In this document: piece by piece, positions 1-33,422 of the stretch
How positions within the stretch are numbered: the first letter of the stretch is position 1
Layout: each line of letters opens with the position of its first letter
Source of the DNA: a virus
Length of the DNA: 33,422 bases
Reading direction: 5' to 3' (one strand)
Virus record (IMG/VR): IMGVR_UViG_3300009790_000039
Location: 1-33,422 of that record
Position numbers and translations under genes: made by a program
Notes under the pieces: model-generated
What the model was told of the DNA's origin: nothing
The model's database searches: none
What the model saw: only the letters and a program-made list of their open reading frames with translations

Positions 1-7
1 GTGAAGA

Positions 8-547
8 ATGAACCCTTATGATAAGTTATTACACAGGAAAAGAAAGTGGACTCCCGTTAAACCGACAGCGGGAGCCCTCCTTGACGGTAGTGAAGAAGCC
101 ATCTACCGTGCTTTGGCAATACGGCATATGGAGCTACCTGTTGGTTCCTTTATTACGGAAACCCTTAGCAAAGAGGTTCCCGAAATTGCTAGAACACTTC
201 TCGAATCCAACGTAAAGGATGAGGAGAGACATGATCTTGCTCTAGGATACGTGGCAGAAGTCCACGGACTAGACGAGAAGGCAGAGAAAGAGGCGAAGCT
301 ACTACGTGATGCGTGGATAGCTCACCCTGACCATACAATACTAAAAGCATTGGTAGCAGAACGTGCAATATTCTTTGTTATCTTACCTTTCAATCGCTTT
401 TGTGGCGATGCTGCTCTTAGGACAGTATCGGCTGACATCTCCAGAGATGAACAGATCCACGTGGCTTGCAATAGTCTCGTATGTTCTGATATGGGGCTAC
501 GCCCTAGTAGTTCTCTGGATAAACTTAGGAAAGCTACAATTAATTAG
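8..547 (+). CDS. R2-like di-iron protein (ribonucleotide reductase small-subunit type), N-terminal part
   Basis: Ferritin-like four-helix protein related to the class I ribonucleotide reductase small subunit, which makes the radical needed to turn ribonucleotides into deoxynucleotides. Visible metal-ligand pattern: E42 (candidate), E72-x-x-H75 in DEERH, E118 in VAERA, E148-x-x-H151 in DEQIH. At this point 179 residues are read before TAG. The start is fixed to ATG 8 or later because TGA at 2-4 is in frame. A gene annotated as ribonucleotide reductase lies just upstream of the portal region in P-SSP7-like cyanophages, which fits. The reading frame continues after the TAG for 58 residues with family-like sequence, so this ORF looks like the front of a 239-codon gene. 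It is much shorter than usual R2 proteins (over 300 residues), so full RNR activity is uncertain. Confidence 0.75.
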   Translation: MNPYDKLLHRKRKWTPVKPTAGALLDGSEEAIYRALAIRHMELPVGSFITETLSKEVPEIARTLLESNVKDEERHDLALGYVAEVHGLDEKAEKEAKLLRDAWIAHPDHTILKALVAERAIFFVILPFNRFCGDAALRTVSADISRDEQIHVACNSLVCSDMGLRPSSSLDKLRKATIN

Positions 548-724
548 ATCTTTGAACCACTTAGTTCTACCGCAGAGCATAAATATTTGAACAGAAAATT
601 TTGGACTGATTCTAGTGATCGTCTAATGTATGAGGGTAAAGCCCCCGAACTTTCTGACACTAAGCGAGCCCGTATGCCCGCATTTTTTGAACATGCAAAC
701 ACCAACTTACCACAGTACTCTTGA
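548..724 (+). other. In-frame continuation of the R2-like gene after an amber codon
   Basis: Directly after TAG 545-547 the same frame stays open for 58 codons to TGA 722-724. It begins IFEPLSS and includes ARMPAFFEHAN, wording that reads as the C-terminal part of the same R2-like family, where I expect a Trp (TGG) at the amber position. It has no good start codon or Shine-Dalgarno of its own. TAG could be a TGG-to-TAG mutation, a sequencing error, or a readthrough site. TAG is an ordinary stop elsewhere in the window (for example at 19438-19440 and 32816-32818), so genome-wide recoding is unlikely. Confidence 0.7.
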
Positions 725-878
725 CTGGGGACGTATCGAGAAGATCGTTGATGAACTCGACCAGCAGTTTCCAGACAGGTTCCCAGACCACAACCTATCA
801 GAGAAAGCAATATCCTATAGGGCTGGTCAATTATCTATTATAAGATTACTTAAAAATAAATTAAAACACGGAGAATAA
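693..878 (+). CDS. Small hypothetical protein before the virion genes
   Basis: 61 residues, charged and probably helical, rich in Asp, Glu, Lys and Arg, with a central IEKIVDELDQQF helix and a basic C-terminus. I do not recognise a domain. I chose ATG 693 rather than ATG 630 because 630-692 lies over the R2-like frame and its translation looks like out-of-frame noise, while the sequence from 693 on is coherent. With this start the gene overlaps the R2-like continuation by 32 bases. The AGGAG-like signal upstream is weak, so translational coupling to the upstream gene is likely. Confidence 0.6.
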   Translation: MQTPTYHSTLDWGRIEKIVDELDQQFPDRFPDHNLSEKAISYRAGQLSIIRLLKNKLKHGE

Positions 879-880
879 CT

Positions 881-1192
881 ATGTGTCTACCTGGATTATT
901 TGGAGGAGGCAGTCGAACCCCACCACCACCACCAATCCCAGCCCCACCAACAACTCCACCACCTCCACAGCAACCACAACAAGCTCCAGTTACCCCACCT
1001 GATGCTCCAACTCCAACTCCTATTTCAGAAGATGAGACAAAGAGAAAGGCTAAGGTAAGAGCTAAGAAGAGACCACAGAAAGGTAGAGGACAGCAAGGTA
1101 CACAATCCTTACAAACTCCGAAGCCAAATACTGGAGGACTCCAAGGGCCAACAACACCACAAGGAACTAACACTGGTACAAACACTCCATGA
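881..1192 (+). CDS. T7 gp7.3-like virion protein, proline-rich
   Basis: 103 residues. The N-terminus is MCLPGLFGGG, followed by a Pro/Gln-rich low-complexity stretch (about residues 13-47), then a basic segment ETKRKAKVRAKKRPQKGRG and a Thr/Asn/Gly-rich tail. T7 gp7.3 (host-range and adsorption protein of the tail tip) also lies just before the portal gene and ends in a similar basic stretch followed by a Ser/Gly-rich tail. Homology is therefore inferred from position and C-terminal pattern; the proline-rich spacer is unlike T7. A good Shine-Dalgarno (GGAG, about 8 bases upstream) supports the start. The stop overlaps the portal start as ATGA. Confidence 0.55.
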   Translation: MCLPGLFGGGSRTPPPPPIPAPPTTPPPPQQPQQAPVTPPDAPTPTPISEDETKRKAKVRAKKRPQKGRGQQGTQSLQTPKPNTGGLQGPTTPQGTNTGTNTP

Positions 1193-2769
1193 AGAACGCA
1201 CGGCAACGCTACCAAGAGTTAGCGAGTCACCGTGAACAATTCTTAAATGTTGCTTACCAATGTGCAGAGTTAACTATCCCCACGTTACTAATGAGGAACG
1301 AGGGAGATACATTATACAATGACTTTGTAACACCTTGGCAATCAGTCGGAGCGAAGGGAGTAACCACGCTGAGTTCAAAGCTCATGCTAGGTCTGCTCCC
1401 TCCCTCGACCAGTTTCTTTAAACTACAGTTAGACGATTCAAAGTTAGGCGTAGAAATACCACCCGAAGCAAAGAGTGAATTAGACTTATCGTTTGCAAAG
1501 ATAGAACGTATGATCATGGAGAGCATTGCTGCCTCCACAGATAGAGTACAGATCTTTGCTGCATTAAAGCATCTCGTTGTCGCTGGCAACGCTTTGTTGT
1601 ATATGGGTACAGATGGTATGAAAGTATACCCATTGAATCGCTACGTGGTTGAGAGAGATGGTAACGGAGACGTGGTTGAGATAGTAACAAAAGAGAAAGT
1701 CAACAGAGAACTGTTAGGATTACCAGACGATGACGATGGCCCTAACGATGATGACAAAGGTGACTATAAAGGAACAAAAGATGTAGATGTATATACATGT
1801 GTGAAATTATATGATGGACAATGGCGTTGGCATCAAGAGGCAAAGGATCACATCCTACCTGACAGTGTAGGTAAGGCTCCTAAGTCTAAGACCCCTTGGC
1901 TCCCCCTCAGATTTGTAACTGTGGATGGAGAAGACTACGGTCGTTCTAGAGTTGAAGAGTTCCTTGGGGACTTGAAGTCTTTAGAAGCATTGATGCAAGC
2001 TATCGTTGAGGGTAGTGCAGCAGCAGCTAAGGTTGTATTTACTGTATCACCTTCCTCAGTTACCAAGCCAGCATCACTAGCTAACGCAGCTAACGGATCT
2101 ATCATACAGGGTAGACCTGATGATGTGGGTGTAGTACAGGTAGGTAAAACTGCTGACTTCAACACAGCATATCAGATGATCAACCTGTTAGAGAAGAGAT
2201 TAGCTGAGGCTTTCCTTGTCTTACAAGTACGCCAGTCAGAGAGGACTACAGCGGAAGAGGTAAGGATGACACAGATGGAACTAGAGAGACAGCTGGGTGG
2301 ACTCTTCAGCTTGTTAACGACAGAGTTCCTCATACCCTACCTCAATCGTAAGATGCACACACTAACTAGATCTAAGGCAATACCTTCGGTACCTAAGAAC
2401 CTAGTTAAACCTACTATCGTAGCAGGTATAAATGCTCTAGGTAGAGGACAGGATAGAGATGCACTGATACAATTCATAACTACAATCTCACAAACTATGG
2501 GGCCAGAGGCATTAGCCCAGTACCTCAATGCTGATGAAGCTATCAAGCGTCTTGCAGCTGCACAGGGTATCGACATACTGAACCTTGTTAAGAGCATGGA
2601 AGAACGTCAAGCAGAACAGCAACAAGCACAGCAAGCACAACAAATGCAGTCCCTGACTGACCAGGCAGGTCAATTAGCTGGGACTCCTATGATGGATCCA
2701 TCTAAAAATCCAGAAGTCGTTGACGCAGTAAACGCAATGGTCTCTGGAGGTACACCACAACCACAATAA
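1189..2769 (+). CDS. Portal (head-tail connector) protein, T7 gp8 family
   Basis: 526 residues, close to T7 gp8 (536). The portal ring sits at one capsid vertex, nucleates head assembly and passes DNA during packaging and ejection. Family-like features include the N-terminal helix RQRYQELASHREQFL, the segment GAKGVTTLSSKLMLGLLPP near residues 54-73, the adapter-facing region around SRVEEFLGDLKSLEALMQ, and the conserved-looking ERTTAEEVRMTQMELERQLG (about residues 351-370). The C-terminus is Gln-rich (EERQAEQQQAQQAQQMQ), a common portal tail. It starts within the previous gene (ATGA) and stops two bases before the scaffold gene, so the three are translated as a unit. Confidence 0.95.
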   Translation: MKNARQRYQELASHREQFLNVAYQCAELTIPTLLMRNEGDTLYNDFVTPWQSVGAKGVTTLSSKLMLGLLPPSTSFFKLQLDDSKLGVEIPPEAKSELDLSFAKIERMIMESIAASTDRVQIFAALKHLVVAGNALLYMGTDGMKVYPLNRYVVERDGNGDVVEIVTKEKVNRELLGLPDDDDGPNDDDKGDYKGTKDVDVYTCVKLYDGQWRWHQEAKDHILPDSVGKAPKSKTPWLPLRFVTVDGEDYGRSRVEEFLGDLKSLEALMQAIVEGSAAAAKVVFTVSPSSVTKPASLANAANGSIIQGRPDDVGVVQVGKTADFNTAYQMINLLEKRLAEAFLVLQVRQSERTTAEEVRMTQMELERQLGGLFSLLTTEFLIPYLNRKMHTLTRSKAIPSVPKNLVKPTIVAGINALGRGQDRDALIQFITTISQTMGPEALAQYLNADEAIKRLAAAQGIDILNLVKSMEERQAEQQQAQQAQQMQSLTDQAGQLAGTPMMDPSKNPEVVDAVNAMVSGGTPQPQ

Positions 2770-2771
2770 CT

Positions 2772-3617
2772 ATGGCAGAAACAATCCGCTACGACACATC
2801 TGATGATCCCGTAGCAGCACAACAAATAGCTGAGGCAGAGGCTGAGTCTCTGAAGGTAGGCGAAGAGCTTATGGCAAAGCAAGATAAAATGCTTGCTGGT
2901 AAGTACAAATCCGCTGAAGATTTAGAGACTGCTTACCTAGAATTACAAAAGAAACTAGGTCAGGACACACCAGCTGAAGAAGCCCCTAAAGAGGAAGCCG
3001 TAAGAGATGATTTCTATACGGACGATGGAGGTGTCAATTATGACACAGCCAACGAGTTGTATGGGGATCAACTAGGTAACCTCTTCAAAGATAATAGCAT
3101 CGACCCCTTTGCTATGAGCAAACATTTCTCAGAGAACGGTGGTACTCTGTCCGAGGAAATGTACACAGAGTTAGGTAAGGCTGGTCTTAGTAAAGACATA
3201 GTTGACTCCTACCTTGATGGAGTACGTAACAGAAATGGTATCGAACCAACAGCTCCTACTTTATCTGACTCAGAAATTAATGAAGTCAAAGGCATAGCTG
3301 GAGGCGAAGAAGGTTATCAAACTCTAATGGACTGGGCTGGTCAGAACTTAGACCAAACAGCAATAGAAGAGTATGATAATGTACTCAAAACAGCAAACAA
3401 ATCGGCAATCAAATTCGCAGTCTCAGCACTTATGGGAAAATATGAGGACTCACAAGGACGTGATTCTAAAATCGTAACAGGTAAAGAATCCCCACAAGAA
3501 TCCTACAGAAGTATGGCAGAAGTCGTACGTGATATGAACAAGCCAGAGTACACACAAGATCAAGCGTTCAGAGATGACGTGATTAGAAAATTAGCAGCCT
3601 CTAATTTAAAAGTATAA
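2772..3617 (+). CDS. Capsid assembly scaffolding protein, T7 gp9-like
   Basis: 281 residues, strongly acidic overall, rich in Glu, Asp and Ala, with predicted helices and a C-terminal helical segment ending IRKLAASNLKV. Scaffolds direct capsid protein into the procapsid shell and then leave. The family call comes from position (portal, then scaffold, then capsid), composition, length similar to T7 gp9 (about 307) and a KYKSAEDLETAYLELQKKLG segment near residues 45-64 that is typical of podovirus scaffolds. In cyanopodoviruses the photosynthesis genes are inserted after this gene, as here. Confidence 0.88.
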   Translation: MAETIRYDTSDDPVAAQQIAEAEAESLKVGEELMAKQDKMLAGKYKSAEDLETAYLELQKKLGQDTPAEEAPKEEAVRDDFYTDDGGVNYDTANELYGDQLGNLFKDNSIDPFAMSKHFSENGGTLSEEMYTELGKAGLSKDIVDSYLDGVRNRNGIEPTAPTLSDSEINEVKGIAGGEEGYQTLMDWAGQNLDQTAIEEYDNVLKTANKSAIKFAVSALMGKYEDSQGRDSKIVTGKESPQESYRSMAEVVRDMNKPEYTQDQAFRDDVIRKLAASNLKV

Positions 3618-3619
3618 TT

Positions 3620-3679
3620 ATGCCTAAAGGTAAAGGTACCTATGGTACCAAAAAAGGAAGACCCCCTAAGAAAAGATGA
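3620..3679 (+). CDS. 19-residue basic micropeptide (AT-hook-like)
   Basis: The ORF encodes MPKGKGTYGTKKGRPPKKR, then TGA. It starts two bases after the scaffold stop and its stop overlaps the hli start as ATGA, so it fills the gap exactly in the style of real genes here. The GRPPKKR tail resembles an AT-hook core (RGRP) and could bind DNA or RNA. I recall similar MPKG...GRPPKK micropeptides in other phages, but cannot verify this. Its function is unknown, and at minimum its translation would couple scaffold to hli. Confidence 0.6.
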   Translation: MPKGKGTYGTKKGRPPKKR

Positions 3680-3858
3680 CCGATAACATCTGGGGCAAAG
3701 AAACTCCACCAAGATTAATACCAAACTACCCAAAAAACATCAACCCTATCATGACAAACGAAGCAGAACGCTTTAACGGATGGGCAGCTATGCTCGGAAT
3801 CGTAGCAGCTGTCGGAGCCTACGCCACAACAGGTCAGATCATTCCTGGAATCTGGTAA
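3676..3858 (+). CDS. hli: High-light-inducible protein (HLIP)
   Basis: 60 residues, one membrane helix. The chlorophyll-binding signature is AERFNGWAAMLGIV (ExxNGxxAMxG, about residues 30-43), followed by the cyanophage/Prochlorococcus-type ending AYATTGQIIPGIW. HLIPs bind chlorophyll and carotenoid and protect photosystems or D1 assembly from excess light in the thylakoid membrane. The gene is joined to psbA with no spacer (stop TAA then ATG), so the two are co-expressed. Acquisition from a cyanobacterial host is established for this gene type in cyanophages. Confidence 0.95.
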   Translation: MTDNIWGKETPPRLIPNYPKNINPIMTNEAERFNGWAAMLGIVAAVGAYATTGQIIPGIW

Positions 3859-4920
3859 ATGGCAACAATCACTTTAACAAAACCGAGCTCGTCTTGGAAC
3901 AACTTTTGTGAGTGGGTAACAAGCACTAATAACCGCCTCTACTTGGGGTGGTTCGGTGTTCTTATGATACCTTGCTTACTAACTGCAACAACTTGCTTTA
4001 TACTCGCCTTTATTGCTGCACCTCCTGTGGACATAGATGGCATACGTGAACCAGTATCTGGCTCTCTACTCTATGGAAACAACATCATATCTGGAGCGGT
4101 CGTTCCCTCCTCAAACGCAATCGGACTACATTTCTATCCCATCTGGGAAGCAGCAACACTTGACGAATGGCTCTATAACGGAGGGCCGTATCAGCTTGTC
4201 ATCTTTCACTTCCTTATCGGTGTCGCAGCTTACTTGGGACGCCAATGGGAACTTAGTTATAGACTAGGCATGCGTCCTTGGATATGCGTAGCTTACTCAG
4301 CTCCCGTATCAGCTGCCTTTGCGGTCTTCTTAGTTTACCCATTCGGACAGGGTTCATTCTCTGACGGTATGCCTTTAGGAATAAGTGGAACATTCAACTT
4401 TATGTTTGTCTTCCAAGCGGAGCACAACATCCTTATGCACCCCTTTCATATGCTCGGAGTTGCGGGCGTTTTTGGTGGTGCTTTGTTTGCTGCTATGCAC
4501 GGAAGCCTTGTTACATCCTCAATCATACGGGAGACTACGGAGGAGGTCTCACAGAACTATGGATATAAGTTTGGTCAAGAGAACGAGACTTATAATATAG
4601 TAGCTGCACATGGATACTTCGGTAGATTAATTTTCCAATATGCGAGCTTTAATAACAGCCGTGCTTTACATTTCTTTCTTGGTACTTGGCCTGTTGTTGG
4701 CATCTGGCTTACCTCGATGGGCATATGCACAATGGCTTTTAACCTAAACGGTTTCAACTTCAACCAGTCAGTTGTTGACAGCAATGGTAAAGTTATCCCC
4801 ACATGGGCTGACATTGTCAATAGACAGAACCTCGGCTTTGAAGTAATGCACGAAAGGAACGCACATAATTTCCCATTAGACCTCGCTGGAGAGATAACTT
4901 CAGCACCCACCATATCGTAA
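3859..4920 (+). CDS. psbA: Photosystem II reaction-centre protein D1
   Basis: 353 residues, full length and intact. Numbered one less than standard D1, the key residues are present: Y160 (Tyr-Z, Y161), D169 (D170), E188 and H189 (E189, H190), H197 (P680 ligand H198), and the lumenal [13 protein letters not shown] ending with the D342 and A344 equivalents. Five membrane helices are expected. D1 turns over rapidly in light; the phage copy replaces host D1 during infection. Residue 129 (D1 position 130) is Gln, the form linked to the low-light D1 type. The C-terminal extension after the cleaved Ala is 10 residues ([10 protein letters not shown]), shorter than the usual cyanobacterial one. It follows hli directly. 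Confidence 0.98.
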
Positions 4921-4930
4921 TGACCACGTC

Positions 4931-4983
4931 CGTTCATCCTTTTTAAGGACGCATGACACCTAATCATGGAACGGGGATTAGGT
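4931..4983 (+). promoter_or_regulatory. Glutamine-II (downstream-peptide type) riboswitch candidate
   Basis: Three helices form the pseudoknot expected of the downstream-peptide RNA. P1 is CGTTC 4931-4935 with GAACG 4969-4973. P2 is TCCTT 4937-4941 with AAGGA 4945-4949. P3 is ACCTAATC 4958-4965 with GATTAGGT 4976-4983 (8 pairs), which crosses P1. The linker CGCATGAC (4950-4957) and the ATGGAACGGG core look like the family. The downstream-peptide RNA, known from marine cyanobacteria and their phages, binds glutamine and sits before very short ORFs. A GGAG Shine-Dalgarno (4988-4991) and a 17-codon ORF follow at once, so control of translation through P3 is likely. Confidence 0.75.
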
Positions 4984-4998
4984 ATATGGAGATTACCA

Positions 4999-5052
4999 AT
5001 GAAAGTAACCTACGTATATCGTGGCATTGCTTACACCAAAATAGTTAAGTGA
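4999..5052 (+). CDS. 17-residue DUF4278-like micropeptide under riboswitch control
   Basis: The product is MKVTYVYRGIAYTKIVK. The TYxYRGIAY core matches the start of DUF4278-type small proteins of cyanobacteria (M-x-L-x-YRGxxY). GGAG at 4988-4991 is spaced about 7 bases from ATG 4999. It sits directly below the riboswitch candidate and above a terminator, so it is the only gene the element can control in cis within this transcript. Short ORFs in this position give the downstream-peptide RNA its name. The role of the peptide is unknown. Confidence 0.7.
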   Translation: MKVTYVYRGIAYTKIVK

Positions 5053-5067
5053 AGCTAAATTCTTTAT

Positions 5068-5104
5068 GGGCTATAACCATCTCGGTTATGGCTCTTTTTC
5101 TTTT
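5068..5104 (+). terminator. Intrinsic terminator after psbA and micropeptide
   Basis: The stem is GGGCTATAACC (5068-5078) pairing with GGTTATGGCTC (5084-5094), 11 pairs with two G-U pairs and loop ATCTC, followed by TTTTTCTTTTT (5095-5105). It closes the transcription unit that carries scaffold, hli, psbA and the riboswitch peptide, and isolates it from the capsid gene. Confidence 0.85.
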
Positions 5105-5215
5105 TATAGAATGGTCACACGTTCTATATCATATGAGAGAAGAGACACCTCAGAGTCGGATCTCTTCTTAATTGGCAATGAGCCTCTAAGGAGATACCTC
5201 TTGCCGTCTAGACGG
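5105..5215 (+). repeat. Array of inverted repeats between terminator and capsid gene
   Basis: After the terminator there are four further inverted repeats. TATAGAATG 5105-5113 pairs with CGTTCTATA 5120-5128. AGAAGAGA 5138-5145 pairs with TCTCTTCT 5161-5168. GGCAA 5174-5178 pairs with TTGCC 5201-5205, extended by GAG/CTC. CCGTCTAGACGG 5204-5215 is a perfect 12-base palindrome that competes with the third stem. No gene is supported here: the 60-codon ORF 5066-5248 starts inside the terminator and has no family-like sequence. Possible roles are RNase III processing sites upstream of capsid mRNA (T7 has such hairpins), a small structured RNA, or binding sites for a regulator. From 5216 to 5290 I see nothing more than AT-rich spacer. 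Confidence 0.55.
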
Positions 5216-5290
5216 TGGGATAGACCACACAAACACCTTGAGTCTTAGGTGATACAATTAAGATTCCTATAAATCTAGATCTAGAGACGA

Positions 5291-5304
5291 TAATTTATAC
5301 CTAA
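5291..5304 (+). promoter_or_regulatory. Promoter-like motif ahead of capsid gene
   Basis: TAATTTATACCTAA lies 6 bases before the capsid start. Its core TTTATACCTA also occurs twice in the non-coding right end (within 33096-33111 and 33314-33329), as part of a 16-base repeat. Shared motifs limited to non-coding DNA suggest a phage RNA polymerase promoter or a host-type -10 region. The site is very near the ATG, leaving almost no leader, which weakens the promoter reading. Confidence 0.3.
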
Positions 5305-5310
5305 CGGAAA

Positions 5311-6480
5311 ATGGCACAACAGTCAACTAACAATCCTGCTTCACAAACCTTTCTGGGTAGGATTAATACAGCCACAAACGCTACCAATAACAGAGACCTT
5401 TACTTAAAATTGTTCTCAGGTGAGATGTTTACTGGCTTCCAGAGGGAGACAATCGCACGTGACTTAGTCATGAAGCGTACGCTCACCAATGGTAAATCAT
5501 TACAGTTTATATACACTGGTAGAACAAGTGCGGAATACCACACACCAGGAAATAGTATATTAGGAAACTCTGACAAAACTCCTCCAGTAGCAGAGAAGAC
5601 AATCACAGTTGATGACCTACTCATCTCCAGTGCATTTGTCTACGAATTAGATGAGACACTTGCTCACTACGAATTGAGGGGAGAGATCTCTAAGAAGATC
5701 GGTTATGCTCTTGCACAAAAGTACGATAGACTCATCTTCAGAGCTATCGCTAAAGGTGCTAGACAGGCATCTCCAGTATCACTAACCAACTTCGTTGAGC
5801 CAGGTGGTACACAGATCAGAGTTGGTGCGGGTTCTAACGCAGACGATGCTCTTGATTCAACTAAGTTAGTTACAGCTTTCTATGATGCTGCAGCTGCACT
5901 AGACGAGAAAGGAGTATCTGACGATGGTCGGGTTGCCGTACTAAACCCACGTCAGTATTATGCACTTATACAAGAGGCTGGTTCTAACGGACTAATCAAC
6001 AGAGACGTACAAGGTACAGCTTTACAGAGCGGAAACGGTGTAATTGAAATTGCAGGTATCAGAATCTACAAGTCAATGAACGCTCCATTCTTCTCTAAGT
6101 ATGGTACTAAGTATGCTCCATCATCTGGTGCATCAGCTGCAACTGACCTTGACACAGTAGATCCTGGAAATACAGGTTCATTCGTATCTGAGTCAATCGA
6201 AACAGCTACAACAGTTACAGGTAACAACTACGGAGCTCGTCAGAACTACGGTGCTGCCTCTAACTTTGCAAACACATGTGGACTTATCTTCCAAAGAGAA
6301 GCTGCAGGTGTAGTAGAAACAATAGGGCCACAGGTTCAAGTAACTTCTGGTGATGTTTCTGTTGTTTACCAAGGCGATGTCATCCTAGGAAGACTAGCTA
6401 TGGGAGCAGATTATGTTAATCCTGCAGCTTGTGTAGAATTGTTCGCTGGAACAACTACAAAGCCAGCAGCTTTCTCATAA
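5311..6480 (+). CDS. Major capsid protein, T7 gp10 family
   Basis: 389 residues (T7 gp10A about 345), HK97-fold capsid protein. Recognisable regions are the N-terminal LYLKLFSGEMFTGFQRE, SLQFIYTGRTSAEYHTPG, the segment ISSAFVYELDETLAHYELR, GRVAVLNPRQYYALIQE, and the C-terminal GDVILGRLAMGADYVNPAACVE. It forms the icosahedral shell on the scaffold. Codon use is enriched in frequent cyanophage codons, as expected for the most abundant virion protein. It has its own upstream control region and its own downstream terminator, so it can be expressed separately from its neighbours. Confidence 0.97.
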   Translation: MAQQSTNNPASQTFLGRINTATNATNNRDLYLKLFSGEMFTGFQRETIARDLVMKRTLTNGKSLQFIYTGRTSAEYHTPGNSILGNSDKTPPVAEKTITVDDLLISSAFVYELDETLAHYELRGEISKKIGYALAQKYDRLIFRAIAKGARQASPVSLTNFVEPGGTQIRVGAGSNADDALDSTKLVTAFYDAAAALDEKGVSDDGRVAVLNPRQYYALIQEAGSNGLINRDVQGTALQSGNGVIEIAGIRIYKSMNAPFFSKYGTKYAPSSGASAATDLDTVDPGNTGSFVSESIETATTVTGNNYGARQNYGAASNFANTCGLIFQREAAGVVETIGPQVQVTSGDVSVVYQGDVILGRLAMGADYVNPAACVELFAGTTTKPAAFS

Positions 6481-6495
6481 GTTTTTATTCTATAC

Positions 6496-6518
6496 GGGGG
6501 CTCAGTCCCCCTTTTTTA
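6496..6518 (+). terminator. Terminator after capsid gene (T7 T-phi position)
   Basis: GGGGG 6496-6500, loop CTCAGT, CCCCC 6507-6511, then TTTTTT 6512-6517. T7 places its main late terminator T-phi between genes 10 and 11, the same place as here. Partial termination would keep capsid mRNA in excess over tail and core mRNAs. Confidence 0.9.
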
Positions 6519-6523
6519 TTAAT

Positions 6524-7165
6524 ATGACAAGCAGTGCAATACCTTACGGAGTGTCTACCGAACTAGATGCTGTAAATTCAATCCTGATGAGCGTTGGAGA
6601 GACCCCAGTTAACACATTAACAGTGCAGAGCCCAGAGGTGGCTATCGCACAAAAGACTCTAAGGCAAGTCTGCCGTGAGATACAAGCTGAAGGCTGGTCA
6701 TTCAACACAGAAAACGCATACCCCATATCACTTGTAAACAACCAGTGTGTAGTACCTAACAATGTTCTACAAATTGACCTCAATATATTTGAGCACGGTA
6801 AAGATTATAATGTAGTTAGACGTAGTGATAATGGTGTGATGAAGGTATACGATAAGAAGAATCATACCTTTACCTTTGAAAATTGTAGTAAATTATATTT
6901 CGATATTGTGTGGATGCAAAAGTTTGAAGATATCCCACAGGTGTTTAAAGATTACATAACCACGAGAGCGTCCAGAATCGCCTCTAACCGTATGGTAAAC
7001 AGTCAACCATCTGCTAAGTTACTTGAGGCAGACGAAGCTCTTGCAAGGGCAGCTTGCGTAGAGTATGAGAACAGGCAAGCTGATCATAACATCTTCAGTG
7101 ACTACCAATATCAACAAGATGCTAACACTGTATACCGACCATTTAAAGTATTAAGAAGAATGTAA
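6524..7165 (+). CDS. Tail tubular protein A, T7 gp11 family
   Basis: 213 residues (T7 gp11 196). It opens TELDAVNSILMSVGETPVNTL, the typical start of this family, with WSFNTENAYP near residues 60-69 and an internal segment DIPQVFKDYITTRASRIASNRM. Gp11 forms the gatekeeper ring below the portal to which the nozzle and fibres attach. It is the first gene after the post-capsid terminator. The stop TAA shares its last base with the gp12 start (TAATG). Confidence 0.95.
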   Translation: MTSSAIPYGVSTELDAVNSILMSVGETPVNTLTVQSPEVAIAQKTLRQVCREIQAEGWSFNTENAYPISLVNNQCVVPNNVLQIDLNIFEHGKDYNVVRRSDNGVMKVYDKKNHTFTFENCSKLYFDIVWMQKFEDIPQVFKDYITTRASRIASNRMVNSQPSAKLLEADEALARAACVEYENRQADHNIFSDYQYQQDANTVYRPFKVLRRM

Positions 7166-10100
7166 TGGCAGCAGTCAACCAACGTATTCCTAACTTTCTA
7201 GGGGGTGTATCTCAACAGCCAGATAAAATTAAATTTCCAGGACAGTTACGAGTATGTGACAATGCTGTCCCAGATGTTACATTTGGTCTAAGGAAACGTC
7301 CTCCTGCAGAGTTTGTAGGAACCCTTACCAATGCAAATGCAAGCGGACATTGGTACGATATAATAAGAGACGGTGATGAGAAGTACATAGTACAGATCAC
7401 TCCCGCTAACACAGGCTCGATGCCTATAAGAATCTGGGATCTCGCTGATGGTACTGAAAAATCCCTGACAAATAATTCTGGAGATTCTCTATTTGCCTAC
7501 CTTGCGGGGGCTACATCTCCCTACTCAGTGACCACGATCCAAGACTACACCATAATAGCTAACCCCGACAAAGTCGTAGGAAAGACAACTGCGAACACAG
7601 GTGCACCAATACATGGAGGAGACTATTCATATGCTAGGTTGGATACTGTTGCTTACAATACTGAATATATATTATATAGTGGTACAGCTCCCACACCCAA
7701 CACTTACTACAGGGTTACTTCTGTAAAGGTAGACAAGTTAAACGGATCTACCCCCGATGGCCCTACATGGAATGACACGAATGAGAACCAACAAAAGTCT
7801 GGTACTCTTACATGGTCTTTCTCTGGTGGTAGTGCTGTAGATGACACAGGGGCTAAGGTAGGTGGTACAAATATTACAGAAAATATTGAAGGAAGTTTAC
7901 AAGTTAATGGTAATAGTTATATTGCCAACAACACAGCAACCTACCAAAACAATAACACAGGTAGTGCTAGTGACTTCTTAGGATATGTACAGGACTATGA
8001 TGTACGTTACACAGCTACAGTTGCATTGAAAGATGGTGGCTTAATTAAGACATCAAATAAATCTACAGCTGAAGGTCTATACATAGACGTGACTATAGAA
8101 GGTATTGACTACCGTGTATCAGTAGAAGCTGTAGAACCAGTACAAACATACCAAGGTGTATCTGGTATAGCATACCACAAGACACCTAAGAACGCAGAGA
8201 ATGGTTCCATCTCTATGGCTACCATCCTCAATGGACTTAAGTCATCAGTCAATAGTAGCCTCGCTAACGTAACATCAGATGTTATAGGTAGTGGTTTGTT
8301 CATGTATGGTTCAGCTGCAGACGGGGTTAACTTCCTCGGTGGAGCTGTTAACGAGAACATGAGTGTTATAGGTCAGAAAGCACAGGATATATCTAGGCTG
8401 CCAGCTATGTGTAAACAGGGCTATGTAGCACAGATATCTAACACTGCTGATCTAGAAACTGACGATTACTATGTAAAGTTTGAAGCTGACAACGGTACCT
8501 CTGGAGCTGGTAGTTGGGAAGAAACTGTGAGACCTCATAACTTTGATGGCTCTGGTAGTGACCCTATGCTGAAAGGTCTAGACCCCGCTACGATGCCACA
8601 TGCGTTAATCAATAATCGTAATGGTACATTTAGTTTTGTTAAGTTAGATGAGACTACTGCAAACGCTGCTAATAATGACAACTATTGGAAAGATAGGTTA
8701 GTAGGTGATGACGCATCTAACCCATTCCCTACGTTTACTGGTCATACAATACAGGAGATGTTCTTTCATAGAAATAGATTAGGTTTTATTTCTGGTGAGA
8801 ACGTAGTCATGAGCCAGCCTGGAAATTATTTTGATTTCTTTATTGTCTCTGCTATATCCGCTAGTGACGATAATCCTATCGACATAACTGTATCTGATGT
8901 TAAACCTGCATTTATAAACCACGTCTTACCTATACAAAAAGGTTTGATGATGTTTAGTGATAATGGTCAGTTCTTACTATTTACTGAGTCAGATATATTT
9001 AGCCCTAAAACTGCAAGGTTAAAGAAGGTAGCTAGTTACGAGTGTGATTCTAGTATACAACCTGTAGATCTTGGTACATCCGTACTATTCACATCTAACG
9101 TAGCAGCATATGCGAGGGCATTTGAAGCTACTATTATAGATGATGATACACCTCCCCAGATCATAGAACAGACACGAGTTGTACCAGAGTTCTTACCTAA
9201 AGATATAACTAAGTCTGCTAATTCTACAGCTATAGGTATTGTGACCTATGCTAAGAAGAATGATAACACAATATTCCACTATAAATACTACAATGTAGGT
9301 AACAAACGTGAGCAATCAGCGTGGTATAGCTGGACATTAACAGGCACAGTACAGCATATATTGTACACAGGTGGTAGTTTATTCTCAGTTACACTACACG
9401 ATGGAGCCTATAAACTATGTAGATATGAATATGTTACTAATGCAGATTCTAATAGAACATATGCTTTAGGTGGCTCTGCAGCTAATGTAGGCTCTCCTTT
9501 GCACACTGCAAGGTGGTTTGAGGCACATTTAGATAACATGGCCATAGCTACGAACGTAGTTGGTACAGCTCAGACAACCTCAGATCCAGAGAAAACGGTA
9601 TTAACTATACCATATACACCTGCTAATAAGACTAACATGTTTATAGTAGGATTATCTGGTAATGATTCTAACGGAGATTCTATAGCTGGTGTGGTTAAAG
9701 CAGTTGATGCTGTGGGTACGAACAATGTTACAGTTGAAAACATAAATTTACATAGTGCAGCAAAAGTAGCAGTAGGATATAGATATACAAGTATCATAGA
9801 ATTACCAACATACTACTTCACCGTAAATCAGAATCAATATGATACAGACGGAGACCTAAGAATTTCTGGAATAAATTTTGAGCTAGGTGTAGGTGGCCCT
9901 ATTGAGTTCCACTTAACATCCCCATTTACGTATACAGATGCCAGTGGTAATGTTACTAAAGATATAGACGACTATGTACAATATGAGTCTGGTATATTAT
10001 CTAATTCTGGTGTATTTGATGAGCCTCCTGCAGAGTTAGCTCGCAGTGTAAGGGTACCAGTACAACGTAAGAATGAGAAATATACATTACAAATAAAAAT

Positions 10101-10179
10101 CCCCGACCCTTTTCCCACCGCCATAATCTCAGGAAGCTGGGATGGCATTTACCACAATAGACGACATGTACGAAGGTAA
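7165..10179 (+). CDS. Tail tubular protein B (nozzle), T7 gp12 family
   Basis: 1004 residues, larger than T7 gp12 (794). It opens with AAVNQRIPNFLGGVSQQPDKIKFPGQL, diagnostic for the family, and contains HTIQEMFFHRNRLGFISGENVVMSQPGNYFDFF (about residues 528-560) and the C-terminal YTLQIKIPDPFPTAIISGSWDG. It forms the hexameric tail nozzle that contacts the outer membrane. The extra length lies mainly in the first half (about residues 170-330), which is Asn/Thr/Gly-rich and may be an added surface domain. Its end overlaps the gp13-like gene by 38 bases. Confidence 0.95.
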   Translation: MAAVNQRIPNFLGGVSQQPDKIKFPGQLRVCDNAVPDVTFGLRKRPPAEFVGTLTNANASGHWYDIIRDGDEKYIVQITPANTGSMPIRIWDLADGTEKSLTNNSGDSLFAYLAGATSPYSVTTIQDYTIIANPDKVVGKTTANTGAPIHGGDYSYARLDTVAYNTEYILYSGTAPTPNTYYRVTSVKVDKLNGSTPDGPTWNDTNENQQKSGTLTWSFSGGSAVDDTGAKVGGTNITENIEGSLQVNGNSYIANNTATYQNNNTGSASDFLGYVQDYDVRYTATVALKDGGLIKTSNKSTAEGLYIDVTIEGIDYRVSVEAVEPVQTYQGVSGIAYHKTPKNAENGSISMATILNGLKSSVNSSLANVTSDVIGSGLFMYGSAADGVNFLGGAVNENMSVIGQKAQDISRLPAMCKQGYVAQISNTADLETDDYYVKFEADNGTSGAGSWEETVRPHNFDGSGSDPMLKGLDPATMPHALINNRNGTFSFVKLDETTANAANNDNYWKDRLVGDDASNPFPTFTGHTIQEMFFHRNRLGFISGENVVMSQPGNYFDFFIVSAISASDDNPIDITVSDVKPAFINHVLPIQKGLMMFSDNGQFLLFTESDIFSPKTARLKKVASYECDSSIQPVDLGTSVLFTSNVAAYARAFEATIIDDDTPPQIIEQTRVVPEFLPKDITKSANSTAIGIVTYAKKNDNTIFHYKYYNVGNKREQSAWYSWTLTGTVQHILYTGGSLFSVTLHDGAYKLCRYEYVTNADSNRTYALGGSAANVGSPLHTARWFEAHLDNMAIATNVVGTAQTTSDPEKTVLTIPYTPANKTNMFIVGLSGNDSNGDSIAGVVKAVDAVGTNNVTVENINLHSAAKVAVGYRYTSIIELPTYYFTVNQNQYDTDGDLRISGINFELGVGGPIEFHLTSPFTYTDASGNVTKDIDDYVQYESGILSNSGVFDEPPAELARSVRVPVQRKNEKYTLQIKIPDPFPTAIISGSWDGIYHNRRHVRR

Positions 10180-10609
10180 GTACATTAAGACCTGCACTCC
10201 AGAGTTAGCTCTCAGTGTGGGTCTTAACTTACGATATGAAGATAGACGTGAAGCTGAAGAGACCTCTGGTTTATGTGCTGAAGCATCTATAATACAATCT
10301 TATTTCGCCTCAGAATATTCCGTATATTTTAAGGTTCCCAACGGCAAGGCTGCTGGAGTGGCAGGAGTGACTCCAAACAATCTTATCTGGATGCTATGTA
10401 CTGATGCTAGTACAGAGTACCCACATACATTTGTTAGAGAAGCTAAACGCTGGGTGAACAGTTTACCCAATCCTTATTTATGCAACCAAGCAGACATGCG
10501 GAATGAATCACATATTAAACTATTAAAACTTTTAGGTTTTACCTTTGTCAACTATTACGTCTACAACAATGTACCCTTAATTACATTTATCAAACCATGT
10601 GTACGATAA
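10142..10609 (+). CDS. Internal virion protein A, T7 gp13-like (acetyltransferase-like fold)
   Basis: 155 residues (T7 gp13 138). The C-terminal half matches T7 gp13 in layout: a helix VREAKRWVNSL, a strand, then NESHIKLLKLLGFTFVNYY, equivalent to NTSHIRFLKTIGAVF in gp13 and typical of N-acetyltransferase-like folds. Gp13 is needed for virion morphogenesis and infectivity in T7. Whether it keeps an enzyme activity is unknown. ATG 10142 is inside gp12; a second ATG at 10166 is possible, but the first gives a coherent N-terminus. Confidence 0.75.
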   Translation: MAFTTIDDMYEGKYIKTCTPELALSVGLNLRYEDRREAEETSGLCAEASIIQSYFASEYSVYFKVPNGKAAGVAGVTPNNLIWMLCTDASTEYPHTFVREAKRWVNSLPNPYLCNQADMRNESHIKLLKLLGFTFVNYYVYNNVPLITFIKPCVR

Positions 10610-11331
10610 TGGCGTTTAGCATTGGTATGGGTGCTGCTCAAGCTGTAACAGGTATTGCAGAGCAGAATCGCCAACACCGTGCTCAAGTCGATGCTGTGAA
10701 TCGTAGTAACCAGATGGCTCGTCAAAAATATTTGAATGACATAACCATCTCAGCTTTTAACGATCAACGAAAGGGTGAAGTATTTACAGCACAATTACAG
10801 GCTGATGCTGCAGCGAGAACTGCATATTATCAGCAAAAAGAAATAAATCAAATCGAACATAGTAGAGCGTCTGAAGCTGCTCAAGCTGAGTTACGAGAAA
10901 AAGTAACTAAGACTTTGTTTGAATCACAAGAAAATTTAGCAAAAGCTATAGAAGCTCAGGGACAAGTTCTGGCTAGTGGACAACAAGCTGGTCAATCTAT
11001 GCTGTTAACTATTGATGATATAGAGAGAAAGTTTGGTATGGCAAATGCACAACTTGATGCTACTATATTTGATGCAACCAGAGCCTATGGTATTAAGCAA
11101 TATGGAATCGACTTAGATTCTTATGCTGCTGATACAACGGCATTTAACGCTATCACCACATCTGCACATGTAGCTCCTACAGCTTCATTCATGACGCAGA
11201 AACCAATCGAACAAAAAGCTCCTCCTAAACCATCCCCACTTGGGCCTATACTTGGCGGTATAAGTACTGTATTTAGTACAGGTTCTTCTCTTGGTGGTGA
11301 GGGATACTGGCAGGAACAACTAGGCGGATAA
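10597..11331 (+). CDS. Internal virion protein B, T7 gp14-like
   Basis: 244 residues (T7 gp14 196). The N-terminus MCTIMAFSIGMGAAQAVTGIAEQ resembles T7 gp14 (MCWAAAIPIAISGAQAISG): a hydrophobic Gly/Ala-rich helix followed by long Gln-rich helices. In T7, gp14 is ejected and forms a channel in the outer membrane. ATG 10597 overlaps the gp13-like stop by 13 bases and keeps Cys2; ATG 10609 is the alternative start. The C-terminus is Pro/Gly-rich. Confidence 0.85.
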   Translation: MCTIMAFSIGMGAAQAVTGIAEQNRQHRAQVDAVNRSNQMARQKYLNDITISAFNDQRKGEVFTAQLQADAAARTAYYQQKEINQIEHSRASEAAQAELREKVTKTLFESQENLAKAIEAQGQVLASGQQAGQSMLLTIDDIERKFGMANAQLDATIFDATRAYGIKQYGIDLDSYAADTTAFNAITTSAHVAPTASFMTQKPIEQKAPPKPSPLGPILGGISTVFSTGSSLGGEGYWQEQLGG

Positions 11332-11335
11332 CAAC

Positions 11336-14300
11336 ATGACATACACAGGAAGTACTCAGAACTCTTCCTATTCTAAACGTACGTACAACAAGAAACTATC
11401 AACAGATCTTGCTGACTATGCTAAGGCATTGGATACGCAACGTAAGACACAGGTTAAAGAGTTCCAGCAGCAATCTAAGGATCAGCTCTCAGAGTTAGAA
11501 AGACAAGATGGTGTACAACGTAGTAACGATAAATTTCAGATAGCTCAGTTATCTAAGTTTAGTGACACATTAAATGATTTCTTAGAGACCACTGCTAAGA
11601 CTGTAGGTAAAGCATACATTGACAATAAACGTCAAGAAGGTGTTGAACTATACAGGAAATACCAGGCAGGTGATAAAGACGCTATTGCAGAAGTAGAGGC
11701 AAATACTGAACAATTAAAAGAGATTAACGACAAAGTTAACTCAATGTCTCAGGAGATAGGAGAGTCAACAGAGGCTTTTCTTGACAGAAAATTTAAGGAA
11801 GAAGTATCACTAAAAGATAAGATTAAAGCATTAAATATACGTAAGCTAAGTCCTAACATTCGTTGGGGTTTTGTAAGAGCTCAACTACAAGAAGCTGGGC
11901 AAGGTTATAACGGTCATTTAATAGACACATTACATAGTAGTAAAGAAGAGTTTACAACTAGAGATGGAACTACATATGTAATTGGTAACTATAGTGAAAT
12001 ACTTGATACTAAGCATAAGAAAGAAATAATAGATTATGTAGAAGATCAGTACATTGAAAACAACAACCCGTTTGGTGCTGCTGATGTAGTTAGAAACAGT
12101 TACTTAACAGCTAAGGTAGTAGAGACTACACAGAAGTTTGAAGAAAGAGAATTACTAAGAGATATAGCTAGACAGGGTGAACAAGAACAGACAGGTCGTG
12201 TAGATACATTTATCACAGCTGCAGTCAATTATGATGAAAGCAAGATAGAGACAGTCGATGGCGAAGAAGTAAACTCAAGTGCAGTAGCCTTAACAGATTC
12301 TATACAAGTAATTTTAGATGAAGGGCCAGCAAGTGAAAAGCTGATCAACCAGAACACTAGCCCATTTAAAGCTAACAAAACTAGAGTTATAGAAGCTATT
12401 AAAGAATCTATATCTTTCTTGGATGAAGAATCTGCAGAAGATTTTGTCGAGCTATTATTAGAGAAAGAGTTTAAGATGGCTGGTATGGAGGGTACACTGG
12501 AAACTTTGTTTGCAGGTGACCTTAACTTATTAGAGTTACTAGAAACTCATAAGAAAGATTTAAGTAATAGATATTTTGCTGAAAAAACTGCAGCTAAATC
12601 ACAGTTGTTTAAGGAAATAAACCAAAAGCGTATTGAATATCATGAAGGTAAAATAACTTTAGAAGAGTATAGACAACACCACTTAGAGATCAAAGATAAC
12701 CCTGCGTACAATATTCTCAGAGGAGATTCAGAAAATATATTAGAGAATAGTATAGATGCTATGAAGAACTGGAATCCATTAGAATTTAACTACGTGGATT
12801 CTATAAAGAAAATAGATGATATCATGGCTGAGACAGGTTATCTAACTAGAGATGACATAGCTCAACTAGATAAAGATGCGAGAGCGTTCTTCTTTGAAAA
12901 CGTAGGGGAAGGTAAAACATATCAATATAAAGAGGAGCCTATATGGAATAAGGTAGGTAAGAAACAGTTTGGCGAGACCGTTAAAATATATACCGATAAA
13001 CTTGAAAAGTCTATTGACTCTGTCATCACTAAAGAAGTTACTGCAATAGGTGACCAAGCTATTAGAGATGGAGTTATTGATGGTACTAATGCAGAACTTA
13101 ACCGACTCATGCACTTAAACTATCTAAATGGTATGAGTGGCACAGATGCTATCAAAGCAGCATATAGAGAGGTAAGTGAAGCGTTAGAAGCAGGTACAGG
13201 TATATTTATTAGAGACGGTGATAAGTTCATACACCCCAACCTACAGCCTAATTATATTGATGAAGCTAGAAAAGTTGAGCGACAAATTTTAGACGGTTCT
13301 ATTGTAACTAATAAGTTAGATATATTACAGGCTAACGGTGCTCCAGAAGACTTCCTTAGAAATACTATCCTATTTGAAAAAGATAGTGCTTTAATTAACC
13401 TAGAGAAAGGTGAGGATGGCTTAATACGTTTCATACCAAACGCTATGTTTGAGGTAGCAGAGTACAGTGAGACAGGATATACAGCTATTGATATCATTAA
13501 TATGCAGCGTAAACTTCACGGTGAAGAAGAGTACAAACTAACTGACTTTTCACCAGAGCTACAAGCATTACATACTGGAGTCAAAGAACAATTCCCTCAC
13601 CTTGCAAAAGTATTTAGCAGCGGATCTGAAGGAATGTCTTTAGCTATAGATGAGATAGGTGCTGTCGATCTCAACACACTACTCAATGCAAGCATCATCA
13701 ACATGGATAACTCTATATTTGAGGGAGATCTAGATGCTGTATTAGCTAGGGAAGGTATAGATAAGGAAAATTACTTAACTGATTCTAGATTACAGGAAGA
13801 GGTTAGACGTAAACAACTTAACTACCTACTTAAAAAGGCAGTAACAGAGACCAATGACAAGAACCAAGCTATCCTTATGGTGGCTACAGGTATGAGATAT
13901 GGTGAAGCTGAGATGTCTAACTACGGTGAAGGTAGTATATTTGACAGTAAGAAAAATGATAAGTCTGATTATGCGTATGCTGTATTAGATGCCTATTATT
14001 CTGGCGATACCTCTAAACTTCATGGTAAATATAATGATGAGAAGGTCACAGTTGCTGAGTTACGAGAGTGGACTAAGACTGAGAAGAAGTATGATCTAGA
14101 ACCAAACTACGTTATTGAGAGTATAGTTAATGTAGAAAACATGTGGGATATTGATTATAGAGATCCACAGAAGATTAAAGCTATATTAGCCATACTCGAA
14201 GACCCACAGTTTATGCCTGAGAAGACTCTAACTGTTAAGAGTGATGGTTTGTTTGGTAGCAGTAATATCAACAACCCCCTATACTCTAGATACCAGTTTG

Positions 14301-14626
14301 CGTTAAAGATATATAAGAACATTGACAACACCCTAGGTCACCTACAAGACAATAACCTTAAACCGTTCTTAACTAACAAACAAGAGAACTGGAATCTGGT
14401 ACAACTTCTAAAGTTCCAGAAGGAAACAGATAACGGTGGTAGACCTAATAATACAGTTGGTATTTTTGAAAGTCCTTACTATCAATTTAGAAATGAATGG
14501 ATGGAAAAAAATGGCGAGAAATTTTATAAGGCAGATAAAGAACAAATCAAAGTACTACAAGCAGAACGTCTGCAGTATATTGTAGACAGATCAAGAGAAA
14601 TGTTAGGTTTCACGGAGGATGACTAA
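11336..14626 (+). CDS. Internal virion protein C, T7 gp15-position
   Basis: 1096 residues, longer than T7 gp15 (747). Highly charged and almost wholly helical, with Lys/Glu/Gln-rich coiled-coil-like stretches (for example residues 25-75 around TQRKTQVKEFQQQSKDQLSELERQ and about 100-160) and no membrane helix. Identity is inferred from its place between gp14 and gp16 and from its composition. In T7, gp15 joins gp16 in a periplasm-spanning ejection tube with DNA-translocating activity. The 1-base TAATG overlap with the next gene indicates coupled translation. I see no peptidoglycan hydrolase motif. Confidence 0.8.
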   Translation: MTYTGSTQNSSYSKRTYNKKLSTDLADYAKALDTQRKTQVKEFQQQSKDQLSELERQDGVQRSNDKFQIAQLSKFSDTLNDFLETTAKTVGKAYIDNKRQEGVELYRKYQAGDKDAIAEVEANTEQLKEINDKVNSMSQEIGESTEAFLDRKFKEEVSLKDKIKALNIRKLSPNIRWGFVRAQLQEAGQGYNGHLIDTLHSSKEEFTTRDGTTYVIGNYSEILDTKHKKEIIDYVEDQYIENNNPFGAADVVRNSYLTAKVVETTQKFEERELLRDIARQGEQEQTGRVDTFITAAVNYDESKIETVDGEEVNSSAVALTDSIQVILDEGPASEKLINQNTSPFKANKTRVIEAIKESISFLDEESAEDFVELLLEKEFKMAGMEGTLETLFAGDLNLLELLETHKKDLSNRYFAEKTAAKSQLFKEINQKRIEYHEGKITLEEYRQHHLEIKDNPAYNILRGDSENILENSIDAMKNWNPLEFNYVDSIKKIDDIMAETGYLTRDDIAQLDKDARAFFFENVGEGKTYQYKEEPIWNKVGKKQFGETVKIYTDKLEKSIDSVITKEVTAIGDQAIRDGVIDGTNAELNRLMHLNYLNGMSGTDAIKAAYREVSEALEAGTGIFIRDGDKFIHPNLQPNYIDEARKVERQILDGSIVTNKLDILQANGAPEDFLRNTILFEKDSALINLEKGEDGLIRFIPNAMFEVAEYSETGYTAIDIINMQRKLHGEEEYKLTDFSPELQALHTGVKEQFPHLAKVFSSGSEGMSLAIDEIGAVDLNTLLNASIINMDNSIFEGDLDAVLAREGIDKENYLTDSRLQEEVRRKQLNYLLKKAVTETNDKNQAILMVATGMRYGEAEMSNYGEGSIFDSKKNDKSDYAYAVLDAYYSGDTSKLHGKYNDEKVTVAELREWTKTEKKYDLEPNYVIESIVNVENMWDIDYRDPQKIKAILAILEDPQFMPEKTLTVKSDGLFGSSNINNPLYSRYQFALKIYKNIDNTLGHLQDNNLKPFLTNKQENWNLVQLLKFQKETDNGGRPNNTVGIFESPYYQFRNEWMEKNGEKFYKADKEQIKVLQAERLQYIVDRSREMLGFTEDD

Positions 14627-17600
14627 TGAGTGAATCGTTAAATCCTGTCAGCTCATACGATTATCCTACCGATACGGATTTTACGGAGCTGCGGGAAGTT
14701 GGTGCAGAACTATTAAAGAACCATAAGAGAGAGGAACTAGAAGAGTTAAAGGCAAAAGAGGCTGGTGAGGATCAAGGTTTCATAGCTAATGATCCTGTCA
14801 CAGCTATCAAAGATGTCGCAAGTATAGTTCCAGGGGCTGCCATTGATGCTGTAGAAAGCATAGGCTCGTTCCTAGATCTTAGTGGTGACACATTTAACAC
14901 AGCAGCTGCTAACCTATTTGGGTATCATCAGTTTGAGTCTGACAACCCTTTTAGTGAGCACTATCAAAAAGGTAACTGGTTCGATGTACCTGATCAATTT
15001 ACACCTGAGACTAAATCAGGTATGGGTAAATTGCTAAGAGGTATAGGTGAGTTCGGTATACTAGCTGTACTCACTGCTAAAACAGGAGGACTAGCAGCTG
15101 GTAGCCTCGGTGGTGCTGCAAAGGGTATGATGGCTGGCTCAAAGATTGCTAACGCAGCAACTAAGATAAAAGCTGGTAACAGAGCTATTAATTTCCTAAC
15201 AAGTCCTACAGTAACTAAATGGGGTAAAGTAGCCTTAGACGGTGCTGGAGCTGACTTTATTATGAATGACAGTGAGGAAGGTAACATAGCCAACCTTGTA
15301 GATCAATACGCCCCCGCCATACCATTTAGTAAAGCCTTATCAGTAAACGAGGAAGATAACCCTTGGTTTGCCAGAATTAAATCAGTAACAGCTGGAGCAG
15401 GTGTAAACATTCTTGGACATGCTTTAGTAGGATATATAAAAGGTAGATTTGTAGCTACTAAAGAGGCAGAAAAAGGTATTAAGTTATTAAAAGCAGGTAA
15501 TTTAAAAGATCCTGCTTATACAGGTACTTATGCTCAAAACGTAGAACAAGTCATAAAAGATGCTAACGCTAAAGGTACCAAAGCAACCTATGACTACATA
15601 CGTCACAACCAATATGATGACGCAGCAGAGAGTAGGGTACGTGCTAACGCTGCCTATGCAGATGGCAAAGGTTTCCGTAGTGAAAATGAAGTAGATAATT
15701 TAGACCTATATTTACGTAAATGGTTAGAGCCAGAAGACTACGAAGAAGTACAAAGACTGTTTGCGGGTGAAGATCTTAAGGGTGATATTACTATTAAAGA
15801 TCCTGAGTTTGGCGATACGGTAATAAAAGAACAAGATCGTATAGTTGATACTCGTGGTAAAGGTACATATTTTCATGGTGCTGCAGCTGAGATAGATAAG
15901 TTAACAGGGCCATATGACTCTGATGCTTACTTTGGAAAGAACGGCCCAGGATTATTTGGGTACGGTTTCTACACCACAGATGACATCATCACTGCTAATA
16001 AGTACAAAACTAAGAACTTAACCAAAGCTGAGTTATCTGAACCTCAAGTTTACCAGACCCGTGAAAAAATACCAGTAAATTTTTATGACCTAGATCAACC
16101 TATGTCTAAACCTGTACTCGCTGTTTTAGACGAGATTATGGGTGAGGGTTCATGGAACGGACAAATATCTGACGCTATCGACAGTGCACTCGCTGATATC
16201 GGTAGGGATGGTAGTCTTGCAGATCTAATCAGAGAAGCCCGTACGTTTGCAAATTACGACTCTGGAGTTACTGGAATTGACTTTGCTGAGTCAGTACTAG
16301 AGCGTCTTGAGACGGCACTCAAGGGATTAGGTTTTGGAGGGTATACACATAAAGGTGGTATCTACAGAGCTAAAGGTAAAAGAACACATCAAGTACGTAT
16401 TTACTGGGATCCTGGCAATCAGCTAGAGTTAGGTAAAACTTCTACTGAGACAGCTACATTACAAGACTACATTGACTTTGCAATGAGAAAAGGTAGAGCT
16501 GGTAATGATGCTTGGTTGCCTGATCAAGGTATGAGCCAATCTCAAGAGCGTTTTAATAGATTCCGTAAACCAGACCCTGATGTAAACCCTAACAAGTTTG
16601 CAGAGAATGAGAGAGCTAGTGAGCGTACATCTACTGACACAGGTAATCCTTACACTGAGTATGTAGAAGAAGCTACTAAGATGAATGACATGGGTTATAG
16701 AGCTGTAGGTTCTACTAACATGTCTACCACTACCAGACTCAGACAGATGACAGGTAACGACAAAGAGTTACGTAAACTGGCTGAAGAGGTAATGAACAAC
16801 ACCTCAGAGGGTGACTTTGCACAGATTGATAATGCACAACCATTTGTCAAGAGACTAGATGCCTACCATCAGATGGCTAAAGAGATCAATGAGATCATAG
16901 CTGTTGGTGGTGACGAAGGTGTGGAAGCACTTAGACGTTACCTTAATGCAGATGTTGGTAGTAAAAAAGTTGTCAATGTATCTGACTTAAATGGTAGAAA
17001 GAATTTTATATTCTGGGATTTTGACGGTGATGGTATTGTATCTATCACACCACAGATGGCTAATGCTTTAAAGATTGCAACTCTTTATAATCTGAAGAGA
17101 GCGTCTGATATAGCTACAGGAGTTATGCAGTTGCCTAAAGGTGCTAACCCCACACGGCAAGCTATGGATATACTTGATCATGTACAACTAGCAATGGTTG
17201 AGATGAAAAAGATCTCGTATATGTCAGGTGCTGCATTAGAAGTACACAAAGGTCAAGGTTTATTTGACGGTACACTCAAGAAAAAATTGGCGAAAAAAGT
17301 TAAGCAGATTGAAGTAGAAGAGAGAACTTTTACTGAGAACTTGAAGGAGATGATTAGAAATGGTGATACTAAACAAGCTCGTCAACTAACTGAAATATAT
17401 GCTATCAGTGACGGTGCTGTAACAACCATGTCTAACATCCAGAACTACCTTAAAAAGAGGTTAGGTCTAGGTGGTGAGCTTAACGGTAAGCGTATACCTG
17501 CTCAAATATTTAGAGAATTAGCGTCTGTATATTACGCTTCTATACTTAGTGCTCCTAAAACAGGTGTAAGAGCTGTTGTAGGTACAAACCTAATTACAGT

Positions 17601-19440
17601 ACTCAGACCATTCCAAATGTGGGTTGGAGCTACACTGCGAGGTAACAAGGCACAAGCTGCCGTAGCTGCCTCTGCTATTGATAGTATAGGACACGCATAT
17701 GCAGAGAGCTGGAAAGTCTTTAAATATAACTGGGATCAGGGTGTACATAATAAGAGAATGTCTTATCAGGGACGTTTTGATATACCTAGAGATTTAGAAA
17801 ACTTTAAAAAGTTAGCAGAGTTTGCAGATCAGTATGGCACTCCATCCGAACAGAGGATGTACAATGTCATTAACAACCTTGTCAAACTAAACACTAGCCC
17901 TTGGTTTAGATACTCACAGAATATCATGGGGGCAGGTGATGCTGCAGCTAGATCCGTACTAGGTAGATTTACCGCTCGTATCAGAGCAGCTCAGGAAGGT
18001 GTAGAAAAGGGTATACCTTTAGACAACTTAACTGATTATGCTAAGGCACAAGAGCAAAGATTCTTTGATCAGATATTTGAAGTTAGTGACGGTAACCAAT
18101 TTGTAGTAACAGATCAAGCTGCTTTAATGGCAGGTAGAGAAGCTACTATGACTAAGGACATCGAAGGCTGGTGGAAAGTATTTGAGACTTTAGGTAAACA
18201 CCCACTAGGTATGGTATTCTTCCCGTTTGCTAGAACTGGTTATAACGCTCTACGTCTAACTACACAACACACTCCCTTGGAGATGTTTAGTAAGAGATTT
18301 AGAGACATCAAAGCAGGTGTAAACCTAGAGAAATATGGACTAACTAAAGCAGACCTACCAGCTGAACAGGCACTTATGGAAGGTAGAATTGCTATGGGTA
18401 CTGCTATTGTCGGTATGGCTATACTTGGGGCATCTCAAGGTAACATATACGGTGATGTACCCCGTGATAAAGAGATGAGAGACCTATGGAAGATGGAAGG
18501 TATCAAACCTTATACATTCCGATTCAATAATACATTAGTATCATATAGAGATCTCGAACCATTTAACACAATTATAGCAACTGCAGCTAATCTATTTAAC
18601 TATCAGCATGCCTTAGATGAGGATTTATACTCAGAGTTTGCAGAAACATTAATCTTTATGGCTTCTGCTGCTATTGTAGATAAGTCTATGCTTGCAGGTG
18701 TGGACGATCTAGCTACTATTCTAGACCCCCAGGGTTTCCAGAAGAAAGGTGCTAGGTTATTTGCACAGACAGCAAGAAGTGCATTGCCTTGGTCTGGTTT
18801 ATTAGGCAGTATAGGTGATGTATTAGATGCAAACCAAAAGGAAGCTGAGAGTATGTGGGAGATAATGATAAGAAGAGACGCTCTATTTAAGGCTAGTCTA
18901 CCTCCTAAGTATGATATCTTAGCTGAGGATAGGTCTGGTCAGCCATTTTTAGTAGGGCCATCTAACCCTCTACTAAGGGCTATGAATATGATATCTCCTA
19001 TTGCAGTAACAAACACCTCTAAGGACGCTGTAAAGACAACTTTATATGAGATAGGCTACAACTTACCAGAAGTAACTAGAACATATAAGGGTATAACGCT
19101 CACTACACATGAGAGATCCTTAATGTCTAAGTACCTTTCTATGAGTAGTCTACGTAAAGACCTAGAGAAAGTGTTTGCAAGCAAGGCTTTTAAGGACGGT
19201 TATAGAGAATTTAGGGAATTATCACTCCGTAGACGTAACGGATACAGAGTAGAAGACCAAGAGTTCTATAGAATGGTACAGAAAGTCTTTAGAAGAGCAA
19301 AGAAAGAAGCATATTTACAGATGATAGGTGAGAATCCTGAGCTTAAAGATAAGCTAGAGGAGGCTGCAAAGAAGAAGAGACTAGGACAAATAGGTGATTA
19401 CGAGAATATAAAATATTTAATAGACGGTTTCCCTAAATAG
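14626..19440 (+). CDS. Internal virion protein D, T7 gp16-position, with ART-like module
   Basis: 1604 residues (T7 gp16 1318). Gp16 is ejected into the host and completes the DNA channel across the inner membrane. An N-terminal hydrophobic segment (about residues 125-170, rich in Gly and Ala) may insert in membranes. Residues about 413-605 resemble an ADP-ribosyltransferase (separate entry). The C-terminal 900 residues, including FRELASVYYASILSAPKTGVRAVVGTN and LGKHPLGMVFFPFARTGYNALRL, resemble large ejected proteins of other podoviruses. I could not find the lytic transglycosylase domain that T7 gp16 has at its N-terminus. The gene ends in TAG, with a 25-base gap before the fibre gene. Confidence 0.82.
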   Translation: MSESLNPVSSYDYPTDTDFTELREVGAELLKNHKREELEELKAKEAGEDQGFIANDPVTAIKDVASIVPGAAIDAVESIGSFLDLSGDTFNTAAANLFGYHQFESDNPFSEHYQKGNWFDVPDQFTPETKSGMGKLLRGIGEFGILAVLTAKTGGLAAGSLGGAAKGMMAGSKIANAATKIKAGNRAINFLTSPTVTKWGKVALDGAGADFIMNDSEEGNIANLVDQYAPAIPFSKALSVNEEDNPWFARIKSVTAGAGVNILGHALVGYIKGRFVATKEAEKGIKLLKAGNLKDPAYTGTYAQNVEQVIKDANAKGTKATYDYIRHNQYDDAAESRVRANAAYADGKGFRSENEVDNLDLYLRKWLEPEDYEEVQRLFAGEDLKGDITIKDPEFGDTVIKEQDRIVDTRGKGTYFHGAAAEIDKLTGPYDSDAYFGKNGPGLFGYGFYTTDDIITANKYKTKNLTKAELSEPQVYQTREKIPVNFYDLDQPMSKPVLAVLDEIMGEGSWNGQISDAIDSALADIGRDGSLADLIREARTFANYDSGVTGIDFAESVLERLETALKGLGFGGYTHKGGIYRAKGKRTHQVRIYWDPGNQLELGKTSTETATLQDYIDFAMRKGRAGNDAWLPDQGMSQSQERFNRFRKPDPDVNPNKFAENERASERTSTDTGNPYTEYVEEATKMNDMGYRAVGSTNMSTTTRLRQMTGNDKELRKLAEEVMNNTSEGDFAQIDNAQPFVKRLDAYHQMAKEINEIIAVGGDEGVEALRRYLNADVGSKKVVNVSDLNGRKNFIFWDFDGDGIVSITPQMANALKIATLYNLKRASDIATGVMQLPKGANPTRQAMDILDHVQLAMVEMKKISYMSGAALEVHKGQGLFDGTLKKKLAKKVKQIEVEERTFTENLKEMIRNGDTKQARQLTEIYAISDGAVTTMSNIQNYLKKRLGLGGELNGKRIPAQIFRELASVYYASILSAPKTGVRAVVGTNLITVLRPFQMWVGATLRGNKAQAAVAASAIDSIGHAYAESWKVFKYNWDQGVHNKRMSYQGRFDIPRDLENFKKLAEFADQYGTPSEQRMYNVINNLVKLNTSPWFRYSQNIMGAGDAAARSVLGRFTARIRAAQEGVEKGIPLDNLTDYAKAQEQRFFDQIFEVSDGNQFVVTDQAALMAGREATMTKDIEGWWKVFETLGKHPLGMVFFPFARTGYNALRLTTQHTPLEMFSKRFRDIKAGVNLEKYGLTKADLPAEQALMEGRIAMGTAIVGMAILGASQGNIYGDVPRDKEMRDLWKMEGIKPYTFRFNNTLVSYRDLEPFNTIIATAANLFNYQHALDEDLYSEFAETLIFMASAAIVDKSMLAGVDDLATILDPQGFQKKGARLFAQTARSALPWSGLLGSIGDVLDANQKEAESMWEIMIRRDALFKASLPPKYDILAEDRSGQPFLVGPSNPLLRAMNMISPIAVTNTSKDAVKTTLYEIGYNLPEVTRTYKGITLTTHERSLMSKYLSMSSLRKDLEKVFASKAFKDGYREFRELSLRRRNGYRVEDQEFYRMVQKVFRRAKKEAYLQMIGENPELKDKLEEAAKKKRLGQIGDYENIKYLIDGFPK
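15862..16440 (+). other. ADP-ribosyltransferase-like module inside gp16-type protein
   Basis: Residues about 413-605. Motif order as in phage-associated H-Y class ART domains: GTYFHGAAAEID (H417), GLFGYGFYTTDDIITANKY (Y449, followed by the expected helix), FYDLDQPMSKPVLAVLDEI, then LKGLGFGGYTHKGG (about 566-579) and a closing strand HQVRIYWDPGNQLEL. The third catalytic residue (usually Glu/Gln) cannot be assigned by eye. The domain is embedded in a protein delivered into the cell, so a host target such as RNA polymerase, as for the injected T4 Alt enzyme, is a reasonable inference but not shown. Confidence 0.6.
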
Positions 19441-19465
19441 CACTGCCCATTTACATTAACTATCA

Positions 19466-20875
19466 ATGGCAGTTATAACTAAAATACTTTTCCCTGCCAC
19501 AAGTAATAATACTACTAAAGATTTTAGCTTGTCAGGGCTCGAACTGAATAACCAAAGTGATCTAGATGTATATGTGACCTTAAGTGGTGGAACTAGGAGA
19601 TTAGGTCTGCGTCAAGCGACAGATACTACTGCTACTTCCAGCCACCCGCAAGTAAACAATACAGATGGATTATACTACCCTGCCGTACAGGTAGGAGACC
19701 AACTGAATAATTACACACTGATCAATAACAACGGTACGGTACGCTTTAATAATGCGTTACCTGCTGGAGCGATAGTATTTGTAGAGAGAAGAACTAGAGA
19801 CGGATCTGGAGCATACACCTCGTTTGCTAGTGGTAGTACAATTAGAGCGTCAGAACTCAACAGAGCTTTTGATGAAGCTAATTTTACTGCACAAGAAGCT
19901 AGAAACAAGGCGTTTGACCTAGAAGGTAAAATATATGACACTTTAGGTACAGCGGGTCATGTAGTTAAGACTACAGATACTGGCTCGATTACCTCTAATA
20001 TGATAGCTAACGGTACTATCAAAGCTGAAGACCTAGAAACTGGGACTTTAGATGGTAGATACTATACAGAAACGGAAGCTGAAGCGTTATTTTTAAGACA
20101 AGATTCCTCAGAAACTATTGCTAGTGGCGTTGCATGGTCTAGTACTGACTCAAAGGTAGCTACTACAGCTGCTATAGATGCCAGGATTATAGATCTTGTA
20201 GAAGAAGTCGGAGGTTTTGTACCAGTTGCAAACGAGACATCTTTCCCCGCAGCTAATCCCGACCTTAATAATGGCAATGGGACTATTGTGTCGGTGAAAG
20301 CTGTATCAACAACTCTTACTCCATCCTCTGGAACTTTAACCATACCAAATGGTGCAGGTACTGGTAACACTGTAACTATTACAGGGGTTACAGGAACTGT
20401 ACAACAGGGATTCGGGATGCTTCTCGAAACCACAACTACATTGCATACATATGTCTTTCACCGATATACTGCTAAAGCTACTGAAGTACACACTGTAGCA
20501 TCTAATATAACAAATATTAATGCAGTTAACGCTAACAAGGCAAATATTGATGCAGCCGTAGCTAATTCCACAAATATCAATGAAGTAGCTGGCAACTTTA
20601 GAAACATAAATACTGTTGCTGGACAAATTACTTTAGCTGAAGACTTAGGTTCAATAACTAACTCAGTTACTACATGGACAGGTAACGACATAAATACTGT
20701 CGCAACTAACATTAACGAGATCAAAGACGTAGCAGACGCACTTGACGATGGTACAATCTTTGATGTTGATGATGCAAATAAAACGACAGGCTCAGTCATT
20801 TACTACGATGGTTCCAAGTTTAAAGCAGACACCACAACCACTAAAAATACATTGGTTACTGGAGGTAACTTTTAA
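19466..20875 (+). CDS. Tail fibre protein with T7 gp17 N-terminal domain
   Basis: 469 residues. The first 155 residues match the T7 gp17 attachment domain pattern: KDFSLSGLELNNQSDLDVYVTL, VRFNNALPAGAIVFVERRTRDG, and the signature SGSTIRASELNRAFDEANFTAQEARNKAF. This part anchors the fibre to the gp11/gp12 junction. The rest is a repetitive trimeric stalk, with SNITNINAVNANKANIDAAVANSTNINEVAG-type repeats (about 345-420). It ends without a clear receptor-binding tip (ETLVTGGNF-like end), so later fibre genes probably complete the fibre. Confidence 0.9.
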   Translation: MAVITKILFPATSNNTTKDFSLSGLELNNQSDLDVYVTLSGGTRRLGLRQATDTTATSSHPQVNNTDGLYYPAVQVGDQLNNYTLINNNGTVRFNNALPAGAIVFVERRTRDGSGAYTSFASGSTIRASELNRAFDEANFTAQEARNKAFDLEGKIYDTLGTAGHVVKTTDTGSITSNMIANGTIKAEDLETGTLDGRYYTETEAEALFLRQDSSETIASGVAWSSTDSKVATTAAIDARIIDLVEEVGGFVPVANETSFPAANPDLNNGNGTIVSVKAVSTTLTPSSGTLTIPNGAGTGNTVTITGVTGTVQQGFGMLLETTTTLHTYVFHRYTAKATEVHTVASNITNINAVNANKANIDAAVANSTNINEVAGNFRNINTVAGQITLAEDLGSITNSVTTWTGNDINTVATNINEIKDVADALDDGTIFDVDDANKTTGSVIYYDGSKFKADTTTTKNTLVTGGNF

Positions 20876-20877
20876 AA

Positions 20878-21903
20878 ATGGCAACTATTAGACTAAAAAA
20901 AAGAGCTGCCTCTGGTGCAGCTGGTGCTCCTAGTTCATTAGCACCGTCCGAGATAGCGTTTAACGAAGCAGATAAAAAACTATATTATGGTTACGGAGAC
21001 GATGGAAGCGGTGGAGCTTCATCCGTAATTTCCATAGCTGGTGAAGGTGCTGTTATGCACCTCGGAAACGTAAACCAAACAGCAGGAGGTAACAAAACCT
21101 TTACAGGAAACCTTGTTGTTGGCGGTAACTTAACAGTTAATGGTACAACTTCAACACTTAGCACAACTAACTCAGTAGTTTCAGATAAACTAATTGAGCT
21201 AGGTAACGGTGTATCAGGTGTCCCTAGTGGAGATGCTGGTATAGTTATTGAAAGAGGTAGTTCATCAAATGCCATTATAGGTTGGGATGAATCTGCAGAT
21301 AAATTTATTGTAGGTACAGGTTCCTTTACTGGTTCAAGTACAGGAAACTTAACAATAACTAAAGGTACATTACAAGCTGATATAGATGGAGACGTAGTTG
21401 GTAACGTAACTGGTAACGTAACTGGTTCAGCAACGTCTTGCTCAGGAAATGCTGCTACAGCAACAAAACTTGCTACAGCAAGAACCATCGCTGGTGTTTC
21501 ATTTGATGGAACTTCAAATATTGCTTTAAATAATGCTAACATCACTAACGGTGCTGGATATGTAACTGCAAACACACAGCTAACTAACGAGCAAGTTCAA
21601 GACATAGTTGGAGCTATGTTCTCTGGAAATACTGAAACAGGTATTACAGCTACATATCAAGACGGTGACGGAACTTTAGATTTAGTTGTTGCTACTCAGT
21701 CTTCCAATGATTTTACAACAGCTTTAAAAAATAAATTAGATGGTATTGCTGCAGGTGCAACCGCAGTTACTAACAATAACCAACTTACAAACGGTGCTGG
21801 TTACGTAACTAGCTCAATTATTAGCTCACTTAATGCAAGTAACTTAAGCTCTGGAACAGTACCAGCAGCTAGACTTGGAACTGTGGACGGGGGCACATTC
21901 TAA
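20878..21903 (+). CDS. Fibre/tail structural protein
   Basis: 341 residues. It starts MATIRLKKRAASGAAGAPSS, the short beta-strand head shared with the two following fibre proteins, followed by APSEIAFNEADKKLYYGYGDDG. Then come Gly/Asn/Thr/Ser-rich repeats: VVGNVTGNVTGSATSCSGNAATATKLATARTIAG is a standard phage tail-fibre repeat, and NGAGYVT occurs twice. No enzymatic or tip domain is seen. The C-terminus SSGTVPAARLGTVDGGTF resembles repeats in other fibres. It starts two bases after the previous gene. Confidence 0.8.
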   Translation: MATIRLKKRAASGAAGAPSSLAPSEIAFNEADKKLYYGYGDDGSGGASSVISIAGEGAVMHLGNVNQTAGGNKTFTGNLVVGGNLTVNGTTSTLSTTNSVVSDKLIELGNGVSGVPSGDAGIVIERGSSSNAIIGWDESADKFIVGTGSFTGSSTGNLTITKGTLQADIDGDVVGNVTGNVTGSATSCSGNAATATKLATARTIAGVSFDGTSNIALNNANITNGAGYVTANTQLTNEQVQDIVGAMFSGNTETGITATYQDGDGTLDLVVATQSSNDFTTALKNKLDGIAAGATAVTNNNQLTNGAGYVTSSIISSLNASNLSSGTVPAARLGTVDGGTF

Positions 21904-21906
21904 ATT

Positions 21907-23364
21907 ATGGCAACTATAAAACTAAAGCGAGGTACGTCAACACCGACTACCAGCAATATAGTTAATGGAGAAGTTGCCTTAGACCTATCAGCTAAAAAGT
22001 TATACGTTAATGACTCTGGGACAATCAAAGAGATTGGAGCTAATACCAATTTAACTGCATCTCAGCTTAATGATATAAACGTTGTCGCTGGACAAGTTGC
22101 TCATGGAACTGATTTAGGTTCTATAGCAGATACTTTAAGCACAGCATCTGGTGCTTCTAATATCCAAACAGTTGCAAACAACATAGCAAACATTAACACT
22201 GTTGCAGCTGATGCAACCGATATAGGTGCTGTAGCTGGTAAGGTAACAGAAATAGGAAGACTAGGTACTGCTGACGCAGTTTCTGACTTAAATACTTTAG
22301 GAACCACGGATGTCGTAAATGACATGAACACGTTGGCTACTACAAGTAATGTCAGCAACATGAACACTGTAGCTGGTTCTATTAGTAATATTAACACAGT
22401 TGCTGCTCAAGTAAGTAATAATAACTTACAAACAGTAGCTGCGGATATTGCTAAAGTTGTTACCGCTGCTAATGACCTTAACGAAACTGTCTCTGAAATA
22501 GATACAGTTGCAACCAACATTACAAACGTAAACAACGTAGGAAACAGTATATCCAACGTTAATACGGTAGCTGGTATAGCATCTAACATAACAGCAGTTG
22601 TAAACAACACAACGAACATAAACGCTGTTAATAGTAATGCTACAAATATAAATACAGCTGCGACAAATGTAACTGATATTAATAACTTTACAGACAGATA
22701 TCAAATATCTAGTTCAGCTCCAACACAAAGATCTGACGGTTCATCATTACAAGATGGCGACCTATGGTTTAATACTACCTCTGATGGTATGGAAGCCTAT
22801 GACGGTAGTAGTGGAGATGGTTATACACCTATCCAGCCAAGTCAGGCAACGCTTACAGCTATTAATAATGTCACAGGTTTCGTAACTTTTGCGGAGGACT
22901 GTGGAAGCATTACGGCAGCTGTGACTACTGGTGGCGGAAATGACTCAATCAACGTTGTTGGTGCAGCTATAACTAACGTCAACACCGTTGCTGGAAGTAT
23001 CTCAAATGTTAACACAACTGCAGGTTCAATATCTAACGTGAACACTGTAGCTGGTTCTATTAGTAATATTAACACTGTAGCCCCGCAGATTGCAAACGTT
23101 AACAGATACGCAGACGAATACGTCATACAAAGCTCAACTCCCTCTTCGCCTAGCGGAGGAGATCTCTGGTATAATACAACTTCAAATACTTTGAATTATT
23201 ACTCTGGAAGCTCATGGGTTGGTATATCTCCAGGTATATCAGGGGTTGTCAATGATTCAAACCCACAACTCGGTGGACATCTTGACTGTAACGATAAGAA
23301 CCTTACTGAGGTTGGTACAGTCAGTGGTAATAATTTACAAATTGATTTTGGAGCACTATCCTAA
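21907..23364 (+). CDS. Fibre protein with repeated NINTVA stalk
   Basis: 485 residues. The N-terminus MATIKLKRGTSTPTTSNIVNGEVALDLSAKKLYVND resembles the head of major tropism determinant-type proteins. It is followed by a long stalk of about 10-residue repeats (consensus SNINTVAGxI) and two copies of a small module (INNFTDRYQISSSAPT...DGDLWFNTTS and VNRYADEYVIQSSTPS...GGDLWYNTTS). The stalk probably forms a trimeric coil. An exact 37-base DNA repeat lies in the stalk (separate entries). The last codon region overlaps the next start (TAATGG). Confidence 0.82.
   Translation: MATIKLKRGTSTPTTSNIVNGEVALDLSAKKLYVNDSGTIKEIGANTNLTASQLNDINVVAGQVAHGTDLGSIADTLSTASGASNIQTVANNIANINTVAADATDIGAVAGKVTEIGRLGTADAVSDLNTLGTTDVVNDMNTLATTSNVSNMNTVAGSISNINTVAAQVSNNNLQTVAADIAKVVTAANDLNETVSEIDTVATNITNVNNVGNSISNVNTVAGIASNITAVVNNTTNINAVNSNATNINTAATNVTDINNFTDRYQISSSAPTQRSDGSSLQDGDLWFNTTSDGMEAYDGSSGDGYTPIQPSQATLTAINNVTGFVTFAEDCGSITAAVTTGGGNDSINVVGAAITNVNTVAGSISNVNTTAGSISNVNTVAGSISNINTVAPQIANVNRYADEYVIQSSTPSSPSGGDLWYNTTSNTLNYYSGSSWVGISPGISGVVNDSNPQLGGHLDCNDKNLTEVGTVSGNNLQIDFGALS
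22361..22397 (+). repeat. 37-base direct repeat, copy 1 (fibre stalk)
   Basis: Identical to 23039-23075. Both encode a MNTVAGSISNINT-type stalk repeat in the same frame, so recombination between them would delete about 680 bases without breaking the frame. Confidence 0.9.
23039..23075 (+). repeat. 37-base direct repeat, copy 2 (fibre stalk)
   Basis: Identical to 22361-22397, in the same reading frame of the same gene (spacing 678, divisible by three). Confidence 0.9.
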
Positions 23365-24506
23365 TGGCAAAACTATTAAAATTAAGACGTGGTACAACCA
23401 CGCAACATAGTAGCTTCACTGGTGCTGAAGGTGAAGTTACTATTGACACAACTAAAGACACAGCAGTCGTACATGATGGCTCGCAAGCTGGTGGTAGACC
23501 ACTAGCAAGAGAAGACCTAAACAACGTATCTTCAGCTACTATTACTGGTAGATTAGGTACAGGGTCAATCGCAAGAGCTAAATTAGCAGCAGATATTATT
23601 GATGGAACTAAACTAGCCGATGATGCAGTTGCAAAAGAGCATATAGCCGATAATGCCGTTGACGAAGCTAGACTACAAATAAGTAACACTGGTTCTAACG
23701 GACAATATCTACAAAAGCAGTCTGGTAATACTGGAGGTTTAACTTGGGGAACTGTTGATTTAACAACACTAAGTGCATCCAATTTAACTTCGGGTACTAT
23801 CCCAGATGCTAGATTCCCTTCAACTTTACCAGCTGTAAGTGGAGCAAACTTAACAGGTATTGAAGCGTTTGTATCAGGCATGATTATATTATGGTCTGGT
23901 GCATCAAACGCTATACCTTCTGGATTTGTACTATGTAATGGTTCAAACAGCACACCCGACCTAAGAAACAGATTTGTTATAGGTGCTGGTGACAGCTATT
24001 CTGTTAATGCTACAGGTGGTTCATCAACTATTAGCACTAACATTTCACACAGCCACAGTACTCCCAACCATTCTCATGGTATGAATGGGCATACACACAG
24101 TACTCCTAACCATAGTCACTCAGTTAACAACCATACCCACAGTATTAGTGGAAGTGTAAGTGGTAACACCAACAACACTGGTGGTCACTCACATAACTGT
24201 TCAGCTTGGAAATACGGAAGTACACAGTCTGACGGTACTAGGTTCATGAGACATAACAGTGGTTACCAAAACTATAACCTTAGTACTGGAAATAGTGGAA
24301 ACCATAACCACAGTTTCTCTGGTAGTTTCAGTGGTAACTCAGGTAACTCAGCTCCTAATACAAACAATTCTGGAGCATCCAATACTGGAGGTGCTAACGG
24401 AAACACAACATCCTCTGGAGCATCTAACACAGGCAACAGCGGTAGTGGTAACTCAACCTCAGTGCTTAATCCTTACTATGCTTTATGCTACATAATGAAA
24501 ACCTAG
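23364..24506 (+). CDS. Distal fibre with collar domain and HxH tip
   Basis: 380 residues. The head is KLLKLRRGTTTQHSSFTGAEGEVTID, the stalk ILADDAV/NLTSGTIPDAR-like repeats, then a phage collar domain, GMIILWSGASNAIPSGFVLCNGSNSTPDLRNRFVIGAGD (about residues 172-210). The tip has seven HxH motifs: HSH 229-231, HSH 236-238, HTH 243-245, HSH 250-252, HTH 257-259, HSH 275-277 and HNH 314-316. It ends LNPYYALCYIMKT, the standard closing of collar-type fibres. T4 gp37 uses HxH motifs to bind a row of iron ions in its receptor tip, and this layout suggests the same. It is likely the receptor-binding end. Confidence 0.88.
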   Translation: MAKLLKLRRGTTTQHSSFTGAEGEVTIDTTKDTAVVHDGSQAGGRPLAREDLNNVSSATITGRLGTGSIARAKLAADIIDGTKLADDAVAKEHIADNAVDEARLQISNTGSNGQYLQKQSGNTGGLTWGTVDLTTLSASNLTSGTIPDARFPSTLPAVSGANLTGIEAFVSGMIILWSGASNAIPSGFVLCNGSNSTPDLRNRFVIGAGDSYSVNATGGSSTISTNISHSHSTPNHSHGMNGHTHSTPNHSHSVNNHTHSISGSVSGNTNNTGGHSHNCSAWKYGSTQSDGTRFMRHNSGYQNYNLSTGNSGNHNHSFSGSFSGNSGNSAPNTNNSGASNTGGANGNTTSSGASNTGNSGSGNSTSVLNPYYALCYIMKT

Positions 24507-24928
24507 AGAGTAATATTGGAGTAACGAGCCACAGAATAAGAACGGATTTTAAAATACTTAAAACAATAAATTGTAAGTCTTTAGAAGCTGTGGAACTTAT
24601 AGTTCATAACTTAGAACATTTAAAAAAAGCTAAGTTTCCGACTGTAAAGATTCCGCAGTTTTCATACGAAGTATCTGATCTTGTAATTACGCAAACTTGT
24701 GAATTGATAAAAGGATGTGCAGTATCATGTCATCCCTCTAAAGAAAAAGTAATTATGAAAGAGATTGTCCAGAGAAAGGACGATTATACGTTTTCTGATT
24801 ACCACCACAGTAATTACATAGTAAGAGATAATGACTTATACGCTGTAGATCTCAGTTCGTATGGATATCTACCAGATCACTACTACCGAAACCACCTATG
24901 GATCAACAGACGCAAATCGTGTCTGTAA
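24485..24928 (+). CDS. Minimal kinase-like protein (phosphotransferase C-lobe pattern)
   Basis: 147 residues. TFSDYHHSNYIVRDNDLYAVDLSSYG (residues 102-127) resembles the catalytic loop and metal site of aminoglycoside/choline kinase-like enzymes: D105-x-H107-x-x-N110 and D122 in place of DFG. Upstream, VITQTCELIKG (67-77) resembles the hinge. There is no glycine-rich loop or upstream lysine, so the N-lobe is tiny or absent. Activity is doubtful, and it could be a relic or a lobe that acts with a partner. The gene starts 22 bases inside the distal fibre gene, suggesting co-translation with it. I am sure of the gene, less so of the fold. Confidence 0.5.
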   Translation: MLHNENLESNIGVTSHRIRTDFKILKTINCKSLEAVELIVHNLEHLKKAKFPTVKIPQFSYEVSDLVITQTCELIKGCAVSCHPSKEKVIMKEIVQRKDDYTFSDYHHSNYIVRDNDLYAVDLSSYGYLPDHYYRNHLWINRRKSCL

Positions 24929-25380
24929 GTAATTTCTGTACTAAACAAGAATTAGAAACAGTACTGAGATACACACACGATAAGAATTGGGCAATACAAA
25001 CAAGTAACACAGGGGACTCAACAGAGTTCTTTAAGCTCGACTTAACTAACATTAAGTTTTTTAATGATACTTTATTTAATAAATTAAAGAATACATTAAA
25101 GATTGAGTGCTCATTAGACAAAGTTTACTTTAATTTGCAGTACCCAAATCAACATGGTTCATTGCATCAAGACTATTGCCAATACACAGCTATATTGTAT
25201 GTAACTCCCTGGAATCCAGAATTAGGGGGATTTACACAGATTATGAGTAATAAGATTCTTGTCATTCCCCCCATACAAAATTCTTTAATTTGTTTTCCGT
25301 CACACTTATTCCATAAGGGATATGCTTGTACACACAATAAACGAATTTCCCTTGCATACAAATTAAACCTACACCAATGA
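24898..25380 (+). CDS. 2OG-Fe(II) oxygenase-like protein 1
   Basis: 160 residues. Double-stranded beta-helix pattern with the iron triad H90-x-D92 (SLHQDYCQYTAILYV) and H139 (SHLFHKGYA), and R149 ten residues later (HNKRISLAYKL), the usual 2-oxoglutarate-binding position. Such enzymes hydroxylate or demethylate substrates using O2 and 2-oxoglutarate. The substrate is unknown. It overlaps the kinase-like gene by 31 bases and the next oxygenase gene by 4 bases (ATGA). Confidence 0.72.
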   Translation: MDQQTQIVSVSNFCTKQELETVLRYTHDKNWAIQTSNTGDSTEFFKLDLTNIKFFNDTLFNKLKNTLKIECSLDKVYFNLQYPNQHGSLHQDYCQYTAILYVTPWNPELGGFTQIMSNKILVIPPIQNSLICFPSHLFHKGYACTHNKRISLAYKLNLHQ

Positions 25381-26141
25381 AACTATTTCAAACATTTAGA
25401 CATCCAGTCCCAACCTTTAGAGATCAAATTTATGTAGCCGACAAACAGTTAACACCTGAGTTTTGTAAGGCATGTATTGAAAAATTTGAAAGCGACCCAG
25501 CTATTTACAGCGGAGTTACAGCAAGTGGACTTCAAGTAGATACTAAACAATCTGACGACTTAGTGATCTCAAATTATAACCGTTGGAATAAAGAAGATAA
25601 CCAGATAGCAAACCAACTCACTAAGAACTTAAATAATTTCTTTGTGTCATTTGGCGAAAGATTTAGCTGGTGGACTCATCCAGAAATACACGATACTGGT
25701 TATCAAATACAAAGAACTCATCCCAATGGTTTTTATAACTGGCACTCAGATGCTGGTAATAGCACAAGGTGGTACACATTCATTTTCTATTTGAATGACA
25801 TTAAGAATGATGGTTATACAGAGTTCATTGATGGTACAAGGATACAACCTAAAACTGGAAGATTACTTCTATTTCCCGCTACAGACATCTATGCACACAG
25901 AGGTGTAGCTCCTAAAGACGAGATCAAGTATATCTTAACAGGATGGTTGCATAGGGATTTTGATGGAGATACAAGAATCAAAGGTAAGTGGCATGACTTA
26001 ATAACCGAGCCAGAAAAGCACAATCCTACTTTAGATGACTTACCTGAGAACAGATTTGATGCTGAAGATCAACACATAACACTAATAGAAGGAGAGGAAT
26101 TAGATATCGAAGATAACAATGTACAAATGATTTTAGATTAA
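25377..26141 (+). CDS. 2OG-Fe(II) oxygenase-like protein 2 (P4H-type)
   Basis: 254 residues. The iron triad is H123-x-D125 (FYNWHSDAGN) and H174 (IYAHRGVAP); K184 sits ten residues after H174, the lysine used by prolyl 4-hydroxylases to hold 2-oxoglutarate. GYTEFIDGTRIQPKTGRLLLFPA (146-168) is the core strand typical of this superfamily. A 55-residue acidic tail (about 200-254) follows the fold. The target is unknown; fibre or virion proteins or host proteins are possible. Confidence 0.85.
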   Translation: MKLFQTFRHPVPTFRDQIYVADKQLTPEFCKACIEKFESDPAIYSGVTASGLQVDTKQSDDLVISNYNRWNKEDNQIANQLTKNLNNFFVSFGERFSWWTHPEIHDTGYQIQRTHPNGFYNWHSDAGNSTRWYTFIFYLNDIKNDGYTEFIDGTRIQPKTGRLLLFPATDIYAHRGVAPKDEIKYILTGWLHRDFDGDTRIKGKWHDLITEPEKHNPTLDDLPENRFDAEDQHITLIEGEELDIEDNNVQMILD

Positions 26142-26423
26142 ATGGCAATCACTACCACGTGGGACGTAACCAGTCTACGCAGAGACAGTACAGATAAAGT
26201 CACTACTATTTCATATCTAGTAACCGCAAAGGAAGGTTCAAAAGAATCCGATGCTCAAGGTTCTGTTGAAATAGATGGTGATGTAACTGTAGCTTTCAAA
26301 GACATAACAAAAGACACGGCAATTACATGGGCTAAGAACGCATTAGGAGATGAGGTCGCATCTATAGAGGGTATGCTCTCTAAAGATCTTACCGAAACTA
26401 GCGGTGTGCCTTGGATTTCCTAA
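26142..26423 (+). CDS. Small beta-rich protein between oxygenases
   Basis: 93 residues, MAITTTWDVTSLRRDS...VTTISYLVTAKEG. I recall this short type in many cyanophages near tail and fibre genes and regard it as a probable small virion-associated protein. No enzyme motif is present. It starts on the base after the previous stop and its end overlaps the next gene by 13 bases. Confidence 0.6.
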   Translation: MAITTTWDVTSLRRDSTDKVTTISYLVTAKEGSKESDAQGSVEIDGDVTVAFKDITKDTAITWAKNALGDEVASIEGMLSKDLTETSGVPWIS

Positions 26424-27034
26424 ACTGCCAAGTACCTCATCAAGTAATAGATGAGATTTACAATCCACTCCTAAATGCACACGAATGGCGTGATGGAAAA
26501 GAAAACGCTGGGGACGAAATAAAAGATAGGAAGATACAAGACTTCCTAAGTTTTGACAGTTCCCTACACAATGCTCTTATTCCACGAGTAATGGAAATAC
26601 TTGAATATGACCTCATCAGAAACTACACCGTACCTAACGTAATGAGTAATATCATGTTTACCAGAACTATGGTAGGCGGTAAATACGGTGGGCATTATGA
26701 TAATGTCTGTATGAATGGGAATCGAGCTGACTATTCCTTCACGTTATTTTTAAACGATGACTACACAGGTGGAGAGTTAGAAGTTAACAAGACTCTTGTA
26801 AAACCTAAAAAAGGTAAGCTCTTTGTTTACCCGACACGGTATTACCATCAAGTAAAAGAAGTTACTGATGGAACTCGGTATGTCGCTGTCGGTTGGATAA
26901 CATCTATAGTTCAAGACGCAGATATAAGAACTGTTGTTGGTAAACTAGCAGAAGTTTCCAAGAAACACCCAGAGGTCAAAAATGACCTAACATACCTTGA
27001 GAATATACTTTTACAAAAATTCGGACAATTCTAA
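26411..27034 (+). CDS. 2OG-Fe(II) oxygenase-like protein 3 (PKHD-type)
   Basis: 207 residues. Triad H95-x-D97 (GGHYDNV) and H146 (YYHQVKEV), with R156 ten residues later (GTRYVAVGWI), as in PKHD-type hydroxylases such as PiuC. YTGGELEVNKTLVKPKKGKLFVYP is the expected core. The start must be TTG 26411: an in-frame TAG lies at 26399-26401 and the first internal ATG would remove the N-terminal third. A TTG start overlapping the previous gene suggests low, coupled translation. Confidence 0.85.
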   Translation: MDFLNCQVPHQVIDEIYNPLLNAHEWRDGKENAGDEIKDRKIQDFLSFDSSLHNALIPRVMEILEYDLIRNYTVPNVMSNIMFTRTMVGGKYGGHYDNVCMNGNRADYSFTLFLNDDYTGGELEVNKTLVKPKKGKLFVYPTRYYHQVKEVTDGTRYVAVGWITSIVQDADIRTVVGKLAEVSKKHPEVKNDLTYLENILLQKFGQF

Positions 27035-27035
27035 G

Positions 27036-27176
27036 ATGAAATCTTTATTTATTTTACTAGCACTAACTATAGCTGCACCTGTTGTGATTTCACATCCAGC
27101 ATGGTATTTACACGATCATGGTGGCTCACTAGAGCATACGCATGATATCTTTACACCAGATCATACTCATCACTAA
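27036..27176 (+). CDS. 46-residue His-rich exported micropeptide
   Basis: The start MKSLFILLALTIAAPVVISH is a good signal peptide (Lys, then a hydrophobic core). The mature part has eight His in the last 27 residues (H20, H26, H28, H34, H36, H43, H45, H46) with Asp and Glu. That suggests binding of a metal such as zinc, copper, nickel or iron, in the periplasm or membrane. It starts one base after the oxygenase 3 stop. I do not know a named family. It lies just after three iron enzymes, which may be chance. Confidence 0.65.
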   Translation: MKSLFILLALTIAAPVVISHPAWYLHDHGGSLEHTHDIFTPDHTHH

Positions 27177-27182
27177 TCTTAT

Positions 27183-27560
27183 GTGATCGAGATACCTACT
27201 CCTCCCGTAATAGATACAATCTCTATTCCGCTTCCTACTGCAGATGTACCCTCATATCAACCGTTAGTTGTACCTCCCAGTGATCTGCGGGAGCCAGAGG
27301 GGACACAACCAGAAGAAACACAAGAGGAACCCACAGGTATCAGAAATGTAGACATACCGTTTACAGACTTTAAGATGCCGTTACCTGAGAATGAAATATT
27401 AATTACAGCCTCAACCACTGCCGTAGTTTCTGTAGCTGCAACCCTTACTGCAACAGCAGCATTTAAGTGGGTTGTTTCAGCAATGAAACCTATACTAAAA
27501 ACTGCATTTAAGAAAATAAGTGGAAAAAGAAGAAAAGAAGAACATCCCAGCAAAAGTTAA
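27183..27560 (+). CDS. Membrane-anchored proline-rich protein
   Basis: 125 residues with a Pro-rich N-terminal half (IEIPTPPVIDTISIPLPTADVPSYQPL) and an acidic spacer, followed by a single membrane helix (about residues 70-98) and a very basic tail (KISGKRRKEEHPSKS). The start is GTG 27183 since ATG 27181 runs into TGA. I recall similar sequences in cyanophages next to holin-like genes. The layout suggests an inner membrane anchor with a periplasmic arm. Function is unknown; a spanin-like role in lysis is possible. Confidence 0.7.
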   Translation: MIEIPTPPVIDTISIPLPTADVPSYQPLVVPPSDLREPEGTQPEETQEEPTGIRNVDIPFTDFKMPLPENEILITASTTAVVSVAATLTATAAFKWVVSAMKPILKTAFKKISGKRRKEEHPSKS

Positions 27561-27822
27561 AGAATTTGTTGAGGATAAAGAACACCAAATCGAAATTCTA
27601 GGAACATTTGTTAGACTAGGTGTAGTTGTTTGGTCTGGTTTTATTATTACCATGAATTACGTAGATATACCGATGATTAAGAAAGCTGGTAACTCAGATA
27701 TAACTTTCGTGGCCAGCGTCTTCACTGGAGCATTGGCCACATTCGGTTTGACTACAGGAAAAAATGGTAGTAGTAAGACACCAACAAACTGCCCAATGAT
27801 GAAAAAGCCCGAATCAAAATGA
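27520..27822 (+). CDS. Holin-like small membrane protein
   Basis: 100 residues, start GTG 27520. A charged amphipathic N-terminus is followed by two hydrophobic helices: LGTFVRLGVVVWSGFIITMNYV (about 28-49) and FVASVFTGALATFGLTTG (about 63-80). The C-terminus is hydrophilic and basic. Two helices, a small size and a place near exported proteins fit a class II-type holin. The same type is common in cyanophages and often left unnamed. Endolysin lies further downstream, so the lysis genes are not adjacent. It overlaps the preceding gene by 41 bases and the next by ATGA. Confidence 0.6.
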   Translation: MEKEEKKNIPAKVKEFVEDKEHQIEILGTFVRLGVVVWSGFIITMNYVDIPMIKKAGNSDITFVASVFTGALATFGLTTGKNGSSKTPTNCPMMKKPESK

Positions 27823-28172
27823 AATGGTTAATTTTTCTTGCACTGTTAAGCCCTAGCATAGCAAGAGCTAATACCGTTACGCCACAATTCACCACAGGGT
27901 CGATGAATAGTACAACTACTACGACACAAACTATCACTGAGGTCGAGCAACGTCAAGTTTTCGGAGCCGAAGTTAAGACTTGGAATGGTTCTAATGTAAC
28001 GCCATCTGCCGATATATCTGGTGCTGGTACTACATTTACCATAACAGATACCACTTTACCTTGGACACTTGAAACGACATCAAGATCTGCAGGTTTAGTT
28101 GAACAATGGGATACTACAACAAACTATACAATAAACTCTACTACTACATCGCTCTCTGTGTTCTCACAGTAA
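27819..28172 (+). CDS. Exported beta-rich protein 1
   Basis: 117 residues. Signal peptide MKWLIFLALLSPSIARA, then Thr/Ser-rich beta sequence (VTPQFTTGSMNSTTTTTQTITEVEQRQVFGAE). I recognise the type from several cyanophages: a periplasmic or outer-membrane-associated protein of unknown function that always has the next gene beside it. The last 67 bases also encode the signal peptide of that next gene in another frame. Confidence 0.7.
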   Translation: MKWLIFLALLSPSIARANTVTPQFTTGSMNSTTTTTQTITEVEQRQVFGAEVKTWNGSNVTPSADISGAGTTFTITDTTLPWTLETTSRSAGLVEQWDTTTNYTINSTTTSLSVFSQ

Positions 28173-28672
28173 CGCCAGCGTTTGCAGAAGGAGATACTAA
28201 TAACTCGTCCAATCCTGTGGCAGCAGCTACGGGAAATGTGACGAATCAGGCTGTGCAATTCCAGAACAATGGGTCTCCATCCAGACAACAGTATGGTAAT
28301 GGGATTTCTTGTAATGGAAGCACAATGACCTTTAGCCCATTTTACATGGGTAATGATGTGTCACCTGAGACTGAAGATGGCTATGTGATAACTGAGAACT
28401 GGGGTTTTCAAATAAACTTCATGGTTCCGTTAAACCGTGACATGACTTCACGGTGTGAGTCTATAGCCAAACGTCAAGAGGAGAAAATGCGTCTTGACTA
28501 CGAGCTGGTACGTGCTCTTAAATGTGCCGAGCTACAACAAAAGGGATTTACGATACGCCCTGGAACTCGTACTTATGGTATGTGTTCTGACATCGTACCA
28601 ATACAATCATTACTACCTAAAGAAGATGTTAGCACTACTGAAGCCAATCGTTTTAACTTTTTTAAAAAGTGA
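28106..28672 (+). CDS. Exported protein 2, overlapping exported protein 1
   Basis: 188 residues. A signal-like segment YYIALCVLTVTPAFA (14-28) is followed by EGDTNNSSNPVAAATGNVTNQAVQFQNNG, YMGNDV and ENWGFQINFMVPLNRDM, then a helical part with conserved-looking Cys (RCESIAKRQEEKMRLDYELVRALKCAELQQKG) and PGTRTYGMCSDIVPI. Several Cys suggest periplasmic disulfides. The ATG 28106 start makes a 67-base overlap with exported protein 1, and the coding of its signal peptide lies entirely in the overlap. The pair is widely conserved in cyanophages as I recall; its function is unknown. Confidence 0.7.
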   Translation: MGYYNKLYNKLYYYIALCVLTVTPAFAEGDTNNSSNPVAAATGNVTNQAVQFQNNGSPSRQQYGNGISCNGSTMTFSPFYMGNDVSPETEDGYVITENWGFQINFMVPLNRDMTSRCESIAKRQEEKMRLDYELVRALKCAELQQKGFTIRPGTRTYGMCSDIVPIQSLLPKEDVSTTEANRFNFFKK

Positions 28673-28784
28673 GAAATTCAAACTATTCGTAGTTGACTTA
28701 CTTGAAAAGTTATCCAAAGAAAGTGACAATGACCTAGACGATAAAGCAGTTGAATTTATTAAAAGAGGATTAAAAGTTCAATAA
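28626..28784 (+). CDS. 52-residue helical protein
   Basis: MLALLKPIVLTFLKSEKFKLFVVDLLEKLSK is followed by an acidic DLDDKAVEFIKRGL tail. It is an amphipathic helical peptide, hydrophobic at the start and possibly membrane-associated. I chose ATG 28626 because the upstream extension (to 28494) is out of frame with exported protein 2 and not family-like. It overlaps exported protein 2 by 47 bases and ends on the base before the next gene. Similar small proteins occur at this position in other cyanophages as I recall. Confidence 0.65.
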   Translation: MLALLKPIVLTFLKSEKFKLFVVDLLEKLSKESDNDLDDKAVEFIKRGLKVQ

Positions 28785-29417
28785 ATGCAATTAACTACAC
28801 CGCCTGTTGGATTCTGGTTACAAGATAACGTACCAGATGACTTAGTAAAACATCTCTGGACTTGTATAGGACAGCAACAAGAAAACGTCAAACACCAATT
28901 AGCTGGCCATATATCACAGAGTTATAGCATCCCAGATACGAACGGTAAGTTCACAAAGTATCTATTAGCTATTGCTCAAGAATATTACAAGGCTTACGAA
29001 GGTCATCCTCATCAAGACACTTTGGTTAGAAAAGGTAGAGAGTGGGTTATTAAGTTAGATAAATTCTGGGTTAACTACCAGAAAAAACACGAATTTCAAC
29101 CATTACATAGCCACACTGGTATGTACTCTTTCGTTGTCTGGTTGAAAATTCCTTATAACTGTAAAGAAGAAAATGAGTATGAGTTCATGCAAGATGTCAA
29201 GAAAGATGAAAGGAACGCAGGTTGTTTCTGTTTCACTTATACAGATATTTTAGGTAAAATCAAAAATGCTTTTTATGAATTAGATCAAGACATGGAGAAT
29301 ACTATTCTATTCTTCCCTGCGGGATTAAAGCATCAAGTCTACCCATTCTTTACAAGTAACGAAGAACGAGTATCAATATCGGGAAATTTATCCATAGACT
29401 TTAATAAAAAAACATGA
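28785..29417 (+). CDS. 2OG-Fe(II) oxygenase-like protein 4 (HxH variant)
   Basis: 210 residues. A family 2OG-FeII_Oxy_5-type pattern uses H108-x-H110 (PLHSHTGMYSFVVWL) where most have HxD, with H183 (GLKHQVYPF) and R195 twelve residues later (EERVSISGN). FFPAGLKHQV is the closing strand typical of this family. The gene begins on the base after the small helical gene and overlaps TerS by ATGA. The target is unknown. Confidence 0.75.
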   Translation: MQLTTPPVGFWLQDNVPDDLVKHLWTCIGQQQENVKHQLAGHISQSYSIPDTNGKFTKYLLAIAQEYYKAYEGHPHQDTLVRKGREWVIKLDKFWVNYQKKHEFQPLHSHTGMYSFVVWLKIPYNCKEENEYEFMQDVKKDERNAGCFCFTYTDILGKIKNAFYELDQDMENTILFFPAGLKHQVYPFFTSNEERVSISGNLSIDFNKKT

Positions 29418-29659
29418 CTGAAAGAGCAGGAGAGCAACAGTTTAACGAGCTACATAAGCTGGTTACAACTGAGCTGATAGACAGAATACGTAGCGGTGAA
29501 GCTACGACCGCTGACCTAAAAGCTGCTGCTGACTGGCTATACAAAAATGACATAACGGGTGTGGCGTTCGATACGTCACCCCTAGCAACACTTGCAGACA
29601 TAATGCCAGATGTTGATTTTGATACAGTACAAAAAACGGTGATTAAACGTGGCTCCTAG
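29414..29659 (+). CDS. terS: Terminase small subunit (T7 gp18-like)
   Basis: 81 residues (T7 gp18 89), helical. RSGEATTADLKAAADWLYKNDITGVAF and the ending DIMPDVDFDTVQKTV are typical of short podovirus maturase A proteins. TerS recognises phage DNA and activates the large subunit for packaging. The gene lies before the large subunit gene, though four other genes separate them. The stop is TAG. It overlaps the preceding oxygenase and the following basic protein. Confidence 0.72.
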   Translation: MTERAGEQQFNELHKLVTTELIDRIRSGEATTADLKAAADWLYKNDITGVAFDTSPLATLADIMPDVDFDTVQKTVIKRGS

Positions 29660-29912
29660 AAAAGCTAGAAATCCAAAAAGAACAGCGAGGTTTTATCGTG
29701 ATAATCCTAAGTCAAGGGCGAAGAAAAATGCAGCTCAACGCAAGCGTAATCGAAGCCCAGAGAATAAACAATACCGTGCCGAACTCAATCGAGCTAGAAG
29801 AGCAGCAGGTGTGTATGGCAAAGGCGGTAAAGATTTTTCACACACTAAATCAGGAAAGCTAGTCAGAGAAAGCCCCTCTAAAAATAGGGCTAGAAACCGT
29901 GGGAGAAAATGA
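29649..29912 (+). CDS. Small highly basic protein
   Basis: 87 residues, start GTG 29649, about one third Arg and Lys. NPKRTARFYRDNPKSRAKKNAAQRKRN, then YRAELNRARRAAGVYGKGGKDFSHTKSGKLV. It resembles a basic phage family I have seen in cyanophages and pelagiphages; probably binds nucleic acid, perhaps during packaging. It overlaps TerS by 11 bases and the HNH gene by ATGA. Confidence 0.6.
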   Translation: MAPRKARNPKRTARFYRDNPKSRAKKNAAQRKRNRSPENKQYRAELNRARRAAGVYGKGGKDFSHTKSGKLVRESPSKNRARNRGRK

Positions 29913-30250
29913 TACCAGTACTTCCAACTTATAAAGATTACACTTACAACTTAATAGTTATGACGTCAACGGATGCTAAGAAACTCTGGAGAAAAGCTAT
30001 TAAGGAGGCAAACAACTATGAATGTATTTACTGCGGAGAAAGACACAATGAATTTGATCTTACCATTGACCATGTACGCCCCAGATGTCTGGGAGGTAGT
30101 CACATGTCTAAGAACTGCGTACCTGCGTGTAGACGATGTAATCAGGAAAAGGGAAGTATAGATTGGCTAACGTGGTTTCGTGCTACGTTCCCGCCAAACC
30201 CAAACAGAGAAAATCTTATTAGAACTTGGATTAGTGAACAAACTATTTAG
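29909..30250 (+). CDS. HNH endonuclease
   Basis: 113 residues. HNH core: C39-x2-C42 zinc pair, D54-H55 (LTIDHVRPR), N69, C74-x2-C77 with N78 (ACRRCNQEKG). HNH proteins near terminase genes are needed for packaging of some phages (HK97 gp74). A second start at ATG 29960 is possible, but ATG 29909 overlaps the previous gene as ATGA. The nuclease could act in DNA packaging or degrade host DNA. Confidence 0.85.
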   Translation: MIPVLPTYKDYTYNLIVMTSTDAKKLWRKAIKEANNYECIYCGERHNEFDLTIDHVRPRCLGGSHMSKNCVPACRRCNQEKGSIDWLTWFRATFPPNPNRENLIRTWISEQTI

Positions 30251-30542
30251 CCCAAACAAGCTGTTACTACAAGAGCTAAAAGATATTGCAAATGCTACGC
30301 CACGCCCACTTCGTTGGGCTATGGTGTGGTTTTTGTTATGGCTTGAACCTCAATATGTAGAATATAAAGCTAAAAAAGCAGTAGATGACGCTGTAAAAGA
30401 ATATAAGAAAATATGTGACTGGTGTGAAGACTATCGGACAGATTATGGTGTAACTATTACCCAATCTGACGTTGAAAACCTACAAAACATGAGTATTAAC
30501 TATGACGGAGACACCGACAAAGAAACCCCGTGTGATATATAA
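30234..30542 (+). CDS. Membrane-associated hypothetical protein
   Basis: 102 residues with GTG 30234 start (VNKLFSPNKLLLQELKDIANATPRPLRWAMVWFLLWLEPQYVEY). A longer start at 30180 lies over the HNH frame and gives unlike sequence. RWAMVWFLLWL is a short hydrophobic stretch, and the rest is charged and helical. Function is unknown. The 17-base overlap with HNH and 41-base overlap with endolysin suggest coupled translation. A role as a membrane partner of endolysin is possible. Confidence 0.55.
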   Translation: MNKLFSPNKLLLQELKDIANATPRPLRWAMVWFLLWLEPQYVEYKAKKAVDDAVKEYKKICDWCEDYRTDYGVTITQSDVENLQNMSINYDGDTDKETPCDI

Positions 30543-31107
30543 CAACAATAACCGTCTTACAGACTTTCTAAAAGAAAAAGAAGGTTTTAGGTCAGAACCA
30601 TACTTAGACCAAGCGGGGTTGCCACATATTGGCTACGGTAATAGGTTCTATGAAGATGGTACTCCTGTAACTATGGAGGATGCCTCGATAGACGAAACTA
30701 GAGCTGAAGAGCTGTTGAATTTTTATGTAGAAGAGACAGCTAACGAGCTAATGAATATGCCAGGTTTTGACAAGTTAAATCCAAACCAGAAAGATGCTGT
30801 TGTTTCTTTCGGTTATAACTTTGGTAAAAACTTTTATCAAGACAAAGATAACTTTGGTATTATATCTGGTGCAATAGAAAACAACGACACAAAAGCTATA
30901 CAAGAGGCTTTCCCGTTGTATGTAAATGTAGCAGACGAAAATGATGAAAGGGGGTACAGTAAATCTGAAGGCTTAGTAAATAGGCGTAACGCAGAGTTAG
31001 AACTGTTTAACGAAGCGTACAAGATTTCCCCGCAAAAACCTACAAGTATATACGACAATTATGTCAACACCGAAGAGAAAGAAGAAGACCTCTACCTTGG
31101 AGGATAG
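30502..31107 (+). CDS. Endolysin, T4-type lysozyme (GH24) with Thr-to-His change
   Basis: 201 residues. LKEKEGFRSEPYLDQAGLPHIGYGNRF matches T4 lysozyme [25 protein letters not shown]: catalytic Glu E27 and Asp D36 keep the 9-residue spacing of E11 and D20. The position of T26 is H42. A mutant T4 lysozyme, T26H, is known to become a retaining, transglycosylating enzyme. The C-terminal extension (about 165-201) is acidic. No signal peptide is seen, so a holin is needed for release. It overlaps the membrane protein by 41 bases and TerL by 47. Confidence 0.85.
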   Translation: MTETPTKKPRVIYNNNNRLTDFLKEKEGFRSEPYLDQAGLPHIGYGNRFYEDGTPVTMEDASIDETRAEELLNFYVEETANELMNMPGFDKLNPNQKDAVVSFGYNFGKNFYQDKDNFGIISGAIENNDTKAIQEAFPLYVNVADENDERGYSKSEGLVNRRNAELELFNEAYKISPQKPTSIYDNYVNTEEKEEDLYLGG

Positions 31108-32818
31108 ACTAAAAGATGATTTTAGGTATTTTTTAACAGCAGTATGGACACACTTAAACCTACCAGCCCCAACAAGGGCACAACTATGTATAGCGGAGTA
31201 TTTACAACATGGGCCTAAAAGACTTCAAATCCAAGCGTTTAGGGGTGTGGGTAAGTCTTGGATTACTGCTGCATTTGTTCTTTGGACTCTTTTCAATGAC
31301 CCTAATAAAAAAATTATGGTTGTCTCCGCAAGTAAGGACAGAGCCGACAGCTTCTCAATCTTTTGTCAAAGACTAATTGTAGAAGTACCTTGGTTATCAC
31401 AACTTAAACCAAAAAACGATGATCAGAGATGGTCACGTATATCATTTGATGTGGGGCCAGCAGCACCGCACCAAGCACCCTCAGTTAAGTCTGTGGGTAT
31501 AACAGGACAGCTAACTGGATCTAGAGCCGACCTAATGGTACTAGACGATGTAGAAGTCCCTAACAACTCTATGACGGAGCTACAACGTGAAAAACTCTTA
31601 CAACTTGTTACTGAATGTGAGTCTATTCTTACTCCTAAACGTGACTCTCGTATTATGTTTCTTGGGACTCCTCAAACGACATTCACCGTCTATAATAAGC
31701 TAAGAGAACGTAGCTATAGACCGTTTGTCTGGCCAGCTAGGTATCCCCGCAAACTCGCTATGTATGACGGGCTATTGGCACCACAGCTGGTTGAAGACCT
31801 AGAAAAGAAAGACATGGCTTGGCAGCCAACCGACTCAAGATTTAAAGAGGAAGATCTACTGGATAGAGAGTCATCTATGGGTAGATCTAACTTCATGTTG
31901 CAGTTTATGCTAGATACTAGCTTATCTGACGCAGAAAAGTTCCCATTAAAGTTTGCAGACCTCATTATCAACCCTGTAAACGCCACACATGCACCAGAAA
32001 ACATTATTTGGTGCTCATCACCCGAAAACATGCTAAAAGACCTGCCCTGTACAGGACTCCCAGGAGATTACTGGTATAGTCCTATGCAGGTGCAGGGAGA
32101 ATGGGTAGAGTATACAGAGACTATATGCAGCGTAGACCCTTCTGGAAGGGGCTCAGATGAGACTGTAGCATGCTTCTTATCGCAGTTGAATGGTTTTATA
32201 TACCTACATGAAATATACGCCACCAGAGACGGCTACAGCGACAAAACATTATTAGAGATTTTAAGGAGATGTAGAAAATATGATGCGAATACGCTGCTCA
32301 TCGAGAGTAACTTTGGCGATGGTATTGTATCAGAGCTATTTAGAAAACACTGTCAAACGACAAAAACCAACATCAACATAGAGGAGACCAGAGCAAATGT
32401 TAGAAAAGAAGACCGTATTATTGATAGTCTTGAGCCTGTTTTTAACCAGCATAGGCTTGTTGTCGATCCTTCCGTCATTAAATGGGATTATCAAAGTAAT
32501 GCGGATGAGGCGACTGAAAATAGATTCCAGTATATGCTTGCTTACCAAATCTCCCGAATGTGCAGAGAAAAAGGTGCCGTTCGACACGATGACAGAATTG
32601 ACTCCCTTGCCCAAGGAGTTAAATGGTTTACAGATGCCCTTGCCATCTCAGCAACCCAACAAATAAAAGACAGAAGAAGAGAAGAGTGGTTAGATCACCT
32701 AGAAGCGTGGATGGACGACCCTCAAGCTGAAGCTAACCATATGGTGTTGGGGTTGGATTTAGACCAACGTAAAGAGGCTAGAGGATTGTCTGGAGGGCAT
32801 GATATCACTTGGATGTAG
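31061..32818 (+). CDS. terL: Terminase large subunit (T7 gp19)
   Basis: 585 residues (T7 gp19 586). ATPase: RGVGKS Walker A (61-66) and LMVLDDVE Walker B (158-165). Nuclease: D359 in SVDPSGRGSDETVA, E415 in LIESNFGDG, and HDDRIDSLAQG near 530-545. It pumps DNA into the capsid through the portal and cuts concatemers. It starts 47 bases inside the endolysin gene and ends with TAG, the last gene of the window. Confidence 0.97.
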   Translation: MSTPKRKKKTSTLEDRLKDDFRYFLTAVWTHLNLPAPTRAQLCIAEYLQHGPKRLQIQAFRGVGKSWITAAFVLWTLFNDPNKKIMVVSASKDRADSFSIFCQRLIVEVPWLSQLKPKNDDQRWSRISFDVGPAAPHQAPSVKSVGITGQLTGSRADLMVLDDVEVPNNSMTELQREKLLQLVTECESILTPKRDSRIMFLGTPQTTFTVYNKLRERSYRPFVWPARYPRKLAMYDGLLAPQLVEDLEKKDMAWQPTDSRFKEEDLLDRESSMGRSNFMLQFMLDTSLSDAEKFPLKFADLIINPVNATHAPENIIWCSSPENMLKDLPCTGLPGDYWYSPMQVQGEWVEYTETICSVDPSGRGSDETVACFLSQLNGFIYLHEIYATRDGYSDKTLLEILRRCRKYDANTLLIESNFGDGIVSELFRKHCQTTKTNINIEETRANVRKEDRIIDSLEPVFNQHRLVVDPSVIKWDYQSNADEATENRFQYMLAYQISRMCREKGAVRHDDRIDSLAQGVKWFTDALAISATQQIKDRRREEWLDHLEAWMDDPQAEANHMVLGLDLDQRKEARGLSGGHDITWM

Positions 32819-32852
32819 AGGAACCCCACCATAATACACGGGGAAGTGGTGC

Positions 32853-32917
32853 TCCTCGTGGGTGGAAACAGCGGTCAAGAGGGTGAGAAGTAAAATTCTC
32901 CCCTCTACTCACGAGGA
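32853..32917 (+). repeat. Long two-part hairpin downstream of terL
   Basis: The outer stem is TCCTCGTG 32853-32860 with CACGAGGA 32910-32917. Inside it, AGAGGG(T)GAGAA 32878-32889 pairs with TTCTC CCCTCT 32896-32906 (11 pairs with one bulged T). GAGGAACCC occurs both at 32818-32826 and 32913-32921, so the outer stem has a competing partner. No U-run follows, so it is not a standard terminator; processing site, structured RNA or DNA cruciform are options. Confidence 0.7.
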
Positions 32918-33076
32918 ACCCGCTCGTGCTATATATAACCTACTCATACTAACCCTATACTACCTTCGTACAGTACAAACAGTAGGTGGGTGTCTTTAGG
33001 GGGTCTTAAATTTTGGCAAAATTGTTCGTGGGGATTTAGCGGTGTACGTTTCCAGGCGATTACCCCGCAAGGGGCT

Positions 33077-33090
33077 AGTACATTTGTACT
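33077..33090 (+). repeat. Palindrome AGTACATTTGTACT, copy 1
   Basis: A 14-base repeat with 6-base arms and central TT, identical to 33348-33361. It lies 5 bases before the first GAGTATTTATACCTAT motif. Operator-like. Confidence 0.7.
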
Positions 33091-33095
33091 GTCAA

Positions 33096-33111
33096 GAGTA
33101 TTTATACCTAT
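33096..33111 (+). promoter_or_regulatory. Promoter-like repeat GAGTATTTATACCTAT, copy 1
   Basis: An exact 16-base match to 33314-33329; its TTTATACCTA core also precedes the capsid gene. Candidate phage promoter or -10 type element. Confidence 0.35.
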
Positions 33112-33235
33112 TTGTGGGGAAATCAACACTATATGTGGGGTACGGTAACCCGCATCCTGTCGAGATTTTCAAACCGTGCTAATGGGGTTTTGTGGGGATA
33201 TGCTGACGTCCAAACATCTGTTGGCAACTGGAAAC

Positions 33236-33263
33236 TTGCCCGCTCAGCTGGTCTAGGTACAAT
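33236..33263 (+). promoter_or_regulatory. Sigma70-type promoter candidate
   Basis: TTGCCC 33236-33241, 16-base spacer, TACAAT 33258-33263 preceded by CTAGG. -35 is weak, -10 good. If real, it would drive transcription rightward by host RNA polymerase from about 33270, toward genes beyond the window. Confidence 0.4.
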
Positions 33264-33313
33264 GGAATATAACTAAATGTAAACATGAGCCACGCACACC
33301 ACATATGGAAAAT

Positions 33314-33329
33314 GAGTATTTATACCTAT
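33314..33329 (+). promoter_or_regulatory. Promoter-like repeat GAGTATTTATACCTAT, copy 2
   Basis: Identical to 33096-33111. It is followed at once by the palindrome GTATCATTTGATAC (33330-33343), and then by AGTACATTTGTACT, both with a central CATTTG. Confidence 0.35.
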
Positions 33330-33361
33330 GTATCATTTGATACCTGGAGTACATTTGTACT
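33330..33361 (+). repeat. Two palindromes in tandem
   Basis: GTATCATTTGATAC (33330-33343) and AGTACATTTGTACT (33348-33361) each have 6-base arms and a central TT. The second is an exact copy of 33077-33090. Pattern suggests paired operator sites. Confidence 0.65.
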
Positions 33362-33422
33362 ACTCAGGTAAAAAAATTCACTATCACGGCTCGAGTTGAA
33401 TAATAGATAAGAGGGTAACATA

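Follow-up and report, generated by a model that had tools for sequence, protein, structure and literature searches.

The interrupted nrdB gene and its surroundings

The window analysed here is the whole of record IMGVR_UViG_3300009790_000039, a linear virus contig of 33,422 bases that lacks the early part of the genome. Only 7 bases of the contig precede the start codon, an ATG at position 8, of a gene for an RNR ferritin-like/beta subunit (nrdB, gp34-like). The frame at 8-724 on the plus strand comprises 179 codons, an in-frame TAG at 545-547, 58 further codons and a TGA at 722-724. The 5' part of the gene (8-547, plus strand) encodes a 179-residue piece that by itself matched PHROG 6799 with an E value of 1e-95. 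According to translation, alignment and an AlphaFold2 model, the remainder (548-724, plus strand) encodes the end of a helix spanning residues 168-182, a helix at approximately 196-208, and a C-terminal arm with a conserved penultimate tyrosine, Tyr237. The start of the next gene (693-878, plus strand), which encodes a 61-residue protein of unknown function matching PHROG 4970, overlaps the last nrdB codons, and the annotation of Cyanophage NATL2A-133 shows this overlap too. A sequence-only reading of this DNA had proposed that the TAG is followed in the same frame by 58 family-like codons, which was borne out by translation and by homology on both sides of the stop. In an annotation, this gene is best entered as a cyanophage RNR small subunit gene whose frame is interrupted, and not as a variant of reduced length.

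The RNR small subunit gene is followed by two small ORFs and the connector gene, with psbA further downstream, an order matching that of T7-like marine cyanophages. In NATL2A-133 (GU071104, Tangaroavirus), the genes for alpha, gp34, a small overlapping ORF, a small ORF and the connector occur in the same succession as in the window; gp34 is 78% identical to the window protein and its frame is uninterrupted. The alpha-subunit gene is located directly upstream of nrdB in five of the relatives (L002-L004, L007 and L016), whereas the window contig begins too near nrdB to include it.

The joined protein is a cyanopodovirus RNR beta subunit

With X in place of the stop, the joined protein matched PHROG 6799 (RNR class Ia beta subunit) over positions 1-238 of 238 with an E value of 7.8e-129. 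The same query, carrying X at position 180, aligned from end to end, or nearly so, in 56 GenBank phage records, and residues 194-238 of the window protein are identical to those of the relative L002. Harrison et al. 2019 (PMC6370689) described this protein as the P-SSP7 RNR beta subunit that had previously been overlooked and placed it in the class I group "Cyano SP", whose beta genes lie directly behind the alpha gene in the relatives. Over the full length, the window protein shows 72.7% homology to the P-SSP7 protein, and both share a common metal-ligand pattern. Burnim et al. 2022 (PMC9531940) later assigned the same enzymes to a separate class, class O (Ø), with a ferritin-like partner of approximately 240 residues that has a ferritin fold and a tyrosine next to its last residue. 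Compared to class Ø systems, the window copy differs in that its frame is interrupted and the contig does not reach its alpha gene.

Both E/D plus EXXH metal motifs (E, E, H, E, E, H) are present in the window copy. The ligands E42, E72-x-x-H75, E118 and E148-x-x-H151, taken from the list given for P-SSP7 beta in PMC6370689, whose numbers after 42 run one lower than those of the window, fall in invariant alignment columns, and all six are encoded upstream of the TAG. In contrast, the C-terminal Tyr237 is encoded 3' of the TAG and is absent from the 179-residue product as written.

A Pfam search with the window protein gave no match, in line with the literature on the divergent Cyano SP/class Ø beta family. 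The AlphaFold2 model of the read-through protein had a pLDDT of 82.8, with values under 50 in the tail (219-238). Its top Foldseek matches were mostly RNR R2 subunits (probability 1.00), with a best E value of only 2.5e-3 and TM scores of about 0.5-0.6. The predicted R2/ferritin-like fold is consistent with the identity as an RNR small subunit, but this support is weaker than that from sequence. The homology identifies the full-length gene as that of the 238-residue cyanopodovirus RNR ferritin-like/beta subunit, a known family. The initial identification as an R2-like nrd gene was therefore right, and the alignment to cyanopodovirus nrd proteins suggested along with it yielded homology over the full length.

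The stop at codon 180 is private to this record

Codon 180 is TGG (Trp) in all 80 loci of a first set and in 168/168 loci of the combined larger set, which represent fewer independent genomes, as some contigs contribute more than one locus. Further close contigs, retrieved with an exact pattern allowing either letter at the site, also carried TGG. In P-SSP7 and the other relatives read, no TAG occurs at codon 180, unlike in the window copy. Three degenerate scans of IMG/VR for TAA, TAG or TGA at this codon returned no homologue with a stop; the six stretches that matched were devoid of homology to the protein and were regarded as chance matches. On these grounds, recurrent truncation at codon 180 was rejected, though a sister record or population with the same TAG could exist. 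The sequence-only reading had expected a tryptophan one base away from TAG at this position, and the uniform TGG agrees with this far beyond chance. Relatives whose proteins end at residue 179 were also looked for, and none was found.

Apart from the stop, nrdB is in good condition. Among 25 aligned relatives, the only other private residues of the window copy are A23, E84 and H191, all at variable columns. Compared to 14 close relatives, dN/dS ranged from 0.07 to 0.14 over codons 1-179 and from 0.08 to 0.32 over codons 181-228, the latter being a noisy estimate based on 48 codons, among them those of the variable linker 186-193. Because of the overlap with the next gene (start at 693), residues 229-238 were left out. 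Relaxed selection downstream of the TAG was not seen, as the slightly higher values there include this linker. As the arm 3' of the stop is conserved, any loss must be very recent, or no loss has occurred. When the relatives' ORFs were compared with the window, nrdB was the only broken gene among those with a comparable orthologue. None of the other flagged cases is an interruption in a real gene: they comprise shadow frames lying within psbA, a weak match of short length at 4953-5150, and a tail-fibre-like match that is repetitive.

Disrupted nrdB copies in other records

Frame disruptions of nrdB were also encountered elsewhere. In both records of S-CBP4 (L089, L090; HM559717, KC310804), nrdB is frameshifted at approximately residue 190-200, near AAAAATTTT, and in one of the two a further A is missing from the gene. 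The S-CBP4 shift may be real, at the slippery-looking A AAT TTT, or may reflect a miscall in a homopolymer. In P-RSP2 (L088, approximately 1129-3207), both RNR genes appear frameshifted and are unannotated, due to decay or sequencing errors. In L016, the nearest DNA relative (86%), the stretch at 4818-4890 is 4 bases shorter near codon 19, which shifts the nrdB frame. Recurrent loss was set aside as an explanation for these three cases, as their positions differ and two of them lie in or beside homopolymer runs. These singleton disruptions show that nrdB interruptions, whether errors or real, are not rare in the databases.

Origin of the TAG codon

Taken together, the data point to an ordinary cyanopodovirus nrdB in which the invariant Trp180 codon was changed from TGG to TAG in one assembled sequence, either by error or by a private, recent nonsense mutation (probability about 0.9). 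The change at the Trp180 codon would be of the G-to-A type. The TAG is located 545 bases from the end of the linear contig. Coverage is often low near contig ends. An assembly or sequencing error, in which case the virus has TGG and makes a normal protein, has about an even chance or slightly better of being correct. This reading agrees with the position of the site near the contig end, with the uniqueness of the TAG against 168 relatives, with the otherwise normal constraint on nrdB, and with the singleton disruptions at unrelated places in other public nrdB copies (the frameshifts in S-CBP4, P-RSP2 and L016). However, the contig's other genes open to comparison are unbroken, and a contig so clean implies a lower error rate overall. 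A real and recent private nonsense mutation, present in the sampled virus as a null or minority allele, is a serious contender, though its chances fall somewhat short of even. The TAG is one transition away from the invariant codon, and the pristine downstream sequence implies that any loss would be very recent. At least one cyanopodovirus lineage, MPP-C, has been reported to lack an rnr gene (PMC9860041), suggesting that the loss is tolerable in some backgrounds. On the other hand, RNR is kept and strongly conserved in the relatives seen, and a damaging allele would seldom be expected to become the consensus. The nearness to the contig end, the uniqueness of the stop and the pristine remainder slightly favour an error over a mutation, although from sequence alone the two are not separable. 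Fresh loss of function and sequencing error, two of the three options originally put forward, thus both remain.

The third option, programmed readthrough, lacks support, since neither a relative with the stop, nor an RNA structure, nor a suppressor tRNA was found. Programmed or suppressed readthrough of the TAG would yield a short 179-residue core and a long 238-residue beta subunit differing in the C-terminal arm. The open and conserved downstream frame fits such an arrangement but would be no less likely with a new or erroneous stop, and the relatives carry TGG in 168/168 loci instead of a stop at codon 180. No tRNA gene was found in the 33-kb window, which excludes the early genome part, or in the scanned regions of the relatives. 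The 103 nt 3' of the TAG (548-650) folded no better than shuffled sequences (z 0.64), nor did the region around it (500-650, z 0.94). Moreover, the terminase gene of the window ends with a TAG exactly where the terminase of a relative also ends, which upholds the earlier statement that TAG is a normal stop elsewhere in this DNA. Readthrough is accordingly very improbable. Phage-wide amber recoding, with TAG read as an amino acid, was rejected because only nrdB is interrupted, the window contains no tRNA gene, and TAG is the true terminase stop. Even less credible is a two-piece subunit in which the arm is restarted at Met207 and works together with the 179-residue core. The corresponding ATG (626-628) lies in the nrdB frame, and initiation there would produce an arm peptide of 32 residues; however, Met207 is invariant in the family and hence no adaptation to the stop, no Shine-Dalgarno-like sequence precedes this ATG, and no split case occurs among the relatives.

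Predicted consequences of the truncation

If the TAG is real, the allele would be carried by the sampled virus or by a minority of its population. Translation would stop after 179 residues, so that the four-helix metal-binding core is made but lacks the last part of helix 168-182, the helix after it and the near-invariant C-terminal arm that carries Tyr237. A C-terminal tyrosine has been proposed to function in radical transfer to alpha (PMC9531940), and Tyr237 is its counterpart in the window protein. As the arm carrying this residue presumably faces the alpha subunit and hands on the radical, the truncated protein should not support reduction, and the allele would therefore be null or strongly impaired. 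We infer that a real TAG would mean loss of function, with no adaptive role. Either an error or a private null allele would be of little importance beyond annotation. If the TAG proved to be fixed in a population, it would represent a naturally truncated class Ø subunit, lacking a C-terminus with a so far only proposed role.

Further features of the window

A glutamine-II riboswitch aptamer (Rfam RF01704, 58.5 bits) is located at 4928-4983 on the plus strand, directly behind psbA (3859-4920). Four matches to 2OG-Fe(II) oxygenase PHROG families occur in one late region, at 24898-25380, 25377-26141, 26411-27034 and 28785-29417. In the non-coding right end, the palindromic 14-mer AGTACATTTGTACT occurs twice without mismatch, at 33077-33090 and 33348-33361 (0.08 expected by chance), and GAGTATTTATACCTAT is repeated there at 33096 and 33314.

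Follow-up and report, generated by a model that had tools for sequence, protein, structure and literature searches.

Between psbA and the major capsid gene of a T7-like cyanophage lies an RNA of the glutamine-sensing type, followed by an ORF of 17 codons, and the question raised by this locus is what such a pair would do there. The window, i.e. the whole 33,422-nt IMG/VR contig IMGVR_UViG_3300009790_000039, represents the part of a T7-like cyanophage genome that holds the structural genes. Its psbA and capsid genes grouped with those of P-GSP1, P-SSP7, P-SSP2/3, NATL2A-133 and others (blastn against phage genomes), and the virus is a virus of marine cyanobacteria. A preliminary description of this DNA had placed the RNA and the ORF between psbA and the capsid gene, which is borne out by the gene boundaries (psbA end at 4920, capsid start at 5311; Table 1); 10 bases separate the end of psbA from the aptamer pseudoknot. 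The arrangement is probably best explained as an ON switch, gated by glutamine, for a viral peptide that mimics host nitrogen-control peptides or competes with them, with a target that we infer. In the window and its relatives, this reading is based on aptamer identity, covariation, coding constraint, host kinship and conservation at the capsid locus.

Table 1 Features of the psbA–capsid interval and its flanking genes (window coordinates)
Feature	Position	Strand	Basis
psbA (photosystem II D1)	3859..4920	+	ORF list; blastn to annotated cyanopodovirus psbA
Glutamine-II riboswitch aptamer	4928..4983	+	RF01704, 58.5 bits vs gathering score 33
Pseudoknot (PK) 5' strand, CGUUC (CGTTC in the DNA)	4931..4935	+	sequence; pairs with GAACG 4969-4973; no variation in alignment A2
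P1 hairpin, TCCTT 4937-4941 / AAGGA 4945-4949	4937..4949	+	covariation, 49 relatives
CGCA linker strand	4950..4953	+	sequence; G4951 = G18 (triple), C4952 = C19, pairing with G4974 (crystal numbering of PMC6698751)
P2 5' strand ACCTAATC (P3 of the preliminary description)	4958..4965	+	covaries with 4976-4983
PK 3' strand GAACG (4969-4973) and G4974	4969..4974	+	G4974 = long-range pair with C4952
P2 3' strand GATTAGGT	4976..4983	+	covariation with 4958-4965; sequence
Shine-Dalgarno GGAG	4988..4991	+	sequence; position common to most relatives
17-aa YRG (DUF4278-like) micropeptide MKVTYVYRGIAYTKIVK	4999..5052	+	coding constraint; host-built repeat profile
Intrinsic terminator-like hairpin with U tract	5068..5104	+	in window and L006; not family-wide
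Hairpin with near-invariant loop CACCUCAGAGUCGGA and covarying stem	5137..5169	+	139 distinct copies
Capsid-leader RNA element R1	5171..5229	+	covariation; absent from Rfam
Major capsid protein gene	5311..6480	+	ORF list; blastn to annotated capsid genes

The covariance search proposed in the preliminary description for its downstream-peptide (glutamine-II) RNA was performed with cmscan and returned RF01704 (Glutamine-II) as the sole Rfam match across the whole window, spanning the full model length (1–60) at a score well above threshold (E 7e-12; Table 1). The helix coordinates given there were exact to the base. All seven bases of the glutamine site in the crystal structure (C1, G2, G18, C19, C39, G40 and G41; PMC6698751) are present in the window as C4931, G4932, G4951, C4952, C4972, G4973 and G4974. 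Over a dereplicated set of 49 viral relatives, 95.5% of cells were paired in the three helices, and 111 cells carried double changes, compared to 30.5 in shuffles and 16–35 in slid versions of the structure. Such compensatory changes were found in 5/5 pairs of P1 and 7/7 pairs of P2, in which all variation is located; the pseudoknot is invariant in alignment A2 because the relatives were picked by their pseudoknot sequence. That the window carries a genuine Glutamine-II riboswitch is thus virtually certain.

As had been described, the aptamer is followed by a Shine-Dalgarno and the 17-codon ORF. The ORF starts 15 bases past the aptamer, with normal spacing from the Shine-Dalgarno (GGAG 4988-4991, ATG 4999, TGA 5050-5052). 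The spacing between aptamer and start codon is uniform among relatives, and the first ATG past the aptamer (4986) does not belong to the reading frame of the micropeptide. A YRG-containing ORF was found downstream of 165/165 viral aptamers with enough 3' sequence and in 12/500 random stretches. In-frame pN/pS was 0.13–0.23 and exceeded 1 in other frames; for 87 distinct 11-codon cores the values were 0.13 in frame and 1.2 and 2.4 in the other frames, and leaving out the YRG codons, by which the ORFs had been selected, gave 0.21 in frame. The YRG ORF is a conserved coding family under strong purifying selection on the protein. The micropeptide is very probably translated, which we infer also for infected cells. 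Two peptide architectures occur in the viruses, one of 13–22 aa, to which the window belongs, and one of 32–42 aa with an N-terminal extension, e.g. MTQVELQARLKEQ; the P-SSP7 version reads MKVTFVYRGVAYTRVIG. A single YR[GR] motif is present in 107/110 distinct viral peptides. Searches of PHROGs and NCBIfam returned only uncharacterised families or none. The preliminary statement that the peptide has no known role stands for the phage; its host relatives, however, are DUF4278 proteins, and a riboswitch of the same class governs them.

These relatives were located by a bacterial genome scan, in which roughly one hundred contigs of Prochlorococcus and Synechococcus carried the same aptamer ahead of small DUF4278 proteins with mostly two or three YRG repeats (33.1 and 42.4 bits for host YRG-repeat proteins against Pfam DUF4278). 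Since 17 aa are too short for the Pfam tool, the designation “DUF4278-like” in the preliminary description was checked via longer relatives and a host-built profile. Against a profile built from host repeats only, the window peptide scored 15.5 bits, above 20/20 shuffles in which YRG was kept fixed, and 104/110 viral peptides exceeded the 95th percentile with the host-unit profile, so the resemblance of the repeat to host proteins was upheld. The phage relative MTQVELQARLKEQKDHARAMKLKYRGIAYTPNR, of the longer architecture, reached 30.5 bits against PF14105 (cut-off 25.3), whereas other phage relatives remained below the cut-off at 14–22 bits or gave no match. The window peptide, with 17 aa and one repeat, contains no full DUF4278 domain (approximately 57 positions, several repeats). 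By sequence likeness, it is a one-repeat version akin to a single DUF4278 repeat and not a full member.

What is published on DUF4278 gives the role of the peptide a concrete form. The type 2 glutamine riboswitch is tied to DUF4278 genes and apparently restricted to marine picocyanobacteria, and DUF4278 (PF14105) makes up the N-terminal portion of IF17, an inactivating factor of glutamine synthetase (PMC6316151); this kinship provides a concrete hypothesis for the phage peptide, which shares the YRGxxY repeat and the upstream glutamine riboswitch with these proteins. Yet the IF17 N-terminal part was reported to be dispensable for glutamine synthetase inhibition (PMC6316151), and the phage peptide comprises 17 aa and not the rest of DUF4278, which makes a direct action in the manner of IF17 conjectural. 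A PDB search with the host 33-aa protein gave no match. The closest host counterpart is Yfr6 of Prochlorococcus, a 244-nt RNA with a 33-aa ORF (PMC1242208, PMC2518516), which like the phage cassette consists of a Glutamine-II leader and a short YRG/DUF4278 peptide. It differs in having its own transcription start, whereas the phage cassette is located inside a polycistronic late region, and the host 33-aa YRG proteins analysed have two YRG repeats where the phage peptide has a single one. PirA, a small basic cyanobacterial nitrogen-control protein induced by nitrogen excess, can be likened to the phage peptide by description; it comprises 51 aa and was reported absent from marine picocyanobacteria. 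No link between PirA and the YRG peptide was drawn in the review or the PirA papers, and kinship of the two was set aside as a lead.

On the favoured reading, the phage peptide is a one-repeat viral version of the host DUF4278 (YRG-repeat) proteins under the same riboswitch, and would act on the host nitrogen-control machinery by copying or competing with them. An effect of the peptide on host nitrogen control is put forward tentatively. Equally tentative is the wider proposal that cyanopodoviruses captured the host glutamine sensor together with a minimised effector, serving as mimic or decoy in a late override of nitrogen assimilation control that takes place beside capsid synthesis. In the decoy form, a single YRG repeat would tie up whatever partner the multi-repeat DUF4278 proteins of the host have, so that nitrogen assimilation would run on late in infection. 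This is in line with the single motif of nearly all viral peptides as compared to the two or three of most host proteins, but the cyanomyovirus AG-345-P14 retains a two-repeat version of 45 aa. Taken by itself the decoy form is rather unlikely; as a sub-case of the mimic-or-competitor reading, it shares the confidence placed in that reading. In AG-345-P14 (L375), a Glutamine-II aptamer (33 bits) precedes the two-YRG peptide, which is followed by a terminator-like hairpin.

For the gating step, a type 2 riboswitch in the late transcript would govern translation of the 17-residue peptide: with plentiful glutamine, the pseudoknot would form around the ligand and the downstream Shine-Dalgarno would become usable. 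According to PMC6316151 and PMC6698751, through which the original reports on the glutamine aptamers and the type 2 switch (Ames and Breaker 2011; Klahn 2018) are cited, riboswitches of type 2 bind glutamine and turn expression ON, and by analogy ON control by glutamine is quite probable here. The Shine-Dalgarno can pair with micropeptide codons 2–7, and in the bound-like fold (P2 formed) of the window the hairpin over it keeps 5 of its 8 outer pairs. Mean Shine-Dalgarno accessibility was 0.37 in both the bound-like and the free state for the window, and 0.235 vs 0.245 as family mean. The two folds gave no clear difference of the kind that a purely energetic switch at this site would call for, and the step from glutamine to translation is taken from the published work. 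In the VTYVYRG class, synonymous recodings left the Shine-Dalgarno more accessible than the native sequence did in 48/50 relatives; that pairing with codons 2–7 beats recodings (e.g. L081, L004) suggests that the coding sequence doubles as expression platform. The window Shine-Dalgarno is not hidden by this measure (0.53 vs 0.54 in recodings).

The cassette is present, unannotated, in P-SSP7 and most cyanopodoviruses, with the aptamer above the Rfam cut-off in 9/12 isolates, P-SSP7 included. No description of it in cyanopodoviruses was found in the literature searched, in which subscription papers were sparsely covered. For 120 aptamers found by pattern alone, the capsid gene lies within 1.5 kb downstream in 91; just two of the other 29 loci have at least 1.5 kb of downstream sequence. 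The presence of the cassette in nearly all related phages examined indicates that these phages probably read host nitrogen status. The sequence, pseudoknot, ligand-site bases and short-ORF spacing are the same as in published Glutamine-II RNAs (RF01704, downstream-peptide motif, DP aptamer), which apparently are known from marine picocyanobacteria only (PMC6316151), whereas here the RNA occurs in T7-like phages at the capsid locus. In the discovery paper of 2010 (PMC2864571), the downstream ORFs, mainly of marine metagenomic origin, measured 17 to 100 aa, and the lower bound of 17 aa may represent phages of the cyanopodovirus type. Phage-borne glutamine sensing is shared with the Glutamine-I (glnA) riboswitches of T4-like cyanophages and the methylophage Melnitz (PMC9964418, PMC9004378), which have another aptamer architecture and, in Melnitz, a link to the tmRNA gene (ssrA). 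Most cyanopodoviruses, among them the laboratory model P-SSP7, carry an RNA that senses a nutrient, together with a micropeptide, at one and the same site ahead of the capsid gene. Were the cassette to work as proposed, a lytic phage would gauge host glutamine and reply with a peptide aimed at host nitrogen control; the nutrient status of very abundant ocean phototrophs would then be tied directly, at the molecular level, to their infection. The one-repeat viral peptide would also offer a minimal handle on DUF4278 and its picocyanobacterial partner.

The position upstream of the capsid gene could also be read as leader-peptide control, in which gated translation of the ORF alters a downstream RNA structure and the peptide is a by-product. 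The structure affected would be the terminator in the window and a T-arm-like junction in the P-SSP7 class, setting the amount or processing of capsid mRNA. Besides the position in the 91 loci, this is favoured by the window terminator, which starts 16 bases past the stop codon, and by the P-SSP7 class, in which the final codons share bases with the 5' arm of the T-arm-like junction. The window terminator is convincing (stem 5068-5094, 11 pairs, 5 of them GC, then TTTTTCTTTT as U tract), and in the clade of the window only it serves as an insulator that sets the capsid gene apart from psbA and the cassette. A terminator-like site was found in 7/125 loci and in 14/200 random stretches, i.e. it is no commoner than in random DNA, and a terminator as conserved cassette part was rejected. 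The “strong terminator” of the preliminary description accordingly holds for the window and a few close relatives, and the notion of a complete cassette ending in one does not hold as a general feature. With a terminator that is not conserved, intervening genes in many loci (e.g. NATL2A-133, with 1.3 kb from psbA to capsid) and strong constraint on the peptide at the amino-acid level, leader-peptide control is improbable.

Structured RNA does occur downstream of the cassette, just 5' of the capsid gene, in nearly all loci. Across 58 sequences, the core of element R1 was 98.3% paired; double changes numbered 128, compared to 37 in shuffles, and Rfam gave no match. Its covariance model found exactly one strong copy per genome in 13/13 cyanopodoviruses, among them S-B28, where the riboswitch is missing, as well as three genomes outside model building. 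The module preceding R1 is one of three: the CACCUCAGAGUCGGA-loop hairpin, a T-arm-like junction or a whole tRNA-Gly. In the hairpin, the loop comprises 15 bases and the inner stem is 96–100% paired with several pair types. In L080 (1598-1669) and, as read by eye, in L416, a complete tRNA-Gly(UCC) ends exactly at the start of R1, and the coincidence of these ends suggests tRNA-like processing of the transcript. As a guess, R1 might be a processing site or a 5' cap/5' element of the capsid mRNA.

Given that the aptamer starts 10 bases past the psbA stop in the window and that psbA was the nearest upstream marker gene found in 75/120 loci, the riboswitch could instead belong to the psbA 3'-UTR and tune psbA mRNA stability with nitrogen status. 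Against this, 29/67 intervals that are complete from scaffold to capsid contain the cassette but no psbA. The cassette is therefore a feature of the capsid locus with psbA as a frequent neighbour, psbA as required partner is ruled out, and the assignment to a photosynthesis module in the preliminary description is not supported. In P-SSP7, moreover, psbA and aptamer are separated by a gap of approximately 200 bases with an annotated ORF, and the aptamer is placed for the peptide start codon, which renders a role in the psbA 3'-UTR very improbable.

A neutral hitch-hiker, i.e. a host cassette that an ancestral phage acquired and that has so far merely escaped loss, would fit the same cassette type in hosts, the diverged aptamer of S-CBP3 and the lack of one in S-B28, but is scarcely credible in view of purifying selection on the peptide, compensatory aptamer changes across diverse phages and the peptide kept in S-CBP3 although its aptamer diverged.

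Single isolates vary in the aptamer itself. No Glutamine-II riboswitch was found in S-B28 among the 12 isolates checked. In S-CBP3 (L331, 2641-2691), the diverged aptamer scored 21.7 bits for glutamine-I and 16.1 bits for glutamine-II, both below the cut-off, next to the YRG peptide MSIQVTYTYRGVKYTKTVNR; a change of aptamer type at one site is possible. In L336, L341, L343, L344 and L362, P1 is lengthened by a shared insert resembling CCGUC..CAGGACAAGUUACCAG..CGG, which is perhaps an added RNA module. In S-SBP1 (L329, 2345-2509), the annotated ORF gp32 is located inside the P1 loop of the glutamine-II RNA, i.e. a gene is nested in the riboswitch.

What the first reader, a model, noticed from the sequence alone, without database searches (positions are those of the whole stretch)
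15862..16440. ADP-ribosyltransferase-like module in an ejected internal virion protein
H417, Y449 and the accompanying strands of gp16-type protein read as an H-Y class ART module. Gp16 enters the host at the start of infection, so the module could modify host proteins before phage genes are expressed, like T4 Alt. I do not know of such a module described in T7-like cyanophages.
Basis: partly seen in the sequence, partly recalled or inferred. Interest (0 to 1): 0.75.

Follow-up and report, generated by a model that had tools for sequence, protein, structure and literature searches.

The report
ADP-ribosyltransferase module in cyanophage ejection protein
An ocean virus of cyanobacteria carries, inside the large protein it probably fires into its host at the start of infection, a compact domain with the fold and key residues of enzymes that tag host molecules with a piece of NAD; this is a new variant of a known viral strategy, and its activity and target are untested.

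Summary
Window 14626-19440 encodes a 1604-aa gp16-type internal virion protein of a psbA-bearing T7-like cyanopodovirus. Residues 405-608 (15838-16449) form a predicted ADP-ribosyltransferase (ART) fold.

A deep alignment gave a confident model (pLDDT 88.6, pTM 0.86). Its best structural match is a cyanophage A4 ejection protein, whose matching region carries its own H-Y ART motif; the next are almost all ARTs (diphtheria toxin, tankyrase, ParT and RES toxins, PARP1). Profile comparison with the DUF3990 and ART-PolyVal families scores far above controls.

H417 and Y449 are invariant in 36 of 36 distinct relatives, down to about 31% identity; the third catalytic position is Q589, but K, N or D in some divergent members.

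The module is an insertion that comes and goes in gp16. It is absent from isolates 9515-10a, NATL2A-133 and P-SSP7; 27 of 40 informative uncultured gp16 loci carry it. Six of these also hold an HExxH metallopeptidase-like insert. P60 and S-CBP42 carry a different ART-like module in a comparable interval.

ARTs in injected 'polyvalent' phage proteins are known (Iyer 2017), so this is a new variant of a known kind. Ejection, catalysis and target are inferred, not shown.

The parts
14626..19440 (+). gp16-type internal virion (ejection) protein, 1604 aa, carrier of the module
   Evidence: ORF; PHROG 6651 internal virion protein E 1.5e-235 over residues 35-1594; gp14 and gp15-position genes upstream
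15838..16449 (+). ART-fold module, residues 405-608
   Evidence: AlphaFold2 pLDDT 88.6, pTM 0.86; Foldseek/VIA matches to ARTs; profile comparisons
15874..15876 (+). H417, strand 1 of the ART core (motif YFHG)
   Evidence: invariant 36/36; lies in predicted strand 11-15 of the model
15970..15972 (+). Y449, strand 2 (motif GYGFYTT)
   Evidence: invariant 36/36; lies in predicted strand 44-47 of the model
16387..16392 (+). H588-Q589, strand 5 (motif HQVRIYW), third catalytic position
   Evidence: H588 invariant 36/36; position 589 is Q in 27, K 5, N 3, D 1; Q589 aligns with the D of HDVYVAFD in ART-PolyVal
10597..11331 (+). gp14-type internal virion protein (partner in ejection)
   Evidence: Pfam T7_gp14 E 2.4e-9
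11336..14626 (+). gp15-position internal virion protein, 1096 aa (partner, by synteny only)
   Evidence: position between gp14 and gp16; no Pfam or PHROG match

Best explanation
The module is an ADP-ribosyltransferase domain of the H-Y-[EDQ] clade, inserted between the N-terminal hydrophobic region and the conserved C-terminal part of a T7-type gp16 ejection protein. gp16 is packaged in the capsid core, expelled through the tail at infection, and threads into and across the inner membrane. The module, lying after the N-terminal hydrophobic helices, would refold on the cytoplasmic side. There it would bind NAD+ through H417 and Y449 and transfer ADP-ribose to a host macromolecule before phage genes are expressed, as T4 Alt does, either to favour early phage transcription or to disarm a defence. 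Shown here: gp16 identity, predicted ART fold, conservation of H and Y, insertion state, purifying selection. Inferred: ejection in this phage, cytoplasmic location, catalysis, target.
For: Fold: pLDDT 88.6, pTM 0.86, strand order b1-b2-b3-helices-b4-b5-b6 as in ARTs; Foldseek and VIA rank RES toxins, diphtheria toxin catalytic domain (Z 7.0), tankyrase (6.4), ParT (6.4), MbcT, Arr, PARP1. Best solved match is a chain of the cyanophage A4 pre-ejectosome (Z 12.6, 175 residues), whose gp16-position protein has its own H-Y motif, LYHGT...GSGTYFS. Sequence: 21 of 26 relatives hit DUF3990 (best 8.4e-7) and 10 hit ART-PolyVal (best 5.9e-4); DUF3990 is in the Pfam ART clan and the clade is H-Y-[EDQ] (PMC7955679). 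hhalign well above 46 control blocks and reversed profiles. H417 and Y449 invariant 36/36. dN/dS 0.16-0.28. A family member (L186) lies in a protein with LPD5 and LPD1 polyvalent domains. T7 gp16 topology and ejection, and loss of the P-SSP7 core on host attachment: PMC8954989.
Against: The window's own scores lie far below the Pfam cut-offs of both ART families, and Z values to known ARTs are moderate (5 to 7). The third catalytic residue is not acidic and varies (Q/K/N/D), so activity could be weak, altered or lost. The module is absent from all isolate gp16s examined, so it is not needed for ejection, and no cultured phage carrying it is at hand. No biochemical data.
Confidence: 0.72

Rival explanations
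1. Pseudo-enzyme: an ART fold kept for binding (DNA, NAD, capsid core or host protein) rather than catalysis, with a structural role in the core stack or ejectosome.
For: Third position varies between Q, K, N and D; the module sits inside an internal core protein; the A4 protein with a similar fold is seen as part of an assembled pre-ejectosome.
Against: H417 and Y449, the NAD-contacting pair, are invariant in 36/36 while only 12 of 204 positions are; close gp16 relatives lack the module, so it is not needed for the core.
Confidence: 0.17
2. An ART-fold enzyme that destroys NAD+ or modifies nucleic acid (DarT- or KptA-like) or a small molecule, not host protein. (This is a variant of the best explanation in which only the substrate differs.)
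For: ART superfamily members include NAD+-degrading toxins and DNA or RNA modifiers; RES and MbcT toxins are among the top structural matches.
Against: The closest sequence family with a proposed role, ART-PolyVal, is predicted to modify host proteins (PMC5512222); nothing here separates substrates.
Confidence: 0.3
3. Counter-defence enzyme: the ART inactivates a host immune factor (as an ART-fold anti-CRISPR does) rather than redirecting transcription. (Also a variant that differs in target only.)
For: 6kyf, titled an anti-CRISPR protein (AcrIF11 to my own knowledge), is among structural matches, Z 5.9; the module is patchy between close relatives, as expected for arms-race cargo.
Against: Patchiness fits any host-specific target; fold similarity does not show target.
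Confidence: 0.3
4. Chance resemblance of a short HG...GFYT motif; no ART.
For: Single-sequence Pfam hits for the window itself are weak (DUF3990 E 0.03-0.05), and the first, shallow AlphaFold job failed (pLDDT 49.5).
Against: Deep-alignment model, fold matches, control-calibrated profile scores and invariance.
Confidence: 0.04

Closest known systems
ART domains of phage polyvalent proteins (ART-PolyVal, PF18760; Tox-ART-HYD2 clade; Iyer et al. 2017)
   Same: H in strand 1 and Y in strand 2; inside a very large virion or mobile-element protein thought to be injected; a sibling (L186) lies beside LPD5 and LPD1 domains
   Different: Third residue usually Q (also K, N, D) rather than D; distinct GGFTHxGG...HQVRIYW signature; about 80-residue helical insert between strands 3 and 4; window below PF18760 cut-off; carrier is a T7-type gp16
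DUF3990 (PF13151), ART-clan family found in toxin settings
   Same: Best single-sequence family match (21 of 26 members, best E 8.4e-7); FGxGFYTT motif; Q in strand 5 (NQYVF, NQLSF)
   Different: DUF3990 proteins seen here are small stand-alone proteins of about 150 aa; window below the family cut-off
T4 Alt
   Same: Virion-packaged, injected ART that acts before phage gene expression (analogy of role)
   Different: Alt is of the R-S-E clade (PMC5512222), a separate head protein, not part of an ejection channel protein
Cyanophage A4 pre-ejectosome protein (PDB 9k3a chain B; A-4L ORF27)
   Same: gp16-position protein of a cyanopodovirus with an H-Y ART-like fold, seen in the capsid core; VIA Z 12.6
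   Different: 15% identity; other phage family (Saffermanviridae), module near the C-terminus of the protein; whether the authors noted an ART fold could not be checked
ART-like module of Synechococcus phages P60 and S-CBP42 gp16
   Same: ART-like H-Y motif in the interval after the N-terminal hydrophobic region of gp16
   Different: Different subfamily with an acidic strand-5 motif (TETFLFDPSQ); separate lineage on the gp16 tree

Membership tests
ART superfamily, H-Y-[EDQ] clade | split beta-sheet ART fold | tested here: met
   AF2 pLDDT 88.6; matches to RES, diphtheria toxin, tankyrase, ParT, PARP1, Z 5-7; a prediction, not a solved structure
ART superfamily, H-Y-[EDQ] clade | H in strand 1 and Y in strand 2 | tested here: met
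   H417 and Y449 in predicted strands 1 and 2, invariant 36/36
ART superfamily, H-Y-[EDQ] clade | E, D or Q in strand 5 | tested here: met
   Q589 in the window protein, aligned with the D of ART-PolyVal; but K or N in 8 of 36 relatives
ART superfamily, H-Y-[EDQ] clade | NAD+-dependent transferase activity | not testable with these tools
   needs biochemistry
Pfam ART-PolyVal PF18760 | score above gathering cut-off 31.2 bits | tested here: not met
   window itself no hit at E 0.1-1; best relative E 5.9e-4; related by profile comparison only
Pfam DUF3990 PF13151 | score above gathering cut-off 32.2 bits | tested here: not met
   window 13.8-14.4 bits
Polyvalent protein (Iyer 2017) | several distinct effector domains in one injected protein | tested here: inconclusive
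   window gp16: one effector-like domain found; six relatives have ART plus an HExxH insert; L186 has LPD5 and LPD1
gp16-type internal virion protein | full-length homology to T7-like cyanophage gp16, and synteny | tested here: met
   PHROG 6651 E 1.5e-235; gp14 upstream
gp16-type internal virion protein | packaged and ejected into host | not testable with these tools
   inferred from T7 and P-SSP7 (PMC8954989)

The most novel reading that the evidence does not exclude
gp16 of marine T7-like cyanophages has a cargo interval into which different enzyme modules have been placed and lost repeatedly: this H-Y-Q-type ART, the same ART plus a zincin-like metallopeptidase, or a different H-Y-E-type ART. 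The DNA-ejection channel protein itself would then deliver host-takeover enzymes before phage transcription, and this ART family would use a non-standard third residue beside an invariant histidine.
Probability: 0.5. Interest if true: 0.75.

Novelty: new variant of a known kind. Interest (0 to 1): 0.6.

Why it matters
Prochlorococcus and Synechococcus phages are among the most numerous viruses in the ocean. How they disarm or redirect the host in the first minutes, before their own genes are read, is largely unknown. An injected enzyme inside the ejection protein gives a directly testable candidate and would extend the T4 Alt principle to T7-like cyanophages. It also suggests that gp16, usually treated as a DNA-channel protein, is a delivery platform with exchangeable cargo.

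Tried and rejected
First AlphaFold job on nine close relatives failed (pLDDT 49.5); a wider alignment solved it. phmmer and profile searches of PDB sequences gave no significant ART (PARP16 only at E about 0.9). 386 genomes of the cyanobacterial phylum gave no match to the module, and genome contigs none, so no cellular source was found; these searches lacked a positive control. tblastn against isolates found only an insignificant Pseudomonas phage match at E 0.5 and nothing for two distant members. The chance-motif reading was set aside because of control blocks and reversed profiles. Extra module hits by hmmsearch elsewhere in gp16 come from running with filters off and were ignored. The PNAS 2025 paper on cyanophage A4 is not in the library, so whether the ART fold was reported there is open. 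No paper held that I found joins ADP-ribosyltransferase with a T7-like cyanophage gp16.

Full report
What is there. The window comes from an uncultured T7-like cyanopodovirus: portal, T7-type capsid assembly protein, psbA, major capsid protein, tail tube, gp14, gp15-position gene, gp16, tail fibre-like genes and large terminase in order. Its nearest cultured relatives are Tangaroavirus phages such as NATL2A-133 and 9515-10a. The ORF 14626-19440 is a 1604-aa gp16-type internal virion protein (PHROG 6651, E 1.5e-235).

The module. Alone, residues 405-608 match nothing strongly: DUF3990 at E 0.03-0.05. Relatives were gathered in steps from IMG/VR, reaching 31% identity. Of 26 diverse members, 21 match DUF3990 (best 8.4e-7) and 10 match ART-PolyVal (best 5.9e-4). 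Both are ART families: DUF3990 is listed in the Pfam ART clan and the clade's triad is H-Y-[EDQ] (PMC7955679); the polyvalent ARTs are from Iyer et al. (PMC5512222).

Controls. hhalign of the block gave scores of 39.4 (DUF3990), 28.7 (ART-PolyVal) and 21.1 (P60/S-CBP42 module); the best of 46 other blocks of the same protein reached 15.1, 18.4 and 14.8. With the 26-member profile the scores were 44.9, 46.3 and 34.1, against 11-14 for the reversed profile. The long alignment to ART-PolyVal pairs H417 with its H, the GFYTT strand with its GFFFT strand, and HQVRIYWDP with HDVYVAFDN, so Q589 stands where that protein has a D; the polyvalent clade is described with D in strand 5.

Fold. With 26 sequences AlphaFold2 gave pLDDT 88.6 and pTM 0.86; strands at 11-15 (H417), 44-47 (Y449), 70-84, 168-173, 184-189 (H588-Q589) and 196-201, with a four-helix insert between strands 3 and 4. 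The best solved match is chain B of the cyanophage A4 pre-ejectosome (9k3a; Z 12.6 over 175 residues), followed by diphtheria toxin, a homologue, tankyrases, ParT, MbcT, RES toxin, NatT, Arr, the anti-CRISPR 6kyf and PARP1 at Z 5-7. Z of 5-7 alone would be weak, but the list is almost purely ART. Among viral models the top hit is an ART-PolyVal-like protein. The A4 chain numbering fits A-4L ORF27 (1717 aa), which contains LYHGT...GSGTYFS from residue 1424, so a real virion ejection protein of a cyanopodovirus holds this kind of fold.

Catalytic residues. In 36 distinct modules H417, Y449, H588, V590, Y593 and W594 are invariant; position 589 is Q in 27, K in 5, N in 3, D in 1. The clade's H binds NAD+ (PMC7955679). 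Loss of the acidic third residue is seen in mono-ADP-ribosylating PARPs (H-Y-I/L/Y; table in PMC7955679), so it does not rule out activity. dN/dS of the module is 0.16-0.28, similar to or somewhat above the rest of gp16.

Insertion and distribution. Aligned gp16s of 9515-10a, NATL2A-133 and P-SSP7 lack the whole block; a motif scan of the other isolate gp16s fetched found H-Y modules only in P60 and S-CBP42, and of another type. A search with the C-terminal part of gp16, blind to the module, gave 40 informative loci, of which my count is 27 with and 13 without (L202 is counted as a carrier because its upstream half, L169, holds the module). Some loci are near-copies, so the ratio is rough. On the gp16 tree carriers and non-carriers interleave, needing about 3-4 changes. 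Six loci form one clade with a further insert holding MIHELWH[TS]LS, an HExxH motif, with a weak SprT-like match (E 0.012); a zincin-like peptidase is the main hub domain of polyvalent proteins (PMC5512222). The module also occurs in more distant phage proteins, most of 1400-3150 aa, several in records with a podovirus-type portal, one of them with LPD5 and LPD1.

Mechanism. T7 gp16 is expelled from the capsid; its N-terminus lines the periplasmic tunnel, a hydrophobic region crosses the inner membrane, and gp16-C is presumed to enter the cytoplasm (PMC8954989). The module follows the hydrophobic helices of the N-terminal part, so by analogy it would be cytoplasmic. This mapping onto T7 was not tested by alignment. 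Early genes of T7-like phages need host RNA polymerase (general knowledge), which makes an Alt-like effect on transcription plausible; a counter-defence role is as plausible. The target is unknown.

Known versus new. ARTs in polyvalent proteins, including an N4-like podovirus, and their injection are proposed in PMC5512222 and PMC9503650; only about 3% of podoviruses are said to encode an ART. A podovirus with an ART-PolyVal-type domain in a 3209-aa protein at the gp16 position is in the public record (MW202722). New here, as far as the library shows, is the module family itself, its place in gp16 of marine T7-like cyanophages, its coming and going, and its alternation with other cargo.

Noticed in passing
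L215, L216, L217, L219, L223, L236 (gp16 residues about 650-860): A second insert with an HExxH motif (MIHELWHTLSRYLP), metallopeptidase-like, directly after the ART module in one gp16 clade.
   Followed up: partly
L029 gp16 residues 350-510 (S-CBP42); L033 gp16 residues 390-550 (P60): A different ART-like module (LYHAT...GSGVYTA...TETFLFDPSQ in P60) in cultured Synechococcus phages, unannotated.
   Followed up: partly
L190 20116-25269 (-), residues 1420-1604: Cyanophage A-4L ORF27 has an H-Y ART motif in the part seen in the solved pre-ejectosome 9k3a.
   Followed up: partly
window 24898-25380, 25377-26141, 26411-27034, 28785-29417: Four 2OG-Fe(II) oxygenase-like genes in one stretch between tail fibre and lysis/terminase genes.
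   Followed up: no
window 11336-14626: The gp15-position protein (1096 aa) has no Pfam or PHROG match at all.
   Followed up: no
L169 (IMGVR_UViG_3300020460_000058), near locus position 6696: An in-frame TGA splits gp16 just after the ART module; a near-identical contig (L170) is intact, so error or a real truncation.
   Followed up: no
L031 5428-6540 (Pseudomonas phage BL1): Weak (E 0.5) tblastn match of a hypothetical 371-aa protein to the module.
   Followed up: no
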